A DNA stretch of 64,000 bases, taken from NCBI RefSeq assembly GCF_034377285.1, contig NZ_CP139715.1, positions 4,510,001 to 4,574,000 on the forward strand, read 5' to 3'. Of the stretch, positions 1-64,000 are shown one piece after another. Each line of letters begins with the position of its first letter. Within the stretch, counting starts at the first letter, position 1. The stretch is from Thalassobaculum sp. OXR-137. GTDB lineage: Bacteria; Pseudomonadota; Alphaproteobacteria; Thalassobaculales; Thalassobaculaceae. The notes below the pieces were generated by a model. The model saw only the letters and a list, made by a program, of their open reading frames with translations. It was not told where the DNA came from and searched no databases. The translations under genes were made by a program, and so were the position numbers.

Positions 1-744
1 GGTGAAGACCCGCTCCAGCCGCTTGCCGTATTTCAGCATGACGACTTCCCAGTCCACCGTGCCGAAGAACTGGCGGATCTTCTGGAAAAGGCCGTCGGAG
101 ACCACCCCGTCCAGGCTCTGGCGGTTGTAGTCGATCACCCACCACAGGTTCCGGACGTCGTATTTCCAGCCCTCCAGCATCGCCTCGTAGACGTTGCCCT
201 CGTCGAGCTCGGCATCACCCACCAGGGCGACCATGCGGCCGGGCGCCTCGCCGGCGCGCTCCGGGTCCTGGACCAGGTGCTGCATGCGGACATAGTCCTG
301 CACCATGGAGGAGAACAGCGTCATCGCCACGCCGAGACCGACCGAGCCGGTGGAGAAATCGACCTCGTCGGCATCCTTGGTGCGCGACGGATAGGACTGG
401 GCACCGCCATAGCCGCGGAAGCGCTGGAGCTGGTCCACCGACTGGCGGCCCATCATGTACTGGATGGCGTGGAAGACCGGGCTGGCATGGGGCTTCACGG
501 CGACCCGGTCCTGCGGGCGCAGCACGTCGAAATACAGCGCGCTCATGATGGTGTTGAGCGAGGCGCAGGACGCCTGGTGGCCGCCGACCTTGAGCCCGTC
601 GCGGCTGTCGCGGATGTGGTTGGCGTTGTGGATTGTCCACATCGCCAGCCACAGGACCTTGCGTTCCAGCGCGGTCATGATCTCGAGCTTCTGGGGGTCG
701 ATGAGACCGCCGCCAGGGACCGCGTTCGCTGCCCGCTTCGCCAT
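1..744 (-). CDS. AceE-like homodimeric pyruvate dehydrogenase E1 / transketolase-family protein (5' part)
   Basis: This is the first 248 codons of a thiamine-diphosphate enzyme that runs off the left edge. The protein begins MAKRAANAVPGGGLIDPQ. It contains GGHQASCASLNTIM, then KPHASPVFHAIQYMMGR, then a cofactor-binding stretch VGDAELDEGNVYEA and VIDYNRQSLDG. This order and spacing match the N-terminal half of E. coli AceE (GGHMASFQS, GDGEMDEPESKGA, NCNLQRLDG) better than ordinary transketolase. AceE decarboxylates pyruvate and passes the acetyl group to a lipoyl E2. The usual GDG of the cofactor motif reads GDA here. No E2 or E3 partner is beside it within the window, so a role as true pyruvate dehydrogenase is inferred. 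The start is the ATG at 742-744. Confidence 0.75.
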   Translation of the reverse strand, partial: MAKRAANAVPGGGLIDPQKLEIMTALERKVLWLAMWTIHNANHIRDSRDGLKVGGHQASCASLNTIMSALYFDVLRPQDRVAVKPHASPVFHAIQYMMGRQSVDQLQRFRGYGGAQSYPSRTKDADEVDFSTGSVGLGVAMTLFSSMVQDYVRMQHLVQDPERAGEAPGRMVALVGDAELDEGNVYEAMLEGWKYDVRNLWWVIDYNRQSLDGVVSDGLFQKIRQFFGTVDWEVVMLKYGKRLERVFT

Positions 745-818
745 GTCGATACCTTTCCACCGGTTGACGCCCCCGTTCTACCAAGGGGACGCAGACCCGT
801 CGATGTCAGGAAGTTGCG

Positions 819-2141
819 TCAGAAGCGCAAGGTCGCTCCGAGGGTGAGAACGTCGATCGAGCCCTCGTAGGAACCGCGCAGCGTGCCGGCGGCAGCCTCC
901 GAGTGATCCATCCTGGAGCTCTCGACGAAGATATGGGTGTAGCCGGCCGACACCGTCCAGCGCGGATCGATCCGGTAGTCGGCGCCGAGGGAGACCCAGT
1001 ACCGGTCGTTGTCCGGCATCCGTGGCGTGCGGAAGTTCTGCTCCGTCGGGCTCTGATCGTAGGCGACGCCCGTCCGCAAGGTCCAGGCGTCGGTCGGGCG
1101 CCAGGTCGCGCCCAGAGCGACGAAGATCGTGTCGTTCCAGTTCTGCGGGGTCACCGCGTCCGGCTGGGCCGGGTTGTCGAAGACGAACCGCAGCTCGTCG
1201 AAGCGGCTCCATCCGGTCCAGACCACGTCCCCCATGACGGCGACCGTGTCGGTGATGTCATGATGGACGCTGAGGCCGATGGTCTCCGGCAAGGTGACCT
1301 CGGCCGATCCTGGGGAATCGGTAAAGGCGCCGCCGGAGGTCAGGATGGCGGCATTGGCCGGCACGTCGAAATCGGCGTCGCCCTCGACCTTCAGCCGGAC
1401 CTGACTGCGCCAGGACAGCCCGATCCGGGTGCCCTTCACCGGTTCGTAGAGGAGTCCCGCGGTCGCCCCCATGCCCCAGTCGCTGCCCTGCAGGTCGATT
1501 TTCCCGTCCGCCTGCTGCGGCAGGGCACCGAAAGAAGAACAGGGTCCGAGACCGATCGTGCCGACGCAGACCGACCCGAAATCGATCGCGTTCGTCAGCC
1601 GCGACTGAGCGTAGGTGACGACCGGCCCGCCGCCGATGCTGAGCCGGTCGCTGATCTTCAGCGAGGCGACCCCGGTGATCGACACGGTCTGAAGTTCCGA
1701 GGTGATCGCGTGGTAGCGACCGACCCAGTCGTCGTCATAGGAGGTGACGAGGCCGAACGGCACGTTGAGCGCCAGACCGAGATTGACCCGGTCGGAGATC
1801 GTCGCGACCAGATAGGCGCTCGGAACGGCCACCGGCGACCCGGCGTCGCCCCCGTCCCCGCGCGATACCGGGCCTCCCGTGGCGTCGGTGGCCGAGCCGC
1901 TGAACTCGATCTGCGGCGAGATCGGCGAGACGGCAGCCTGGGCCTGGGGCGCGTCGAACAGCGCGATACCGGCGGGGTTGTAGAACAGGATGGACGCATC
2001 GTCGCCCGATGAGCCTGCCCCCGCGAAGGCATTGCCGAGCTTGCTGGCGCTCTGTTCCCTGATCTGGAATCCGGAAGCCGCCGCGTCCTGGACCGGAAAT
2101 GCCAACAGCGTGGCAAAGGCAGCCGCACGGGCGATCCGCAT
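819..2141 (-). CDS. FadL/OmpP1/TodX-family outer membrane porin
   Basis: A 440-residue outer-membrane beta-barrel of the FadL family, which takes up long-chain fatty acids or other hydrophobic compounds. Residues 1-22 form a signal peptide ending near AAAS. The mature start SGFQIREQSASKLGNAFAG, followed by DDASILFYNPAGIAL, is the FadL hallmark: an N-terminal plug or hatch with the NPAG motif. The chain ends in a beta strand with terminal Phe (LTLGATLRF), the signal for BAM-dependent insertion. The length is normal for the family. It lies alone between the AceE-like gene and an ABC exporter, all on the minus strand. The substrate cannot be read from the sequence. Confidence 0.88.
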   Translation of the reverse strand: MRIARAAAFATLLAFPVQDAAASGFQIREQSASKLGNAFAGAGSSGDDASILFYNPAGIALFDAPQAQAAVSPISPQIEFSGSATDATGGPVSRGDGGDAGSPVAVPSAYLVATISDRVNLGLALNVPFGLVTSYDDDWVGRYHAITSELQTVSITGVASLKISDRLSIGGGPVVTYAQSRLTNAIDFGSVCVGTIGLGPCSSFGALPQQADGKIDLQGSDWGMGATAGLLYEPVKGTRIGLSWRSQVRLKVEGDADFDVPANAAILTSGGAFTDSPGSAEVTLPETIGLSVHHDITDTVAVMGDVVWTGWSRFDELRFVFDNPAQPDAVTPQNWNDTIFVALGATWRPTDAWTLRTGVAYDQSPTEQNFRTPRMPDNDRYWVSLGADYRIDPRWTVSAGYTHIFVESSRMDHSEAAAGTLRGSYEGSIDVLTLGATLRF

Positions 2142-2313
2142 TCCGTACTTCCTCCCCAGAGCACGATCGGTTCAGCGCACCGCAATCTGAACCGGGAACC
2201 GCTCTCCAAACCGTTAACGCCGGAATTGCTCCGGTCCTTGGGGCGAGTGTAGGGGAGGAACCGGCATTGTTAAATCCGCCGAACGCAGGCGCCGCGCGGA
2301 TAGTCGACCGCGA

Positions 2314-4152
2314 TCAGCCCGGCACGAGTTCCGTCTCGGCCCCGATCCGCTCGTCCTCCTCCTCGCGGGTCTCGAGCTGGCGGCGCCACATGGCGGCATA
2401 GGCGCCGTTGCGGGCAAGCAGTTCACCATGACGGCCGCGCTCGACGATGCGGCCGGCCTCCAGCACCAGGATCTGGTCGGCATCGACGATGGTCGACAAG
2501 CGGTGGGCGATGACCAGGGTGGTGCGGCCTCGCGACACCTCGCGCAGGCTCTGCTGGATCGCCCGCTCGGTGTGGCTGTCCAGGGCCGAGGTCGCCTCAT
2601 CGAACACGTAGATCCGGGGATCCTTCAGGATCGTGCGGGCGATGGCGACCCGCTGCTTCTCGCCGCCGGAGAGTTTCAGGCCCCGCTCGCCAACCGCCGT
2701 CTGGTAGCCGTCCGGCAGACCCATGATGAAGTCGTGGATGCTGGCGTGGCGGGCGGCGGCCTCCACCTCCGAGGGCGAGGCGCCGGGCCGTCCGTAGGCG
2801 ATGTTGTAGTAGATCGTGTCGTTGAACAGCACCGTGTCCTGGGGGACGATGCCGAGCGCCGCGCGCACGCTCTGCTGGGTGACGTCGCGGATATCCGCGC
2901 CGTCGATCCGCACCGCGCCGCCGGTGACGTCGTAGAAGCGGAACAGCAGGCGCGAGATGGTCGATTTGCCGGCCCCGCTGGGTCCGACGATGGCGACGGT
3001 CTGGCCGGGCTCGACGCTGAAGGAGATGCCCTGCAGGATCTGGCGGTCCTCGCGATAGGCGAAGCGGACGTCCTCGAACTCGACCCGGCCCGGCCCCTGG
3101 GTGAGCGCCGTGGCGTCCGGCTTGTCCGCCACCTCGCGCCGGACGTCGAGCAGGCGGAACATCGCCTCCATGTCGGCCAGCGACTGCTTCATCTCGCGAT
3201 AGACGAAGCCGAGGAAGTTCAGCGGCAGGAAGAGCTGGATCAGGTACGTGTTCACCATGACGAAGTCGCCGACCGACATCGCCCCGGCCTTGACCCCGTA
3301 GCCGGCCATGGACATCAGCGCGATCAACCCGCCGGCGATGATGAAGCCCTGCCCCACGTTGAGCAGCGACAGCGAGCTGCGCGAGGCGACGGCGGCATCC
3401 TCGTAGCGCCGCAGGGAGCCGTCGTAGCGGTCCGCCTCGTGCTGCTCGTTGCCGAAATACTTCACCGTCTCGAAGTTCAGCAGGCTGTCGATGGCGCGGG
3501 TGTTGGCGGTCTGGTCCTGCTCGTTCATCCGCCGGCGGAACTTCAGCCGCCACTCGGTCACGAACATCGTGAAGGCGATGTAGCCGGCGATCGTCACGAA
3601 GGTGACCACCGCGTACCAGACGTCGAAGAAGTACCAGAGGATGCCGCAGACCATGGCGATCTCGATCAGCGTCGGCAGGATGCTGAACAGCATGAACGAG
3701 AGCAGGAATTCGATGCCCTTCACCCCGCGCTCGATGGCCCGGGACAGGCCGCCGGTCTGGCGGTCCATGTGGAAGCGCAGGGACAGGGCGTGCAGGTGGC
3801 CGAAGGTCTTGAGCGCGACCGTGCGGATCGCCCGCTGCGCCACCCGGGCGAAGAAGAATTCCCGGAACTCCCCGAACGCCTGCTGGGCGACCCGCAGCAG
3901 GCCGTAGCCGATCACGATACCGATCAGCGCGGTGATGGCGAAATCGGTGCCGCCGGAGATCAGGTCGACCGCATCCTTGTACAGGATCGGCACGTAGACC
4001 GTCGCGATCTTGGCGATGACCAGGCACAGCACCGCGGCCACCACCCGCGCCCGGATGGCATTCTGGCCGGGCGGCCAGAGATACGGCATCAGCGTGCGAA
4101 TTGTGTTCCAGTCGCCCTTCGCGTCAGGGCGGGCATGGGATCGGGGGGACAT
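2314..4152 (-). CDS. ABC exporter, Atm1/HMT1-like half transporter (fused permease and ATPase)
   Basis: A 612-residue half transporter expected to work as a homodimer in the inner membrane. An N-terminal six-helix domain (about residues 40-320) carries a short Atm1-like run (TVKYFGNEQHEADRYD). It is followed by an ATPase domain with Walker A GPSGAGKST near residue 389, signature LSGGEKQR near 490, Walker B YVFDEATSALD near 517 and the H-loop IAHRLST. The family exports glutathione-linked or Fe-S-related compounds and heavy-metal conjugates. A longer reading frame begins 16 codons upstream, but GGAG lies five bases before the ATG at 4150-4152, so this start is preferred. The substrate is inferred from family only. 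Confidence 0.88.
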   Translation of the reverse strand: MSPRSHARPDAKGDWNTIRTLMPYLWPPGQNAIRARVVAAVLCLVIAKIATVYVPILYKDAVDLISGGTDFAITALIGIVIGYGLLRVAQQAFGEFREFFFARVAQRAIRTVALKTFGHLHALSLRFHMDRQTGGLSRAIERGVKGIEFLLSFMLFSILPTLIEIAMVCGILWYFFDVWYAVVTFVTIAGYIAFTMFVTEWRLKFRRRMNEQDQTANTRAIDSLLNFETVKYFGNEQHEADRYDGSLRRYEDAAVASRSSLSLLNVGQGFIIAGGLIALMSMAGYGVKAGAMSVGDFVMVNTYLIQLFLPLNFLGFVYREMKQSLADMEAMFRLLDVRREVADKPDATALTQGPGRVEFEDVRFAYREDRQILQGISFSVEPGQTVAIVGPSGAGKSTISRLLFRFYDVTGGAVRIDGADIRDVTQQSVRAALGIVPQDTVLFNDTIYYNIAYGRPGASPSEVEAAARHASIHDFIMGLPDGYQTAVGERGLKLSGGEKQRVAIARTILKDPRIYVFDEATSALDSHTERAIQQSLREVSRGRTTLVIAHRLSTIVDADQILVLEAGRIVERGRHGELLARNGAYAAMWRRQLETREEEDERIGAETELVPG

Positions 4153-4264
4153 CGGAACTCCGGTCTGCGGTCGCCCTGACGATATGGGGCATCGGCGCAC
4201 GCTCGACCAGGATTGTTTTCCGACTATCCTCGAAATAAACTAGATGACTGGTTAGGAGCGTGTC

Positions 4265-4504
4265 ATGCGGCATGTCGGAATCTTCGAGGCGAAAACCCAC
4301 CTGTCCCAGCTTCTGGACGCCGTCGAAGCCGGGGAGGAGATCGTCGTGACCCGGCGGGGCAAGCCGATCGCCCATATTGTCCCGGCCCCGGATGACCGGC
4401 GGGAGAAGGCGAAGGAAGCGGTCGCGCGGATCCGCGCGCTGCGAAAGGGCCTTACCCTGGACGGCGTGACGGTGAAGGAATTGATCGAGGACGGACGCAC
4501 GTGA
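4265..4504 (+). CDS. Phd/YefM-family antitoxin
   Basis: A 79-residue antitoxin of the Phd/YefM type. The N-terminal fold MRHVGIFEAKTHLSQLLDAV, followed by GEEIVVTRRGKPIAHIVP, is the classic DNA-binding and dimerisation region. The C-terminal tail from about residue 50 would wrap the toxin. AGGAG stands eight bases before the ATG. The gene overlaps the PIN toxin by four bases (GTGA), so translation is probably coupled. Such antitoxins repress their own promoter. The AT-rich stretch just upstream (4230-4255) contains an imperfect inverted repeat that could be the operator. Confidence 0.9.
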   Translation: MRHVGIFEAKTHLSQLLDAVEAGEEIVVTRRGKPIAHIVPAPDDRREKAKEAVARIRALRKGLTLDGVTVKELIEDGRT

Positions 4505-4923
4505 CCGTCTGCGTCCTCGACGCGTCGGTTACCCTGACCTGGCTGCTTGACGACGAGATCGACCCGATCAGCGACGGATTGATGGACCGGGTCGCAACGG
4601 AAGGCGCCGTCGCGCCCGCGATCTGGCCGACAGAGGTGGCGAACGGCCTTCTTTCCGCCACGCGATGCGGGCGCATTCCGGCGGATCGCGCCAAGGGAAT
4701 GCTGGAAACGCTGGTGGCATTCGATGTCCGGATCGAGCCCACCCCACTGGCCCGTCTCCACACCCGCATCTTCGCCCTGGCAACCGGCGCAAGGCTGACG
4801 GTCTACGACGCCTGCTACCTGGACCTCGCCCTCACCCAGTCGCTGCCGCTGGCCACCCTCGACCAGCAGCTCCGGCAGGCAGCCGAGGCGCTGAACGTCC
4901 CCGTGCTGCCCGCCCGCCCCTGA
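4501..4923 (+). CDS. PIN-domain toxin, VapC-like ribonuclease
   Basis: A 140-residue PIN-domain protein, the toxin of the preceding antitoxin. The four acidic metal-binding residues are visible: Asp7 (VLDAS), Glu45 (WPTEVAN), Asp103 (TVYDACYLDLA) and Asp121 (LATLD). VapC toxins are Mg-dependent endoribonucleases that cut tRNA or rRNA when freed from the antitoxin. The start is GTG at 4501, inside the antitoxin stop region. The length and all catalytic positions look intact, so the module is probably active. Pairing of a Phd-type antitoxin with a PIN toxin is common. Confidence 0.9.
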   Translation: MTVCVLDASVTLTWLLDDEIDPISDGLMDRVATEGAVAPAIWPTEVANGLLSATRCGRIPADRAKGMLETLVAFDVRIEPTPLARLHTRIFALATGARLTVYDACYLDLALTQSLPLATLDQQLRQAAEALNVPVLPARP

Positions 4924-4926
4924 AGC

Positions 4927-5985
<1,059 letters not shown>

Positions 5986-5997
5986 GGAAGGCTCCTG

Positions 5998-6039
5998 GGA
6001 TCGGGGCGGTTAGGAAGGTCTACACCGATACCCCGATCC
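5998..6039 (-). terminator. Hairpin between the chemoreceptor gene and threonine aldolase
   Basis: A perfect 9-bp inverted repeat (GGATCGGGG at 5998-6006, CCCCGATCC at 6031-6039) with a 24-base loop. It lies downstream of the first chemoreceptor and just upstream of ltaE. It has no T-run, so it may end or dampen readthrough; the call is weak. Confidence 0.3.
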
Positions 6040-6080
6040 GTCCGTGCCGCCAATACGGCGTCTCGCGCGATGTGCTCCGG

Positions 6081-7802
6081 TCAGCCGGCCCGCACCTCCG
6101 CCAGGAAACCGTTCACCTCGCGACTCAGCCGGTCCGACTGGTCGGCCAGCCCCGTGGCGGCGGTCTCGATCTGCCGCGCACCCTCGGCGGTCAGGCCGAC
6201 GGACTGGTGCACGCCGGAGATGTTGGCGGACACGTCGCGCGTGCCGGCGGAAGCCTCTTCCACGTTGCGGGCGATCTCGTTGGTGGCCGCGCCCTGCTCC
6301 TCGACGGCCGCCGCCACCGCCGCGGCGATCTCGTTCATCCGGCCGATGGTCTGGGCGATATGGGAGATGGCGGAGGCCGCCTCGCCGGTACCGGACTGGA
6401 TGCTGCCGATCTGCTGGCTGATCTCCTCCGTCGCCTTCGCGGTCTGCCCGGCCAGGGCCTTGACCTCCGACGCGACGACCGCGAAGCCCTTGCCGGCCTC
6501 GCCGGCCCGCGCGGCTTCGATGGTGGCGTTCAGCGCCAGCAGGTTGGTCTGCTCGGCAATGTCCTGGATCAGCGTGACCACGGTGCCGATGCGCTCGGCG
6601 GCCTCCGTCAGCCCCTTGACCATGGACACCGTCTGTTCGACCTCGCCCGCCGCCGCGCTCGCGATCTCCGAGGAATTCGACACCTGGCGCCGGATCTCCT
6701 CGATCGAGCTCGACAGCTCCTCGGCGGCGGAGGCCACCGTCTGCACATTCGCCGCCGCCTGATCGGCCGCCGCCGCGACGGAAGACGACTGGCTCCCGGC
6801 CTGATCGGTCGCCGCACTCATCGAGGTGGCCGACTCCTTGAGGCCGGCCGCCGCCTTGGCGACCGCCCGAACGACGTCGCCGACCCGGTCCTCGAAGGAC
6901 TTGGCGACGGCCAGCATGTTCTCCTTGCGCTCGGCTTCCTGCCGCGCCTCGGCCTGCTTCTGCCGCTCGGCCGCCCGGTCCGCCTCGACCAGGTCGCCAT
7001 GGAGCTTGACCAGGGAGGTTCCCACCGCGGCGAACTCGTCGCTGCGGCCGCTGTTGAGAAGCAGCGGCTCGCTCGACCGGCGCGATACCGTGTCGAGGTC
7101 GGCCAGCAGCTTGTCGATCGGCTCGCGGATCACCCGGAACATGTAGAAGGACAGAAGAATCGCCGCGAAGATCGCGACGGCAGCGGCGATGATCAGCATC
7201 TGGACCGAGCGGGCGACGTCGGAGCGCACCTTGCTCATATTCGCGACCGCCGCCGCGGTGGTCTCACCGCCCTTTCCTTCGATCAGACCGCTCAGAGTGT
7301 CGAGCGCGTCGGCCATGGTCGCCGCGGCCGCGTCGAACGAGCCCATCAGCTTGTTGCCGGCCGGCGCGCCGCCTTCGATATAGGCGTTCGCCATCCTCTC
7401 GCCCTCACCGTAGAACGGCGGCATCGCCTCCGAGGTCCGCTTCAGCGCGGCCACGACGTCCGTATAGCCTAGGTCGCGCGCCAGGGCCGTGGCCTCGGCG
7501 ACGACGGTCTCGAAGGATTGTCGGTTGCTGCGCGCCTCGTCGAACCCGTCATTCAGCCCGTCCTGACCCCGCGTGGCCGAAATGTCGGTCAGCCACTGCT
7601 GCACCTGCACCACGTGGAACCGGACGTCCTTCACCAGCAGGTCCAGCGGCACGATCTTCGTGAACGCGGTGTTCACTTCGGCTTCCAGATTCTCCAGATG
7701 ATTGAGATCTCTGGAGAGGGAGACCGCCTCGTAACCGATCGCGGCGACAAAAATGAGGATGATGCCCGCGAGGCATGCGGCCATTTTCTGACGGATGGTC
7801 AT
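6081..7802 (-). CDS. Methyl-accepting chemotaxis protein (transmembrane)
   Basis: A 573-residue chemoreceptor that signals ligand binding to CheA/CheW. TM1 spans about residues 8-28 ([20 protein letters not shown]) and TM2 about 201-222. The periplasmic sensor between them is predicted helical (four-helix-bundle type) and includes [21 protein letters not shown]-like linker follows TM2. The cytoplasmic hairpin has the universal tip with [19 protein letters not shown] and [18 protein letters not shown]. It is paralogous to the next receptor (8090-9736), with nearly the same first 29 residues, but the sensor domains differ. The ligand is unknown. Confidence 0.93.
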
Positions 7803-8047
7803 TGTCGGGAATTTTCCTGCTGGACCAGGGGAACGCCCTGGTTCGATGGCTGACGAAACGGCGGTGACGCTATCTGCGAATTCGGCCGTCAGCTACGCAG
7901 CAGAAGAATTAAACTTCTTTAAAATCTCGTGTTTTCGGGCCCAGTGTTTGCCCTATCGTCAAACAGGATTGAAATTCCCTTTAACCTGAACGCGCATAGA
8001 TATACCCGCGCGCTCCACCACCCGGTGTGGGTCGTCCGCCCTATCCC

Positions 8048-8080
8048 GGAAGGGCGGTACGCCGGGCGCACCGCCCTTCC
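8048..8080 (-). terminator. Hairpin just downstream of the second chemoreceptor gene
   Basis: A perfect 11-bp stem (GGAAGGGCGGT at 8048-8058 and ACCGCCCTTCC at 8070-8080) with an 11-base loop, starting ten bases after the stop of the receptor at 8090-9736. No T-run follows on the minus strand, so it may be an mRNA 3' stabiliser or a Rho-assisted end rather than a classical terminator. Confidence 0.5.
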
Positions 8081-8089
8081 CTGTCGTCG

Positions 8090-9736
8090 TCAGCCGGCGC
8101 GGACTTCCGCCAGGAACCCGCTGACCTCGTCCTGAAGCCGTGTCGACTGGCCGGCGAGTTCGCCTGCCGCCCCTTCGATGCGATGGGCCACCGTGGCGGT
8201 CCGGCTCACGGCATCGCTCACCCCGACGATGTTCTTGGAGACGTTGCGCGTGCTGCCCGAGGCCTGATCGACATTGCGGGCGATCTCCTCGGTCGCAGCC
8301 CCCTGCTGCTCGACGGCGGCGGCCACGGCGGCGGCGATCTCGTTCATCCGGCCGATGGTTTCCGCGATCTGCGAGATGTGGCTGGATGCCTCGCCGGTGC
8401 CGCTCTGGATCTCGCCGACCTGGGTGCTGATCTCCTCGGTCGCCATGGCCGTCTGGCCCGCAAGCGCCTTCACCTCGCTGGCGACGACCGCAAAGCCCTT
8501 GCCTGCATCGCCGGCGCGGGCGGCCTCGATGGTCGCGTTGAGGGCCAGCAGATTGGTCTGGTCGGCGATCTCGTTGATCAGCCGGACCACGTCGCCGATC
8601 CGCATCGCCGCGTCGGCGAGGCCGCAGATCATCGCGACGATCTCCTGCACCTCGCCGGCGGCCGCGCCGGCGATCTCCGAGGAGGTGATCACCTGCCGGC
8701 GGATCTCCTTCACCGAACTGGACAGCTCCTCGGCGGCCGCGGCGACGGTGGAGACATTGCCCGCCGCCTGCTCGGCCGCGGTCGCCACGGTGGACGAGGT
8801 GCCCGCCGCCTCGTCGGCCGACGACGTCATGGAGGCGGAGGAGTCGCGCAGGTCGGTCGCAGCACTCGCCACGGCTTCCACGATCCGGCCGACCCGCTCC
8901 TCGAAGGCCCCGGCGACGGCGCGCAGGTTCTCGCGCCGCTCGTCTTCCAGACGGGCCTTGGCCGCGTCTTGCTCGGCGGCGATGCGGTCGGCCTCGACCA
9001 GGTCGCCGTGCAGGTGCGCGAGCGACCGGGCAACGGGACCGAACTCGTCCCGGCGGGACTCGGACAGCAGCAGCGGTTCGTCGGAGCGGCGCGACACCAG
9101 ATCCAGGTCGTGCATCAGCTTGTCGATCGGGTCTCGGATCACCCGGAACATGTAGAAGGCGAGCAGCACCGCCACCACGAGCGCGATGCCGGCGGCGACC
9201 AGCAGGGACAGAATCGAGCGGCCGACATCGGCGCGCACGGCCGCCATCTCCGCGGTGGTGGCCTCCATGGCCGCGTTGGCCTCCTGCTTGATCTTGTTGT
9301 TCGCCAGACTGAACCCGCCGACCACGCCGCGCATCTTGTTCGCGGTTTCCGACGACACCCTCTCGCGCAGCACCGCCTCCAGGGAGGCGTGCACCGAGGC
9401 CAGGTTCTTGGCGATGTCCTCGAGGCCGGACTGTCCGGCCAATCTCTGGGCCGTCTCCAGCGCATCGGCGGCTTCGCGGCCGTTGTCGCGCACCGCGTCG
9501 GCGGCGACCTCGGTGCCCTGCGCGGCCGCGCGGCTGGCCCGGATGATGAGGAAATGCGCCTCCTTCATCATCAGCTGCAGCGGGACGAGCTTGCCGAAGC
9601 CGACTTCGACCTCGTTCTGCAGGCCGTCCAGCCGGTCGAAATCGCGGCGCAACGACAGCGCCTCATAGGCGATGGCAGCAATAAATATGCAAATGATGCC
9701 TGCGAGACACGCAGCCATTTTCTGACGGATATTCAT
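8090..9736 (-). CDS. Methyl-accepting chemotaxis protein (transmembrane), paralogue of the 6.1 kb receptor
   Basis: A 548-residue chemoreceptor. TM1 is about residues 8-28 ([20 protein letters not shown]) and TM2 about 174-197. The signalling hairpin contains [19 protein letters not shown] and [18 protein letters not shown]. Its N-terminus and signalling region closely match the receptor at 6081-7802, whereas residues 45-170, the periplasmic sensor, are unlike it. This pattern is expected after tandem duplication followed by sensor divergence. The ATG at 9734-9736 is at the end of an AT-rich upstream region (about 9780-9890). The ligand is unknown. Confidence 0.93.
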
Positions 9737-9933
9737 GTAACGACGCCCCCAGCTACCGCTCGAATATCCGAGCCCGCAGTGATCTTCCTCAGCGAACGCT
9801 ATCCGTAATTTTTCGGGGGAACCACTTAGTCATACAATAAAAATGGGTATTCGATTGCAGCCAGAAATCACAAATTTTTTAAGGTTTAATTGCCCCAAAA
9901 CCCAAGCAGCGCGAACCGCCTGCCGAACGCGAA

Positions 9934-9958
9934 ACGGCGGGCCCTAGGGGCCCGCCGT
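9934..9958 (-). terminator. Hairpin downstream of the dipeptide-type binding protein gene
   Basis: A perfect 11-bp stem (ACGGCGGGCCC at 9934-9944, GGGCCCGCCGT at 9948-9958) with a 3-base loop. On the minus strand it is followed by TTTCG. It lies about 65 bases after the binding-protein stop. Between them are short direct repeats of GATCGAAG(G/A)TCCG. Confidence 0.6.
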
Positions 9959-10023
9959 CCGTCATGCGTTCGATCGAAGGTCCGACCGCAGATCCGATCG
10001 AAGATCCGGGCGGATATCTGGGA

Positions 10024-11577
10024 TTACTCGAACCACCAGCGCTCCATCCAGCGCTCGCCATCCAGATCCCAGTTCGACGCGAACTTGTCGTGGCCGATCT
10101 TGTCGGAGGTCGCGAAGACGTAGGAGGCGAACATCGGAATGATCACGCCGCCGTTCTCGTTCAGGATCACCTGCATCTCGTAGTACATCTCGCGGCGCTT
10201 GGACTCGTCGAGCTCCGCGCGGGCCTTGAGCAGCAGTTCGTCGAACCGCTCGTTGGACCAGAAGCTGTCGTTCCAGGCCACGCCGCTCTGGTAGGCCGTC
10301 GAGAACATCAGGTCCTCGATCGGACGCCCGCCCCAGTACACCGCGCAGAACGGCTTCTTCATCCACACGTCGGACCAGTAGCCGTCGTTCGGCTCACGGA
10401 CCGGGGTGATGTTGATGCCGGCCGCCTTGGCCGAGTTCTGGTACAGGACCGCCGCGTCGACCGCGCCGCCGAAGGCCGCATCGGCAGCCGACTGGTTCAC
10501 GGACAGGGAGTCCATGCCGGCCTGCTTCAGGTAGAACTTGGCCTTGTCCGGATCGTAGGAGGTCTGCGGCATCTCCTTGTTGAAGAAGCGCTGATTCGGG
10601 CCGATCGGCACGTCGTTGCCGACCGAGCCGTAGCCGAACAGGATCTTCTCGACCAGTTCCTCGCGGTTGACCGCGTGCTTCAGGGCGCGGCGGACGTTGA
10701 CGTCGTTGTACGGCGCGGCCCGGCAATCCATCGTGAAGGTGTAGTGCTGGGTGCCGGCGACCGAGTTGATCTCGATGCCCGGCTTGCGGCCCAGCAGGCC
10801 GCTGGTCTTCAGGTCGAGACGGTCGATCGCGTGCACCTCGCCGGAGACCAGCGCGGTGGTGCGGGCGTTCAGGTCGACCAGGCAGTGCATCTCCACCGCG
10901 TCGAAATGGCCGCGGCTGTCGTCCCAGAACCCGTCATATCGCTCGAAGGTGGCGATCACGCCCGGATCGAACCGGGTCAGCTTGTAGGCGCCGCAGCCGA
11001 TGCCCGACTTCCAGTCGAGCTTGCCGTCCTTGGCCGGGCCGATGGCCAGGTGATAGTCGCTGACCACAAAGGGGAAGTCGGCGTTGCCGCCGTCGAGAAC
11101 GAAGGTGACGGTCGACGGGTTCTCGACCTTGATGTCCTTGATCGCCTTGACGATCGGACCGGCCGCCGAGGTCGACTGCTCGCCGCGGTGGTGATTGATC
11201 GCCGCCACCACGTCATCGGCGGTCAGCTCGCGGCCGTCGTGGAAGGTGACGCCCTTGCGCAGCTTGAAGGTCCAGGAGGACGCGTCCGCGGAGGCCTCCC
11301 AGCTCTCGGCGACGCCCGGCTTCACGTCGCCATCGGCGCCGATCTCGGTCAGATAGCCGTGGATGCCGAACAGCAGCGCCAGGGTGAAGCCGTTTTCCGA
11401 AAGTCCGGGGTCCAGCGTGTCGGACGTCCCGCCATGGGCCTTGCCCATCTTCATCGTGCCGCCCTTCTTCGGTGCGGCAGACGCACCGGCGAGCGGAAGG
11501 CCAGCCGCGATACCAGCGACGGCCGTGGTTTGCATGAACCGGCGGCGATTGAAGGCGCCGCTCAAAATCTTGGTCAT
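10024..11577 (-). CDS. ABC transporter substrate-binding protein, peptide/nickel/opine type (SBP_bac_5)
   Basis: A 517-residue periplasmic binding protein of the DppA/OppA class. The N-terminus holds a twin-arginine-type signal (NRRRFMQTTAVAGIAAGLPL, residues 10-29). The mature part has family stretches such as SDTLDPGLSENGF, AESWEASADASSWTFKLRKGV, FHDGRELTADDVVAAINHH and VRRALKHAVNREELVEKILFG. A longer frame extends 35 codons upstream, but GAGGGG lies nine bases before the ATG at 11575-11577. No permease or ATPase gene is adjacent, so it is an orphan component that must use a transporter encoded elsewhere. The divergent neighbour is an oxygenase of the gamma-butyrobetaine type, which hints at a quaternary-amine or peptide-like ligand; this is inference. 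Confidence 0.9.
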   Translation of the reverse strand: MTKILSGAFNRRRFMQTTAVAGIAAGLPLAGASAAPKKGGTMKMGKAHGGTSDTLDPGLSENGFTLALLFGIHGYLTEIGADGDVKPGVAESWEASADASSWTFKLRKGVTFHDGRELTADDVVAAINHHRGEQSTSAAGPIVKAIKDIKVENPSTVTFVLDGGNADFPFVVSDYHLAIGPAKDGKLDWKSGIGCGAYKLTRFDPGVIATFERYDGFWDDSRGHFDAVEMHCLVDLNARTTALVSGEVHAIDRLDLKTSGLLGRKPGIEINSVAGTQHYTFTMDCRAAPYNDVNVRRALKHAVNREELVEKILFGYGSVGNDVPIGPNQRFFNKEMPQTSYDPDKAKFYLKQAGMDSLSVNQSAADAAFGGAVDAAVLYQNSAKAAGINITPVREPNDGYWSDVWMKKPFCAVYWGGRPIEDLMFSTAYQSGVAWNDSFWSNERFDELLLKARAELDESKRREMYYEMQVILNENGGVIIPMFASYVFATSDKIGHDKFASNWDLDGERWMERWWFE

Positions 11578-11941
11578 GTGGTATCCCCTCTTGTGAAGCC
11601 CAATCCAACGGTGCCCCAAGGCTGGTGCGCGACCTCCGGACTCAACAGGTCCCACTCCCCGGAACCCAAAGCAGACGCACAACAGCCAAACTGCCCTATC
11701 GGCAAGGCCACCGTTTTCGGCATGGCCGGCTTATAGCATCCCGTTCCCGCAATCGCACCCCAAGGGACCGGAAGCGTATTCGGTGCATCAACCCTGCGTG
11801 GAGTCAACTAAACCGACCCACGCGTGTTCCGGCCGCATTTTCCTTTCGTCAGCCCAGGCGTTCCGCCACACTGCGCGCACGGGACGCGAGGCGTCGCGCC
11901 CGTCGCAGACCCACATACCGATACCAATGGAGAGATACCAT
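11578..11941. other. Divergent intergenic region, 364 bases
   Basis: This gap separates the start of the binding-protein gene (minus) from the oxygenase gene (plus) and must hold both promoters. Ribosome binding sites are clear at each end. I see no strong palindrome, small ORF with a good start, or recognisable RNA in it. Confidence 0.4.
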
Positions 11942-13162
11942 ATGGCACAGGTCCTGGAGCCCGTGGCCGAATCCACCGGTCTTCCCGGCACGCCAGACTT
12001 CGACAGCTATCCCATCCAGCACTGGCCCACCGCCGCCCGGGCGGCCGGGGGCGGCGTCGAGGTGGAATGGGACGACGGCAGCCGAAGCAAGTTTCACCCG
12101 ATGGTCCTGCGCGAGAATTCGCCGGACCCCGAGACCACCCACCCGGTGACCCGCGAACAGGCGCGGATGCTGACCAAATTCCCGGCCGATCTGGCGGCGC
12201 TGGAGGCGACGATCGACCCGGCCGGCGCGCTCGCGGTGCGCTGGTCCGACGGCACCTCCAGCCGCTTCCACCCCGGCTGGCTCTACGCCTACCGGCCCGG
12301 CCAGCCGAGCCGCGACGAGGACCTGCCGGAGCGGGTGATCTGGGGCGGCGATCTGGACGTCTCGGCGGTGCGGGTCGACGGCTCCAACATCCTGGAGGAC
12401 GAGGACCAGCTCGCCAGATGGTGCGAGGCGCTGCACGTCTACGGCTTCGCGATCCTGGAGAATGTCGGCACCGACCGGTCGGTGGTCGAGACGATCCCCG
12501 CCCTGCTTGGCCCGCTACGCGACAACAATTTCGGCCGCACCTTCGACGTGGTGACCAAGCCGGACGCGGATTCCAACGCCTACACGTCCATGGGCCTGCC
12601 GCTGCATGTGGATCTGGCGACCCGCGAATACATGCCGGGCTTGCAGTTCCTGCACTGCATCCAGAACGACTCCACCGGCGGCGAGAGCATGCTGGCGGAC
12701 TCGTTCTTCGTCGTGGAGAAGCTGCGCCGCGAGGCGCCGGAGCTGTACGAGGCGCTGTCGACCACGCCGATGACCTCGGCCAACAAGGCGGTGAATACCG
12801 ACTACCGCTGGACCGTGCCGATGATCCATCTGGACCCGGCCACCGGCGAGCCGAAGGAGGTGCGCTGGAGCCCGTGGCTGCGTGCGCCGCTCACCGCCGA
12901 TTTCGACACCGCCGACAAGGTCTACAAGGGCCTGCGCCGGCTGTTCGAGATGGGCGAGAGCCTGGACAATTCGGTGAATGTGCGCCTGAAGGCCGGCGAG
13001 ATGCTGGGCTTCGACAACCGGCGGGTGCTGCACGGCCGCACCGCCTTCGACCCGAGCACCGGCGGGCGGGCGCTGCGCGGCTGCTACGTGGAGCGCGAGG
13101 AGTTGTGGTCGCGGTTGCGGATCATCGCCCGGCACAAGCGGGCGCGGCTGGTCTCCAACTGA
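11942..13162 (+). CDS. Gamma-butyrobetaine dioxygenase-like (TauD/TfdA family) Fe(II)/2-oxoglutarate oxygenase
   Basis: A 406-residue oxygenase. The N-terminal DUF971-type domain (about residues 20-115) is followed by a TauD-like catalytic domain with iron ligands in LPLHVDLATREYMPG (HxD) and in RVLHGRTAF (distal His). The final Arg needed for 2-oxoglutarate lies near GRALRGCYVERE. The family hydroxylates gamma-butyrobetaine or trimethyllysine in carnitine metabolism. The cysteines that bind structural zinc in the N-domain of characterised enzymes are absent (LRENSPDPETTHP). GGAGAG precedes the ATG at 11942, so the 53-codon upstream extension is rejected. It is divergent from a binding-protein gene and is followed by a strong terminator. 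The exact substrate is uncertain. Confidence 0.85.
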   Translation: MAQVLEPVAESTGLPGTPDFDSYPIQHWPTAARAAGGGVEVEWDDGSRSKFHPMVLRENSPDPETTHPVTREQARMLTKFPADLAALEATIDPAGALAVRWSDGTSSRFHPGWLYAYRPGQPSRDEDLPERVIWGGDLDVSAVRVDGSNILEDEDQLARWCEALHVYGFAILENVGTDRSVVETIPALLGPLRDNNFGRTFDVVTKPDADSNAYTSMGLPLHVDLATREYMPGLQFLHCIQNDSTGGESMLADSFFVVEKLRREAPELYEALSTTPMTSANKAVNTDYRWTVPMIHLDPATGEPKEVRWSPWLRAPLTADFDTADKVYKGLRRLFEMGESLDNSVNVRLKAGEMLGFDNRRVLHGRTAFDPSTGGRALRGCYVEREELWSRLRIIARHKRARLVSN

Positions 13163-13176
13163 CGGCCCGCTGACAG

Positions 13177-13206
13177 AGGCCCGGACCCAACGGTCCGGGC
13201 CTTTTT
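13177..13206 (+). terminator. Rho-independent terminator of the oxygenase gene
   Basis: A perfect 11-bp G+C-rich stem (AGGCCCGGACC at 13177-13187, GGTCCGGGCCT at 13192-13202), loop CAAC, followed by five T at 13202-13206. It starts 15 bases after the oxygenase stop. On the opposite strand no T-run follows, so it serves the plus strand only. Confidence 0.93.
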
Positions 13207-13207
13207 C

Positions 13208-14596
13208 TTAGATGTGCAGTGCGTGACCCAAGGTCCGCAGGGCGGCCTCGTGGAACGCCTCGCCGTGGGTCGGGTGGGCGTGGATCGTGCCCGCGACATC
13301 CTCCAGCCGCGCGCCCATCTCCAGCGCCAACGCGAAGCCCGCCGCCATCTCCGAGACATGGGCGCCGACCGCCTGCACGCCGAGCAGCAGGTGGTTGTCC
13401 TCGCGCGCGACCACCCGCACGAAGCCGTCCTCCCGCGCCGTCGTCATCGCCCGGCCGTTGGCCTGGAACGGGAACAGCTTGGAGATCGTCTTGTGGCCGT
13501 CCGCCTCCGCCTCGGCCGGGCTGAGACCGACGGTGACGATCTCGGGATCGGTGAAGCAGATGGCGGGGATCGCCACCTTGTCCCAGGAGCGGCGCTCGCC
13601 GGCCAGGATGTCCGCCACCATCTCGCCCTGAGCCATGGCCCGGTGCGCCAGCATCGGCTCGCCCGAGACGTCGCCGATGGCATAGACGCCGCGCATGGAG
13701 GTTCGGCAGCGGTCGTCGATCCGGATGAACCGGCCGGAGCGGTCGAGATCCAGCTCCTCCAGCCCGTAGCCCTCGGTCTTCGGGCGGCGCCCGACCGTGA
13801 CCAGCACCTTGTCGGCAGCAACGGTCTTGGACTCCCCGCCGTGGTCGACTTTCAGCCCCTTCTTGTCGATCCCGCCGGCCTTGGCACCGGTCAGCACAGT
13901 GACGCCCAACTCTTCCAGCCGCGCCAGCACCGGCCGTACCAGTTCGGCATCGTAGAGCGGCAGCACATGGTCGGCCGCTTCCACCACCGTCACCCGGCAG
14001 CCGAGCTTGGCGAAGGCGGTGCCCAGCTCGAGCCCGATATAGCCGCCGCCGACAACCGCCATGGAGCGCGGCACCTCCTTGAGCGCCAGCGCGCCGGTGG
14101 ACGACATCACCCGGTCGCCGAAGGGCAGATCCGGCAGCTCGACCGGCTCCGAGCCGGTGGCGATGACCACGCTCTCGGCGCGGATCGTCTGGGTGCCGGT
14201 ATCGGTGGCGACCTCCACGGTCTTGCCATCGACGAACTTGGCCCAGCCGCGGATCGACTTCACGCCGGCCTTCTTCAGCAGCCCGCCGACGCCCATGTTC
14301 AGCCGTTCGACGATGCCGTCCTTCCAGGCGATGGTCTTGGCGAAATCGATCTTCGGTGCCGATGCCGACAGACCGAAGGGCGTATTGCCCGCCGCCGCCT
14401 CGTCCAGTTTGTGGAACTCGTCGGCGGCGTGGATCAGCGCCTTGGACGGGATACAGCCGACATTGAGGCAGGTGCCGCCCAGCGGCGCGCCGTCCACGAT
14501 GACCGTATCCAGGCCGAGCTGGCCGGCGCGGATGGCGCAGACATAGCCGCCGGGTCCGGCGCCGATGACGAGAACCTTGCAGCTGATATCGCGCAT
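13208..14596 (-). CDS. lpdA: Dihydrolipoyl dehydrogenase (E3 of the branched-chain 2-oxoacid dehydrogenase complex)
   Basis: A 462-residue flavoprotein that re-oxidises the dihydrolipoyl arm of E2 and reduces NAD. The FAD motif VIGAGPGGYVCAIRAG (residues 10-25), redox disulfide Cys43/Cys48 in GGTCLNVGCIPSKAL, NAD-binding VVGGGYIGLELG, FAD-contact GVYAIGD and C-terminal active-site stretch HAHPTHGEAFHEA are all present. It is last in an operon E1alpha-E1beta-E2-E3; E2 stops at 14600, four bases upstream. The gene is full length and looks functional. It converges with the oxygenase gene across its terminator. Confidence 0.95.
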   Translation of the reverse strand: MRDISCKVLVIGAGPGGYVCAIRAGQLGLDTVIVDGAPLGGTCLNVGCIPSKALIHAADEFHKLDEAAAGNTPFGLSASAPKIDFAKTIAWKDGIVERLNMGVGGLLKKAGVKSIRGWAKFVDGKTVEVATDTGTQTIRAESVVIATGSEPVELPDLPFGDRVMSSTGALALKEVPRSMAVVGGGYIGLELGTAFAKLGCRVTVVEAADHVLPLYDAELVRPVLARLEELGVTVLTGAKAGGIDKKGLKVDHGGESKTVAADKVLVTVGRRPKTEGYGLEELDLDRSGRFIRIDDRCRTSMRGVYAIGDVSGEPMLAHRAMAQGEMVADILAGERRSWDKVAIPAICFTDPEIVTVGLSPAEAEADGHKTISKLFPFQANGRAMTTAREDGFVRVVAREDNHLLLGVQAVGAHVSEMAAGFALALEMGARLEDVAGTIHAHPTHGEAFHEAALRTLGHALHI

Positions 14597-14599
14597 CGC

Positions 14600-15901
14600 T
14601 CAGTCCTCCACGAACAGGGTGGCCGGGTTTTCGAGCTGCCGACGGATCGCCTGCACGAAGACCGCCGCGTCCCAGCCGTCGATGACCCGGTGATCGAAAC
14701 TGGAGGACAGGTTCATCATCTTGCGCGGCACGAACTGAGTGCCGTCCCAGACCGGGCGCATCTGCATCTTGTTCACGCCGACGATGGCGACCTCCGGCCG
14801 GTTGATGATCGGCGTGGTGGCGATGCCGCCCAGCGCCCCCAGCGAGGTAATGGTGATGGTCGAGCCGGACAGCTCGTCCCGGCTCGCCGACCCGGTGCGC
14901 GCGGCCTCGGCTAGGCGAGTGACCTCGGCGGCGCTGTCCCACAGCCCGCGCGCCTCCACATGGCGCACCACCGGAACCATCAGGCCGCCCGGCGCCTGGG
15001 TGGCGATGCCGATATGCACGCCGCCATACTGGTGGATGACGCCCGCATCGTCGTCGTAATGGGCGTTCATCGCCGGTTGCTTGGCGATGGCGTTGACCAT
15101 GGCCCGCATCAGGAACGGCAGCAGGGTGAGCTTCGGCCGCTCGCCGGCATGTTCCTTGTTCAGGGTCTCGCGCAGCCGCTCCAGCTCGGTCATGTCGATC
15201 TCGTCGACATAGGTGATATGGGCGACATGGGCGTTGGCCTCGGCCATGCGTTCGGCGATGCGGCGGCGCAGGCCGACGACTTTGATCTCCTCCACCGCGC
15301 TGTTGGCCACACGGCCGCCGCCGCTGCGGGCCTCGCCCGAGCCGCTGAACCAGAGGTCCAGGTCCTCATGGGTGATGCGGCCGGCGGGACCGGTGCCGCG
15401 CACCTGGCGCAGGTCGACCCCGCCCTCCTTCGCCCGACGACGGACGGACGGAGCCGCGATCGGCCGGTCGTGCTCGCCACGGGCCGGTCCGCCGGTGGCG
15501 ACCGGGGCGGGCTTGGCAGGTTTCTTCGGTTCCGGCTTCTCGGCTTTCTTCTCGGATGCCGGTTTCGGCTCCGGCTTCTCGTCGGACGGCTCGTCGTCGG
15601 TTTCAACCGGCAGCGGTGCCGCTTCCTTCGCCTCGGGTTCCGGCGCGGTGTTGCCGTCGCCATCGACCTCCAGCGTCACCAGCGGCGCGCCGACGGAGAG
15701 CACCTCGCCGACCTCGCCGCCCAGCGACTGGACGGTCCCGGCGACGGGAGACGGGATCTCCACGGCGGCCTTGTCGGTCATCACCGTGGCGAGGATATCG
15801 TCCTCCTGCACGATGGTGCCGACTTCCACGTTCCATTCGGTGAGTTCGGCCTCCGCGACCCCTTCGCCGACATCCGGAAGCTTGACGGTGTGGGTGCCCA
15901 T
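14600..15901 (-). CDS. bkdB: Lipoamide acyltransferase E2 of branched-chain 2-oxoacid dehydrogenase
   Basis: A 433-residue E2 with one lipoyl domain (residues 1-80, lipoylated Lys44 in MTDKAAVEIPSP), a Pro/Lys/Glu-rich linker (EKKAEKPEPKKPAKPAP), a peripheral-subunit-binding domain (about 130-168, APSVRRRAKEGGVDL) and the acyltransferase core ending in the catalytic SSSFDHRVIDGWDAA (HxxxD). It moves the acyl group from E1 to CoA and forms the core of the complex. The ATG at 15899-15901 lies one base after the E1beta stop; a 25-codon upstream extension would overlap E1beta and is rejected. Branched-chain rather than acetoin or pyruvate specificity is inferred from the E1alpha type. Confidence 0.92.
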   Translation of the reverse strand: MGTHTVKLPDVGEGVAEAELTEWNVEVGTIVQEDDILATVMTDKAAVEIPSPVAGTVQSLGGEVGEVLSVGAPLVTLEVDGDGNTAPEPEAKEAAPLPVETDDEPSDEKPEPKPASEKKAEKPEPKKPAKPAPVATGGPARGEHDRPIAAPSVRRRAKEGGVDLRQVRGTGPAGRITHEDLDLWFSGSGEARSGGGRVANSAVEEIKVVGLRRRIAERMAEANAHVAHITYVDEIDMTELERLRETLNKEHAGERPKLTLLPFLMRAMVNAIAKQPAMNAHYDDDAGVIHQYGGVHIGIATQAPGGLMVPVVRHVEARGLWDSAAEVTRLAEAARTGSASRDELSGSTITITSLGALGGIATTPIINRPEVAIVGVNKMQMRPVWDGTQFVPRKMMNLSSSFDHRVIDGWDAAVFVQAIRRQLENPATLFVED

Positions 15902-15902
15902 C

Positions 15903-16916
15903 TCAGACCTCCAGAACTTCTTGCAGGGCGCGGCCGATGCGATCCGGTCCGGGGAAATAATCCCATTCCTGGGCATGCGGGTACGGCGTGTCCCAACCGG
16001 CGACCCGGCGCACGGGGGCTTCCAGATGGAAGAAGCACTCGTCCTGCACCAGGGCGGCCAGCTCGGCGCCGAAGCCGGAGGTCAGGGTCGCCTCGTGGAC
16101 CACGACGCAGCGCCCGGTCTTCAGCACCGACTGTCTGATGGTCTCCAGATCCAGCGGCACCAGGGTGCGCAGGTCGATGATCTCGGCATCCACCCCCGCC
16201 GCCTCGGCCGCCGCCAGGCTGACATGCACCATGGTGCCGTAGCTCAGCATGGTGACCGCCTTGCCCTCGCGGACCACCTTGGCCTTGCCGAGCGGCACGG
16301 TGTAGTGGCCGTCCGGCACCTCGCCCAGCTCGGAGCTGGACCAGGGCTTGACCGGCCGGTCGTGATAGCCGTCGAACGGACCGTTATAGAGCCGCTTGGG
16401 CTCCAGGAAGATCACCGGGTCGTCATCCTCGATGGCGGCGATCAACAGGCCCTTGGCGTCGTACGGATTGGACGGCACCACCGTTTTCAGCCCGGCCACG
16501 TGGGTGAACAGCGCTTCCGGCGACTGGCTGTGGGTCTGGCCGCCGAAGATGCCGCCGCCGGTCGGCATGCGCACCACCATGGAGGCGGTGAACTGGCCGT
16601 TGGAGCGGTAGCGGATGCGGGCCGCCTCCGACACGATCTGGTCATAGGCCGGATAGACGTAGTCGGCGAACTGGATCTCCACACAGGGCCGCAGCCCGTA
16701 GCCCGCCATGCCGATGGCGGCGCCGACGATGCCGGCCTCGCTGATCGGCGTGTCGAAGCAGCGCGACGGCCCGTATTTCTTCTGCAGCCCGGCGGTGCAG
16801 CGGAACACGCCGCCGAAGAAGCCGACATCCTCACCGAACACCACCACGTCGTCGTCGCGCTCCATGGACACGTCCATGGCGTCGCGGATCGCCTCGATCA
16901 TCGTGCGCCGTGTCAT
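15903..16916 (-). CDS. bkdA2: 2-oxoisovalerate dehydrogenase E1 subunit beta
   Basis: A 337-residue beta subunit of the heterotetrameric E1, a transketolase-like pyrimidine-binding fold. Family stretches are MIEAIRDAMDVSMERDDDVVVFGEDVG, FDTPISEAGIVGAAIGMAG, FADYVYPAYDQIVSEAAR and, near the end, VRRVAGWDTPYPHAQEWDYFP. With E1alpha it decarboxylates the 2-oxoacids from valine, leucine and isoleucine. The ATG at 16914-16916 is two bases after the E1alpha stop. The longer frame upstream reads inside E1alpha and is not used. Confidence 0.93.
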   Translation of the reverse strand: MTRRTMIEAIRDAMDVSMERDDDVVVFGEDVGFFGGVFRCTAGLQKKYGPSRCFDTPISEAGIVGAAIGMAGYGLRPCVEIQFADYVYPAYDQIVSEAARIRYRSNGQFTASMVVRMPTGGGIFGGQTHSQSPEALFTHVAGLKTVVPSNPYDAKGLLIAAIEDDDPVIFLEPKRLYNGPFDGYHDRPVKPWSSSELGEVPDGHYTVPLGKAKVVREGKAVTMLSYGTMVHVSLAAAEAAGVDAEIIDLRTLVPLDLETIRQSVLKTGRCVVVHEATLTSGFGAELAALVQDECFFHLEAPVRRVAGWDTPYPHAQEWDYFPGPDRIGRALQEVLEV

Positions 16917-16918
16917 GC

Positions 16919-18211
<1,293 letters not shown>

Positions 18212-18277
18212 TCAGTTCCCTCATGTGTCCCCTGCGGCAGGAAATTCGAGGGTCGGTTCCCACCGGACCAAAGTCTT

Positions 18278-18331
18278 ATTTTGCAAATGTGCCGCATTGA
18301 ATAGGATAGATATCAAAATCATTTTGCAATT
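18278..18331. promoter_or_regulatory. Direct repeats in the bkd/LysR divergent promoter region
   Basis: ATTTTGCAAAT (18278-18288) and ATTTTGCAATT (18321-18331) are near-identical and 43 bases apart, about four helical turns. The region is notably A+T-rich compared with its surroundings. This arrangement could be two binding sites for the adjacent LysR protein or another regulator of bkdA1; the function is inferred. Confidence 0.4.
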
Positions 18332-18353
18332 TCGCCCATATCGGAGACGCCAC

Positions 18354-18371
18354 ATGAACTGGCCCACATGA
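18354..18371 (+). CDS. Putative five-codon leader peptide overlapping the LysR start
   Basis: ATG AAC TGG CCC ACA TGA encodes MNWPT and its stop overlaps the LysR start codon in ATGA (18368-18371). The GGAG at 18342-18345 is well placed for this first ATG. The region CACATGAACTGG occurs twice in tandem 14 bases apart, so the leader looks like a duplication of the LysR start region. It would couple translation of the regulator to reading of the leader. Confidence 0.4.
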   Translation: MNWPT

Positions 18372-19252
18372 ACTGGGACGACCTGAAGCTGTTCCTCGCC
18401 ATCGGCCGCCAGGGCAAGCTGACCGCCGCGTCGCGCCGGCTCGGGCTGGACGTGGCGACCCTCAGTCGGCGAATGACCGGTCTGGAGCACAGCCTGGAGA
18501 CCAAGCTGTTCGAGCGCAGCCCCAAAGGCTATGCGCTGAGCGAGGCCGGCCACGCCCTGATGCGCCACGCCGAGGCGATGGAACTGGCGGCCGAGGCGGC
18601 GCGCGAACAGGTCGGGCAAGCCACCGAAACCCTGAGCGGGGCGGTGCGGATCGGCGTGCCGGAGGGAGTGGCGAATTTCCTGCTCTCCGACCTTTGCATC
18701 GAGCTGTGCAACGGCAATCCGGATCTGGACATGGAGGTGGTCGCCCTGCCCCGGGTGTTCAGCCTGTCCCAGCGCGAGGCCGACCTCGCCATCGCCGTCT
18801 CGCCGCCGCCCAGCGGCCGGCTGACCGTGCAGAAGATCGCCGACTACCAGCTCCGCCTCTACGCTACCGATGCCGTCATCGCCCGGCATGACGGTTTCAA
18901 GCGCGATTGGGAACTGCGGCAGGCACGCTGGATCGGCTACATCTCAGACCTCGTATTCGATCCGTCGCTCGACTATATCCCGCACGTGGTGAGCGACGTC
19001 CGCCCGGCGCTGACCTCCACCAGCCTGCTGATCCAGCTGCGCTGGCTGCTGGCCGGCGCGGGGGTCTGCATCCTGCCGGACTTCATCGCCCGGGCGTATC
19101 CGGGGCTGAAGCCGGTGCGCGGCGACGCCATCGCGCTGAAGCGGTCGTTCTACCTGATCAGACACGAGACCGACGTGCGGCTGAAGCGGGTGTCCGCCGT
19201 GGCCGACCGGATCGTCAGCGGCGTGCGCGAGCGGGTGATGTCACCCGCCTGA
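18368..19252 (+). CDS. LysR-family transcriptional regulator, divergent from the bkd operon
   Basis: A 294-residue LysR protein. The winged helix-turn-helix is at residues 1-60 (MNWDDLKLFLAIGRQGKLTA, RRLGLDVATLSRRMTGLE) with the effector-binding domain after about residue 90. It is read divergently from bkdA1, the usual arrangement for a LysR regulator and its target, so it is the likely regulator of branched-chain 2-oxoacid oxidation; most described bkd operons use Lrp-type or sigma-54-dependent activators instead. The second of two tandem ATGs is used here because only it opens the long frame. Its 3' end overlaps that of the convergent LysR gene by 12 bases. Confidence 0.9.
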   Translation: MNWDDLKLFLAIGRQGKLTAASRRLGLDVATLSRRMTGLEHSLETKLFERSPKGYALSEAGHALMRHAEAMELAAEAAREQVGQATETLSGAVRIGVPEGVANFLLSDLCIELCNGNPDLDMEVVALPRVFSLSQREADLAIAVSPPPSGRLTVQKIADYQLRLYATDAVIARHDGFKRDWELRQARWIGYISDLVFDPSLDYIPHVVSDVRPALTSTSLLIQLRWLLAGAGVCILPDFIARAYPGLKPVRGDAIALKRSFYLIRHETDVRLKRVSAVADRIVSGVRERVMSPA

Positions 19253-20152
19253 GAACCAGGAGCGGAACCAGGCCAGGGCGCGCTCCACATCCTGGGGGGC
19301 CGCCCGGTCGCTCCACACGAACCACCAGCCCCAGTCCGGCCGCACCATCTCCGGGCCGACCGGGACGATCACGCCGCTCTCCAGCATCTCGTCTATCAGC
19401 GGCCGCCAGCCGAGCCCGATCCCGGTGCCGGCCATCACCTCCGACATCACCAGCGGATAATGGTTCAGCCGCACCCGGGCCGGCGGCGGCGTTCGGCGGA
19501 CGCCGGCGAGGCGGAACCACTGGGCCCAGGTCATCCACGGCCGGTCGCCCTCGTCCATGTGGATCAGCGTGGCGTCGACCAGATCCTCCGGGCGCAGGGA
19601 CAGCAGTTCTGGGCGCGCCTCGGCCAGCCGCCAGCCGACCACCGGCATCACCGTCTCCTCCGCCAGCAGCACGGCGTTCGCCCCCAGACCGTCGCGATAG
19701 CCGTGGCGCACGCCGATATCGAACTCGGTGCGGTCGAACTCGGCCGAACGGTCGGCGATGGACAGGCTGATCGACCGGCCGCCCAACGCCTCGCGCAGCC
19801 CTTCCAACCGGGGCAGCAGCCATTGCTGGCCGAAGCCGGAATGGGTGGAGACCGCCAGCGCCGCCCCCTCCTCCGCCGCGCGCAGACTGTCGACCACCGC
19901 CGCGATATCGCCGAAGCCGGCATTCACCGCCTGCCAGAGCCGCAGCCCCGGCTCGGTCAGGGAGACCCGGTTATGGGCACGCTGGAACAGCGCCTGGCCG
20001 ACCGCCGCCTCCAGCCCGCGGATATGCCGGGTGACCGCCGGCTGGCTGATCCGCAGCTCGCGGGCCGCCCGGCTGAAGCCGCCGAGCCGGCCGGCCGCCT
20101 CGAACACCGCGAGCGCGTTCAGCGACGGCAGCCTGTGACGCATCTCAGTCAT
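19241..20152 (-). CDS. LysR-family regulator, GcvA-like
   Basis: A 303-residue LysR protein with the GcvA-type N-terminus (RLPSLNALAVFEAAGRLGGF, then SRAARELRISQPAVTRHIRGLE). The ligand domain includes STHSGFGQQWLLPRLEGL and DIGVRHGYRDG, typical of the GcvA/AmpR branch. It is divergent from the second gamma-butyrobetaine-hydroxylase-like gene, which is its likely target. A LysR-type T-N11-A palindrome (ATAAT-N5-ATTAT) overlaps its start codon, consistent with autoregulation. An alternative start is the Met at codon 4. Confidence 0.9.
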   Translation of the reverse strand: MTEMRHRLPSLNALAVFEAAGRLGGFSRAARELRISQPAVTRHIRGLEAAVGQALFQRAHNRVSLTEPGLRLWQAVNAGFGDIAAVVDSLRAAEEGAALAVSTHSGFGQQWLLPRLEGLREALGGRSISLSIADRSAEFDRTEFDIGVRHGYRDGLGANAVLLAEETVMPVVGWRLAEARPELLSLRPEDLVDATLIHMDEGDRPWMTWAQWFRLAGVRRTPPPARVRLNHYPLVMSEVMAGTGIGLGWRPLIDEMLESGVIVPVGPEMVRPDWGWWFVWSDRAAPQDVERALAWFRSWFSGG

Positions 20153-20165
20153 AATGTCAGATTAT
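20151..20165. promoter_or_regulatory. Candidate LysR operator
   Basis: ATAAT-GTCAG-ATTAT is a perfect 5-bp inverted repeat that fits the LysR T-N11-A consensus. It overlaps the start codon of the minus-strand LysR gene and lies 87 bases before the oxygenase ATG. Binding here could repress the regulator and affect the divergent gene. Confidence 0.5.
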
Positions 20166-20251
20166 AGGAGATATCGGGATTTGATGTCTGTAACGCATTC
20201 GGAATCAAAGGAAGACTCCGCTCCACTGCGACTGACCGACGGGACGGAACG

Positions 20252-21379
20252 ATGACTTCCTGCACCTTGGATCCGGCCACCGGCCATCTCTGGCTCGAAC
20301 AGGGCGGGCGCCGCGCCACGCTGGTGCCGCTCTGGCTGCGGGAGCGCAGCGAGGCGCCGGACCAGATGGACCTGAACAGCCATCAGCGCACCTACGATCC
20401 GACCCGGCTACCGGCCGACCTGAGGATCGTCGAGGCGTCGAGCGACACCGCCGGCGTGACCCTCGATTTCTCTGACGGGCACCGCTGCCGCTTCGATCTC
20501 GACTGGCTGGCGGTGGAGGCCGGGCTCGCCCCCGACCCGGCGGCCCTGCCCGAACCCGCCGCCTGGACGGCGGACACCATCGTCCCGCCCTCGGCCTCCT
20601 GGTCCGCGCTGGAGGATTCGGCGGCGACACACGGCCTGCTCGACGGATTCTTCACCAGCGGTTTCGCGATCCTGCGCGATACGCCGACGGACCCGGACAG
20701 CCTGCTCGCCATCGCCCGGCGTTTCGGGCCGATCCGCGAGACCAACTGGGGCGTGCTGTTCAACGTGCGCACCGAGGCCCAGGCGACCGACCTCGCCTAT
20801 ACCGGCCTGGCGCTGACCGCCCATTCCGACAATCCCTACCGCCGCGCGGTCCCGGCGATCCAGTTCCTGCACTGCCTGGAGAACGGTGCGACCGGCGGCG
20901 ACAGCACCCTGGCGGACGGCATCGCCATCGCCGCCGCGCTGAAGCGGGACGCGCCCGACGCCTATGAAGTGCTGACCCGGCTGCCGGTCTCGTTCCGCTA
21001 CCGCTCGGCCGACGTGGACGACCGGGCGACCGCCCCGATGATCGCGCTCGATGCCGACGGCCGCCTGCGGGCCATCCGGCTCTCCACCCGGCTCGACTTT
21101 CCGCCGGCCGCCCATCCCGACGTGCTCGAGCTGTTCTTCGAGGGCCGCCGGCGGCTGGCCGCCTATGCCGAGGACCCGGCCTTCCAGATCCGCTTCAAGC
21201 TCGCCCCCGGCGACTGCCTGATGATGGACAACCACCGCACTCTGCACGGCCGCACCGCCTTCGCCGAGGACGGGACCCGGTTCCTGCAAGGCTGCTACAT
21301 CGATTATGACGGGCCGGAATGCCTGTACTGGCTGCACGCCCGGCGCCGGGCGGACGGTGCGGGCGCCATCGCCGCCTGA
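20252..21379 (+). CDS. Gamma-butyrobetaine dioxygenase-like Fe(II)/2-oxoglutarate oxygenase (second copy)
   Basis: A 375-residue homologue of the oxygenase at 11942-13162. The DUF971-like N-domain (LEQGGRRATLVPLWLRERSE) is followed by the TauD-like domain with iron ligands in ALTAHSDNPYRRAVPA (HxD) and MMDNHRTLHGRTAF (distal His), and an Arg-containing end (GTRFLQGCYIDYDGPE). The structural-zinc cysteines are missing, but a His in the second strand (SDGHRCRF) remains. Likely reactions are hydroxylation of gamma-butyrobetaine, trimethyllysine or a related compound. It is paired with a divergent GcvA-like LysR gene. The two copies are diverged, so they probably act on different substrates or steps. 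Confidence 0.83.
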   Translation: MTSCTLDPATGHLWLEQGGRRATLVPLWLRERSEAPDQMDLNSHQRTYDPTRLPADLRIVEASSDTAGVTLDFSDGHRCRFDLDWLAVEAGLAPDPAALPEPAAWTADTIVPPSASWSALEDSAATHGLLDGFFTSGFAILRDTPTDPDSLLAIARRFGPIRETNWGVLFNVRTEAQATDLAYTGLALTAHSDNPYRRAVPAIQFLHCLENGATGGDSTLADGIAIAAALKRDAPDAYEVLTRLPVSFRYRSADVDDRATAPMIALDADGRLRAIRLSTRLDFPPAAHPDVLELFFEGRRRLAAYAEDPAFQIRFKLAPGDCLMMDNHRTLHGRTAFAEDGTRFLQGCYIDYDGPECLYWLHARRRADGAGAIAA

Positions 21380-21488
21380 CCCTGCCGAGCCCGACATCTC
21401 CGAACTTGCGTCCCCGGCGCGACGGGCCCATGTCGACAAGGGCAGCGGCAATCTCCGCTGTTCCGCTCACCACTGCCAGGAGCCCGAG

Positions 21489-23039
21489 ATGGCGACCGCC
21501 TCCCACGTGGTCGAGGACCAGAGCGCGGTCTTCGACGTCCTCGCCGACCCCGCCACCCATGCCGGTGCCGACGATGTCCAACGCATCGATACCCATGGGG
21601 CCGCGGTGTTCCTGGCCGGGGACGATGCCTACAAGGTGAAGCGGGCGGTGAAGTTCCCGTTCATGGACTTCTCCACCCTAGACAAGCGCAAGACCGCCTG
21701 CGAGGCCGAGATCGCCGTCAACCGGCCGAACGCGCCCGACATCTATCTCGGCGCGGTGCCGATCACCCGCGATGGCGACGGCCTGGCGATCGACGGCACG
21801 GGCGAACCGGTGGAGTGGGCCGTCCATATGCGCCGCTTCGACGTGGACATGACCCTGGACCGGATCGCCGAGCGTGACGGCCTCTCCGACGGCCTCCTGC
21901 GCCGCACGGCCGCCGCCATCGTCGCCTCCCACAAACGGGCGCCGCTGCGCGAGGGCACCGGCTTCGCCAAGGCGCTTGAGGAGATCGTCCGCAGCAACGG
22001 CCGCAGCCTCAAGGAAACGCCGGAGATCTTCGACGCGTTCCGGGCGGAGAACCTGACCCGCCGCTCCCAGGAGGTCCTGAAATCCGTCACCTCCGCCCTG
22101 GATGCCCGGGAGCGCCAGGGCCGGGTGCGGCGCTGTCACGGCGACCTGCATCTGCGCAACATCGTGCTGCTCGGCGAGACCCCCACCCTGTTCGACGCCA
22201 TCGAGTTCGACGAGGCGCTCGCCACCACCGACGTGCTTTACGACCTCGCCTTCCTGCTGATGGATCTGGGCGAGCGCGGGCTGAAACGGGAAGCCAACCT
22301 GATCCTGAACCGCTACCTGGCCGAGGACCGCGACCCGAACCAGATCGCCGGCCTCGCCGCCATGCCGCTGTTCGTCAGCGTTCGGGCGGTGATCCGGGCC
22401 AAGGTGATCGCCGCCTCGGTGGAGAGCGCGGCCGACGACAAGAGGGCCGGGCTGGCGGCCGAAGCCCAGCGCTATTTCGACTTCGCCGAGGCGGTGCTTG
22501 TGCCCTATCCGCCGCGGCTGATCGCCGTGGGCGGGCTGTCGGGCACCGGCAAGAGCACGCTGGCCGCCGAGCTGGCGGGCGACCTCACCCCCTTCCCCGG
22601 GGCGATCCACCTGCGCAGCGACATCATCCGCAAACGGCTGATGGGCGTGGGCGAGCACGAGAAGCTGGACGATGACGGCTACACCCAGGACGTCACCCGA
22701 CAGGTCTACGACGCACTGCTGCAGGAGGCGGAAGCCGCCCTGCGCGCCGGGCAGAGCGTGGTGGTCGACGCGGTGAACCAGCGGTTGGAGGAGCGCGAGG
22801 CCCTGGCCGATCTCGCCGCCGACCTGGACGTGGACTTCACCGGTCTGTGGCTGGAGGCGCCGACCGACACCCTGGTGGCCCGCGCCGACAGCCGGGCGCG
22901 CGACGCGTCGGACGCCGACGGGTCGGTGGTGGCGTCCCAGGCGGAGCGGGATCTGGGATACCTCGACTGGTACCGGATCGACGCCGGCGGCGGCCCGGAA
23001 CAGACCCTGGCCGCGGCGCGGGCGGCGGTGGGCGTTTAG
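21489..23039 (+). CDS. APH-like kinase fused to a P-loop kinase (bifunctional phosphotransferase/ATP-binding protein)
   Basis: A 516-residue two-domain protein. The N-terminal part (about residues 30-330) resembles aminoglycoside/choline-type phosphotransferases, with RCHGDLHLRNIVLL and FDAIEFDEALATTDVLYDLA as catalytic loop and metal site. The C-terminal part (from about residue 335) is a small P-loop kinase of the zeta-toxin/AAA_33 type with GGLSGTGKSTLAAELAG as Walker A. The family is widespread (COG0645 fused to COG2187) but has no firmly assigned substrate; it is not an antibiotic resistance gene by context. CAGGAG precedes the ATG at 21489. The longer frame overlaps the oxygenase gene and is rejected. 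Confidence 0.85.
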   Translation: MATASHVVEDQSAVFDVLADPATHAGADDVQRIDTHGAAVFLAGDDAYKVKRAVKFPFMDFSTLDKRKTACEAEIAVNRPNAPDIYLGAVPITRDGDGLAIDGTGEPVEWAVHMRRFDVDMTLDRIAERDGLSDGLLRRTAAAIVASHKRAPLREGTGFAKALEEIVRSNGRSLKETPEIFDAFRAENLTRRSQEVLKSVTSALDARERQGRVRRCHGDLHLRNIVLLGETPTLFDAIEFDEALATTDVLYDLAFLLMDLGERGLKREANLILNRYLAEDRDPNQIAGLAAMPLFVSVRAVIRAKVIAASVESAADDKRAGLAAEAQRYFDFAEAVLVPYPPRLIAVGGLSGTGKSTLAAELAGDLTPFPGAIHLRSDIIRKRLMGVGEHEKLDDDGYTQDVTRQVYDALLQEAEAALRAGQSVVVDAVNQRLEEREALADLAADLDVDFTGLWLEAPTDTLVARADSRARDASDADGSVVASQAERDLGYLDWYRIDAGGGPEQTLAAARAAVGV

Positions 23040-23058
23040 GCTGCCTTACTCCCTGCAA

Positions 23059-23168
23059 CACTCCCCGGATTTATTCCGGGGCAAGGCGTCAGCTTGGCAT
23101 CTGATGCAACCGAGATATCTGGCGCCGACGCGATCCCCAGCCTCACCCCGGAATAAATCCGGGGAGTG
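23059..23168. repeat. Palindromic element, copy A
   Basis: A perfect 23-bp inverted repeat: arm 23059-23081 starts CACTCCCCGGATTTATTCC, and its reverse complement is at 23146-23168. The 64 bases between are not shared with copy B. Each arm is itself nearly palindromic around CCGGAATAAATCCGG, so RNA from either strand could fold into one or two hairpins. Confidence 0.85.
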
Positions 23169-23205
23169 GTTCCTTCCGTTGGCCACCACCACTCCTTCCT
23201 CTTAA

Positions 23206-23282
23206 TCGTCATCCCGAACTTGTTTCGGGACCTAACAGGCAACCGGGGACGGAAGAGGTCCCGAAACAAGTTCGGGATGACG
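23206..23282. mobile_element. Small palindromic element flanked by TTAA (MITE-like)
   Basis: A 77-base element with a perfect 26-bp inverted repeat: 23207-23232 begins CGTCATCCCGAACTTG and its reverse complement is 23257-23282. A 24-base loop lies between. TTAA stands on both sides (23202-23205 and 23283-23286). The homologous block at 23475-23713 has a single TTAA at 23617-23620 with no element, so this is a filled/empty pair. TA as a 2-base duplication is equally possible. It encodes nothing and would need a transposase in trans. Confidence 0.75.
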
Positions 23283-23304
23283 TTAAGGAAAGTGCAGTCA
23301 GCCC

Positions 23305-23373
23305 CTATCCCCGCGCGTCGATCAGCTCGTACATCGCTTCCAGCGCCGTCACGTATCCCCGCGCGCCGAGGCC
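23305..23373 (-). pseudogene. Isolated 3' fragment of an aroQ allele
   Basis: These 69 bases encode the last 22 residues and stop of AroQ (GLGARGYVTALEAMYELIDARG) with no upstream reading frame. They align with 23645-23713 of the intact gene. I count three differences, all at third codon positions (GGA/GGG, GAA/GAG, GGA/GGC). The homology ends sharply at 23373. Confidence 0.85.
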
Positions 23374-23474
23374 CTCGGCCAGGCACGAGGCCGGGCAGTG
23401 TGAGCGGGGGGCAGGCTAAAACGAGTTCAGCACACGGGACTCGCGGCACCGTTCTTTGTCCCCCTCTCACCAGA

Positions 23475-23583
23475 CACTTCCCGGATTTATTCCGGGGCAA
23501 CGCTGGGACTTCGCTGACGCTCGTTATCGCTGAACCACGTCCCCTCATGCGGACGCCTTGCCCCGGAATGAATCCGGGGAGTG
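23475..23583. repeat. Palindromic element, copy B
   Basis: Arms at 23475-23497 (CACTTCCCGGATTTATTCC...) and 23561-23583 form an imperfect 23-bp inverted repeat, with two mismatches. They match the arms of copy A, while the 63-base interior is different. Confidence 0.8.
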
Positions 23584-23644
23584 GGTCCCTCCGTTGGCCA
23601 CCATCACTCCTTTCCCTTAAGGGAAGTGCAGTCAGCCCCAGCCC

Positions 23645-24085
23645 CTACCCCCGCGCGTCGATCAGCTCGTACATCGCCTCCAGCGCCGTCACGTAGCCCC
23701 GCGCGCCGAGGCCGGCGATCACGGCGGTGACCGCCTTCGACAGGATGGAATGGCGGTGGTCCTCGTCGCGGGCGTGGATGTTGGAGATGTGCAGCTCGAT
23801 CACCGGGCCGCCGTAGATCTTCAGCGCGTCCTGGATCGCCACCGAATAGAAGCTGTAGGCGGCCGGGTTGAGGATCACCCCGTCGGCCACGCCCCGCGCG
23901 GCCTGCAGCATGTCGACGATCTCGCCCTCGATATTGGACTGCTTGAACTCAAGCGGCCCGCGCGCCGCCTCGCGGCACCAGCCCTCGATCTGGGCGAGGG
24001 TCGTGTTGCCGTAGATCTCCGGTTCGCGGATGCCCAGTGTGTTCAGGTTCGGGCCGTTGATGATGTGGACGACGGGCTCAGACAT
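23645..24085 (-). CDS. Type II 3-dehydroquinate dehydratase homologue with altered active site
   Basis: A 146-residue protein with the AroQ fold. Canonical type II enzymes form dodecamers and dehydrate 3-dehydroquinate. Conserved here are IINGPNLNTLG, Arg20 and Tyr25 (REPEIYG), Asn73, and ELHISNIHAR (His99, Ser101, Arg106). However, the near-invariant T-H-T-S after the Asn reads S-F-Y-S (Phe79 in place of the substrate-binding His), and a second active-site Arg is His110. GGAGGAAACC precedes the ATG at 24083-24085. It is followed by a repeat-rich gap and follows a flavoprotein gene by 25 bases. A catabolic dehydratase acting on a quinate-like compound, rather than the shikimate-pathway enzyme, is inferred. 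Confidence 0.82.
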   Translation of the reverse strand: MSEPVVHIINGPNLNTLGIREPEIYGNTTLAQIEGWCREAARGPLEFKQSNIEGEIVDMLQAARGVADGVILNPAAYSFYSVAIQDALKIYGGPVIELHISNIHARDEDHRHSILSKAVTAVIAGLGARGYVTALEAMYELIDARG

Positions 24086-24110
24086 CGGTTTCCTCCCAGA
24101 TTTTCGTTGA

Positions 24111-25823
24111 TTAGCGCCGGCCCGCGGCGTGGCGGGCGGCGAGATAGGCGAAGGCGATGGCCGGGCCGAGATTGATCCCCGGGGCCGGATAGACCCCACC
24201 CATCACCGAATGCATGTCGTTGCCGCAGGCATAGAGCCCGTCCAGCGGCGCTCCTTCCGCGCCCAGCACGCGGGCCTCGGTATCGGTCTCCAGCCCGATG
24301 GCCGAGCCGATGTCCCCCGGCCACAGCCGGATCGCGTAGAAGGGCGGGGTGCGGATCGGCCCGAGGGTCGGGTTCGGCCCGTGCTTCGGATCGCCATTGG
24401 CCCGCTGATAGACCGTGGTGCCGCGCCGGAAGTCGGTGTCCTCGCCGGTCTCGGCGAAGCGGTTCATGCGGTCGACCGTCTCGGCCAGACCGGCCGGGTC
24501 GATCTCCAGCATCGCGGCCAGTTCCTCCAGGCTGTCGGCCCGCACCAGGTAGCCGTCGGCCAGGAATGGGACCGGTCCGCGCCCGCCCGGATGCACCATA
24601 CCGAGCCCGTATTTCCGCAAGGCGTCGGCATCGCAGATCTCGAAGGCCGGAATGGTCGAGCCGTCCCTGTTCGCGGCGTACATGGCGGCGACGAACTGGT
24701 GATAGGACAGGCTTTCGTTGACGAAGCGCCGCCCGTCGCGCCCGACCGAGACGATCCCCGGCTTGGAGCGGTCGAGGACGAAATGCGGAAAGACCGCCAT
24801 GGAGCCGTCGCGCCGCTTGCGTCGGGAGACCGGCGCCCAGAACACCGGCTGCTCCGCGCCCTCGCCATAGCGGGCGCCGAGCGCCAGGGCGATGTCGTGC
24901 AGCGCGCCCGTATTCCCGGGGGCGGCCGGGCTGTATTCCGGCAGCGGATCGGGCAGGAACTCGGCCCGCCGCGTGGGGTGGCGGGCGAAGCCGCCGGACG
25001 CCAGGATCACCCCGCCGGTCGCCGTCAGCACCTCCTCGCGGCCGCCGCGCTTCACCGTGACCGTTCGGGCCGCACCGTCCCCGGCGATATCCGTCACCTC
25101 CGCCTCGGTCGCCACCGTGACGCCGGCATCCAGCGCCGCGCGCAGCAGCCTTCCGATCAGCGCATTGCCCATCACCAGCCGGGCACCGCGCCCATGGCGC
25201 AGCCGGTCGACCGCGTAGCCGCCGAGCATCCGCGCAACATGACCGAAGGATGTGCGGGACTTCGTGACGTTCATCAGGTGGCCGATATCGTCGCGGTCGA
25301 CCATCATCCCGCCGAGCAGGGTGAACTCCGGGATCGGCGGCCGCAGCTTGCGCAGGGCCCGACCCAGGGTGCCGCCGTCGAAGGGCAGCGCCTCCAGCGC
25401 GCGGCCGCCGGAGACCGACCCCTCGAGCTCGTAGAGATAGTCCGGATGAAACGGCCGGGCGCGGAACCGCACCACCGTCGCCTCCTCCAGGCGCCGCACG
25501 GCCTGCGGTCCGGCCTCCAGGAACGCCTGGCGCATCGCCCGCGGCGCCCGGTTGCCGATCGCGGCGTCGAGGAAGGCGAGCGCCTTGTCCGGGCTGTCCT
25601 CGTTGCCGCCGGCATCGGCGTGGCGGGTGCTCGGAATCCAGACCGTCCCGGCCGACAGGGCCGAGGTACCCCCGACATACTCGGAGCGCTCGAGCAGCAG
25701 GGTCCGCGCCCCCTCCAGGCCGGCGAAGACGGACGCCGCCAGCCCGGCCGCCCCGCCGCCGAGCACGATGACGTCCCAGTCGCGGTCGAGGGGATCGGCG
25801 GGCGACGGCAGCAATCGGGACAT
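24111..25823 (-). CDS. FAD-dependent oxidoreductase, fumarate reductase/3-oxosteroid dehydrogenase (KstD) type
   Basis: A flavoprotein of about 570 residues in the FAD_binding_2 family. The FAD motif VIVLGGGAAGLAASVFAGLE is followed by the KstD-like GGTSALSAGTVWIPSTRHA. The substrate cap includes SRTSFGHVARMLGGY, and the C-terminus has GLYACGNDMHSVMGGVYPAPGINLGPAIAFAY. Relatives introduce double bonds next to a ring ketone or reduce them. It sits just upstream of the AroQ homologue on the same strand and is divergent from a Gfo/Idh/MocA dehydrogenase. The start is uncertain: ATG at 25821-25823 is used, with ATG at 25836-25838 as an in-frame alternative; neither has a strong ribosome binding site. 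Confidence 0.85.
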   Translation of the reverse strand: MSRLLPSPADPLDRDWDVIVLGGGAAGLAASVFAGLEGARTLLLERSEYVGGTSALSAGTVWIPSTRHADAGGNEDSPDKALAFLDAAIGNRAPRAMRQAFLEAGPQAVRRLEEATVVRFRARPFHPDYLYELEGSVSGGRALEALPFDGGTLGRALRKLRPPIPEFTLLGGMMVDRDDIGHLMNVTKSRTSFGHVARMLGGYAVDRLRHGRGARLVMGNALIGRLLRAALDAGVTVATEAEVTDIAGDGAARTVTVKRGGREEVLTATGGVILASGGFARHPTRRAEFLPDPLPEYSPAAPGNTGALHDIALALGARYGEGAEQPVFWAPVSRRKRRDGSMAVFPHFVLDRSKPGIVSVGRDGRRFVNESLSYHQFVAAMYAANRDGSTIPAFEICDADALRKYGLGMVHPGGRGPVPFLADGYLVRADSLEELAAMLEIDPAGLAETVDRMNRFAETGEDTDFRRGTTVYQRANGDPKHGPNPTLGPIRTPPFYAIRLWPGDIGSAIGLETDTEARVLGAEGAPLDGLYACGNDMHSVMGGVYPAPGINLGPAIAFAYLAARHAAGRR

Positions 25824-25947
25824 GGGGGGATCACGCATCGGACTGAGGGAATGCCAGCCTATCCCACCGTGCCGGGTTTTCAATTCAAGACCCCAGTTCC
25901 ACCCTGGATCGCCCGCGGTGTAGGCTGACGTAAAACGGGAGGAACCA

Positions 25948-27000
25948 ATGGACGACCTCAAGGTCGCCGTGATCGGCGCGGGCGTGATCGGCCGCACCCA
26001 TATCGACACGCTGTCGAAGGCAAAGGGCGTCGGCCTGTCGGCCATCGTCGATCCGACGCCCGCCGCCCGGGACCTGGCGGCCCGGCATCAGGTGCCGCAT
26101 TTCGCCGATCTCGACGCCCTGCTGGCGGCCGGGATCTGCGAGGCGGCCATCGTGGCGTCGCCCAACGACACCCATGTGCCGATCGCCGGCCGGCTGCTCG
26201 ACGCCGGCCTGCCGATCCTGCTGGAGAAGCCGGTCGCCAGTTCCCTGTCGGAGGCGGCAACGCTGGGCGAAGTCGCGGCGCGGACCGGCGTGCCGGTGCT
26301 GGTCGGCCATCACCGCCGGCACAATCCGCTGATCAAGACCGCCAAACGAGCGATCACCGACGGCGCCATCGGCCCCCTGGTGATGGCGACGGTGACCTGC
26401 GCCATGCTGAAGCAGCCGGACTATTTCGACGTGGCCTGGCGCCGCGACCCCGCCCAGGGCGGCCCGCTGCTGATCAACGCGATCCACGACATCGACCTGC
26501 TGCGCCATTTCTTCGGCGAGATCGCGACGGTCCAGGGCACCCACTCGAACGCGACCCGCGGTCTGGCGGTGGAGGACACGACGGCGGCGATCCTGACCTT
26601 CGAGCAGGGCGGGCTCGCAACCATCGCCCTGTCGGACGCGGCGGTCGGCCCCTGGTCCTGGGAGGTGTCGTCGGGCGAGAATCCGGGCCGGTTCCCCAAG
26701 CACGATCACATCACCCATCTGTATTCCGGGCGCGAGGGGGGCTTGAGCCTGCCGGACCTGTCGCTGTGGACCTACGAGCCCGGCGGAAACTGGACGCATC
26801 CGCTCACCCAGCGGCGTCTGGAGGCCGGAAAAGAGGATACCTACGTCGCCCAGGCGGAACATTTTTGTGCCGTCGTGCGGGGTGAGGTGACACCTTTGGT
26901 CACCTGCCAGGACGGCATCGCGAACATGCAGGTGGTCGCCGCCATCAAACGCTCGGCCGCCACCGGACAGGTGGTGCGCCTGCAGGAGACCGCGCCATGA
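25948..27000 (+). CDS. Gfo/Idh/MocA-family NAD(P)-dependent dehydrogenase
   Basis: A 350-residue oxidoreductase for a sugar, cyclitol or similar polyol. The Rossmann motif is KVAVIGAGVIGRTHIDTL (residues 5-22); the nucleotide-contact EKP motif appears as ILLEKPVASS; the catalytic region has QGGPLLINAIHDIDLLRHFFGE (Asp/His pair in the family position). GGGAGGAA precedes the ATG at 25948. It is first of four tightly spaced genes on the plus strand; its stop overlaps the next start in ATGA. The substrate is not deducible, though the neighbours suggest a cyclic polyhydroxy acid. Confidence 0.9.
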   Translation: MDDLKVAVIGAGVIGRTHIDTLSKAKGVGLSAIVDPTPAARDLAARHQVPHFADLDALLAAGICEAAIVASPNDTHVPIAGRLLDAGLPILLEKPVASSLSEAATLGEVAARTGVPVLVGHHRRHNPLIKTAKRAITDGAIGPLVMATVTCAMLKQPDYFDVAWRRDPAQGGPLLINAIHDIDLLRHFFGEIATVQGTHSNATRGLAVEDTTAAILTFEQGGLATIALSDAAVGPWSWEVSSGENPGRFPKHDHITHLYSGREGGLSLPDLSLWTYEPGGNWTHPLTQRRLEAGKEDTYVAQAEHFCAVVRGEVTPLVTCQDGIANMQVVAAIKRSAATGQVVRLQETAP

Positions 27001-27806
27001 CCGGCAAGCGCCTGTATTCGCTCGGCTATCTCACCGGCAACGGCGTCGATCCGGTGACGGCGGTCAAGATCGCCGCCGAGCACGGCTACGACATGGTCAG
27101 CTTCCGCCTGCTGCCCGCCGCGGGCGAGACCCTGCACCCGCTGCTCGACGACGACACCCTCCTCGCCGACGTGAAAGCGGCGATGCGCGACACCGGCGTG
27201 ACCATGGCCGATGCCGAGATGATCCGCCTGAAGCCGGACACGGATTTGGACAGTGTCACCCCGTTCCTCGACCGGATCTCCGAGCTCGGCGCCCGCCACG
27301 TGCTGGTCGCCATCGACGACACCGACCCGGCGCGGACCCAGGACAATTACACGGCCCTCTGTCACCGTCTGGGCGACTACCGGCTGACCGCCGACCTGGA
27401 GTTCATGCCCTGGACCGGCTGCAAGGACCTGGGCTCGGCCCGCAGGCTGGTGGAGGCGGCCGACCATCCGAGTGCCGCCGTGCTGTTCGACACCCTCCAT
27501 TTCGACCGCTGCGGCTCCACCCTGGACGAGCTCGCCGCCCTGCCCGCATCGCTGATGAACTATGTGCAGATCTGCGACGGGCCGGTGCCCTTCGACCCGT
27601 CCGACGAGGGGCTGATCATGGTGGCCCGCACCGCCCGCATGATCCCCGGCGAGGGCGGCATCGACCTCGCCGCGATCGCCGCCCACATCCCGCCCGGGAT
27701 GACCGTCAGCGTCGAAGTGCCGAACCAGGACCTCACCGCCCGCTTCGGCGCCTCCGAGGTGGCCCGCCGCTCCCTGGAAGCCACCAAGCGCCTGCTCGGC
27801 GACTGA
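26997..27806 (+). CDS. TIM-barrel sugar phosphate isomerase/epimerase-like protein (AP_endonuc_2 superfamily)
   Basis: A 269-residue xylose-isomerase-like TIM-barrel protein. Features are LGYLTGNGVDPVTAVKIAAEHGYD at the N-terminus, metal-site-like segments DLEFMPWTGCKD (Glu), VLFDTLHFDR (Asp/His), YVQICDGPVPFDPS (Asp) and SVEVPNQD (Glu). These match the four-ligand pattern of the family, which includes IolE, IolI and dehydroshikimate dehydratase QuiC/AsbF. It overlaps the dehydrogenase gene by four bases, so the two are co-translated and likely act in sequence. Isomerase or dehydratase activity cannot be chosen from sequence alone. Confidence 0.85.
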   Translation: MTGKRLYSLGYLTGNGVDPVTAVKIAAEHGYDMVSFRLLPAAGETLHPLLDDDTLLADVKAAMRDTGVTMADAEMIRLKPDTDLDSVTPFLDRISELGARHVLVAIDDTDPARTQDNYTALCHRLGDYRLTADLEFMPWTGCKDLGSARRLVEAADHPSAAVLFDTLHFDRCGSTLDELAALPASLMNYVQICDGPVPFDPSDEGLIMVARTARMIPGEGGIDLAAIAAHIPPGMTVSVEVPNQDLTARFGASEVARRSLEATKRLLGD

Positions 27807-27840
27807 CCCCAACGACCATAAGAAACCACGAGGAAACCCC

Positions 27841-28548
27841 ATGGCCCTGACCGGCTCCGCCTTCCTGGCGCTGTTCCACGACATCGATCCGGCGTCTTGG
27901 ACCGAATACATGGAGTGGCATACCCGCGAGCACATGCCCGAGCGGCTCTCCATTCCCGGCTTCACGGTCGGCAAGCGGCTGATCAACCACGCCCTGCCGC
28001 GCTACCGCTACGGCACGGTCTATGGCGGCGAGACGGCGGAGGTGTTCCGCTCGCCGGCCTATCTGGAGCGGCTCAACAACCCGACCGACTGGAGCAACAA
28101 GGTGCAGCCGACCTTCCGCAACTTCCTGAGGGTCGCCTGCGAGCGGGTGGTCTCCAGCGGCGTGGGCGACGGCGGGGCGATGGCGACGGTGCGGCTCGAC
28201 TTCCTCGACGGCGCCGGCGAGGCGGATCTCCGGGCCAAGGCGGCGCAGCTCAGCCGGACTCTCTTGGGCGTCACCGGCGCCTGCTGTACCCATATCGGCC
28301 TCGCCCGCAGCGAGATCTCCGGCGTGAAGACCAAGGAGACCGAGCTGCGCCCGACGATGAGCGAGAAGGAATTCGACGCCATCGTCCTGGTGGAAGGCAG
28401 CGGCCTGCCGGAGCTGATCGCCTCCGCCACCGACATCGAAGCGGTCATCGCCGAGAGCGGCTGCGGCGTCGGCTACCCGGCGACCATCGTCTACAACCTC
28501 GCCTATCAGCTCACCGCCGCCGACATGGCGGCCGGCGGTGCGGCATGA
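27841..28548 (+). CDS. Conserved protein of unknown function, EthD/dimeric alpha-beta-barrel-like
   Basis: A 235-residue protein with no signal peptide or membrane segment. The start, FLALFHDIDPASWTEYMEWH followed by TREHMPERLSIPGFTVGKRL, resembles small ferredoxin-like dimeric barrels of the EthD or DUF4286 kind, which have an H-x-x-E-H-(M/L)-P-x-R motif. The second half (about residues 115-225) may be a second, diverged copy of the fold. GAGGAAA lies before the ATG. It is 34 bases after the isomerase gene and overlaps the next gene by four, so it is part of the same operon. The role is unknown; such proteins often help degrade small organic acids. Confidence 0.7.
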   Translation: MALTGSAFLALFHDIDPASWTEYMEWHTREHMPERLSIPGFTVGKRLINHALPRYRYGTVYGGETAEVFRSPAYLERLNNPTDWSNKVQPTFRNFLRVACERVVSSGVGDGGAMATVRLDFLDGAGEADLRAKAAQLSRTLLGVTGACCTHIGLARSEISGVKTKETELRPTMSEKEFDAIVLVEGSGLPELIASATDIEAVIAESGCGVGYPATIVYNLAYQLTAADMAAGGAA

Positions 28549-29444
28549 CCGTCCTTCTCACCGGCGGCGGCGGGTTTCTCGGCGCCTGGATCATCCGACG
28601 GCTCGCGGCGCGGGGCCTGCAGGTGCGGGTCTTCGACCGGCGCGAGGATCGCGGCATCGTGCGGTCCATCGCCGGCGACGCGGCCGACCGGGTCGAGTGG
28701 CACACCGGCGACGTGGCCTCCGGCGAGGACGTGATGCGGGCGGCCGAAGGCTGCGACTTCGCGATCCATCTGGCCGCCATTCTCACCCCGGCCTGTGCGC
28801 AGAACCCCATCCTCGGCGCCCAGGTCAACCTGATCGGCACGCTCAACGTGTTCGAGGCGGCCAAGGCCCAGGGGATGCGCGGCGTCGCCTATGCCAGCAG
28901 CGCCGGGGTCTTCGGCCCCGACGACGGGGCCATCCCCTATCCCACCACCCATTACGGCGCCTTCAAGCTCGCCTGCGAGGGCAGCGGGCGGGCCTATTGG
29001 CTCGATGCCGGGATCTCCAGCGTTGGCTTCCGGCCGGCCATCGTCTATGGGCCGGGCCGCGAGACCGGGCTGACGGCGGGGCCGTCCATCGCCTGCCGCG
29101 AGGCGGTCGCCGGGCGTCCCTATACGATCGGCTATTCCGGCGCGGCGGACATGATCTATGTGGACGACGTCGCCGCCGTCTTCGAGGCGGCCGCCACACG
29201 CCCGTTCGAGGGCGCCCACGCCTTCTCCCTGGTCGGCGAGGTGGCGGATGTCGAGGCGATCGCGTCGGGAATCATGGGGCTGGTGCCGGGTGCTGCGATC
29301 GACTGGTCGGGCCCGCCGCTGCCGCTGCATCCGGTGATCGCCCCGAGCCCGATCGCCGCCGTGCTCGGCGACCTGCCCCATACGCCGCTGTCGAACGGGC
29401 TGGCGAAGACGGTTTCGTTCTACCGGGGAGAGGGAGCGGCGTAA
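28545..29444 (+). CDS. NAD-dependent epimerase/dehydratase (extended SDR)
   Basis: A 299-residue extended short-chain dehydrogenase. It begins MTVLLTGGGGFLGAWIIRRL (GxxGxxG) and has DFAIHLAAILTPAC, ASSAGVFGPDD and the catalytic Tyr/Lys in THYGAFKLACEG, then VGFRPAIVYGPGRE and MIYVDDVAAVFEAA. The start ATG at 28545 overlaps the preceding stop. It is the last gene of the plus-strand operon. A G+C-rich hairpin covers its stop codon. Relatives oxidise or epimerise sugar acids (for example UdhA-like, denD-type enzymes). The length is normal. Confidence 0.88.
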   Translation: MTVLLTGGGGFLGAWIIRRLAARGLQVRVFDRREDRGIVRSIAGDAADRVEWHTGDVASGEDVMRAAEGCDFAIHLAAILTPACAQNPILGAQVNLIGTLNVFEAAKAQGMRGVAYASSAGVFGPDDGAIPYPTTHYGAFKLACEGSGRAYWLDAGISSVGFRPAIVYGPGRETGLTAGPSIACREAVAGRPYTIGYSGAADMIYVDDVAAVFEAAATRPFEGAHAFSLVGEVADVEAIASGIMGLVPGAAIDWSGPPLPLHPVIAPSPIAAVLGDLPHTPLSNGLAKTVSFYRGEGAA

Positions 29445-29452
29445 CGCCGCTC
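29434..29452 (+). terminator. Hairpin at the stop codon of the SDR gene
   Basis: GAGCGGC (29434-29440) pairs with GCCGCTC (29446-29452) around a loop that contains the TAA stop. The following bases are TCCCCTTCC, a weak T-rich end. It may terminate the plus-strand operon. Confidence 0.45.
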
Positions 29453-29472
29453 TCCCCTTCCTTGAACCGGCT

Positions 29473-29577
29473 TCCCAGGCTTGTGCCGGGATCCACGGTT
29501 AGGCGCAGGTCGCCGCCGGGCTGTGGTCGACTGGCGTTCGGCCTGCTGTGGCGTAGGCCCCGGCACGAGACCTGGGA
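29473..29577. repeat. Imperfect palindromic intergenic repeat
   Basis: TCCCAGG-CTT-GTGCCGGG (29473-29490) faces CCCGGCAC-GAGA-CCTGGGA (29559-29577), so both arm segments pair with a small bulge. It lies between the convergent SDR and AraC genes. It resembles dispersed GTGCCGGGATCC-type palindromes of alphaproteobacteria, and is unrelated in sequence to the 23-kb elements. Confidence 0.6.
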
Positions 29578-29589
29578 GCGAAAGGAGCC

Positions 29590-30639
29590 CTAGACCCGCT
29601 CGCTTTCGGCGATGGCCGCGCGGCGGGCGCGTTCCTTGACCTGGGAAGGCGGATAGCCGAATTCGCGGTGGAAGGCCGTGGCGAAATTGGCCGGGCTGGA
29701 ATAGCCCACCCGCTGCGCCACGTCGCCGACCGACAGCCCTTCCCTGTCCAGCAGATCCCGGGCCATCTCCAGCCGGCGCACCCGCGCGAACTCCATCACC
29801 GTCTGGCCGTAGCAGTCTCGGAAGACCCGCTGCAGGGTGCTGACGCTCATGCCCGTCTGCGCGGCGATGTCCGGAAGATGCAGGCCGTCGTCCAGGCTGC
29901 GCAGGATCAGCTCGCGCGCGGTCTGGGCACGCACCATGTCGCGGGCACGCAGATGACGCGGCACCGCGCGCTGCTCCTCCACCCGGAACCCCGACAGGGC
30001 ATCGGCCAGGATGGTCAGCATGTCGCGCTCCGAGGCGATGCTGGTCAGCACCCCACCCTCGGCGCCGCGGGTCAGGAGATCCTCGGCGCTGCGCACCGCG
30101 GCCGTCGACGGCTCCCAGTCCCTGACCGCCGCCTGGCCCCGCAGGAAGACTTCAAGCTCGCGCGACAGGGTGGAGGCGGGATCGTCGCCGCTGCGGTCCT
30201 CGAACCAGGAGATCGGCACCCGCAGGGTTACCTTGCGGACGTAACGGCCACGGGTGGAGGTGCGCAGCAGTGTGGTCGGCCGGGTGACCGAGATCAGCCG
30301 GCCGACCGGTCCGCGGCGGGCCGAGAACTTCACTGGGGCGCCTTCGATCGTCGCGTCGTAACTGCCCTCCAGCATCATCACGAGGCTGAGGCCGGGATAC
30401 AGCGTCGTGCTGCACTGGAGATCGGCCATCTCCAACGCGTCGGTGGCTGCCAGGCTGATGCCGGAGGCGAAGTCCTGGAATGTGGAACGGCCGTCCATCG
30501 GGTGCGACGGCACGGTCATCTGCTGGGTTCGGATGGAATAGTCCAGATTGGCGCTTTCGCCCGGGTGCTGACCCGAATCCACCGCGGATCCGACCCCCTC
30601 GGCCGCGCGACTGTTTCCTGTTCGGCTGCTATGACTCAT
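29590..30639 (-). CDS. AraC-family transcriptional regulator
   Basis: A 349-residue AraC/XylS protein. The C-terminal DNA-binding domain (about residues 240-340) has both helix-turn-helix units: LPDIAAQTGMSVSTLQRVFRD and SVGDVAQRVGYSSPANFATAF, then HREFGYPPSQVKERAR. The N-terminal region has SLVMMLEGSYDATIEGAP and a beta-rich segment as in the PchR branch of siderophore-sensing regulators, but the effector is not known. It converges with the ring-catabolism operon. The first 45 residues are poorly conserved in type, so a start further inside, such as the Met at codon 41, remains possible. Confidence 0.85.
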   Translation of the reverse strand: MSHSSRTGNSRAAEGVGSAVDSGQHPGESANLDYSIRTQQMTVPSHPMDGRSTFQDFASGISLAATDALEMADLQCSTTLYPGLSLVMMLEGSYDATIEGAPVKFSARRGPVGRLISVTRPTTLLRTSTRGRYVRKVTLRVPISWFEDRSGDDPASTLSRELEVFLRGQAAVRDWEPSTAAVRSAEDLLTRGAEGGVLTSIASERDMLTILADALSGFRVEEQRAVPRHLRARDMVRAQTARELILRSLDDGLHLPDIAAQTGMSVSTLQRVFRDCYGQTVMEFARVRRLEMARDLLDREGLSVGDVAQRVGYSSPANFATAFHREFGYPPSQVKERARRAAIAESERV

Positions 30640-31042
30640 TCGAGATGGCCCTCGACCAGACCTGCTGATTGCTCAAAGATCAATGTATTGCGAATAGGTC
30701 GCAATCGCAACTGCGAGAAAGGCGTTAGTTTCCGCTGCGGACTGCACCCGCAACCGCTCGGGAGCGCGAAATAATTGCAAAAAACGGCGCGCGCGGAAAC
30801 CCACGGAGTGCAGGGGCACTAGCGTCAGTGGCACATGCTGCAGGATAAAGATAGGAGATCCGGCCTAGGTTGCCTGGGATTTCGGTACGACCCGCTCCCG
30901 TCCGTCCGGCAGGGCCGCCTCGCCGCCGACGTTTGCGAAACCTTCCTATGGTAGAGAGGCCCTGAAAGCAAAGGGGCCGCCCCTCCTTCGCTGCAGTCGG
31001 GGCAGCGGGAGGGACGGCCCGAATTTGTCGCAGGTGGCTGGG
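30640..31042. other. Intergenic region, 403 bases
   Basis: This gap holds the upstream region of the AraC gene (A+T-richer at 30670-30780) and, at its right end, the terminator of the minus-strand importer operon. No plausible coding frame, RNA gene or clear operator was seen in 30780-30960. Confidence 0.5.
30974..31020 (-). terminator. Terminator hairpin after the importer operon
   Basis: GGGCCGCCCCTCC (30974-30986) pairs with GGAGGGACGGCCC (31008-31020) with one mismatch, and an inner CTGC/GCAG stem strengthens it. On the minus strand it is followed by CCTTTGCTTTC. It starts 22 bases after the last stop of the operon. Confidence 0.65.
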
Positions 31043-32056
31043 TCAGTCGACCGAGTCGCGGATCAGCGGGGAGGTCGAGCAGTGGATGCCGCCGCCGCCC
31101 TGGAACACCTTGTCGTACTTCACCGGGACGATCTCGATGCCGCGCTTGTCGAGCGCGTCGGCGGTGTGCTTGGAGGCGCCCGCCTCCATGATCACCCGGC
31201 CCGGTTTCACCGCGATGCAGTTGACCACGCCCGAAGGGTCGTCCGGATGCACCTCGATGGTCCGGATACCCAGCTCCTTCAGCTTGCCGAGGAACCAGAA
31301 CGGAAGCTGGGTCGGGTTAATAATCGCGGTGTCGACGTCGATCATCACCAGCGCGCCGTCGATATGCAGGCGGTAGCCGGTCAGATCCACCCGCAGCAGC
31401 TCCACGCCCTGGGCGTTCAGCACTTCCTCGACCTGACGGGTGCCCTCCTCGTTGACGCGGGAAGAGCGGCCGATCACGGCGGTCTTGGAGTTCAACCAGA
31501 CGAAGCTGCCGCCCTCCATCAGGCCAGTGCCGTGGACGGTGCGCAGGATCGGCATGCCGAGCGCGCCGAGGGTCTCGGTCACCGGGGCCTCCTCGCCGCG
31601 GCGCACGATCGGGCCGAGGCGGGTGACGATGGCCCCGCCCTTCACGCCGATGCAGCTGTCCCGGGTGTAGATCGACTTGTGCTTACCCGGCGCGCAGCGC
31701 TTCAGGTAGACGACCTCCACGCCCTCCGCACGCAGGGCGTCGGCGAGGCCGTCATGCTGCTCCTGCTGCTCTTCCATGGTGTGGATCTTGTCGCCGCGCC
31801 AGTACCAGGTCTGACCCTCGGCGTCGCCGTAGGAACCCAGATGCTCCAGGCGTTTGGACGGGTCGAGGATCTTCATCTCCTCGCCCGGCCGGTGCATCAG
31901 CACCATGCGGAGCCGGCCGACATCGTTGTCGCAGCCCCATTTGCGGCCCCAGACCGTCTCCTGCTGCTCGGCGCTCTCGAAACCCGGCTCCTCGTGGCTG
32001 GGGAAAGTCTTGATGGTCATGTTGTAGCGGTATTCGAATTCGCTGACCGCACCCAT
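31043..32056 (-). CDS. Amidinotransferase/dimethylarginine dimethylaminohydrolase-family protein
   Basis: A 337-residue guanidino-group-modifying enzyme. The catalytic Cys is in GGGGIHCSTSPLIRDS near the C-terminus, the His in TGYRLHIDGALVMID, and substrate-contact acidic residues in MEGGSFVWLN and near IYTRDSCIGV. Members hydrolyse or transfer amidino groups of arginine, methylarginines or agmatine-like compounds. GAGGAGGAA precedes the ATG at 32054-32056, so the 51-codon extension is rejected. It is last in an operon with an M20 hydrolase and a polyamine-type ABC importer, which suggests breakdown of an imported guanidino compound. Confidence 0.88.
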   Translation of the reverse strand: MGAVSEFEYRYNMTIKTFPSHEEPGFESAEQQETVWGRKWGCDNDVGRLRMVLMHRPGEEMKILDPSKRLEHLGSYGDAEGQTWYWRGDKIHTMEEQQEQHDGLADALRAEGVEVVYLKRCAPGKHKSIYTRDSCIGVKGGAIVTRLGPIVRRGEEAPVTETLGALGMPILRTVHGTGLMEGGSFVWLNSKTAVIGRSSRVNEEGTRQVEEVLNAQGVELLRVDLTGYRLHIDGALVMIDVDTAIINPTQLPFWFLGKLKELGIRTIEVHPDDPSGVVNCIAVKPGRVIMEAGASKHTADALDKRGIEIVPVKYDKVFQGGGGIHCSTSPLIRDSVD

Positions 32057-32088
32057 GGCGGTTCCTCCTCTTCGTTCTTGTCTTGCTG

Positions 32089-33693
32089 TCAGTCCTGGGC
32101 CGGCGGCGTCGGCATGACCCATTCGGTTCCCCGCACCGTCTCCACATATTCCGGCCACGGGAAGTGGATCGGGGCCGGCGCGTTCTTGCCGAGCAGCGGC
32201 GGGATCCACTTGCTGCCGCCGATACCGCCGCCGGTGCGCTCCTCGAACTCCGCCTTGCAGCGGGCGAGCGCCTCCGGGCTCTCCATCAGCTCAAGCCCGG
32301 TCGTGGCGATCACCTTGCCGGCTGTCAGGAACATCGGGTCCATGGCCCCCGGCACGCCGCCCAGCGCGCAGTGGCACCAGTGCGGCACCTTCACCCCAGG
32401 CGCCGGGTTCTTCAGCGCCGCACGGCCGACATAGAGGCGCACGGTCGGGGTGTGCCAGGTCATGTCGGTGTAGTCGTCGGAGGTATAGTTCTTCTGCCAG
32501 GACGGGATCTGCGAGCGCAGGATCGCCTCGCCCTCCTTCGGATCGACGAGCTGCTCCAGGATCTCCGGGAACGGCTCGTCGGGCGCGTCGTAGCCCAGGT
32601 TGCGGATCATCTCGCGGCCGAACTCCTTGGCGTCCTCGGAGAATTTCGGCGGGCCGACCAACTCGAAATTGGCGTAGGTGATCTCGGCCAGCGCGTTGTT
32701 CGCCATGCCCGGCCGGGTCTTCGTCACCCATTCGGACTTCACCTGACAGTGGGTCAGGCCGGCGACATGCTCGGCGTTGTTGTCCAGCACCCGCTCGATC
32801 GCCTCGGCCATCTCGATGGACGGGCAGCGCCAGGCGTACTGGATCTGCGAGTAGCGCGGCGGCAGGTTGTCGGCCGTGGCGAAGCCGCCGTTGAGGATCG
32901 CCTCGTTCAGGGTCCAGGAGCCCCGGTGCGGCAGCATGTTCTCCTTGGTGTACTTGGTGGTCGTGTACATCAGGCACATAGCGTCCAGAGCCGCCGGCGC
33001 GCGGGCGATGGCGTGGCTGTTCTGCGAGCCCTTGCGCTCCCCGGCCGAGCCCCAGGTCTCCGGATCGACGGATTCGAAGGTGTAGACCTTCGACCAGTAG
33101 CAGCCGCAATGGGTCTCCCAGATCACCGTGTTGGACAGGTCCGGCAGGGAGGTCGGGTGGAAGCTGATCAGCGCGTCGATGTCGTCGTAATAGCCGTGGC
33201 TGGCATGTACCGGCTTGGAGCCGCACATCTTCTCTGCCGGCTCGCCGAAGAATTTGATCCGGCCGGCAATGTTGTGCTCTTTCATCGCCGCCTGCATGGC
33301 CAGCGCCCCGGTCAGCCCGCCCAGGCCCAGCGCCGAGTGCGGATCGGTATGCCCGGCGGCATAGGGATGCACGCCCTCGCGCGGCTTGCGGTACGGCACC
33401 GCCTCCTGACTAGAGCCGACCACGGCGTCGTATTCGGCGTAGCAACAGATGGTTGGTCCGCCGGTGCCGTTCTCCCAGGTGGCGCAGAGCGCGGTCGGCA
33501 TCCCGGCCGAGCCCGGCTCGACCTCGAAGCTCTCGGCGCGCAGCCGCTCGACATACCAGGCGGCGGATTTGTACTCGCGCCAGGACGGCTCGTGCAGGTG
33601 CCAGATCTCCATGTGGTCGCGCGACAGGCGCTCGGCATTGGCTTCAACCCAGGCAAGGGCGGTCCGCTTGGCGGGCGTCAACTCCGCGGTCAT
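32089..33693 (-). CDS. M20-family amidohydrolase, aminobenzoyl-glutamate utilization protein B (AbgB)-like
   Basis: A 534-residue hydrolase of the M20 amidohydrolase type that would cleave an N-acyl or amide bond. Recognisable parts are CCYAEYDAVVGSS, AAGHTDPHSALGLGGLTGA, FFGEPAEKMCGSKPVHASHG, DALISFHPTS and the final VPHWCHCALGGVPGAMDP. In classical AbgB the metal site reads CGHN and GEE; here these positions read AGHT and AEK, so the metal centre differs. GGAG lies before the ATG at 33691-33693. It is in an importer operon, between permease and amidinohydrolase genes. The substrate is probably what the importer brings in. Confidence 0.8.
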   Translation of the reverse strand: MTAELTPAKRTALAWVEANAERLSRDHMEIWHLHEPSWREYKSAAWYVERLRAESFEVEPGSAGMPTALCATWENGTGGPTICCYAEYDAVVGSSQEAVPYRKPREGVHPYAAGHTDPHSALGLGGLTGALAMQAAMKEHNIAGRIKFFGEPAEKMCGSKPVHASHGYYDDIDALISFHPTSLPDLSNTVIWETHCGCYWSKVYTFESVDPETWGSAGERKGSQNSHAIARAPAALDAMCLMYTTTKYTKENMLPHRGSWTLNEAILNGGFATADNLPPRYSQIQYAWRCPSIEMAEAIERVLDNNAEHVAGLTHCQVKSEWVTKTRPGMANNALAEITYANFELVGPPKFSEDAKEFGREMIRNLGYDAPDEPFPEILEQLVDPKEGEAILRSQIPSWQKNYTSDDYTDMTWHTPTVRLYVGRAALKNPAPGVKVPHWCHCALGGVPGAMDPMFLTAGKVIATTGLELMESPEALARCKAEFEERTGGGIGGSKWIPPLLGKNAPAPIHFPWPEYVETVRGTEWVMPTPPAQD

Positions 33694-33749
33694 GGTCGTC
33701 TCCGTCGATGTGACATGGCGGCCGGCGGTTGGCGCCGACGCCGGAAAGA

Positions 33750-34580
33750 TCAGGCCTCGCCGCCCTCGATCCGGGCCGTCAGCCGGGCGCGTCGGCGCTG
33801 GCGCGCCCACAGCTCGGTCAGCAGCAGAGCGAGAGTGATCGCGATCAGCATGGTCGCGATCGACGCGATGGTCGGATCGAGGTGATCCTGGATGCCGTCC
33901 CAAATGCGCTTCGGCAGGGTGTAGACGTTGCGGCTGGTGATGAAGAGCGCCACGACGATCTCGTCGAAGGAGATGGTGAAGGCGAACAGCGCGCCGGACA
34001 GCATGCCGGGGATGATGCTCGGCAGGATCACCCAGCGGATGGTCTGCGAGGTCGAGGCCCCCAGGTTGCGGGACGCCTGCTCAAGCCGGACGTCGAAATT
34101 GGCGAGCGAGGCCGAGACGGTGATCACCACGTAGGGGATGGCGATCAGGGTATGGGCCAGGATCAGGCCGAAATAGGTATCCATCAGCCCGAGATCGATC
34201 CAGAACCGGTACATGGCGAGCGCCTGCACGATCGTCGGCACGATGATCGGGGTCAGCATGAAGGTCCGGACGGACTCAGCCGCGTTGCTCGCCAGCCGCC
34301 AGCAGCCGATGGCGCAGAGCGTGCCGAGCACCAGGGCGGCGATGGTCGAACAGGTCGCGACGATCACGCTGTCCAGCGTGGCCGCCAGCCAGATCTCCTT
34401 CTCGAAGAACGCCGCATAATGCTGCAGCGACAAGCCTTCCTTGGGCAGCGACAGGTAGTACTGGTCGGTGAAGGAGACCGGTACGACGATGATCATCGGC
34501 AGGACCAGGAAGGCCAGCACGGTCCAGGCAAGGCCATAGACCACACAGCGGCCGAAGACGACGCGCGGATCCTTTTTCAT
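33750..34580 (-). CDS. ABC importer permease, PotC-type (spermidine/putrescine/opine class)
   Basis: A 276-residue inner-membrane permease with about six transmembrane helices. The ATPase-contact EAA loop is in RLEQASRNLGASTSQTIRWVILPSIIPG, typical of PotC/YdcV. The ATG at 34578-34580 overlaps the stop of the partner permease by four bases. A longer frame that runs through the partner gene is a shadow. Together with the partner, binding protein and ATPase it forms a complete importer. Confidence 0.92.
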   Translation of the reverse strand: MKKDPRVVFGRCVVYGLAWTVLAFLVLPMIIVVPVSFTDQYYLSLPKEGLSLQHYAAFFEKEIWLAATLDSVIVATCSTIAALVLGTLCAIGCWRLASNAAESVRTFMLTPIIVPTIVQALAMYRFWIDLGLMDTYFGLILAHTLIAIPYVVITVSASLANFDVRLEQASRNLGASTSQTIRWVILPSIIPGMLSGALFAFTISFDEIVVALFITSRNVYTLPKRIWDGIQDHLDPTIASIATMLIAITLALLLTELWARQRRRARLTARIEGGEA

Positions 34581-35413
34581 CGCGCACCAAACACTTTCTT
34601 CAAGTCGACGAAGCGGGCCACCAGGGCGAGCGACAGGAACACCGAGAACAGCAGGGTCGAGGCCAGCATGGTGGCCTGGCCCCAGCGCAGCGTCTCCTCG
34701 AAGCTCACCTGGATGTACTCGGAGATCATCACCACCTTGCCGCCGCCGAGCAGCGCCGGGGTGATGAAGAAGCCGAGGGAGAACACGAAGACCAGAATGG
34801 TCGCGGAGATCAGGCCGGGCTTGCTCAGCGGCAGGTAGACATCCTTGAACGCCACCCATGGCGAGGCGCCGAGGCCGCGGGCCGCACTGACCAGACGGTC
34901 CTGGATCCCGGTCATGTTGGAGTAGATCGGCAGCACCGCAAGCGGCAGCATGAAGTGCACCATGCCGACGATCACGCCGAATTCGTTGCGCACGAGCTGC
35001 AGCGGCTGGTCGATGATGCCCAGCTCCTGCAGGCCCGTGTTGATGAGCCCCTGGGTCCGCAGCAGCATGACCCAGGCGAAGGCGCGGATCAGCACGCTGA
35101 GCCAGAAGGTGAGGAGCACGCAGAACATCATCCAGGTGCGCTGGCGCTCGCCGACCTGGGCCATGGCGTAGGCGACGATATAGCCGCAGACCACGGTGAT
35201 CGCGGTGGTGATCACGCAGACCCGGACCGTGGTCATCCAGATCCGGTGGATCAGGGAGCGGTCGATCAGTTCGCTGTAGTTGCCGAACCCGGGCACGGGA
35301 TCGGTCACGCTGATCCAGAGAACCTGGATCAGCGGATATATGTAGAAGACGAGCATGAGCAGGACCGCCGGCGCGATCAGCCACCAATAGACCCGGCGAA
35401 GTGAAGCGTGCAT
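34577..35413 (-). CDS. ABC importer permease, PotB-type
   Basis: A 278-residue permease, partner of the PotC-type gene. It has an N-terminal helix (YWWLIAPAVLLMLVFYIYPL), a periplasmic loop, and the EAA loop in LVSAARGLGASPWVAFKDVYLPLSKPG. The ATG is at 35411-35413. It follows the binding-protein gene by 40 bases on the same strand. Sequence type places it with importers for polyamines, opines or similar cationic compounds. Confidence 0.92.
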   Translation of the reverse strand: MHASLRRVYWWLIAPAVLLMLVFYIYPLIQVLWISVTDPVPGFGNYSELIDRSLIHRIWMTTVRVCVITTAITVVCGYIVAYAMAQVGERQRTWMMFCVLLTFWLSVLIRAFAWVMLLRTQGLINTGLQELGIIDQPLQLVRNEFGVIVGMVHFMLPLAVLPIYSNMTGIQDRLVSAARGLGASPWVAFKDVYLPLSKPGLISATILVFVFSLGFFITPALLGGGKVVMISEYIQVSFEETLRWGQATMLASTLLFSVFLSLALVARFVDLKKVFGAR

Positions 35414-35453
35414 GTGCGGCCTGCCAATGCCCTTTGTCTAATTACCGATCGAC

Positions 35454-36644
35454 TTACGACGACAGCGCGTCGAGCCACTTCTCGCGCGACAGCTCGTCGT
35501 TGGTCAGGTTGCGGACGCCGCTGTCCTCTTCGTACCAGGGACCGTTCTGCAGGACCTGGACGGCGAGGTTCTCGGGCTGACCCGGATCGATGTACTTCTT
35601 GTCGGCCGGAACCATGTTGGCGGCGGCCGGGTTGGCCGGGCCGTTGCCCATGGCGTTGAACAGCACGAGTTGCTGTTCCGGATCCTGGGCCGAGGCGATG
35701 AACTTCATCGCGGTCTCGGTACCGGCCGGGTTGTTCTTCGGCACGTTCCACATGCCGGCAGTGACGATGCCGTCCTTCCAGGTCCAGGTCACGTCGCCGT
35801 TGGTCTCCTGGTTCAGGAGGTTGGCGCGGGTGTGCCAGATGTTGCCCATGACGACTTCGCCGGTGCGGAACAGCTCCTGGCTCTGCGAGCCCGAGCCCCA
35901 GGCGATCACGTAGTCCTTGATCTCCTTGAGCTTGGAGACCGCCAGATCGATGTCGATCGGGTAGACCTCCTTCGGCGAGCGGCCGGCGGCCATCATGCAG
36001 GCTTCCAGCATGCCGTTCGGCTGCTTGCGCAGGGTCCGGTTGCCCGGGAACTTTTCCAGGTCCCAGAAGTCCTTCCAGCCCGTCGGCTCGGACGGAACGG
36101 ACTTCTTGTTGTAGGTCAGCGCGAAGCTGAACATGTAGTTGGCGCAGCCGTACTCGTAGGCGAACTGCTGCTGCATCTTCGACTTGTCGACCACGGAGTA
36201 GTCGATCGGCTGCAGGACGCCCTGCTTCTGCAGGACCAGCGTGGTGCCGGTGCCGGTGTCGCAGACGTCCCAGGTCACCGCACCCGCGTCGACCATCGCC
36301 TTGATCTTGGAGCCGAGCGGGCCGGTGCCGTCGATGACGACCTTGGTGCCGTTGGACTTCTCGAACGGATCGCCGAACGCCTTCTGATAGGCCTCGACCG
36401 CCGGACCGCCCCAGTTCACAATCACGATCTCGCCCGCCGCCTTGGCGGAACCGCCGCCCAGGGTCATGACGGACGTGCCGGCGCCCAGGATCGCCATGGC
36501 CTGGAGGAACGTGCGTCGGTCGATCTGCCCCTTCTCCAGGCGCTGCGCGGCGATCTCCACGCAGTCGCGGGCGAAGTCGCTGTCACCGGCGTCCTCGATC
36601 TCAGGATAGAGATCCTTTTCGTACAGGGTCTTGGTCAAGGTCAT
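35454..36644 (-). CDS. Extracellular solute-binding protein, PotD/PotF-like
   Basis: A 396-residue periplasmic binding protein. It has an unusually long n-region: about 42 residues come before a twin-arginine-like signal (DRRTFLQAMAILGAGTSVMT, residues 42-61), and the mature part starts near AAGEIVIVNWGG. Features such as VNWGGPAVEAYQKAFGDPFEK, DVCDTGTGTTLVLQKQG and AWGSGSQSQELFRTGEVVMGN match the SBP_bac_8 polyamine class. GAGGAG precedes the ATG. The binding pocket cannot be assigned to a named ligand. It is second in the operon after the ATPase. Confidence 0.9.
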   Translation of the reverse strand: MTLTKTLYEKDLYPEIEDAGDSDFARDCVEIAAQRLEKGQIDRRTFLQAMAILGAGTSVMTLGGGSAKAAGEIVIVNWGGPAVEAYQKAFGDPFEKSNGTKVVIDGTGPLGSKIKAMVDAGAVTWDVCDTGTGTTLVLQKQGVLQPIDYSVVDKSKMQQQFAYEYGCANYMFSFALTYNKKSVPSEPTGWKDFWDLEKFPGNRTLRKQPNGMLEACMMAAGRSPKEVYPIDIDLAVSKLKEIKDYVIAWGSGSQSQELFRTGEVVMGNIWHTRANLLNQETNGDVTWTWKDGIVTAGMWNVPKNNPAGTETAMKFIASAQDPEQQLVLFNAMGNGPANPAAANMVPADKKYIDPGQPENLAVQVLQNGPWYEEDSGVRNLTNDELSREKWLDALSS

Positions 36645-36699
36645 GCCAGGCTCCTCACATTGGCGGCCGGCCCCCTGCCAACCGCGGATTGATGGGATA

Positions 36700-37806
36700 T
36701 CAGCGGTCGCGCACGACCACGGACGCGTCCGGCTCCCAACCGAGCCAGATCGTGTTTCCGATCGACGGCTCGATCTTGCACGTCCAGGCCGGCGTCGTGG
36801 CGATCAGCTCGCCAAGCGCCTCGGTCTGAACCTGGAAATGATAGGCCGAGCCGTAATAGTTGAAGGCGGTGATCTTGCCGGAGACGGCGTTGGTCGCCCC
36901 GGAGCGTTCGGCCGTCAGCGCGATCTTCTCCGGCCGCAGCGCAATCACGACCTCTCCATTGGCCATGGTGTGCGCCGGCGTGCCGGCCTGCACCAGCGGA
37001 TGGCCGCCGCAGACATAGGTGAACGAGCCGTCCTGCTTCTCCGCGACCGTGCCGTGGAGGAAGTTCGACTTACCCAGGAAGTCGGCGACGAAGCGGGTGG
37101 CGGGCTTCTCGTAGAGGTCGCCCGGGTTGCCCTGCTGCTCGATCTTGCCGTCTCGCAGGATGATGATCGTGTCCGACATGGACAGCGCCTCTTCCTGGTC
37201 GTGGGTGACGTAGATGAACGTGGTGCCGAGGCGCTGGTGAAGCGACTTCAGCTCCCACTGCAGGTCGGCGCGCAGCTTCTTGTCGAGGGCCGACAGCGGC
37301 TCGTCGAGCAGCAGTAGGTCCGGCTCGAACACGATGGCGCGGGCGAGTGCCACGCGCTGCTGCTGGCCGCCGGAGAGCTGCGAGGGATAACGCTCGGCCA
37401 GATGGCCCATCTGCACCAGTTCCAGCGCGCTCTTGATCTTCGCCGAGGCATCCGCCTTGGAGACGCCGCGCACCTTCAGCGGGAACCAGATGTTGTCCGC
37501 CACCGTCATGTGCGGGAACAGGGCATATCCCTGGAACACCATGCCGAAGTTCCGCTTGTCCGGCGGGAACCGCGTGATGTCCTTGTCGTCCAACAGGATG
37601 CTGCCGCCGCTGGGTTCGACGAAACCGGCGATCGACATCAGAATTGTCGTCTTGCCGGAGCCCGACGGGCCCAGGAGCGTCAGGAAAGACCCGCGCGGGA
37701 CGTCGAGGTCCACCCCATCGACCGCGGCAAGCGATCCGTAGACCTTCGAAAGGTTCCGCAATGACAGGGCGTGGCCGCTCCGCGCCCCAGTCGATCCGTC
37801 CGGCAT
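36700..37806 (-). CDS. ABC importer ATPase, PotA-type
   Basis: A 368-residue ATP-binding subunit with C-terminal TOBE domain (about residues 285-365). Walker A is GPSGSGKTT, the signature LSGGQQQRVALARA, Walker B LLLLDEPLSALD and the switch His in THDQEEAL. It powers the importer encoded by the next three genes. The ATG at 37804-37806 has AGGGA nearby; a 19-codon upstream extension is less likely. This is the first gene of a six-gene minus-strand operon running to 31043. Confidence 0.93.
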   Translation of the reverse strand: MPDGSTGARSGHALSLRNLSKVYGSLAAVDGVDLDVPRGSFLTLLGPSGSGKTTILMSIAGFVEPSGGSILLDDKDITRFPPDKRNFGMVFQGYALFPHMTVADNIWFPLKVRGVSKADASAKIKSALELVQMGHLAERYPSQLSGGQQQRVALARAIVFEPDLLLLDEPLSALDKKLRADLQWELKSLHQRLGTTFIYVTHDQEEALSMSDTIIILRDGKIEQQGNPGDLYEKPATRFVADFLGKSNFLHGTVAEKQDGSFTYVCGGHPLVQAGTPAHTMANGEVVIALRPEKIALTAERSGATNAVSGKITAFNYYGSAYHFQVQTEALGELIATTPAWTCKIEPSIGNTIWLGWEPDASVVVRDR

Positions 37807-37890
37807 GTGTGTTAATCCCTTACTCACCGAATAGCGAGGCCGGCATGCTGCGCTTTTAGGCAACAGCAGCGCAAGCCCAAATTTCGAGCA

Positions 37891-38691
37891 TTATCTGCCT
37901 AAATATTGATCAATCAGAAATTGATACTTGGCAGACCCAAAGCTTTCCCTGTGTCCGCCATGCACCGCAGAGACGTTAAGTTGTTTTAGTCTGCGCATAG
38001 AAACAGCATAAGCAGCAGGATCGCTGTCGGGCAGCGTGTCGATCAGGAGCCCATCGTAGATCGTGTCGCCGCCGATGAGGACCCCCGTATTCTCCTCCCA
38101 CAAGCAGATGGAGCCCGGGCTGTGCCCCGGCGTGTGCAGCACCTGAAAGCTGCGGTCGCCCAGGTCGACGGTGTCGCCTTCCGCCAGCAGCGCCGTGGGC
38201 GTAGCACCGGGGATCCGCCATTCCTCGGGCCGGAACGACGGCGAGGGCGAAGCCGCGATCAGCGCGCCCGACACGTCGAATCCGGATTTCCGCAGATCCT
38301 CTTTCCGCTTCTCGCTGTAACCGTCGAAGGAGAGTTGCAGGTCGGCCGGCGGGTTGCGCATCACCTCGGCCTCCGCGGCGTGCATGCGCAGATCGTCGGC
38401 GAACTCATGGGCCGAGCCGATATGGTCGACATGGGCGTGGCTCAGGACATGCACGACCGGCTTGTCGAGAAACGGGTCGAGGAACCGGCGCAGGCTGCAC
38501 ACCCCCATCCCCGCATCGACCAGCAGGTCGCGGTCGCGGCCGCGCACCAGGAACATGTTGGCCCGCAGCAGCCGGGAGACATGCGGCTCCCATATGCGCA
38601 GCAAGCCGAGCGGCAACCATTCGATGGCGAACCAGTTGTCGGCGGTCGGCAGTCGGTCGAACGTCGGGCCGGGGATGGAACCGGTCAGCAT
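37891..38691 (-). CDS. MBL-fold metallo-hydrolase
   Basis: A 266-residue metallo-beta-lactamase-fold hydrolase. The metal motif is SHAHVDHIG, followed by HTPGHSPGS, GGDTIYDG and the late His in HGGHRES, so a two-metal centre looks complete. GGGAG lies before the ATG at 38689-38691; the long upstream frame is antisense to another gene. The last 40 codons are distinctly A+T-rich compared with the rest. The gene is divergent from a YtcJ-like amidohydrolase, so the two may belong to one catabolic function. The substrate is unknown. Confidence 0.88.
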   Translation of the reverse strand: MLTGSIPGPTFDRLPTADNWFAIEWLPLGLLRIWEPHVSRLLRANMFLVRGRDRDLLVDAGMGVCSLRRFLDPFLDKPVVHVLSHAHVDHIGSAHEFADDLRMHAAEAEVMRNPPADLQLSFDGYSEKRKEDLRKSGFDVSGALIAASPSPSFRPEEWRIPGATPTALLAEGDTVDLGDRSFQVLHTPGHSPGSICLWEENTGVLIGGDTIYDGLLIDTLPDSDPAAYAVSMRRLKQLNVSAVHGGHRESFGSAKYQFLIDQYLGR

Positions 38692-38823
38692 CGCTGTCTC
38701 CCTGATCAGGCGAAAAACGGGGGGATGCGAGGAAGGGTGCTTGTCTGCCCTTTCGAACCTCGCGAGGATTGGCGGGCGCACAGCATGCCCTTCCTTCCCG
38801 CGCAAGCACAGCCGGAGACTGAC

Positions 38824-40452
38824 ATGACCAGCCTCACCGCCGATCTGGTGATGACCAACGGGCGTATCGCCACCATGGACGCGGACAAGACCACGGTCGC
38901 CGCCCTCGCCGCCCGCGACGGCAAGATCGTCGCCCTGGGCGGCGATGCCGACATGGCGCCGCTGATCGGCCCCGGAACCAAGGTGATCGACTTGGGCGGC
39001 CGCACCGTCATCCCCGGCATCGTGGACAGCCACAACCACCCTGACGCCTATGCCGCCCGCCTCGCCTCCTGGGAGCTGCTGAGCCCCGACCGGATCCAGA
39101 GCCGCGAGGCCCTGCTCGCCCGCCTGTCCGAGGTCGCCGCGAGCAAGGGCCCGGACGAATGGGTCGCCGGCTACCGGCTGAACGAGAACAAGTCCGGCGG
39201 CTATCCGACCATCGAAGAGCTGGATTCGGCCGCCCAGGGCCGTCCGCTGTTCATCCTGCGCACCGACGGCCATATCGGCCTGGCGAACAGCCGGGCCTTC
39301 GCCGAGCTAGGCATCGACGAAACGACCCAGCCGCCGGAATTCGGCGCCTTCGACAAGCATCCGGACACCGGCAAGCTGACCGGCATCGTGCGCGAGACAG
39401 CCGCCCATCTGTTCCTCGACCGGGTGCACGAGGGCGACACGCCGGACAGCATTGCCGCCGGGCTGGAGAAAGTGTTCGCGGAGTGGACCTCCTACGGCAT
39501 CACCTCGGTCTACAACTCGCTGACCCCGTCCAAGGGCATCCGCGCCTACCAGATGATGAAGGACGAGGGACGGCTCAACATGCGGGTCGGCATCATCGCC
39601 TCGGGCCGCGAGGCCGGGCTGGTGGAATCCCTGGCCGCCGCGGGCATCCGCTCCGGATTCGGCGACGACTGGGTGCGGATCATCGGCGTGGAATGGTGTC
39701 CGGACTGCTCCACCTCCGGACGCACCGCCGCCTATTACGAGCCCTATGTCGGCAAGAAGATCAAAGGCGAGCCGGAGCCGAATACCGGCGTCCTGCTGTA
39801 CGAGCTTGAAGACCTGAAGCGCCGGGCGCTGGCCGCCCACAAGGCCGGGCTGCAGGTGATGATCGAGGGCGTGGGCGACCGCGGCATCGACTTCGCCCTG
39901 GACGCCATCGAGTACTGCCTGGAGCAGCACCCGATGGAGGACCACCGCATGCGGGTCGAGCATTGCTGCTACGTCACCCCGCCGCTGCAGGAACGCCTGA
40001 AGACGCTCGGCGTGATCGACAGCTCTGCCACCGGCTTCATGTACGACCTGGGCGACGCCTATATCGCCAACCGCGGCCAGGAGGCCATGGCCCGCATGTG
40101 GCCGCATCGGGCGATGATCGATGCCGGCATTCCTGCGCCGGGCCATTCCGACGCCATGGTCTGCCAGGCGAACCCGTTCCTGGCGCTGTGGTCGATGGTC
40201 AACCGCAAGTCGGATACCGGCGGCGATCTGGACGCCTCCCAGGCGATCACCCCGACCGAGGCGCTGAACGCCTATACGTGGCTCGGTGCCCATTCAGGCC
40301 GCGAGGAACACCTGAAGGGCTCGCTCGAGGTCGGCAAGCTGGCGGACGTCGCCGTTTTGGATCGGGATTATTTCTCGATCCCGACCGAAGAGATTCGCGA
40401 TGTGCAGGTCGACATGACGGTGATTGGCGGTAGAGTCGTTCACCAGCGATAG
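38824..40452 (+). CDS. YtcJ-like amidohydrolase (Amidohydro_3 family)
   Basis: A 542-residue metal-dependent hydrolase. It starts LTADLVMTNGRIATMD and has PGIVDSHNHPDAYAARL (metal His pair), MRVEHCCYV, PGHSDAMVCQANPFLAL (catalytic Asp) and the late ITPTEALNAYTWLGAHSGRE. The family deacylates N-formyl or N-acyl amines or opens imides. The usual HAxGD metal motif reads EGVGD here (QVMIEGVGDRGID), so a ligand His seems replaced by Glu. GGAG precedes the ATG at 38824. It comes 148 bases before a molybdenum hydroxylase operon, which may act on the same compound. Confidence 0.88.
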   Translation: MTSLTADLVMTNGRIATMDADKTTVAALAARDGKIVALGGDADMAPLIGPGTKVIDLGGRTVIPGIVDSHNHPDAYAARLASWELLSPDRIQSREALLARLSEVAASKGPDEWVAGYRLNENKSGGYPTIEELDSAAQGRPLFILRTDGHIGLANSRAFAELGIDETTQPPEFGAFDKHPDTGKLTGIVRETAAHLFLDRVHEGDTPDSIAAGLEKVFAEWTSYGITSVYNSLTPSKGIRAYQMMKDEGRLNMRVGIIASGREAGLVESLAAAGIRSGFGDDWVRIIGVEWCPDCSTSGRTAAYYEPYVGKKIKGEPEPNTGVLLYELEDLKRRALAAHKAGLQVMIEGVGDRGIDFALDAIEYCLEQHPMEDHRMRVEHCCYVTPPLQERLKTLGVIDSSATGFMYDLGDAYIANRGQEAMARMWPHRAMIDAGIPAPGHSDAMVCQANPFLALWSMVNRKSDTGGDLDASQAITPTEALNAYTWLGAHSGREEHLKGSLEVGKLADVAVLDRDYFSIPTEEIRDVQVDMTVIGGRVVHQR

Positions 40453-40600
40453 GCGAAATCCCGACGATCTTTCGGGGGTGGTCGTGTCGCCGTCACCGTC
40501 GTAGCCTCGCGCGACGGAGCATTTTGTATGCAATCCCCCACTGAAGAGGGGCCCCCGCGTCATTGGGATGCGGGTCCGGGAAAGGAAAACGAGAAGGGCC

Positions 40601-41470
40601 ATGTCCGACATTCGATATCTGGCGCCGCAGACGCTCGACGATGCGATCGCCCAATACGCCGCGGCCGAGGGGGCTGCGCGCATTCTCGCCGGTGGGACCG
40701 ATCTGCTCGTGCAGATGCGCTCCGGCCTCCTGAAGCCCAGCACGATCCTCGATGTGAAGAAGATCCCGGAGCTGACGGCGATCGAGAAGACCGCGGACGG
40801 CGGCTTCAGGATCGGCGCCGCCGTCTCGGGTGCGGTGCTCGAGGAGGACCCGGACTTCGGCAAGGCCTGGCCGGGAGTGCTCGAGGCGCTGAACCTGATC
40901 GGCTCGACCCAGGTCCAGGGCCGCGCGTCGATGGGCGGCAACCTGTGCAACGGCTCGCCGGCGGGCGACAGCGTCCCTGCCCTCGTTGCGGCGGGCGCGA
41001 TCGCCACCATCAAGGGGCCGAACGGCAGCCGCGAGTTGAAGGTCGAGGACGTGCCCGCCGGTCCGGGCAAGACCAACCTGGAGCCGGGCGAGATCCTCGT
41101 CAGCTTCACATTCCCGGCCCGCCCCAAGGGGTCCAGCGACGCCTATCTGCGGATGATCCCGCGCACGGAGATGGACATCGCCGTGGTCGGCGTCGGCGTC
41201 AGCCTGACGATGGACAACGGCACCTGCACCGCCGCCCGCGTCGGCCTGGGTGCCGTCGCCCCGACCGTCCTGCTCGTCGAGGATGCCGCCAAGGCGCTGA
41301 TCGGCAGCAAGCTGGACGACGCCGCGATCGAGAAGGCCGCCGCCGCCTGCTCGGCCGCCTGCAACCCGATCGACGACAAGCGCGGCACCATCGCATACCG
41401 AACAAAGGTGGCCGGGGTGCTGCTCAAGCGCACGACCGCAATCGCCGCCGAACGCGCCGGGAGGGCCTGA
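40601..41470 (+). CDS. Molybdenum hydroxylase FAD-binding medium subunit (CoxM/XdhB-like)
   Basis: A 289-residue subunit that carries FAD and passes electrons on. Family motifs are ARILAGGTDLLVQM and the second FAD motif RASMGGNLCNGSPAGDSVPAL. It is first of a compact three-gene operon. GAGAAGGG stands just before the ATG at 40601; an 11-codon longer form is possible. The subunit forms a dimer of heterotrimers with the next two gene products. Confidence 0.92.
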   Translation: MSDIRYLAPQTLDDAIAQYAAAEGAARILAGGTDLLVQMRSGLLKPSTILDVKKIPELTAIEKTADGGFRIGAAVSGAVLEEDPDFGKAWPGVLEALNLIGSTQVQGRASMGGNLCNGSPAGDSVPALVAAGAIATIKGPNGSRELKVEDVPAGPGKTNLEPGEILVSFTFPARPKGSSDAYLRMIPRTEMDIAVVGVGVSLTMDNGTCTAARVGLGAVAPTVLLVEDAAKALIGSKLDDAAIEKAAAACSAACNPIDDKRGTIAYRTKVAGVLLKRTTAIAAERAGRA

Positions 41471-41475
41471 TACCA

Positions 41476-41958
41476 ATGGCGAAGATCCACGTTTCCACCA
41501 CCATCAACGGCGAGCCGACCGAGTTCCTGTGCGATGCCGGCGACAGCATGCTGGACGCGCTGCGCGACACGCTCGGGCTCACCGGCTCCAAGGAAGGCTG
41601 CGGCACGGGTGACTGCGGCGCGTGCAGCATCACCCTGGGCGGCCGGCTGGTCTGTTCCTGCCTGATGCTGGCGGCCGAGGCCGACGGCCAGGAGATCGAG
41701 ACGATCGAGGGCATGGCGAAGCCCGACAAGCTGCATCCGCTGCAGCAGAAGTTCTTGGAATCCGCCGCCCTGCAATGCGGCATCTGCACCCCGGGAATGC
41801 TCGTCGCGGCCAAGTCGCTGCTGGAGCGCAATCCGGATCCGACCGAAACCGAAGTCCGTTTCTGGCTCGCCGGCAACCTGTGCCGGTGCACCGGCTACGA
41901 CAAGATCGTCCGCGCGGTCATGGAGACCGCCGCCGACATGCGGGAGGCTGCCCGATGA
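41476..41958 (+). CDS. Molybdenum hydroxylase 2Fe-2S small subunit (CoxS/XdhA-like)
   Basis: A 160-residue iron-sulfur subunit. The plant-ferredoxin-type cluster is bound by GCGTGDCGACSI and a later Cys in VCSC; the second cluster by QCGICTPGML and NLCRCTGYDKI. It shuttles electrons from the Mo centre to FAD. It begins five bases after the FAD subunit and overlaps the large subunit by four bases (ATGA). Confidence 0.94.
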   Translation: MAKIHVSTTINGEPTEFLCDAGDSMLDALRDTLGLTGSKEGCGTGDCGACSITLGGRLVCSCLMLAAEADGQEIETIEGMAKPDKLHPLQQKFLESAALQCGICTPGMLVAAKSLLERNPDPTETEVRFWLAGNLCRCTGYDKIVRAVMETAADMREAAR

Positions 41959-44216
41959 ACGACCAGAGCAACAAATGGATCGGTAAGCGCACGGTCCGTC
42001 CGGACGGCGCCGACAAGGTTACCGGCCGCGCCGCCTATGCAGCCGACGCCACCATGCCCGGGATGATCTGGGCCAAGGTGCTGCGCAGCCCGTATCCCCA
42101 TGCGGTCATCAAGTCGATCGACACATCCAAAGCCGAAGCCCTGCCGGGCGTGAAGGCCGTGGCCACCGCCGCCGACTTCGTCGACTTCCCGGTCGATACG
42201 CCGGTGCCGCTGGGCATCCAGGACATGCGCTGGATGAGCCGGAACATGCTGGCCAAGGAAAAGGTCCTGTTCCACGGCCACCCGATCGCCGCCGTGGCCG
42301 CGACCAACGAGGAGATCGCCGCCGAGGCCTGCGCGCTGATCGAGGTGGATTACGAGGTTCTTCCCTTCGCTATCGAGATCGACGACGCCATCGCCAAGGA
42401 CGCGCCGATTCTGCACGACTTCATGAAGTTCGACGGCAAGCCGTCCAACATCGCCGGCACCCTGGAGCACACCCTGGGCGACGTCGATGCGGGCTTCGCC
42501 GAGGCCGACGTGGTGATCGAGCGCAGCTTCACCACCAAGCCGGTGCACCAGGGCTATATCGAGACCCATGCCTGCGTGGTCAGCGTCGCCCCCGACGACC
42601 GCACCACCATCTGGAGCTCCAGCCAGGGCCAGTTCATGGTCCGCGCGATGACCTCCTTCCTGACCGGCATCCCGCAGTCCAAGGTGACCGCCATTCCGGC
42701 GGAGATCGGCGGCGGGTTCGGCGGCAAGACCATCGTCTATCTGGAGCCGGTCGCCACGGTCCTGTCGAAGAAGTCCGGCCGTCCGGTGAAGATGGTCATG
42801 ACCCGCGAAGAGGTCATGCGCGCCACCGGCCCGACCTCCGGTTCCAAGAGCACGGTGAAGATCGGTGCCAAGAAGGACGGCACCATCGTCGCCGGCAAGG
42901 GAACCTTCTACCTCCAGGCCGGCTGCCTTCCGGGCTCGCCGATCCGTGGGGCGGCGGGCTGCGCCTTTGCGCCGTATGACATCCCCAACGTGCATTCCTT
43001 CGGCTACGACGTGGTGTCCAACCGCTCCAAGGTCGCCGCCTACCGTGCCCCGGGTGCCCCGATCGGTGCCTTCGCGGTGGAAAGCGTGCTGGACGAGCTG
43101 GCCGCCGAACTGGGCATGGACCCGCTGAAGCTGCGTCTGAAGAACGCCGCCAAGGAGGGCACCAAGGCCGCCCACGGGCCCACCTACCCGCGCATCGGCT
43201 ATGTCGAGACGCTGGAAGCCGCGCTGAACAGCGAGCACTACAAGACTCCGCTGTCGGGCAAGTTCCAGGGCCGGGGCGTCGCCTCGGGCTTCTGGTTCAA
43301 CGCCGGCGGCGAGTCGAGCGCGCAGGTGAACATCACCGAGGACGGCAACGTCGTGGTGACCACGGGCCACCCGGATATCGGCGGCTCGCGCGCGTCCATC
43401 GCCAACATCACTGCCGAACTTCTGGGCATCAACTACGACCAGGTGTCCGTGCAGATCGGCGATACGGCCACGATCGGCTACAGCAACCTGACCGGCGGCA
43501 GCCGCGTGCTGTTCGCCTCGGCCATGGTGGTGACCGAATCGACCGAGCAGGTGATCGAGCAGCTCAAGGGCCGGGCCGCCAAGATCTGGGGCATCGATCC
43601 GTCCCAGGTGGTCTGGGAAGGCGGCGAGGCCCGTCCGATGGGCGAGCACAGCGCCAACTTCCCCTCCATGACCCTGGAGGAGCTCGCAGCTAAGGCGAAC
43701 GCCACCGGCGGCCCGATCGGAGCCGGCAGCCAGAGCAACACCGTCGGTGCCGAAGGCGGCTTCGCCACCCATGTCTGCGACGTGGAGGTGGATGTCGATC
43801 TCGGGATCGTGCGGGTGCTGCGCTACACCTGCTTCCAGGATGTCGGCCGGGCGATCCACCCGAGCTACGTGGAAGGCCAGCTCCAGGGCGGTGTGGCCCA
43901 GGGAATTGGCTGGGCGCTGAACGAGGAGTACATCTACAACAAGAAGGGTCAGGTCGATAATCCGGGCTTCCTCGACTACCGAATGCCCGTCTGCTCCGAC
44001 CTGCCGATGCTCGATTGCGGCATCATCGAGATCCCGAATCCGAAGCACCCGCAGGGTGTCCGCGGCGTCGGCGAGGTTCCGCTGGTGCCGGGTCCGGCGG
44101 CCGTGCGCAACGCGGTGCACGACGCCATCGGCATCTGGATCGATGACCTGCCGCTGTCGCCGCCGAACGTCCTGGCCGCGATCGACGCCAACGCCGCCAA
44201 GCAGGCCGCCGAGTAA
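41955..44216 (+). CDS. Molybdenum-cofactor large subunit of an aldehyde/aromatic/purine-type hydroxylase (CoxL-like)
   Basis: A 753-residue catalytic subunit of the xanthine-oxidase family. It begins with GKRTVRPDGADKVTGRAAYAAD. GGGFGGKTIVYLEPVA and VAAYRAPGAPIGAFAVE lie in the cofactor region, and the catalytic Glu is in GVGEVPLVPGPAAVRNAV. The CO-dehydrogenase signature AYRCSFR is absent, so it is not a form I CO dehydrogenase; it more likely hydroxylates a heterocycle or aldehyde. It is last in the operon, followed by two hairpins. The neighbouring amidohydrolase makes a nitrogen heterocycle plausible, but this is inference. Confidence 0.93.
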   Translation: MNDQSNKWIGKRTVRPDGADKVTGRAAYAADATMPGMIWAKVLRSPYPHAVIKSIDTSKAEALPGVKAVATAADFVDFPVDTPVPLGIQDMRWMSRNMLAKEKVLFHGHPIAAVAATNEEIAAEACALIEVDYEVLPFAIEIDDAIAKDAPILHDFMKFDGKPSNIAGTLEHTLGDVDAGFAEADVVIERSFTTKPVHQGYIETHACVVSVAPDDRTTIWSSSQGQFMVRAMTSFLTGIPQSKVTAIPAEIGGGFGGKTIVYLEPVATVLSKKSGRPVKMVMTREEVMRATGPTSGSKSTVKIGAKKDGTIVAGKGTFYLQAGCLPGSPIRGAAGCAFAPYDIPNVHSFGYDVVSNRSKVAAYRAPGAPIGAFAVESVLDELAAELGMDPLKLRLKNAAKEGTKAAHGPTYPRIGYVETLEAALNSEHYKTPLSGKFQGRGVASGFWFNAGGESSAQVNITEDGNVVVTTGHPDIGGSRASIANITAELLGINYDQVSVQIGDTATIGYSNLTGGSRVLFASAMVVTESTEQVIEQLKGRAAKIWGIDPSQVVWEGGEARPMGEHSANFPSMTLEELAAKANATGGPIGAGSQSNTVGAEGGFATHVCDVEVDVDLGIVRVLRYTCFQDVGRAIHPSYVEGQLQGGVAQGIGWALNEEYIYNKKGQVDNPGFLDYRMPVCSDLPMLDCGIIEIPNPKHPQGVRGVGEVPLVPGPAAVRNAVHDAIGIWIDDLPLSPPNVLAAIDANAAKQAAE

Positions 44217-44271
44217 CCGCACACTGACCAACGGAGCGCCGGCCCGAGCCGGCACTCCGCTCCAGACGAAG

Positions 44272-44308
44272 AACGGCCGCCGCGCTCCCAACCGAGCCGG
44301 CGGCCGTT
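44272..44308 (+). terminator. Terminator hairpin of the molybdenum hydroxylase operon
   Basis: A perfect 11-bp stem (AACGGCCGCCG at 44272-44282, CGGCGGCCGTT at 44298-44308), then TCTGCTTC. A second inverted repeat (CGGAGCGCCGGC/GCCGGCACTCCG, about 44232-44259, one mismatch) precedes it. Confidence 0.65.
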
Positions 44309-44398
44309 TCTGCTTCAACTCCCGGCTTTCCCACACGATGGCAGCAAGACCAAGCCCATGTTAGAAAGACAAAGGTAAGGAAAAGGCAGGCGGAGCCA

Positions 44399-44896
44399 AT
44401 GAATTCAGACCCACTATCGGCTTCGGAATTTGACCTCCCGCCCTGGTTTTACGCCGATCTCACAGCAACGGTCGCCCATCCGACTTTGCGGCACGTCCTG
44501 GCACATTGGGAAACGTTGAAGGACGGTGCAGGCCTGCCGAAAGCCAGCCGGATCGATCCGCTGGACCTGCGCCCGCATCTGCCCGACCTGTTCATGGTCC
44601 GGGTTGCCGGCGACGGTCAGGAGTTCACCTATTCGCTGATCGGCACCCGGATCACCGAGATCCTGGATCGGGATGCGACGGGGCGGACGGTCGCGGACAC
44701 GTTTCCAGCCGATCATCCGATCGTCGAGATCTACCGGCTGATCTGCCGGCGGCGCATTCCGGTGCGAACGCACGGCCAGGTGAGCTGGGTCGACAAGGAG
44801 TACAAGAGCTTCGAGAGCGTGATGATGCCGCTCACCGACGACGAGGGCACCGTGATCAAGATCCTCGGCGCTGCGGTCTACCTGCCCGCCCCCTGA
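44399..44896 (+). CDS. PAS-domain protein (PAS_5 family)
   Basis: A 165-residue soluble protein made of one PAS_5 domain. Typical features are ADLTATVAHPTLRHVLAHWE, RIDPLDLRPHLPDLFMVRV and TYSLIGTRITEILDRDATG. Proteins of this type are common in Rhodospirillales and often occur alone; they are thought to sense a small ligand or redox state, but the output is unknown. No kinase or other effector domain is present. The start has GGCGGAG three bases upstream. It converges with the soluble chemoreceptor gene. Confidence 0.85.
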   Translation: MNSDPLSASEFDLPPWFYADLTATVAHPTLRHVLAHWETLKDGAGLPKASRIDPLDLRPHLPDLFMVRVAGDGQEFTYSLIGTRITEILDRDATGRTVADTFPADHPIVEIYRLICRRRIPVRTHGQVSWVDKEYKSFESVMMPLTDDEGTVIKILGAAVYLPAP

Positions 44897-44921
44897 TCGG
44901 CAGGCGGCCGAGCCCGGCCCC

Positions 44922-46250
44922 CTATTTCTTCAGGTGATCGGACAGTTCGTTCAGCAGCCGCATGACTTCCTGCGACGCCTCGGCGGCCTCCTCGACCTTC
45001 GCAGTGGCCAGGGCGATGTCGCCGGCGGCGAAGGCCTTGGCCGCGTCGATGCCGGCACGGTGCACCTGCTGATGCGGCGTCATCAGTGCCCTCCAGGCCG
45101 GATGGCCGGTCAGCCGCGAATCATTCTGGGCGTCGTACCATTTGCCCAGACGGCAGCTATGATGGTCGGCCAGTTCGTCAGGTCGCAGCATCTCGCGACC
45201 GACCAGCATCTGGGCCAGACGGCGCATCCAGATCATGTGGTCCGACTTCGCGGCATGGATCGTGGCATTGGGCACGCCGGCCTGCACGAAGCCGTCGATC
45301 GCCTTGCTGATCGTGGGACCTGTCTTCTCCAGCAGCCCGATGGTGCTGTCGACCATGTAGACGTTGCGCGCGCTCATGTCGGCGATGGCGGTGACGCCCT
45401 CGGCGATCTCGGCGGTGGCCGTCTGCTGCTCGCCGAGGATCTGCGACACCTCGTGCATGCTGCGCGTCACCGAGCCGATGCGCTCGGCGAGGTTTTCCAT
45501 TTCCTGGCCCACGGTCTGGATGGTGCCCCGCCCCTCCTCGACCCGTTCCGCGCCGGAGCGCATGACCCCGACGATCTCCTGCATGTCGGTGCGGATGCCG
45601 GAGATGCGCTCGCGGATGTCCACGGTGGCGCCGGCCGTCTGGTTGGCGAGGGTCTTCACCTCGCTGGCCACGACGGCGAAGCCCTTCCCCGCCTCGCCCG
45701 CCCGCGCCGCCTCGATGGTGGCGTTCAGCGCCAGCAGGTTGGTCTGCTTGGCGATGTTTTCGATGGTCGAGACGATGTCGCCGATGGCGACGGAGGCTTC
45801 GGCCAGCGCGTCCACCTTCTGCACCGCCGATTGGACGACCTGAAAGACGCCTTCCATCGCGGCCACCGCCTGACCCGCCGCGGCCCGACCGCTGTCGGAC
45901 ACCGCCGCCGCCTCGGCGGCTTCGGCTGACGCCCCCTCGGTCGTGTGACTGATCGTCTGCACCGTAACGGTCAGTTCCTCCACGGCGGAGGCGATCGACT
46001 GGGAGCGGTTGTCCACATCGCGCAGGGAACTCATCATTTCGGAGGTCCGGCGCACGCCGTCGCTGGCCGCGACCGACATCTCCACCCAGCGTTCGAGGCG
46101 GCTCTCCCCCTCGGTGTCCACGCCCTTGAGACGCAGAAGCTTCTGGCCGATCTCGCCGCCCTGACGGGCGACCAGTTCCTCATTGCCGGCGAGCAGCGCG
46201 TCGATCAGATCCTCGGCCGACAGCGACCCGGTCGCTTCCGCAGCGCTCAT
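44922..46250 (-). CDS. Soluble methyl-accepting chemotaxis protein with C-terminal CZB zinc-binding domain
   Basis: A 442-residue receptor without transmembrane segments, so it is cytoplasmic. The signalling hairpin (about residues 60-320) contains [19 protein letters not shown] and [18 protein letters not shown]. The C-terminal CZB domain (about 345-440) has an early His ([13 protein letters not shown]), then [12 protein letters not shown] (the HxCH-like core) and [13 protein letters not shown] domains bind zinc and respond to zinc or hypochlorous acid. It is not linked to other che genes here. Confidence 0.92.
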
Positions 46251-46377
46251 GTTACAGACTCCAGCAAATGACGAACGTGACAGTCCGGATGGAGCTTAGG
46301 AGCGACCCGTTTAGATAGTGTTAAGTGGACCGCCAATAGCCGGAGATTTCTTCGGGCTTTCCGCCCCAGCGGATCCG

Positions 46378-47421
46378 TCAGGCGGACCCGTCGCGCCGCC
46401 AGTATCCGGCGCTGGCGACACAGGCGGCCGGCAGGCCCAGATCCTCGCGGAAATGTGCCCGCACCTGTCGGGCTGTCTCCGCCTCGCCCGCGAACCAGAC
46501 GCCGGCGTCGGCCGGCAGAGCGACAGAACGCATGGCCTCGACAAGCGCCCCATCGCCGCCGACCACCCACTGGACCGTGAAGCCGTCCGGCGCGACCGGA
46601 TCGATCCGCGCCTCGGCGTTGCGCAGGCCGATCACCGCATGCCCCCGTGCATCCTTCGGGCGCTTCTCCAGGATCCGCGAGATGGCGGGCAAGGCGGTTT
46701 CGTCGCCGCCGATCAGCAGCCACCCGTCCTTCGGATAGGAACCGCCGCCCGGGCCCATCACCCCGACCCGATCGCCCGGAGCCGCCACCTCGGCCCAGTC
46801 GGCCACCGCGCCCCCGGCATGACGCACCACGTCCACGTCGATCTCCCCCAAGGCGAGGGAGATCGCCCGGATGGTATAGACGCGCACGGTCAGTGCGTCG
46901 GGGCCCTCCGGAAGAACCACTGCGCCGGACCGCGACCGCTTGGGCCAGACCGGCGGGCGCCCAATGCCGGCTGGCGGCACCATCAGCCGCACATGCAGCC
47001 CGCGCTCGGCGAAGTGGTCGATGTCCCTGCCCTTCAGGGTCAGACGGATCATCCAGGGGCTGACCAGCCGGCGGTCGATCACCTCCATCTCCCGGAAGTT
47101 CGCCGGCAGGCTTTCCTGCGGATCGTATCCGCGCCAGACCATGCGGTCGGCCAGGGTGCCGTCGTGGGCCAGCAGGTAGAAGGAGACCGTCTCCTGCAGC
47201 ACCTCCAGACCGCCCGCATCGGCGCTCTCGACCCGCACCTGCAGGTCCGTCCCGTGCGCCTGCAGGCGGAAGCGCCCGTAACTGCTCTGGAACTCGACCG
47301 CATCGGGGCTGCGCGAGACCGGCAGTAGGTCGTGCTCGGCCAGACGCTTCACCTGCTCGTCGAGCCAGGCATCGGCGCGGTCCAGGGTGAGGCTCAGTTC
47401 GGCATGGAGGGATCCGGTCAC
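46378..47421 (-). CDS. Siderophore-interacting protein (ferric-siderophore reductase) with N-terminal DUF2218 domain
   Basis: A 347-residue FAD-containing ferric-siderophore reductase. The N-terminal 90 residues look like DUF2218 (SLHAELSLTLDRADAWLDEQ). The FAD-binding domain has the signature VRVYTIRAISLALGEIDVDVV, and the NAD domain has WLLIGGDETALPAISRILE. It ends with SIP-type GYWRRDGSA. The GTG at 47419-47421 is used because a TTG start at 47460 would lie against the Fur-like box and has no ribosome binding site. Iron regulation by Fur or a related protein is suggested by that box. Confidence 0.85.
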   Translation of the reverse strand: MTGSLHAELSLTLDRADAWLDEQVKRLAEHDLLPVSRSPDAVEFQSSYGRFRLQAHGTDLQVRVESADAGGLEVLQETVSFYLLAHDGTLADRMVWRGYDPQESLPANFREMEVIDRRLVSPWMIRLTLKGRDIDHFAERGLHVRLMVPPAGIGRPPVWPKRSRSGAVVLPEGPDALTVRVYTIRAISLALGEIDVDVVRHAGGAVADWAEVAAPGDRVGVMGPGGGSYPKDGWLLIGGDETALPAISRILEKRPKDARGHAVIGLRNAEARIDPVAPDGFTVQWVVGGDGALVEAMRSVALPADAGVWFAGEAETARQVRAHFREDLGLPAACVASAGYWRRDGSA

Positions 47422-47460
47422 GGCTCGGCCTTCGGAGGGGGTGGGAAGCAGCACGGACAA

Positions 47461-47484
47461 TAATGCAACTCATTCGCATTAATG
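47461..47484 (-). promoter_or_regulatory. Fur-box-like palindrome upstream of the siderophore-interacting protein gene
   Basis: The stretch TAATGCAACTCATTCGCATTA (read as 6+9+6) has a perfect TAATGC/GCATTA inverted repeat and the NATNAT-like look of alphaproteobacterial Fur boxes. It lies 40-60 bases before the GTG start, where a promoter is expected. Confidence 0.65.
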
Positions 47485-47554
47485 ACCCCGCTGTCAACCA
47501 TGGACCTGCTCCCATCCGGCTATTCCGCGGATCGGGCGGCGTCGGGGTCGCGAA

Positions 47555-47589
47555 CGAAAAAGGGCGCCCACCGCGCGGCGGACGCCCTT
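47555..47589 (-). terminator. Rho-independent terminator of the RND efflux operon
   Basis: AAGGGCG... (47560-47574) pairs with ...CGCCCTT (47575-47589) with few mismatches, and the minus-strand transcript ends in five T. It begins 18 bases after the RND stop. Confidence 0.8.
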
Positions 47590-47606
47590 GTCGATCTATC
47601 GGAGCC

Positions 47607-50600
47607 TTAGTGGGCCGGCTCCGGCGTCGGATCGCCGTCCGGCGTCTCTGTCTTCGGCGGTTGGGCCCGGCGCTTGGAGAAGAGCCGCATGATCATCACG
47701 AAGAACAGCGGCACGAAGAAGATCGCCAGCACGGTGGCGGAGATCATGCCGCCCATGACGCTGGTGCCGATGGCCTGACGGCTCGCCGCACCCGCCCCGG
47801 TGCTGATCGCCAGCGGCAGCACGCCGAGGGTGAAGGCCATGGAGGTCATGATGATCGGCCGGAAGCGCTGGCGCGCGGCCTCCACCGTCGCGTCCAGCAG
47901 GTCCATGCCGTCGTCGTAGAGCTCACGGGCGAACTCCACGATCAGGATGGCGTTCTTCGCCGACAGACCCACCGTGGTCAGCAGCCCGACCTGGAAGTAC
48001 ACGTCGTTCGGCAGCATCCGCAGATAGGCCGCCGCCACCGCACCGAACACGCCGAGCGGGACCACCAGCATGACGGATACCGGAATGCTCCAGCTCTCAT
48101 ACAGAGCGGCCAAGCAGAGGAAGACGACCAGAAGCGAGATCGCGTAGAGCATCGGCGCCTGGTCGCCCGACATCCGCTCCTCATAGGACAGGCCGGACCA
48201 TTCGTAGCCGATGCCGTCCGGCAGCTCCTGCGCCATGTCGATCATCGCCTGCATCGCGTCGCCGGAGCTGACGCCCGCCGCCGCCTGACCCTGGATCTGG
48301 ACCGAGGACGAGCCGTTGAACCGCTCCAGGCGCGGCGAGCCATAGGTCCAGTCGGAGGTCGCGAAGGCGGAGAACGGAACCATCTCGTCATACGCATTGC
48401 GCACATACCAGCGGTCCAGATCCTCTGGCATCATCCGGTAGGGCGCGTCGGCCTGCAGGTAGACCTTCTTGACCTTGCCGTTCTCCATGTAGTCGTTGAC
48501 GTAGGACGCGCCCCAGGCGGTCGACAGGGTGGCGTTGATGTCGGAGATCGACAGGCCGAGGGCACTCGCCTTCTCGTGGTCGATGGTGACGCGGTATTGC
48601 GGCGTGTCGGCAAAGCCGTTCGGCCGGACCTGCGATACCCGCGAATCCTGCGCGGCCAACCCGAGGATCTGCCCGCGCGCCTGCATCATCGCCGCGTGAC
48701 CGACGCCGCTGCGGTCGACCAGCTGGAACTCGAAGCCGGTGGCGTTGCCCAATTCGATGATCGCCGGCGGGGTGAAGGCGAAGATCTGCGCCTCGCGGAC
48801 CTGCGACAGGGCGCCATACGCGCGGCCGACGACAGCCGACACCGGATCCGGACGCTCCGACCAGTCCTTAAGGTTGATGAAGGCGATACCGGCATTCTGG
48901 CCGCTGCCGCTGAAGCTGAACCCCGCGACGGTGAACAGGCCGTTCACGTTGTCCTTCTCGTTCTCGAGAAAATGGCGCTCCACCTTCTTGAGGACCTCGA
49001 CCGTGCGCTCCTGGCTGGCGTTATCCGGCAGGGAGATCTGCGCGAACATGATGCCCTGGTCCTCGTTCGGCAGGAACGAGGTCGGCAGGCGCAGGAACAG
49101 GAACGCGAGGCCGCCGACGATCAGCAGGTACACCACGCCATACCGCCACTTGCGCCCGACCACATGGCCGACGCTGTTGCGGTAGAACCGGTTGGTCCAG
49201 TCGAAGCCGCGGTTGAACCAGCCGAACGGGCCGGTGGTCTTGCCGTGGCTGTCCTTCGCCCGCAGCATGGTGGCGCACAGGGCCGGCGTCAGCACGATGG
49301 CCACAATCACCGAGAGCACCATCGACGACACGATGGTGATGGAGAACTGCCGGTAGATCGCACCGGTCGAGCCGCCGAAGAAGGCCATCGGCACGAACAC
49401 CGCCGACAGCACCATGGCGATACCGACCAGGGCGCCGGTGATCTGCGACATGGACTTGCGGGTCGCCTCGCGCGGTCCGAGCCCTTCCTCGTGCATCACG
49501 CGCTCGACGTTCTCGACCACGACGATGGCGTCGTCCACCAGCAGGCCGATGGCGAGCACCATGCCGAACATGGTCAGGGTGTTGATCGTGAAGCCGAACG
49601 CCGCCAGCACGCCGAAGGTGCCGAGCAGGATGACCGGCACGGCGATGGTCGGGATCAGGGTCGCGCGGATGTTCTGCAGGAACAGGAACATCACCACGAA
49701 GACCAGGACGATCGCCTCGAACAGCGTCATCACCACTTCATTGATGGAGATCTCGACAAAGGGTGTGGTGTCGTAGGGATAGACAACTTCGAGCCCGGCC
49801 GGGAAGAACGGCTGCAGCTCCTTGATCTTGGCGCGCACCGCGTCGGCGGTATCGAGCGCGTTGGCGCCCGAGGCGAGGTTGATGCCCACACCCGCGGCCG
49901 GGCGGCCGTCATATCGGGCAACCGTGCTGTAGGACGCGGCGCCGATCTCGATCCGCGCGAGATCCTTCAGCCGAACCTGCGAGCCGTCGGTATTCACCCG
50001 CACCAGGATGTTGCCGAATTCCTCCGGCGTCTCCAGACGGGTCTGGGCGATCAGGGTGGCGTTGATCTGCTGGCCCGGCACGGCGGGCGCGCCGCCGATC
50101 TGGCCGGCCGAGATCTCCGTGTTCTGGGCGACGATGGCGGCCCGGACCTCGGCGGTCGTGATCTTGTAGCTGAGCAGCCGGTCCGGATCGAGCCAGATGC
50201 GCATGGCGTGCTGGGCGCCGAACAGCCGGACCGAGCCGACGCCGTTCACGCGGCTGATCGGATCGCGGATGCTGTCGGCGACGAAATCGGCGATGTCCGT
50301 CTGCGCCATGTCCGTATCGGACACGAAGCCCAGCACCATCAGGAAACTGCCGCTGCCCTTGGACACCTGGATGCCCTGCTCCACCACCGCTTCCGGCAGC
50401 AGGGAGGTGGCGAGCTGCAGCTTGTTCTGGGTCTGCACCTGGGCGATGTCGGGATCGGCCTCGGGCTCGAATGTCAGCTTGATCTGCGCCGATCCGCTGC
50501 TGTCGCTGGTCGAGGAGATGTAGCGCAGGTTGTCGAGACCGGTCATCTGCTGCTCGATCACCTGGGTCACGGTGTTCTCGAGCGTCTGCGCCGAGGCGCC

Positions 50601-50750
50601 GGGATAGGTCGCGTTGATCTGCACCGTCGGCGGCGCCACGGAGGGATACTGCTCGATCGGCAGCTGCAGGATCGAGAGACCGCCCGCAAGCATGATCACG
50701 ATGGCGATGACCCAGGCGAAGACCGGGCGATCAATGAAGAAACTGGCCAT
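47607..50750 (-). CDS. RND multidrug efflux transporter, HAE1 (AcrB/MexB) family
   Basis: A 1047-residue inner-membrane proton-driven pump with 12 transmembrane helices. Proton-relay residues are present: the double Asp in [18 protein letters not shown] (helix 4) and the Lys in [13 protein letters not shown] (helix 10). The N-terminus ([20 protein letters not shown]) is typical of the family. It works with the membrane-fusion lipoprotein upstream and an outer-membrane channel, which is not encoded here. TetR-controlled expression is likely through the divergent gene. Exported compounds are not predictable. Confidence 0.95.
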
Positions 50751-50774
50751 AGGAGTGCTTTCGGTTCAGCGCGC

Positions 50775-51968
50775 TTAGTGCAGCGCACTCATTTTCTGCG
50801 GCTTCTCGCCGGAAGCTGCGGTGGGACGCTGGACTTCCACCGGCGTCACCTTGGCCCCCGGGCGAATGCGCTGAAGCCCGTCCACCACGACCCGCATGCC
50901 GTCGCTCAGCCCCCGGTCGACCAGCCAGTCCTTGCCGGCGGCATCGACGATGTGAACCTTGACCTGGCTGACGGTATCGTCCTCGCCGATCACGTAGACG
51001 AACGGGTCGCCCATGCGGTCGAAGCTCGCCGCGGCCTGCGGGACCAGGTAGCCGTTCTCCACCACGCCCTGATTGACGATGCCGTGGACGAACATGCCCG
51101 GCAGCAGGTCGCGTTCGGGGTTGGGGAACTCCGCGCGCAGCCGGACCGAGCCCGTGGTCTCGTCCACCGTCACCTCGGAGAACTGCATGGTGCCCCGGTG
51201 GTCGTATTCCAGATCGATGGCGTCGAGGAACAGGGTCACCGGCAGTTCGTCGCCGTTGCCCTGGGCCCGCTGCCCGGTCTTGAACATCTGGCTCAGCCGC
51301 AGGAGCTCCGCGCTCGACTGCGTGAAATCGACATTGATCGGATCGAGCTGGGTGATGGTGGCCAGCGCATCCGCCTGCCCGGCCGTCACCAGCGCGCCCT
51401 CGGTGATCGACGAGCGGCCGATACGGCCGCCGATCGGGGCCAGGACCTCGGTGTAGCCAAGATTGATCTTGGCGGCGTCGAGCGCGGCGTTGGCCGACGC
51501 CACGCTGGCCCGGTTCTCCTGCTCCTCGGCGGCGACGTCGTCATAGGCCTGGCGGCTGACGGCGCTGGTCTTCACCAGGCTCTCGTAGCGCTTCAATTTC
51601 GTGCGGGTGGAGTTCAGCGTCGCCGTCGCCCGGGCAAGGTCGGCCTCGGCCATCTTCACCTGGGCCTCGTAGACGGCGGCGTCGATCTGGTAGAGCGGCT
51701 GACCGGCGGTCACCGTCGTCCCTTCCTCGAACAGCCGCTTGGTCACGATGCCATCGACCTGCGGGCGCACCTCCGCCCGGCGGAACGCCACAACGCGGCC
51801 GGGAAGCCGGGCGGTCAGATCGACCGCCTCCGCCTTCACGGTGGTGAAACCGACCTGTGCCGGCGGCCGTGCCGCGGGCGCGGAGGCCTGCTTTTCTTCC
51901 TCACAGCCGGCGAGCGCGATGGTCGCGGCGAGCACAACACAAAGTCGGGTCAGGAAAGCCTTCGGCAC
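50775..51968 (-). CDS. RND efflux membrane-fusion protein (AcrA-like lipoprotein)
   Basis: A 397-residue periplasmic adaptor. It starts at a GTG (51966-51968) with AAGGA eight bases upstream. The signal peptide ends with lipobox LAGC, so the Cys is acylated. The hairpin and lipoyl domains contain GTTVTAGQPLYQIDAAVYEAQ and APIGGRIGRSSITEGALV. It links the AcrB-like pump to an outer-membrane channel. Start sites further upstream would run over the operator palindrome and are rejected. Confidence 0.93.
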   Translation of the reverse strand: MPKAFLTRLCVVLAATIALAGCEEEKQASAPAARPPAQVGFTTVKAEAVDLTARLPGRVVAFRRAEVRPQVDGIVTKRLFEEGTTVTAGQPLYQIDAAVYEAQVKMAEADLARATATLNSTRTKLKRYESLVKTSAVSRQAYDDVAAEEQENRASVASANAALDAAKINLGYTEVLAPIGGRIGRSSITEGALVTAGQADALATITQLDPINVDFTQSSAELLRLSQMFKTGQRAQGNGDELPVTLFLDAIDLEYDHRGTMQFSEVTVDETTGSVRLRAEFPNPERDLLPGMFVHGIVNQGVVENGYLVPQAAASFDRMGDPFVYVIGEDDTVSQVKVHIVDAAGKDWLVDRGLSDGMRVVVDGLQRIRPGAKVTPVEVQRPTAASGEKPQKMSALH

Positions 51969-52046
51969 AGTCGTGTTCCTTGTGCGTGAAATTGCGTCGG
52001 AGGACGCATCGGTTCCAGCGTCCAGGGTTGCGGCTTGTCTAATTTG

Positions 52047-52062
52047 TGTACTATCTAGTACA
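52047..52062. promoter_or_regulatory. TetR operator-like palindrome between efflux operon and regulator
   Basis: TGTACTA-TC-TAGTACA is a perfect 7-bp inverted repeat in an A+T-rich stretch. It lies 79 bases upstream of the pump operon GTG and 65 bases upstream of the regulator ATG, the expected place for a repressor that controls both. Confidence 0.7.
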
Positions 52063-52126
52063 TATTGCACCGCACAACAAGAAACTTGTGCGAACGCCCC
52101 AGCCCCCGACGAGGATCGCGACCGAT

Positions 52127-52798
52127 ATGGCCTGTTGCCCGGGACACGGCAAACCCCCGACCCGCGGAGAGATCCGCCGCCGCGCGCTGGTGGACGCCGC
52201 CTGGTCTCTGGTCAAGGAGAACGGGATCGGAGCGACCACCCTCGACGACATCATCGCGCGGGCGGGCGGTTCCCGGGCCACCATCTATTCGGCGTTCGGC
52301 GACAAGGACGGGCTGATCGAGGCGGCGGTCGGCGAGAGCTGTGCGGCGTTCGCCGAACAGATGATGGTCAAGCTCGACGCCTCCGGCGATCCGACCGCCA
52401 CCCTGACCCGCCTGGCGACGGACCTGGTCGAGCAGATCTGGACACCCGAGGCGCAGCGGATCTTCGGCAGCTTCATGACCGAGGGGAACCGCTTCCCGCA
52501 GGTGATCGCCGCCTTCCTGCGCAACGGCCCAGACCGGCTGCAGCGTCGCCTCGCCCGATACCTGACGGAAATCCGCGACAGCGGACAGGCGCCGATCGAC
52601 AACCCGGATCAGGCCGCGAAGCTGTTTCTGGACGCCCTGCACGGCGACTGGCTGATCGGCTCGCTCGGCGCCCAGCCGGCACGGGATCCGAGGGCCCCGG
52701 AGACGGTGCGATGGATCGGCTTCGTGGTCGCCCGCACGCTCAACCTGCCGGTCGAGGCAACGGACGACTCCTCAGACCGCGTCAGCGCTCCGGAATGA
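52127..52798 (+). CDS. TetR-family transcriptional repressor
   Basis: A 223-residue regulator. The N-terminal helix-turn-helix is at about residues 15-60 (RRRALVDAAWSLVKENGIGA, TLDDIIARAGGSRATIYSAF). The C-terminal ligand domain is all-helical and resembles the AcrR/TtgR-like branch. It is divergent from the RND pair and is the likely repressor. The ATG at 52127 is preferred over an in-frame GTG at 52046 that lies within the operator. Its 3' end overlaps that of the convergent livM gene by 17 bases. Confidence 0.9.
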   Translation: MACCPGHGKPPTRGEIRRRALVDAAWSLVKENGIGATTLDDIIARAGGSRATIYSAFGDKDGLIEAAVGESCAAFAEQMMVKLDASGDPTATLTRLATDLVEQIWTPEAQRIFGSFMTEGNRFPQVIAAFLRNGPDRLQRRLARYLTEIRDSGQAPIDNPDQAAKLFLDALHGDWLIGSLGAQPARDPRAPETVRWIGFVVARTLNLPVEATDDSSDRVSAPE

Positions 52799-54080
52799 GC
52801 CCCTTGGGCGCGAAGCGCATGACCAGCAGCAGGATCGCTCCCATCAGCAGGTAGCGGGTATAGGCCGCCCCCATCATCAGATGCGCGCCGAGCGCTGAGT
52901 CGTCCGGCAGCGGGGCCGTGATCGTCGCCATGAACCAGTTGCCCAGCGGTTCGGCCTCGACCCACAGGAACCAGATCACGAAGCCGCCAAGAACCGCCCC
53001 CCAGTTGTTGCCGGAGCCGCCCAGGATGACCATCACCCAAACCAGGAAGGTGAAACGCAGCGGGATGTAGCTGGTCGGCGTGAGCTGGCCGTCCAGGGTC
53101 GCCAGCATGGCCCCGGCGATGCCGCAGGTGGCGCAGCCGAGCACGAAGACCTGCAGGTGGCGGGCCTTCACGTCCTTGCCCATGGCCTCGGCGGCGTCGC
53201 GGTTGTCGCGGATCGCCCGCATCATGCGGCCCCAGGGGGATTTCAGCGCCCGCTCGGCCAGCCACATGACGATGGCCAGGACCACGATGAACAGCGCCGC
53301 GTAGCAGAACTTCACGAATAGGCTGGAGGCCTCGTTCATGTCGGTCGCGCCCAACGACGTCGCCAGATCGACGAACCACTGCTGGTCGACCAGATCGACC
53401 TCGTAGGGTACCGGGCGCGGGATGCCGGTGACGTTCTTCACGCCGCGCGACAGCCACTCCTCGTACTTGATGACGGCGATGATGATCTCGGAAATGCCGA
53501 GGGTCGCGATGGCGAGATAGTCGGCCCGCAGGCCGAGCGAGATCTTGCCGATCAGCCACCCTGCCCCGGCCGCGACCACGCCGCCCAGGGGCCAGGCCAG
53601 CAGCACCGGCATGCCCATGCCGCCGAGATAGCCGGACAGGGCCGGGTCGATGGCCTCGATCCGCTCCGTCGCCGGCAGGAAGAAGGCGCCGATGAGGAAG
53701 TAGCCGGCGACCACCAGGGCGACGGTGACCGGCAGCCGGAAGGCTGGCGGCACCACGCGCCGCGCCACAAGAATGGCGACCACGGTGGCGGCCAGACACA
53801 GGACGGACAAGGCAAGATCACCGCCGGCGACGGCCCAGGCCTCCTGCACCGGCGGCATGGAGACCAGCACTGCGGTCAGCGCGCCCAGCGCGGTGAAGCC
53901 CATGATCCCGACATTGAACAGCCCGGCATAGCCCCACTGCATGTTCACGCCGAGCGCCATGATCGCGGAGATCAGGCACAGGTTGAAGATGCCGAAGGCG
54001 ACGTTCCAGCTCTGGAACATCCCAACCCCGAGCAGCACCAGCAGCATGAGGCCGTACAGAAAAACGACGCGCCGGGTCAT
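52782..54080 (-). CDS. livM: Branched-chain amino acid-type ABC permease LivM
   Basis: A 432-residue permease, longer than most LivM proteins. The core motifs are NMQWGYAGLFNVGIMGFTALGA, LRADYLAIATLGISEIII and GRMMRAIRDNRDAAEAMGKD (ATPase contact). Two extra hydrophobic segments (about residues 85-175) are inserted between the usual helices, and the C-terminal part is also extended (about 355-432). The start overlaps livH by four bases. It is the last gene of a five-gene importer operon. The ligand could be a branched-chain amino acid or an amide-like compound. Confidence 0.9.
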   Translation of the reverse strand: MTRRVVFLYGLMLLVLLGVGMFQSWNVAFGIFNLCLISAIMALGVNMQWGYAGLFNVGIMGFTALGALTAVLVSMPPVQEAWAVAGGDLALSVLCLAATVVAILVARRVVPPAFRLPVTVALVVAGYFLIGAFFLPATERIEAIDPALSGYLGGMGMPVLLAWPLGGVVAAGAGWLIGKISLGLRADYLAIATLGISEIIIAVIKYEEWLSRGVKNVTGIPRPVPYEVDLVDQQWFVDLATSLGATDMNEASSLFVKFCYAALFIVVLAIVMWLAERALKSPWGRMMRAIRDNRDAAEAMGKDVKARHLQVFVLGCATCGIAGAMLATLDGQLTPTSYIPLRFTFLVWVMVILGGSGNNWGAVLGGFVIWFLWVEAEPLGNWFMATITAPLPDDSALGAHLMMGAAYTRYLLMGAILLLVMRFAPKGLIPER

Positions 54081-55087
54081 ATGACTTTCCCCCGGATGAT
54101 ACCGGTCGGTCGCACCAGCAGGACGACGACGAGGATGACGAAGGAGACCGCGAACTTGTAATCGGTCGACAGGAGCTGGACCAAACCGTCGGGCTCCCAG
54201 CCCTCGGGGCCGAGATAGGCCAGGAAGCGCTTAAAGGCGTAGGTCACCGTGACTTCCGAGAAGGCGACGATGAAACCGCCGAGCACCGCGCCGACCGGCT
54301 GGCCGATGCCGCCGAGGATGGTGGCGGCGAAGATCGGCAGCAGGATCTGCAGGAAGATGAACGGCTTATAGGTCTTGTCGAGACCGTAGAGCGTGCCGGC
54401 GATGCAGGCGAGCGAGCCGGCGATGATCCAGGCGATCAGCACCACCCGCTCCGGGTTGATGCCGGACAGCAGCGCCAGATCCTCGTCGTCGGAATAGGCG
54501 CGCATCGCCTTGCCCCAGCGGGTCTTCTGCAGGAACCAGAACAGGAAGGCGACGACGATGAGCGTGACGACGACGGTGACCACCTGGGTCTGCTTGATCG
54601 CGATGCCCTGGTCCCAGCCGGTCAGCTTCTTGAAATCGCCGTAGCTGATCAGGAACCGTTCGCCGTCGGCGAAGCTCTGGTCGTCGGGTCCGATCACGAT
54701 GCGGATGATGCCCGCCATCATGAACATCACGCCGACCGAGACGATGGCGAAGACGATCGGGTTCGCCCGCTTCTTGCGGTAGAAGCGGAAGACGTAGCGG
54801 TCGGTCAGCACCGCCATGGCGACGGTCGCCAGGATGCCCACCGGCAGCGCCAGCAGCGCCGTCGGCAGCGGGCCGAGGCCGATCCCGTTCATCTGCAGCA
54901 GCCAGGTCACCAGGATCGTCACCATGGCGCCGAACGACATCAGCTCGCCGTGGGAGAAATTGGCGAAGCGCAGGATGCCGAAGATGATCGTCACCCCGAG
55001 TGCCCCCAGCGCAAGCTGCGCGCCATAGGCGGTCGCCGGAACGAGGACGAAATTCGCGAGCAGCGCGAAGGCGTTGGCGATCTCCAT
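54077..55087 (-). CDS. livH: Branched-chain amino acid-type ABC permease LivH
   Basis: A 336-residue permease with about eight helices, somewhat longer than average. Family motifs are GALGVTIIFGILRFANFSHGELM and GKAMRAYSDDEDLALLSGINPER (the ATPase contact). It begins three bases after livF and overlaps livM by four bases. With LivM it forms the channel of the importer. Confidence 0.93.
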   Translation of the reverse strand: MEIANAFALLANFVLVPATAYGAQLALGALGVTIIFGILRFANFSHGELMSFGAMVTILVTWLLQMNGIGLGPLPTALLALPVGILATVAMAVLTDRYVFRFYRKKRANPIVFAIVSVGVMFMMAGIIRIVIGPDDQSFADGERFLISYGDFKKLTGWDQGIAIKQTQVVTVVVTLIVVAFLFWFLQKTRWGKAMRAYSDDEDLALLSGINPERVVLIAWIIAGSLACIAGTLYGLDKTYKPFIFLQILLPIFAATILGGIGQPVGAVLGGFIVAFSEVTVTYAFKRFLAYLGPEGWEPDGLVQLLSTDYKFAVSFVILVVVLLVRPTGIIRGKVI

Positions 55088-55090
55088 CTC

Positions 55091-55795
55091 TCAGCCCCCC
55101 AGGAACGAACGGCGGACTTCCTCGTTCGCCAGTAGCGCCTCGCCGGTATCGGTGAAGCGGTTGGTGCCCTGGACCAGGACGAAGCCGTGATCGGCGATCT
55201 CCAGCGCCTGACGGGCGTTCTGCTCGACCATCAGGATGGCGATGCCGGTCTTGGCGATCTCCACGATGCGGTCGAACAGCTCGTCCATGACGATCGGCGA
55301 CACGCCGGCGGTCGGCTCGTCCAGCATCAGCAGCCGCGGCTGGGTCATCAGCGCCCGGCCGACCGCCACCTGCTGGCGCTGGCCGCCGGACAGCTCTCCC
55401 GCCGGCTGGTTGCGCTTCTCGGCCAGGATCGGGAACAGCTCGAAGACCTGTTCCTTCGATTGGGAGATGTCGTCGTCGCGGATGAACGCGCCCATCTCCA
55501 GATTCTCCTCGACGCTGAGCGAGACGAAGACGTTGCGGTTCTGCGGCACGAAGCCCATGCCGACCCGCACCCGCTCCTGCGGCGCCAGGCCTGTGATGTC
55601 GGTGCCGTCGAACATCACGCTGCCCTCGCGCAGGTTCAGCATGCCGAACACGGCCTTCATCGCCGTGGACTTGCCGGCCCCGTTCGGGCCGACGACCACG
55701 GCGATCTCGCCGCGTTCCACCCGCAATTCGCAGCCGGTGATGATGTCGGCGCCGCCGTACCCCCCGGTCATGCCAGTCGCTGCCAGGAAGCTCAT
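55091..55795 (-). CDS. livF: Branched-chain amino acid-type ABC ATPase LivF
   Basis: A 234-residue ATPase. Walker A is GPNGAGKST, signature LSGGQRQQVAVGRAL, Walker B LLMLDEPTAGVSP, and the switch region LMVEQNARQAL. It overlaps the LivG stop by four bases. It pairs with LivG to power the importer. Confidence 0.95.
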   Translation of the reverse strand: MSFLAATGMTGGYGGADIITGCELRVERGEIAVVVGPNGAGKSTAMKAVFGMLNLREGSVMFDGTDITGLAPQERVRVGMGFVPQNRNVFVSLSVEENLEMGAFIRDDDISQSKEQVFELFPILAEKRNQPAGELSGGQRQQVAVGRALMTQPRLLMLDEPTAGVSPIVMDELFDRIVEIAKTGIAILMVEQNARQALEIADHGFVLVQGTNRFTDTGEALLANEEVRRSFLGG

Positions 55796-56574
55796 GCCTC
55801 GGACACCCGCTTGTGCTTACGGCCGGTACCCAGATAGGCCTCGATGACGTCCTCGTTGTTCATGACCTCTTCGGTCGTCCCCTGGGTCAGCAGCCGTCCC
55901 TCGGCCATGACGATGACCGGGTCGCAGAGCCGGGCGATGAAATCCATGTCGTGCTCGATCAGACAGAAAGTGTAGCCGCGCTCCTGGTTCAGGCGCTGGA
56001 TCGAGCGCGCGATCGTCTGCAGCAGCGTGCGGTTCACGCCGGCGCCGACCTCGTCCAGGAACACGATCTTGGCGTCGACCATCATGGTGCGGCCGAGCTC
56101 GAGAAGCTTCTTCTGGCCGCCGGACAGGTTGCCGGCCAGCTCGTTCTCCAGATGCGGGATCTCCAGGAACTCGATCACCTCACGGGCGCGCTGGCGGACC
56201 TTTTCCTCGACCTCGCGCACCTTGGCGAAGTTGAACCAGGCGTGGCGCAGTTGCTCGCCCGGCTGTTCGCCCGGCACCACCATCAGATTCTCAAGCACCG
56301 TCAGGCTGGAGAACTCGTGGGCGATCTGGAAGGTGCGCAACAGCCCCTTGTGGAACAGCTCGTGCGGTTCCAGCGCCGTCACATCCTCGCCGTCGAGGAA
56401 GATCATCCCCGAGGAAGGCGGGAAATGTCCCGCGATGATGTTGAAAAGGGTGGTCTTTCCGGCCCCGTTCGGGCCGATCAGGCCGGTAATCGACCCCTGC
56501 GCGATCTCCAGGGAGACCCCGTCCACCGCGCGGATGCCACCAAAGTTCTTGGTGACGTTTTCTACTCTGATCAT
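55792..56574 (-). CDS. livG: Branched-chain amino acid-type ABC ATPase LivG
   Basis: A 260-residue ATPase. Walker A GPNGAGKTT, signature LSGGQKKLLELGRTM, Walker B VFLDEVGAGVN and switch LIEHDMDF. Relative to many LivG proteins the Walker B Pro is replaced (DEVGAG), a variant also seen elsewhere. It follows the binding-protein gene after 73 bases that include a hairpin. Confidence 0.94.
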   Translation of the reverse strand: MIRVENVTKNFGGIRAVDGVSLEIAQGSITGLIGPNGAGKTTLFNIIAGHFPPSSGMIFLDGEDVTALEPHELFHKGLLRTFQIAHEFSSLTVLENLMVVPGEQPGEQLRHAWFNFAKVREVEEKVRQRAREVIEFLEIPHLENELAGNLSGGQKKLLELGRTMMVDAKIVFLDEVGAGVNRTLLQTIARSIQRLNQERGYTFCLIEHDMDFIARLCDPVIVMAEGRLLTQGTTEEVMNNEDVIEAYLGTGRKHKRVSEA

Positions 56575-56596
56575 TCAGCCAACCCGAGATCGGGAA

Positions 56597-56619
56597 ACGG
56601 TCGGGCAGCGCCCGACCGT
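56597..56619 (-). terminator. Attenuating hairpin between the binding-protein gene and livG
   Basis: A perfect 10-bp stem (ACGGTCGGGC at 56597-56606, GCCCGACCGT at 56610-56619) with a 3-base loop, then TTTCCC on the minus strand. In this position it would let most transcripts stop after the binding-protein gene, or protect that mRNA, so that more binding protein than transporter is made. Confidence 0.65.
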
Positions 56620-56647
56620 CCCCGGTTCGATCAAAACCGCCAGGCGG

Positions 56648-57832
56648 TCAGTGGTAGGACACCGTCTTCCAGGCGCCACCCTCGACGGTCGTCTCGCGGA
56701 AGCTGCCCGCGGACTCGCCCGGGCCGATCAGCTCCAGCGCGGTGCCGCCGACATAGTCGATGTCGCCGCCATCGGCGAGGATCTTCAGGGCCTTGGCCAG
56801 CTCGCCCGGATAGATCTTCTCGCCCGGAGCGTTGGCGACCTTCTCCACATGCTCCTTGTAGACCGCGCTGTCGGTGCTCCCGGCCGACTGCATGGCCAGC
56901 AGCAGAACGGCGGCGGCGTCATAGGCCTCCGGGACATACGGGTCGTCGCCCTTGAAGCCCTTGCCGCCGGCAAGGTCGGCCAGCATTTTCGCACCCGGGC
57001 TGTCGGTGCCGGGGTTGGTGCCGATGGAGCCGTCGATGGAAGCGCCGAAGTTCTCGGTCAGCGCCTCGCCGACCATGCCGTCGGGCAGCATGAACTTCTC
57101 GAAGGCACCGGTGTCCAGCGCGGCCTGGATCATGCCCTTGCCGCCCTGGTCGAGGTAGCCCGCCACGATCAGGATGTCGCCGCCGGCCGAGGCCAGGGTC
57201 GCGACTTCCGCCGAGTAGTCCGCCTTGCCGTCCTCATGGGCGGCGACGGCGGTGATCTTGCCGCCAGCCTTCTCGAAAGCGGCCTGGATGGCGTCGGCGA
57301 GACCCTTGCCGTAGTCGTTGTTGGTGTAGGTCAGCGCCGCCGACTTGATCCCCTTGGACGACAGGATGTCGCCGATGATCTCGCCCTGACGCGCGTCGGA
57401 CGGAGCGGTGCGGAAGAACAGGCCGTCGTCTTCGATCGTGCTCAGCGCCGGCGAGGTCGCCGACGGAGAGATCATGACGATGCCGTTCGGGCGGGCGACG
57501 TTGTTCAGGACCGCGGTGGTCGCGCCGGAGCAGGTCGCGCCGACAATGCCGACGACGCTCTCGGAGGTGATCAGACGGGTGGCCGCGGCCGTGGCGGCCG
57601 CCGCGTCGATGCAGGTGCTGTCACCGCGCACCGAGACGACCTTCTTGCCGCCCAGGAACAGTCCGCTGTCGGAGATCTCCTGGATCGCCATCTCTCCGCC
57701 AAGCGCCATCGGCTTGACCAGCGACTCCGTCGGGCCGGTGAAGCCCTGGAGCATGCCGATCTTCACCTCTTCCTGAGCATTGGCTGCGGTGGAGAACACC
57801 GCCGCACAGAGCAACGGTAGCAAACGTTTCAT
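56648..57832 (-). CDS. Branched-chain amino acid-type ABC substrate-binding protein (LivJ/K-like)
   Basis: A 394-residue periplasmic binding protein of the type 1 fold. The signal peptide is residues 1-20 (MKRLLPLLCAAVFSTAANAQ), and the mature part begins EEVKIGMLQGFTGPTESLV. It contains VVGIVGATCSGATTAVLNNVA and ALTYTNNDYGKGLADAIQAA. AAGGGG precedes the ATG at 57830-57832; longer frames are rejected. It is first in the Liv operon. The ligand may be an amino acid, amide or aromatic acid. Confidence 0.93.
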   Translation of the reverse strand: MKRLLPLLCAAVFSTAANAQEEVKIGMLQGFTGPTESLVKPMALGGEMAIQEISDSGLFLGGKKVVSVRGDSTCIDAAAATAAATRLITSESVVGIVGATCSGATTAVLNNVARPNGIVMISPSATSPALSTIEDDGLFFRTAPSDARQGEIIGDILSSKGIKSAALTYTNNDYGKGLADAIQAAFEKAGGKITAVAAHEDGKADYSAEVATLASAGGDILIVAGYLDQGGKGMIQAALDTGAFEKFMLPDGMVGEALTENFGASIDGSIGTNPGTDSPGAKMLADLAGGKGFKGDDPYVPEAYDAAAVLLLAMQSAGSTDSAVYKEHVEKVANAPGEKIYPGELAKALKILADGGDIDYVGGTALELIGPGESAGSFRETTVEGGAWKTVSYH

Positions 57833-58019
57833 GGTCGTTTCCCCTTGTTGGATGCCACATTCGTGGTCTGCCCCAATATACATTTGTGAACGAGGACGGC
57901 AATCGAAGCGACCATCCGGCGGACTCCGCGCGGGATGCGATAGGAGCCTCGCAATACCTTTCGCCATTGCGATATAACCTCCTAGGGTACGCTCGGACGC
58001 TGCAACCATCTGGATAATC

Positions 58020-61000
58020 ATGTCGATCAAAGCCGCGATCCATCACCTCACGCATTACCGCTACGACCGGCCGGTCAGCCTGGGTCCGCAGATCATCCGT
58101 CTGCGCCCGGCGCCATACAGCCGGACCCGTGTGATCTCGCACTCGCTGAAGGTCACCCCGGACACGCATTTCGTGAACCACCAGCAGGACCCGTACGGCA
58201 ACTGGCTGTCCCGCTTCGTGTTCCCGGAGCCGGTGCGCGAGCTGAAGATCGAGGTCGATCTCGTCGCCGACATGACGGTGTACAACCCGTTCGACTTCTT
58301 CGTGGAGGAATCGGCGGAGCAGTGGCCCTTCGCCTATCCCGAGGAACTGCGCGACGACCTCACCATCTATCTGCGTCCGGAGCCCATCGGCCCGCGCGTC
58401 CAGTCCTTCCTCGACAATCTGGACCGCTCGCAGTCCGGTACGGTGAATTTCGTCGTCGACCTGAACCGCCAGGTCTCCGAGGCGGTGAAATACCTGATCC
58501 GCATGGAGCCGGGCGTGCAGACGCCGGAGGAGACGCTGGAACTGGCCAGCGGCTCGTGCCGGGATTCGAGCTGGCTGCTGGTGCAGGTGCTGCGCCATCT
58601 GGGCTTCGCCGCCCGCTTCGTGTCCGGCTACCTGATCCAGCTCAAGCCGGACCTGGTCTCCCTGGACGGCCCGGCCGGCACGGATCACGACTTCACCGAC
58701 CTGCATGCCTGGGCCGAGGTGTACCTGCCGGGTGCAGGCTGGATCGGGCTCGACCCGACCTCGGGCCTGCTGACCGGCGAGAGCCACATCCCGCTCGCCG
58801 CCTGCCCGCACTACCGCAACGCCGCTCCGATCTCCGGCATGGCGAGCGTCGCCAAGGTCGATTTCGAATTCGACATGACGGTGAAACGGGTGGCCGAACA
58901 TCCGCGCATCACCATGCCGTTCTCGGACGATGCCTGGGAGGCACTCCACGCCCTGGGCGAGAAGGTCGACGCGGAGCTGAACGCCGGCGACGTGCGCCTG
59001 ACCATGGGCGGCGAGCCGACCTTCGTGTCGATCGACGAGTTCGAGTCCGAGGAGTGGAACACAGCCGCCGTCGGCCCGATGAAGCGCGGCCTCGCCGACG
59101 TGCTGATCCGCAAGCTGCGCAAGCGGTTCGCGCCGGGCGGCTTCCTGCATTACGGCCAGGGCAAGTGGTATCCGGGCGAGACCCTGCCGCGCTGGACCTT
59201 CTCTCTGTACTGGCGGCGGGACGAGAAGCCGATCTGGCGCGACCCCGACCTGATCGCCGGCGAGACCGAGACCCTGCAGGCCGGGCCAAAGGAGGCCGAG
59301 GCGCTGCTGAAGGCCATCGCCGAGAACCTGGCGATCCAGCGGGACTATGTGGTCCCCGCCTTCGAGGACCCCGCCGAATGGGTGCTGAAGGAGGCGAACC
59401 TTCCGGAGAACGTGACGCCGGAGAACTCCAAGCTGCGCGACGCCGAGGAGCGGCACCGGATCGCCCGGGTGTTCAGCCGCGGCCTGACCGAGCCGGCCGG
59501 CTACGTCCTGCCGGTGCAGAGCTGGCAGTCCCGGTCGATGGAAACCCGGCGCTGGAAGTCCGAGCTGTGGAAGCCGCGCCGGGGCCACGTGTTCCTGGTG
59601 CCCGGCGACAGCCCGGTCGGCTTCCGCCTGCCCCTGGGCGCCCTGCCCTACGTGCCGCCGTCGCAGTATCCCTATGTGAACATCGCCGATCCCTGGGAGG
59701 AGAAGAGCCCGCTGCCGGACTTCTCCGCCGAACGGGGTCCCGGCGAGGCGCAGGCCGGCGAGACGGCGCCGGACCAGGCCCGTGCGCGCTTCACCGCCGG
59801 CGGCGAGGTGCAGAACGTCATCGAGCAGAAGGTCGGCGAGGTTGGCGGCGCCGTGCGCACCGCCATCGCCGTGGAGCCGCGCGACGGCCGGCTGTGCGTG
59901 TTCATGCCGCCGGTGGAGCGGGTCGACGATTATCTCGACCTGCTCGACGCCGTGGAGCGGGCCGCCGCCAAGGTCGGCGTGAAGGTGCATATCGAGGGCT
60001 ACGCCCCGCCGACCGATCCGCGCCTGAACGTGATCCGCGTCGCCCCCGACCCCGGCGTGATCGAGGTGAACATCCACCCGGCAACCAGCTGGAAGGACTG
60101 CGTGGCGATCACCGAAGGCGTCTACGAGGAGGCGCGTCAGTCCCGTCTCGGCGCCGACAAGTTCATGATCGACGGCAAGCACACCGGCACCGGCGGCGGC
60201 AACCACGTGGTGGTCGGCGGCGCCAACCCGGAGGACAGCCCCTTCCTGCGCCGTCCGGACCTGCTGCGGTCGCTGATCCTGCACTGGCAGCGCCATCCGA
60301 GCCTGTCTTACCTGTTCTCCGGCCTGTTCATAGGGCCGACCAGCCAGGCGCCGCGCATCGACGACGCCCGGCACGACACGCTCTACGAGCTGGAGATCGC
60401 GCTCGGCCAGATCCCGCATCCGGACAACGGCGCCCCGCCGCCGCCCTGGCTGGTGGACCGGCTGCTGCGCAACATGCTGACCGACGTGACCGGCAACACC
60501 CACCGCTCGGAGATCTGCATCGACAAGATGTACTCGCCGGACGGCCCGACCGGACGGCTTGGGCTGGTGGAGTTCCGCGGCTTCGAGATGCCACCGGACC
60601 CGCGCATGAGCCTGGCGCAGCAGCTTCTCCTGCGCGCGCTGATCGCCCGGTTCTGGAAGTCGCCGATCGGCGGCAACTTCACCCGCTGGGGCACCACCCT
60701 GCTCGACCGGTTCATGCTGCCGCATTTCGTGTGGTCCGACTTCATGGACGTGCTGCAGGATCTGCGGCTGAACGGCTTCGACTTCCGGTCCGAATGGTAC
60801 GAGGCCCAGGCCGAGTTCCGATTCCCGTTCTGCGGCGAGGTCGAATACGAGGGCGTCCATCTGGAACTGCGCCAGGCGCTGGAGCCGTGGCACGTGCTGG
60901 GTGAGACCGGCGCCATCGGCGGCACCGCGCGCTACACGGACAGCTCCACCGAACGGCTGCAGGTCAAGCTGACGGCGCTGGATCCGGGCCGCTACGTGGT

Positions 61001-61370
61001 GACCTGCAACCAGCGCCGGATGCCGCTGCACGCCACCGAGACCAGCGGAGTCGCGGTCGGCGGCGTCCGCTTCAAGGCCTGGCGCCCCGCCATGGCGATG
61101 CATCCGGTGATCCCAGTCCATGCCCCGCTGACCTTCGACATCTACGACACCTGGTCAGGCCGGGCGCTGGGCGGTTGCGTCTATCACGTGGCGCATCCAG
61201 GCGGACGCAACTACGAGACCTTCCCGGTCAACGCCAACGAAGCCGATGCACGCAGACTTGCAAGGTTCGAGTATCATGGACATACGCCGGGCAGCTATGT
61301 TCCGGCACCTGAGATGACTCATCCCGAGTTCCCCTTGACCCTCGACCTGAGACGCGCGGCCGGAACCTGA
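58020..61370 (+). CDS. Transglutaminase-like domain fused to a DUF2126 putative amidoligase
   Basis: A 1116-residue protein. The N-terminal bacterial transglutaminase region covers residues 1-110, followed by a cysteine-protease-like transglutaminase core with triad Cys180 ([10 protein letters not shown]), His229 ([11 protein letters not shown]) and Asp245 (IGLDPTSG). From about residue 295 to the end is DUF2126 (Pfam: putative amidoligase), with [29 protein letters not shown] and [18 protein letters not shown] among its conserved stretches. It is followed after three bases by an ATP-grasp/alpha-E gene and then by another transglutaminase gene. Comparative genomics has predicted such sets to make and process small peptides, but no product is proven. 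Confidence 0.9.
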
Positions 61371-61373
61371 CCC

Positions 61374-63776
61374 ATGAGCGAGCCACAGCAGGCTGCGAAC
61401 CGATCCGATTGGGGCAGCCTCCTGGACGCCTACCGCACGCTGCCCGGCGTGGCGGACGAGTTGTTCGACAGCAAGGGCCGGGTGCGCCCGGTCTGGCAGC
61501 CGTTCCTGCGCGATCTCGCGGCACTCGACCCAGACGCGCTCGACCATGCCCTGGCGCGGGGCAGCCAGTATCTGCGCGATGCCGGGGTGTTCTTCCGGCA
61601 ATACGGCCCGACCGATTCTACGGAGCGTGACTGGCCGCTGAGCCACCTGCCGATGCTGATCGACGCCGGTGAGTGGCAGAACATCGCCACCGCCCTGATG
61701 CAGCGCGCCGACGTGCTGGAAGCGGCGATGGCCGACTTCTACGGATCGAACCGGCTGGTCGCCGACGGTGTGGTGCCGGCGCGCCTGCTGGCGTCCAATC
61801 CGGAATGGCTGCGGCCCATGGTCGGGGTCCAACCCCGGCACGTCCACTACCTGCATTTTCTCGCCTTCGACATCGGCCGCGGGCCCGATGGCAAGTGGTG
61901 GGTGCTGGGCGACCGGACCCAGGCCCCATCCGGCGCCGGCTTCGCGCTCGAGACCCGCATGGCGACCTCGCGCAGCTTCTCCTCGCTGATCAGCAGCGCG
62001 AACGTGATGCGCTTGGCCGGGTTCTTCCGCCGGTTCCGCGACACCCTGCTGGGGATGCGCGACGGCGACGGCAGTCGGGTGGCGATCCTCACCCCCGGAC
62101 CGCTGAACGACACCTATTTCGAACACTCCTACATCGCCCGCTATCTCGGCTTCATGCTGGTCCAGGGCGCCGACCTGGCGGTGAAGGAGAACCGGCTGAT
62201 GGTCCGCACGGTCAGCGGGCTGCAGCCGCTCTCGGTGGTCTGGCGCCGACTCGACGCGGAATGGACCGATCCGCTGGAACTGAACGAGAGCTCGCAGCTC
62301 GGCACACCGGGCATGATCGGGGCCCTGCGCGCCGGTTCGTTCTCCATGGTCAACGCGCTCGGCTCCGGCGCGCTGGAAGCCCGCGCCCTGATGGCCTTCA
62401 TGCCGCGCATGAGCGAGCACCTCACCGGTCAGCCCCTCGCCATGCCGAACATCGCCACCTGGTGGTGCGGCGGGCCGGGCGAGTGCGACTACGTGAAGGC
62501 CAATCTGGAGCGCATGACCATCGACAACGCCATGTCGACCCGTCTGCCTTTCGACCACGGCCCGAACGTGGTGATCGCCGGCAAGAAGACCGACGGCACC
62601 GACGTCGACCCGGCCTGGATCGACGAGAACGGCCCCCTGCTGGCCGGCCAGGAGATCGTCTCGCTGTCCACCGCCCCGGCCCTTGTCGACGGCAAGCTGG
62701 AGGCCCGGCCAATGAGCCTGCGGGTCTTCGTCGCCCGTTCCGGCAACGGCTGGGTGGTGATGCCCGGCGGCTTCGCGCGGATCGGCCATTCGGCGGAGAG
62801 CGCCGACATCTCCATGCAGCGCGGCGGCGCGGTCTCGGATGTGTGGGTGGTGTCGGACGATGCCGGACCGGTGGACACCCTGCTGGACACCGGCGGCGGC
62901 GTGCCGAAGCGGACCCAGGACGTCACCCTGCCGAGCACGGCGGCCGACAACCTGTTCTGGCTCGGCCGGTATGTGGAGCGGGCCGACTTCAAGCTGCGGC
63001 TGCTGCGGTCCTTCCACATCCGTCTGGCGGAGACCGGAGGCGAGGACTACCCGCTGGCGGCGATGCTGTCCCACTATCTGGAGTCCCTGTCGATCGACGC
63101 GATGGAGTCGATCTCGGACGGCTTGCTGGACGACCTGCGCGCCGCCCTGCGCAGTTCCGGCCAGGTGCGCGACCGGTTCTCCACCGATGCCTGGAACGCG
63201 CTGGTCGACCTGACCCGCACCACCGAGATGTTCGCCGAGCGGATCCAGCCGGGCGACGACGCGTCCCGCGCCTTCAGCGTCCTGCTGCGCAAGATCGCCG
63301 GGTTCGCCGGCCTGGTGCACGAGAACATGTACCGGTCGACCGGCTGGCGCTTCCTCGGCATCGGCCGGGCGGTCGAGCGCGCGGGCGCGATGATGCATTT
63401 CCTGCGGGTCTGCACCGATCCCGAGGCGCCGGAAGGCGCACTGGACCTGGCGATCGAGGTCGGCGATTCCGTGATGACCCACCGCCGCCGCTACGCCGCG
63501 GGGACGAGCCGGGACACGGTCATCGACCTGCTGATGCTCGACGACATGAACCCACGCTCCGTGCTGCAGCAGCTCATGGCGATCGACGATCACGCCTCCT
63601 ACCTGCCGGTCACGGTCGAGGAGGTCCGGATGACGCCGTTCCAGCGCAAGGTGCTGGAGATCAAGACCGCGCTGACCACCGCCGCACCAGGGGAGATCAC
63701 CCCGGATCGGTTCGACGCCCTGTCGGCCGACACCGCGTCCCTGTCCGGCCTTCTGGCCGATACCTATCTGCATTAG
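61374..63776 (+). CDS. Circularly permuted ATP-grasp fused to an alpha-E domain
   Basis: An 800-residue fusion. The N-terminal part (about residues 1-480) is the CP_ATPgrasp_2 ligase domain (COG2308), with LRPMVGVQPRHVHYLHFLAF, LGDRTQAPSGAGFALETR and GWVVMPGGFARIG as visible family stretches. The C-terminal part (from about residue 520) is an alpha-E domain (COG2307) beginning STAADNLFWLGRYVERAD. In many genomes these are two adjacent genes. The gene follows the amidoligase by three bases and precedes a second transglutaminase gene by nine, so all three are co-translated. An ATP-dependent peptide-bond-forming role is inferred. Confidence 0.9.
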   Translation: MSEPQQAANRSDWGSLLDAYRTLPGVADELFDSKGRVRPVWQPFLRDLAALDPDALDHALARGSQYLRDAGVFFRQYGPTDSTERDWPLSHLPMLIDAGEWQNIATALMQRADVLEAAMADFYGSNRLVADGVVPARLLASNPEWLRPMVGVQPRHVHYLHFLAFDIGRGPDGKWWVLGDRTQAPSGAGFALETRMATSRSFSSLISSANVMRLAGFFRRFRDTLLGMRDGDGSRVAILTPGPLNDTYFEHSYIARYLGFMLVQGADLAVKENRLMVRTVSGLQPLSVVWRRLDAEWTDPLELNESSQLGTPGMIGALRAGSFSMVNALGSGALEARALMAFMPRMSEHLTGQPLAMPNIATWWCGGPGECDYVKANLERMTIDNAMSTRLPFDHGPNVVIAGKKTDGTDVDPAWIDENGPLLAGQEIVSLSTAPALVDGKLEARPMSLRVFVARSGNGWVVMPGGFARIGHSAESADISMQRGGAVSDVWVVSDDAGPVDTLLDTGGGVPKRTQDVTLPSTAADNLFWLGRYVERADFKLRLLRSFHIRLAETGGEDYPLAAMLSHYLESLSIDAMESISDGLLDDLRAALRSSGQVRDRFSTDAWNALVDLTRTTEMFAERIQPGDDASRAFSVLLRKIAGFAGLVHENMYRSTGWRFLGIGRAVERAGAMMHFLRVCTDPEAPEGALDLAIEVGDSVMTHRRRYAAGTSRDTVIDLLMLDDMNPRSVLQQLMAIDDHASYLPVTVEEVRMTPFQRKVLEIKTALTTAAPGEITPDRFDALSADTASLSGLLADTYLH

Positions 63777-63785
63777 GGCCGGGGC

Positions 63786-64000
63786 ATGCTCTACGACATC
63801 ACCCTGAAGATCGAGTACGCCTATGACAGCCTCGCCGACGCGGGCCGGCACATCCTGCGGCTGACGCCCGCCACCCTGCCCGGTCGACAGCGGGTCATCG
63901 CTTCGTCCCTCGACGTGGCACCGATCCCCACCGAACAGGGCCTTTTCTTCGACTTCTTCGACAACCGGTGCATCAACATCTCCTATGACGGGGCCGTGGA
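63786..64000 (+). CDS. Transglutaminase-family protein (5' part)
   Basis: The first 71 codons of a gene that leaves the window. The sequence starts MLYDITLKIEYAYDSLADAG, then RHILRLTPATLPGRQRV. This is the bacterial transglutaminase N-terminal domain, as in the separate COG1305 partner of DUF2126/ATP-grasp/alpha-E clusters. The ATG at 63786 is nine bases after the preceding stop. The catalytic Cys is beyond the edge. Confidence 0.85.
   Translation, partial: MLYDITLKIEYAYDSLADAGRHILRLTPATLPGRQRVIASSLDVAPIPTEQGLFFDFFDNRCINISYDGAV

Follow-up and report, generated by a model that had tools for sequence, protein, structure and literature searches.

Type II dehydroquinase (AroQ) is a textbook enzyme and a drug target, and the residues that contact its substrate are treated as defining. 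Within a 64,000-nucleotide stretch of the Thalassobaculum sp. OXR-137 genome, hereafter the window, lies an aroQ homologue from which the canonical substrate pocket, His81 and Arg112 of the M. tuberculosis enzyme serving the C5 hydroxyl, is absent, these positions being Phe79 and His110. The locus raises the question of what an AroQ altered in this way acts upon, and in which pathway. Our answer, probable rather than firm, is that the gene encodes a type II dehydroquinase of catabolism whose C5-OH pocket has been rebuilt; we infer its activity and substrate from its residues, its relatives and its genomic surroundings.

The open reading frame is intact and encodes 146 amino acids (Table 1). 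It starts at the ATG at 24085, preceded by GGGAGGAAACCG with GGGAGG as the ribosome-binding site, and a gap of ~25 nt separates this start from the stop codon of the adjoining flavoprotein gene. The PF01220 profile places the protein in the DHquinase_II fold family (E=1.3e-48; 164.7 bits against a curated cut-off of 23.3), whereas its 151.2 bits do not reach the TIGR01088 AroQ equivalog cut-off of 169.85 bits, which is exceeded by the genome's own canonical AroQ (196.6 bits). The predicted model (pLDDT 81.7, with the loop of residues 103-114 at low confidence) shows the flavodoxin-like dehydroquinase fold, with a TM-score of 0.90 to S. coelicolor 1D0I. The closest named orthologues are those of Thalassobaculum litoreum (93%) and a Thalassobaculaceae MAG (92%). 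A 69-bp copy of the 3' end of aroQ, including the stop codon and 95.7% identical, is found ~0.3 kb downstream at 23305-23373 (-), inside a repeat-rich stretch (23036-23650).

Table 1. Position, strand and assignment of the aroQ homologue and its neighbours in the window.
Feature	Position	Strand	Basis and remarks
Putative F-type type II dehydroquinase (AroQ homologue; Phe79/His110)	23645..24085	-	PF01220, residue alignment, fold model
KstD-family FAD-dependent dehydrogenase	24111..25823	-	Same operon, upstream of aroQ; NCBIfam PRK12843 equivalog
Gfo/Idh/MocA oxidoreductase	25948..27000	+	PF01408/PF02894; divergent operon; conserved by F-type aroQ
Xylose-isomerase-like TIM barrel	26997..27806	+	PF01261; related to QuiC N-terminal domain and Lmo2234
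EthD-like protein, 235 aa	27841..28548	+	No Pfam/NCBIfam family; recurrent F-type aroQ neighbour
NAD-dependent epimerase/dehydratase-type SDR	28542..29444	+	PF01370
AraC-family regulator	29590..30639	-	PF12833; position conserved in two congeners

The first-pass annotation had described a protein that keeps several catalytic residues and reads SFYS in place of THTS, with the equivalent of M. tuberculosis Arg112 replaced. The alignment bears out all of this: Arg20, Tyr25, Asn73, Asp86, His99, Ser101 and Arg106 are present, M. tuberculosis His81 corresponds to Phe79, and Arg112 to His110. According to a QM/MM study of the M. tuberculosis and H. pylori enzymes, the C5 hydroxyl is bound by His81/82 and Arg112/113, the C4 hydroxyl by Asp88'/89', and the C1 hydroxyl and carboxylate by Asn75, His101 and Ser103; Arg112, jointly with Arg108, is also said to help lower the pKa of the tyrosine (PMC6011038). 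As both lost residues are C5-OH contacts, the changed part of the window protein is exactly the C5-OH subsite, and the equivalent of Arg108 (Arg106) is retained. In comparison with characterized type II AroQ enzymes (S. coelicolor 1GU0/1D0I and M. tuberculosis), the fold is the same at ~40-50% identity and the equivalents of Arg19, Tyr24, Asn75, Asp88, His101, Ser103 and Arg108 are shared, but His81 is replaced by Phe and Arg112 by His, the Phe preceding Arg112 is lost, the equivalog cut-off is not attained, and the genome context is not biosynthetic.

To place these exchanges, 122 homologues, collected at family, class and phylum level and from plasmids, were aligned and classified by residue 79, as F-type (Phe79) or H-type (His79). 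At residue 110 the 62 F-type rows divide into 32 with His and 30 with Tyr, and the 55 H-type rows uniformly have Arg; four further rows carry Thr, Met or Asn at 79 together with Arg110. Since Phe79 is always accompanied by His or Tyr110 in the 62 F-type rows, the pair in the window protein is no sequencing accident. R20, Y25, N73, D86, H99 and R106 are invariant in these 62 rows, as is Lys89, and position 109, Phe in 53 of the 55 H-type rows, is almost always another residue. In a tree built with columns 79 and 110 removed, the F-type sequences form one side of a single branch (SH-aLRT 91), where Phe79 needs a single change and residue 110 needs four, which is best read as one founding event followed by His/Tyr exchange. 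Given so few changes, and classes that are themselves defined by residue 79, the 62:55 split was rejected as independent evidence of coevolution.

This branch appears to have gone unremarked. The PDB alignments that were examined, part of 39 matches, are all H-type, and our search of the literature found no assayed F-type enzyme; nor was a described catabolic AroQ subfamily found in the open literature, and a kinetic survey of 38 enzymes gives no sequences (PMC4314829). The nearest functional comparison is the type II dehydroquinase of C. glutamicum (8IDR/8IDU), which has the same fold and presumed reaction as the window protein but, in the alignment, retains HTS and REEFRHHS and thus lacks the F-type change. 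We take this enzyme to be QsuC of quinate/shikimate catabolism in that organism.

The genome was searched family by family and contains three PF01220 genes, namely the F-type gene of the window, a canonical copy and a divergent one; no type I dehydroquinase was found in it. The canonical copy, which the first-pass annotation had proposed to look for, lies at C1:5147336-5147743 (THTS, EEFRHHS), ahead of accB and accC. All 24 checked genomes with an F-type gene have at least two PF01220 copies. In the window genome, the F-type gene is additional to the normal biosynthetic enzyme. Adjacency to accB/accC, for which even the short H-type loci suffice (most only 3.4 kb, too short for a full comparison), is found at 44 of 54 H-type and none of 60 F-type loci.

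The catabolic look of the locus, pointed out from the window sequence earlier, finds support in the neighbourhoods of both the window gene and its relatives, and the SFYS homologues do form a subfamily with gene neighbourhoods of its own. Of the F-type loci, 57 exceed 9 kb in length; close relatives are counted among them, and the numbers are not independent. Of these 57, TRAP transporters occur at 32, shikimate dehydrogenase and/or QuiC-like genes at 20, a flavoprotein and/or EthD-like gene at 17, and both of the latter two gene sets at two. Shikimate dehydrogenase or QuiC-like genes and TRAP transporters make up the layout of quinate/shikimate catabolism. The shikimate dehydrogenase and QuiC-like genes are rarer with His110 (4/28) than with Tyr110 (16/29). 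Plasmids that carry loci with these genes occur in Loktanella, Haematobacter, Rhizobium and Chelatococcus, and on two Paracoccus plasmids F-type aroQ is flanked by pca genes. A catabolic setting does not require Phe79, as the aroQ adjoining QuiC-like and shikimate dehydrogenase genes in Burkholderia multivorans is H-type. In five relatives of one genus (g9; L044-L048), genes resembling galB, galC, galD and an extradiol dioxygenase gene lie 3-9 kb from F-type aroQ on the opposite strand.

In the window, the context is of the flavoprotein/EthD kind, with a divergent operon of Gfo/Idh, TIM-barrel, EthD-like and SDR genes; the AraC-family protein may regulate the locus. Neither QuiC nor shikimate dehydrogenase adjoins its aroQ. 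The flavoprotein, the start of which was set by comparison with orthologues, scores 807.8 bits against PRK12843 (cut-off 758); it belongs to the same family as 3-ketosteroid 1-dehydrogenases and ChcC2-type desaturases, its nearest solved relatives being 3-oxosteroid 1-dehydrogenases, resembles models of 4-oxocyclohex-2-ene carboxylate dehydrogenase, and retains a Tyr-Pro-x-x-Gly motif near its end. Its linkage to aroQ is retained across the family. The TIM barrel matches QuiC weakly (E=4.4e-7) and Lmo2234 better (E=3.8e-13), and for the EthD-like protein a two-domain tandem alpha/beta-barrel fold is only suggested by a low-confidence model (pLDDT 64.7). Parts of this context, which includes the KstD-like flavoenzyme, are met again in distant genera. 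In one of them (L180), a Tyr110 aroQ is accompanied by SDR, Gfo/Idh, TIM-barrel and EthD-like genes together, and the EthD-like gene also recurs beside F-type aroQ on the conjugative Bradyrhizobium japonicum plasmid pS11L-1, in the set TRAP, aroQ, EthD-like, TIM barrel and FAD oxidoreductase.

The proposal of the first-pass annotation that the protein acts on a different substrate is not supported by the Phe79 relatives, which cluster with shikimate dehydrogenase, QuiC-like and sometimes pca genes. QuiC converts dehydroshikimate to protocatechuate by removal of the C5 hydroxyl. Because it eliminates that hydroxyl, the F-type substrate and product in QuiC-linked clusters must carry it; these relatives share the loss of His81 and Arg112, so that the loss does not in itself imply a substrate without C5-OH and was rejected as proof of a new one. 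Since relatives adjoin genes for quinate/shikimate use, the F-type gene is probably a scavenging version of the known enzyme and not one dedicated to a new substrate. It would convert 3-dehydroquinate to 3-dehydroshikimate and water during the breakdown of quinate- or shikimate-type acids, while biosynthesis would be served by the canonical copy beside accB/accC. Tyr25, activated by Arg20, Arg106 and Asp86 of the neighbouring subunit, would take the C2 proton, and His99 would protonate the leaving C1 hydroxyl. The C5-OH subsite would have been rebuilt once in the ancestor of the branch, with Phe replacing His79, loss of Phe109, and His or Tyr in place of Arg110; the imidazole or phenol now at 110 probably makes up for both missing contacts. 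The KstD-like flavoprotein and other genes next to aroQ in the window lineage probably either use the enone product or supply the ketone substrate. The same genome holds a shikimate dehydrogenase and QuiC-like pair without aroQ (C1:1986068-1988895, unlinked to the window locus) as well as pcaGH, and with these an F-type dehydroquinase would complete a route from quinate to protocatechuate. Counting against the catabolic dehydroquinase are the missing QuiC or shikimate dehydrogenase neighbour, the missed equivalog cut-off and the H-type copy of Burkholderia multivorans.

A different substrate is conceivable for the window context, where no QuiC gene adjoins aroQ. The dehydratase might act on a dehydroquinate analogue with the C5 hydroxyl absent or modified, and the flavoprotein might then introduce a C4-C5 double bond into the 3-oxocyclohexene carboxylate so formed, giving an aromatic acid of the protocatechuate or 3-hydroxybenzoate type. 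The loss of both C5-OH contacts would suit such a compound, as would the grouping of the flavoprotein with 3-ketosteroid and 4-oxocyclohexene-carboxylate dehydrogenases with its motif kept, the 17 of 57 long loci with FAD oxidoreductase or EthD-like genes (a compact TRAP-AroQ-EthD-FADox set among them) and the recurrence of the divergent gene set with Tyr110 aroQ in a distant genus; the Phe79 branch also occurs in QuiC-linked clusters that need the hydroxyl, however, two loci have both gene sets, and no candidate compound was identified, which leaves this alternative rather unlikely. A KstD-type flavoprotein could aromatise the dehydratase's enone, giving gallate from dehydroshikimate or protocatechuate from a 5-deoxy analogue. 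It seems doubtful, if conceivable, that F-type dehydration of a cyclohexane acid other than dehydroquinate, KstD-like aromatisation and the EthD-like protein make up the three parts of a transferable module.

Direct oxidation of 3-dehydroshikimate at C4-C5 by the flavoprotein would yield gallate, a chemically natural reaction for a KstD-type enzyme and one hinted at by the gal-like genes of the g9 relatives, but we consider it very improbable: the g9 loci lack the flavoprotein, GalB homologues are absent from the window genome and its congeners, and the sole LigB-type dioxygenase match (114 bits over a 299-aa frame) is not convincing. For the window genome, without GalB or a convincing gallate dioxygenase, this route was rejected. 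That the gene is a relaxed, non-catalytic or merely redundant paralogue is less credible again, and scarcely to be expected; the genome does have a canonical copy, yet the catalytic residues are invariant over 62 sequences and the flavoprotein linkage is retained across the family.

We contend that the F-type branch, which many alphaproteobacteria carry and which has swapped both C5-OH contacts together, with the chemistry residues fixed and catabolic genes nearby, is a direct test case for the rewiring of a substrate subsite. It would also correct the biosynthetic annotation of many 'aroQ' genes, and its loci point to an AroQ/KstD/EthD catabolic module that is so far uncharacterized.

The divergent third paralogue of the genome (L153 9258-9698 (+); C1:4076260-4076664) lies directly behind recG and falls into neither type in the 122-row alignment. 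It has neither THTS nor the REEFRHHS loop (NYAG and a 3-residue gap instead) and retains the Arg, Tyr, Asn, Asp and His; its relatives occur family-wide, at ~38-40% identity to the window protein.
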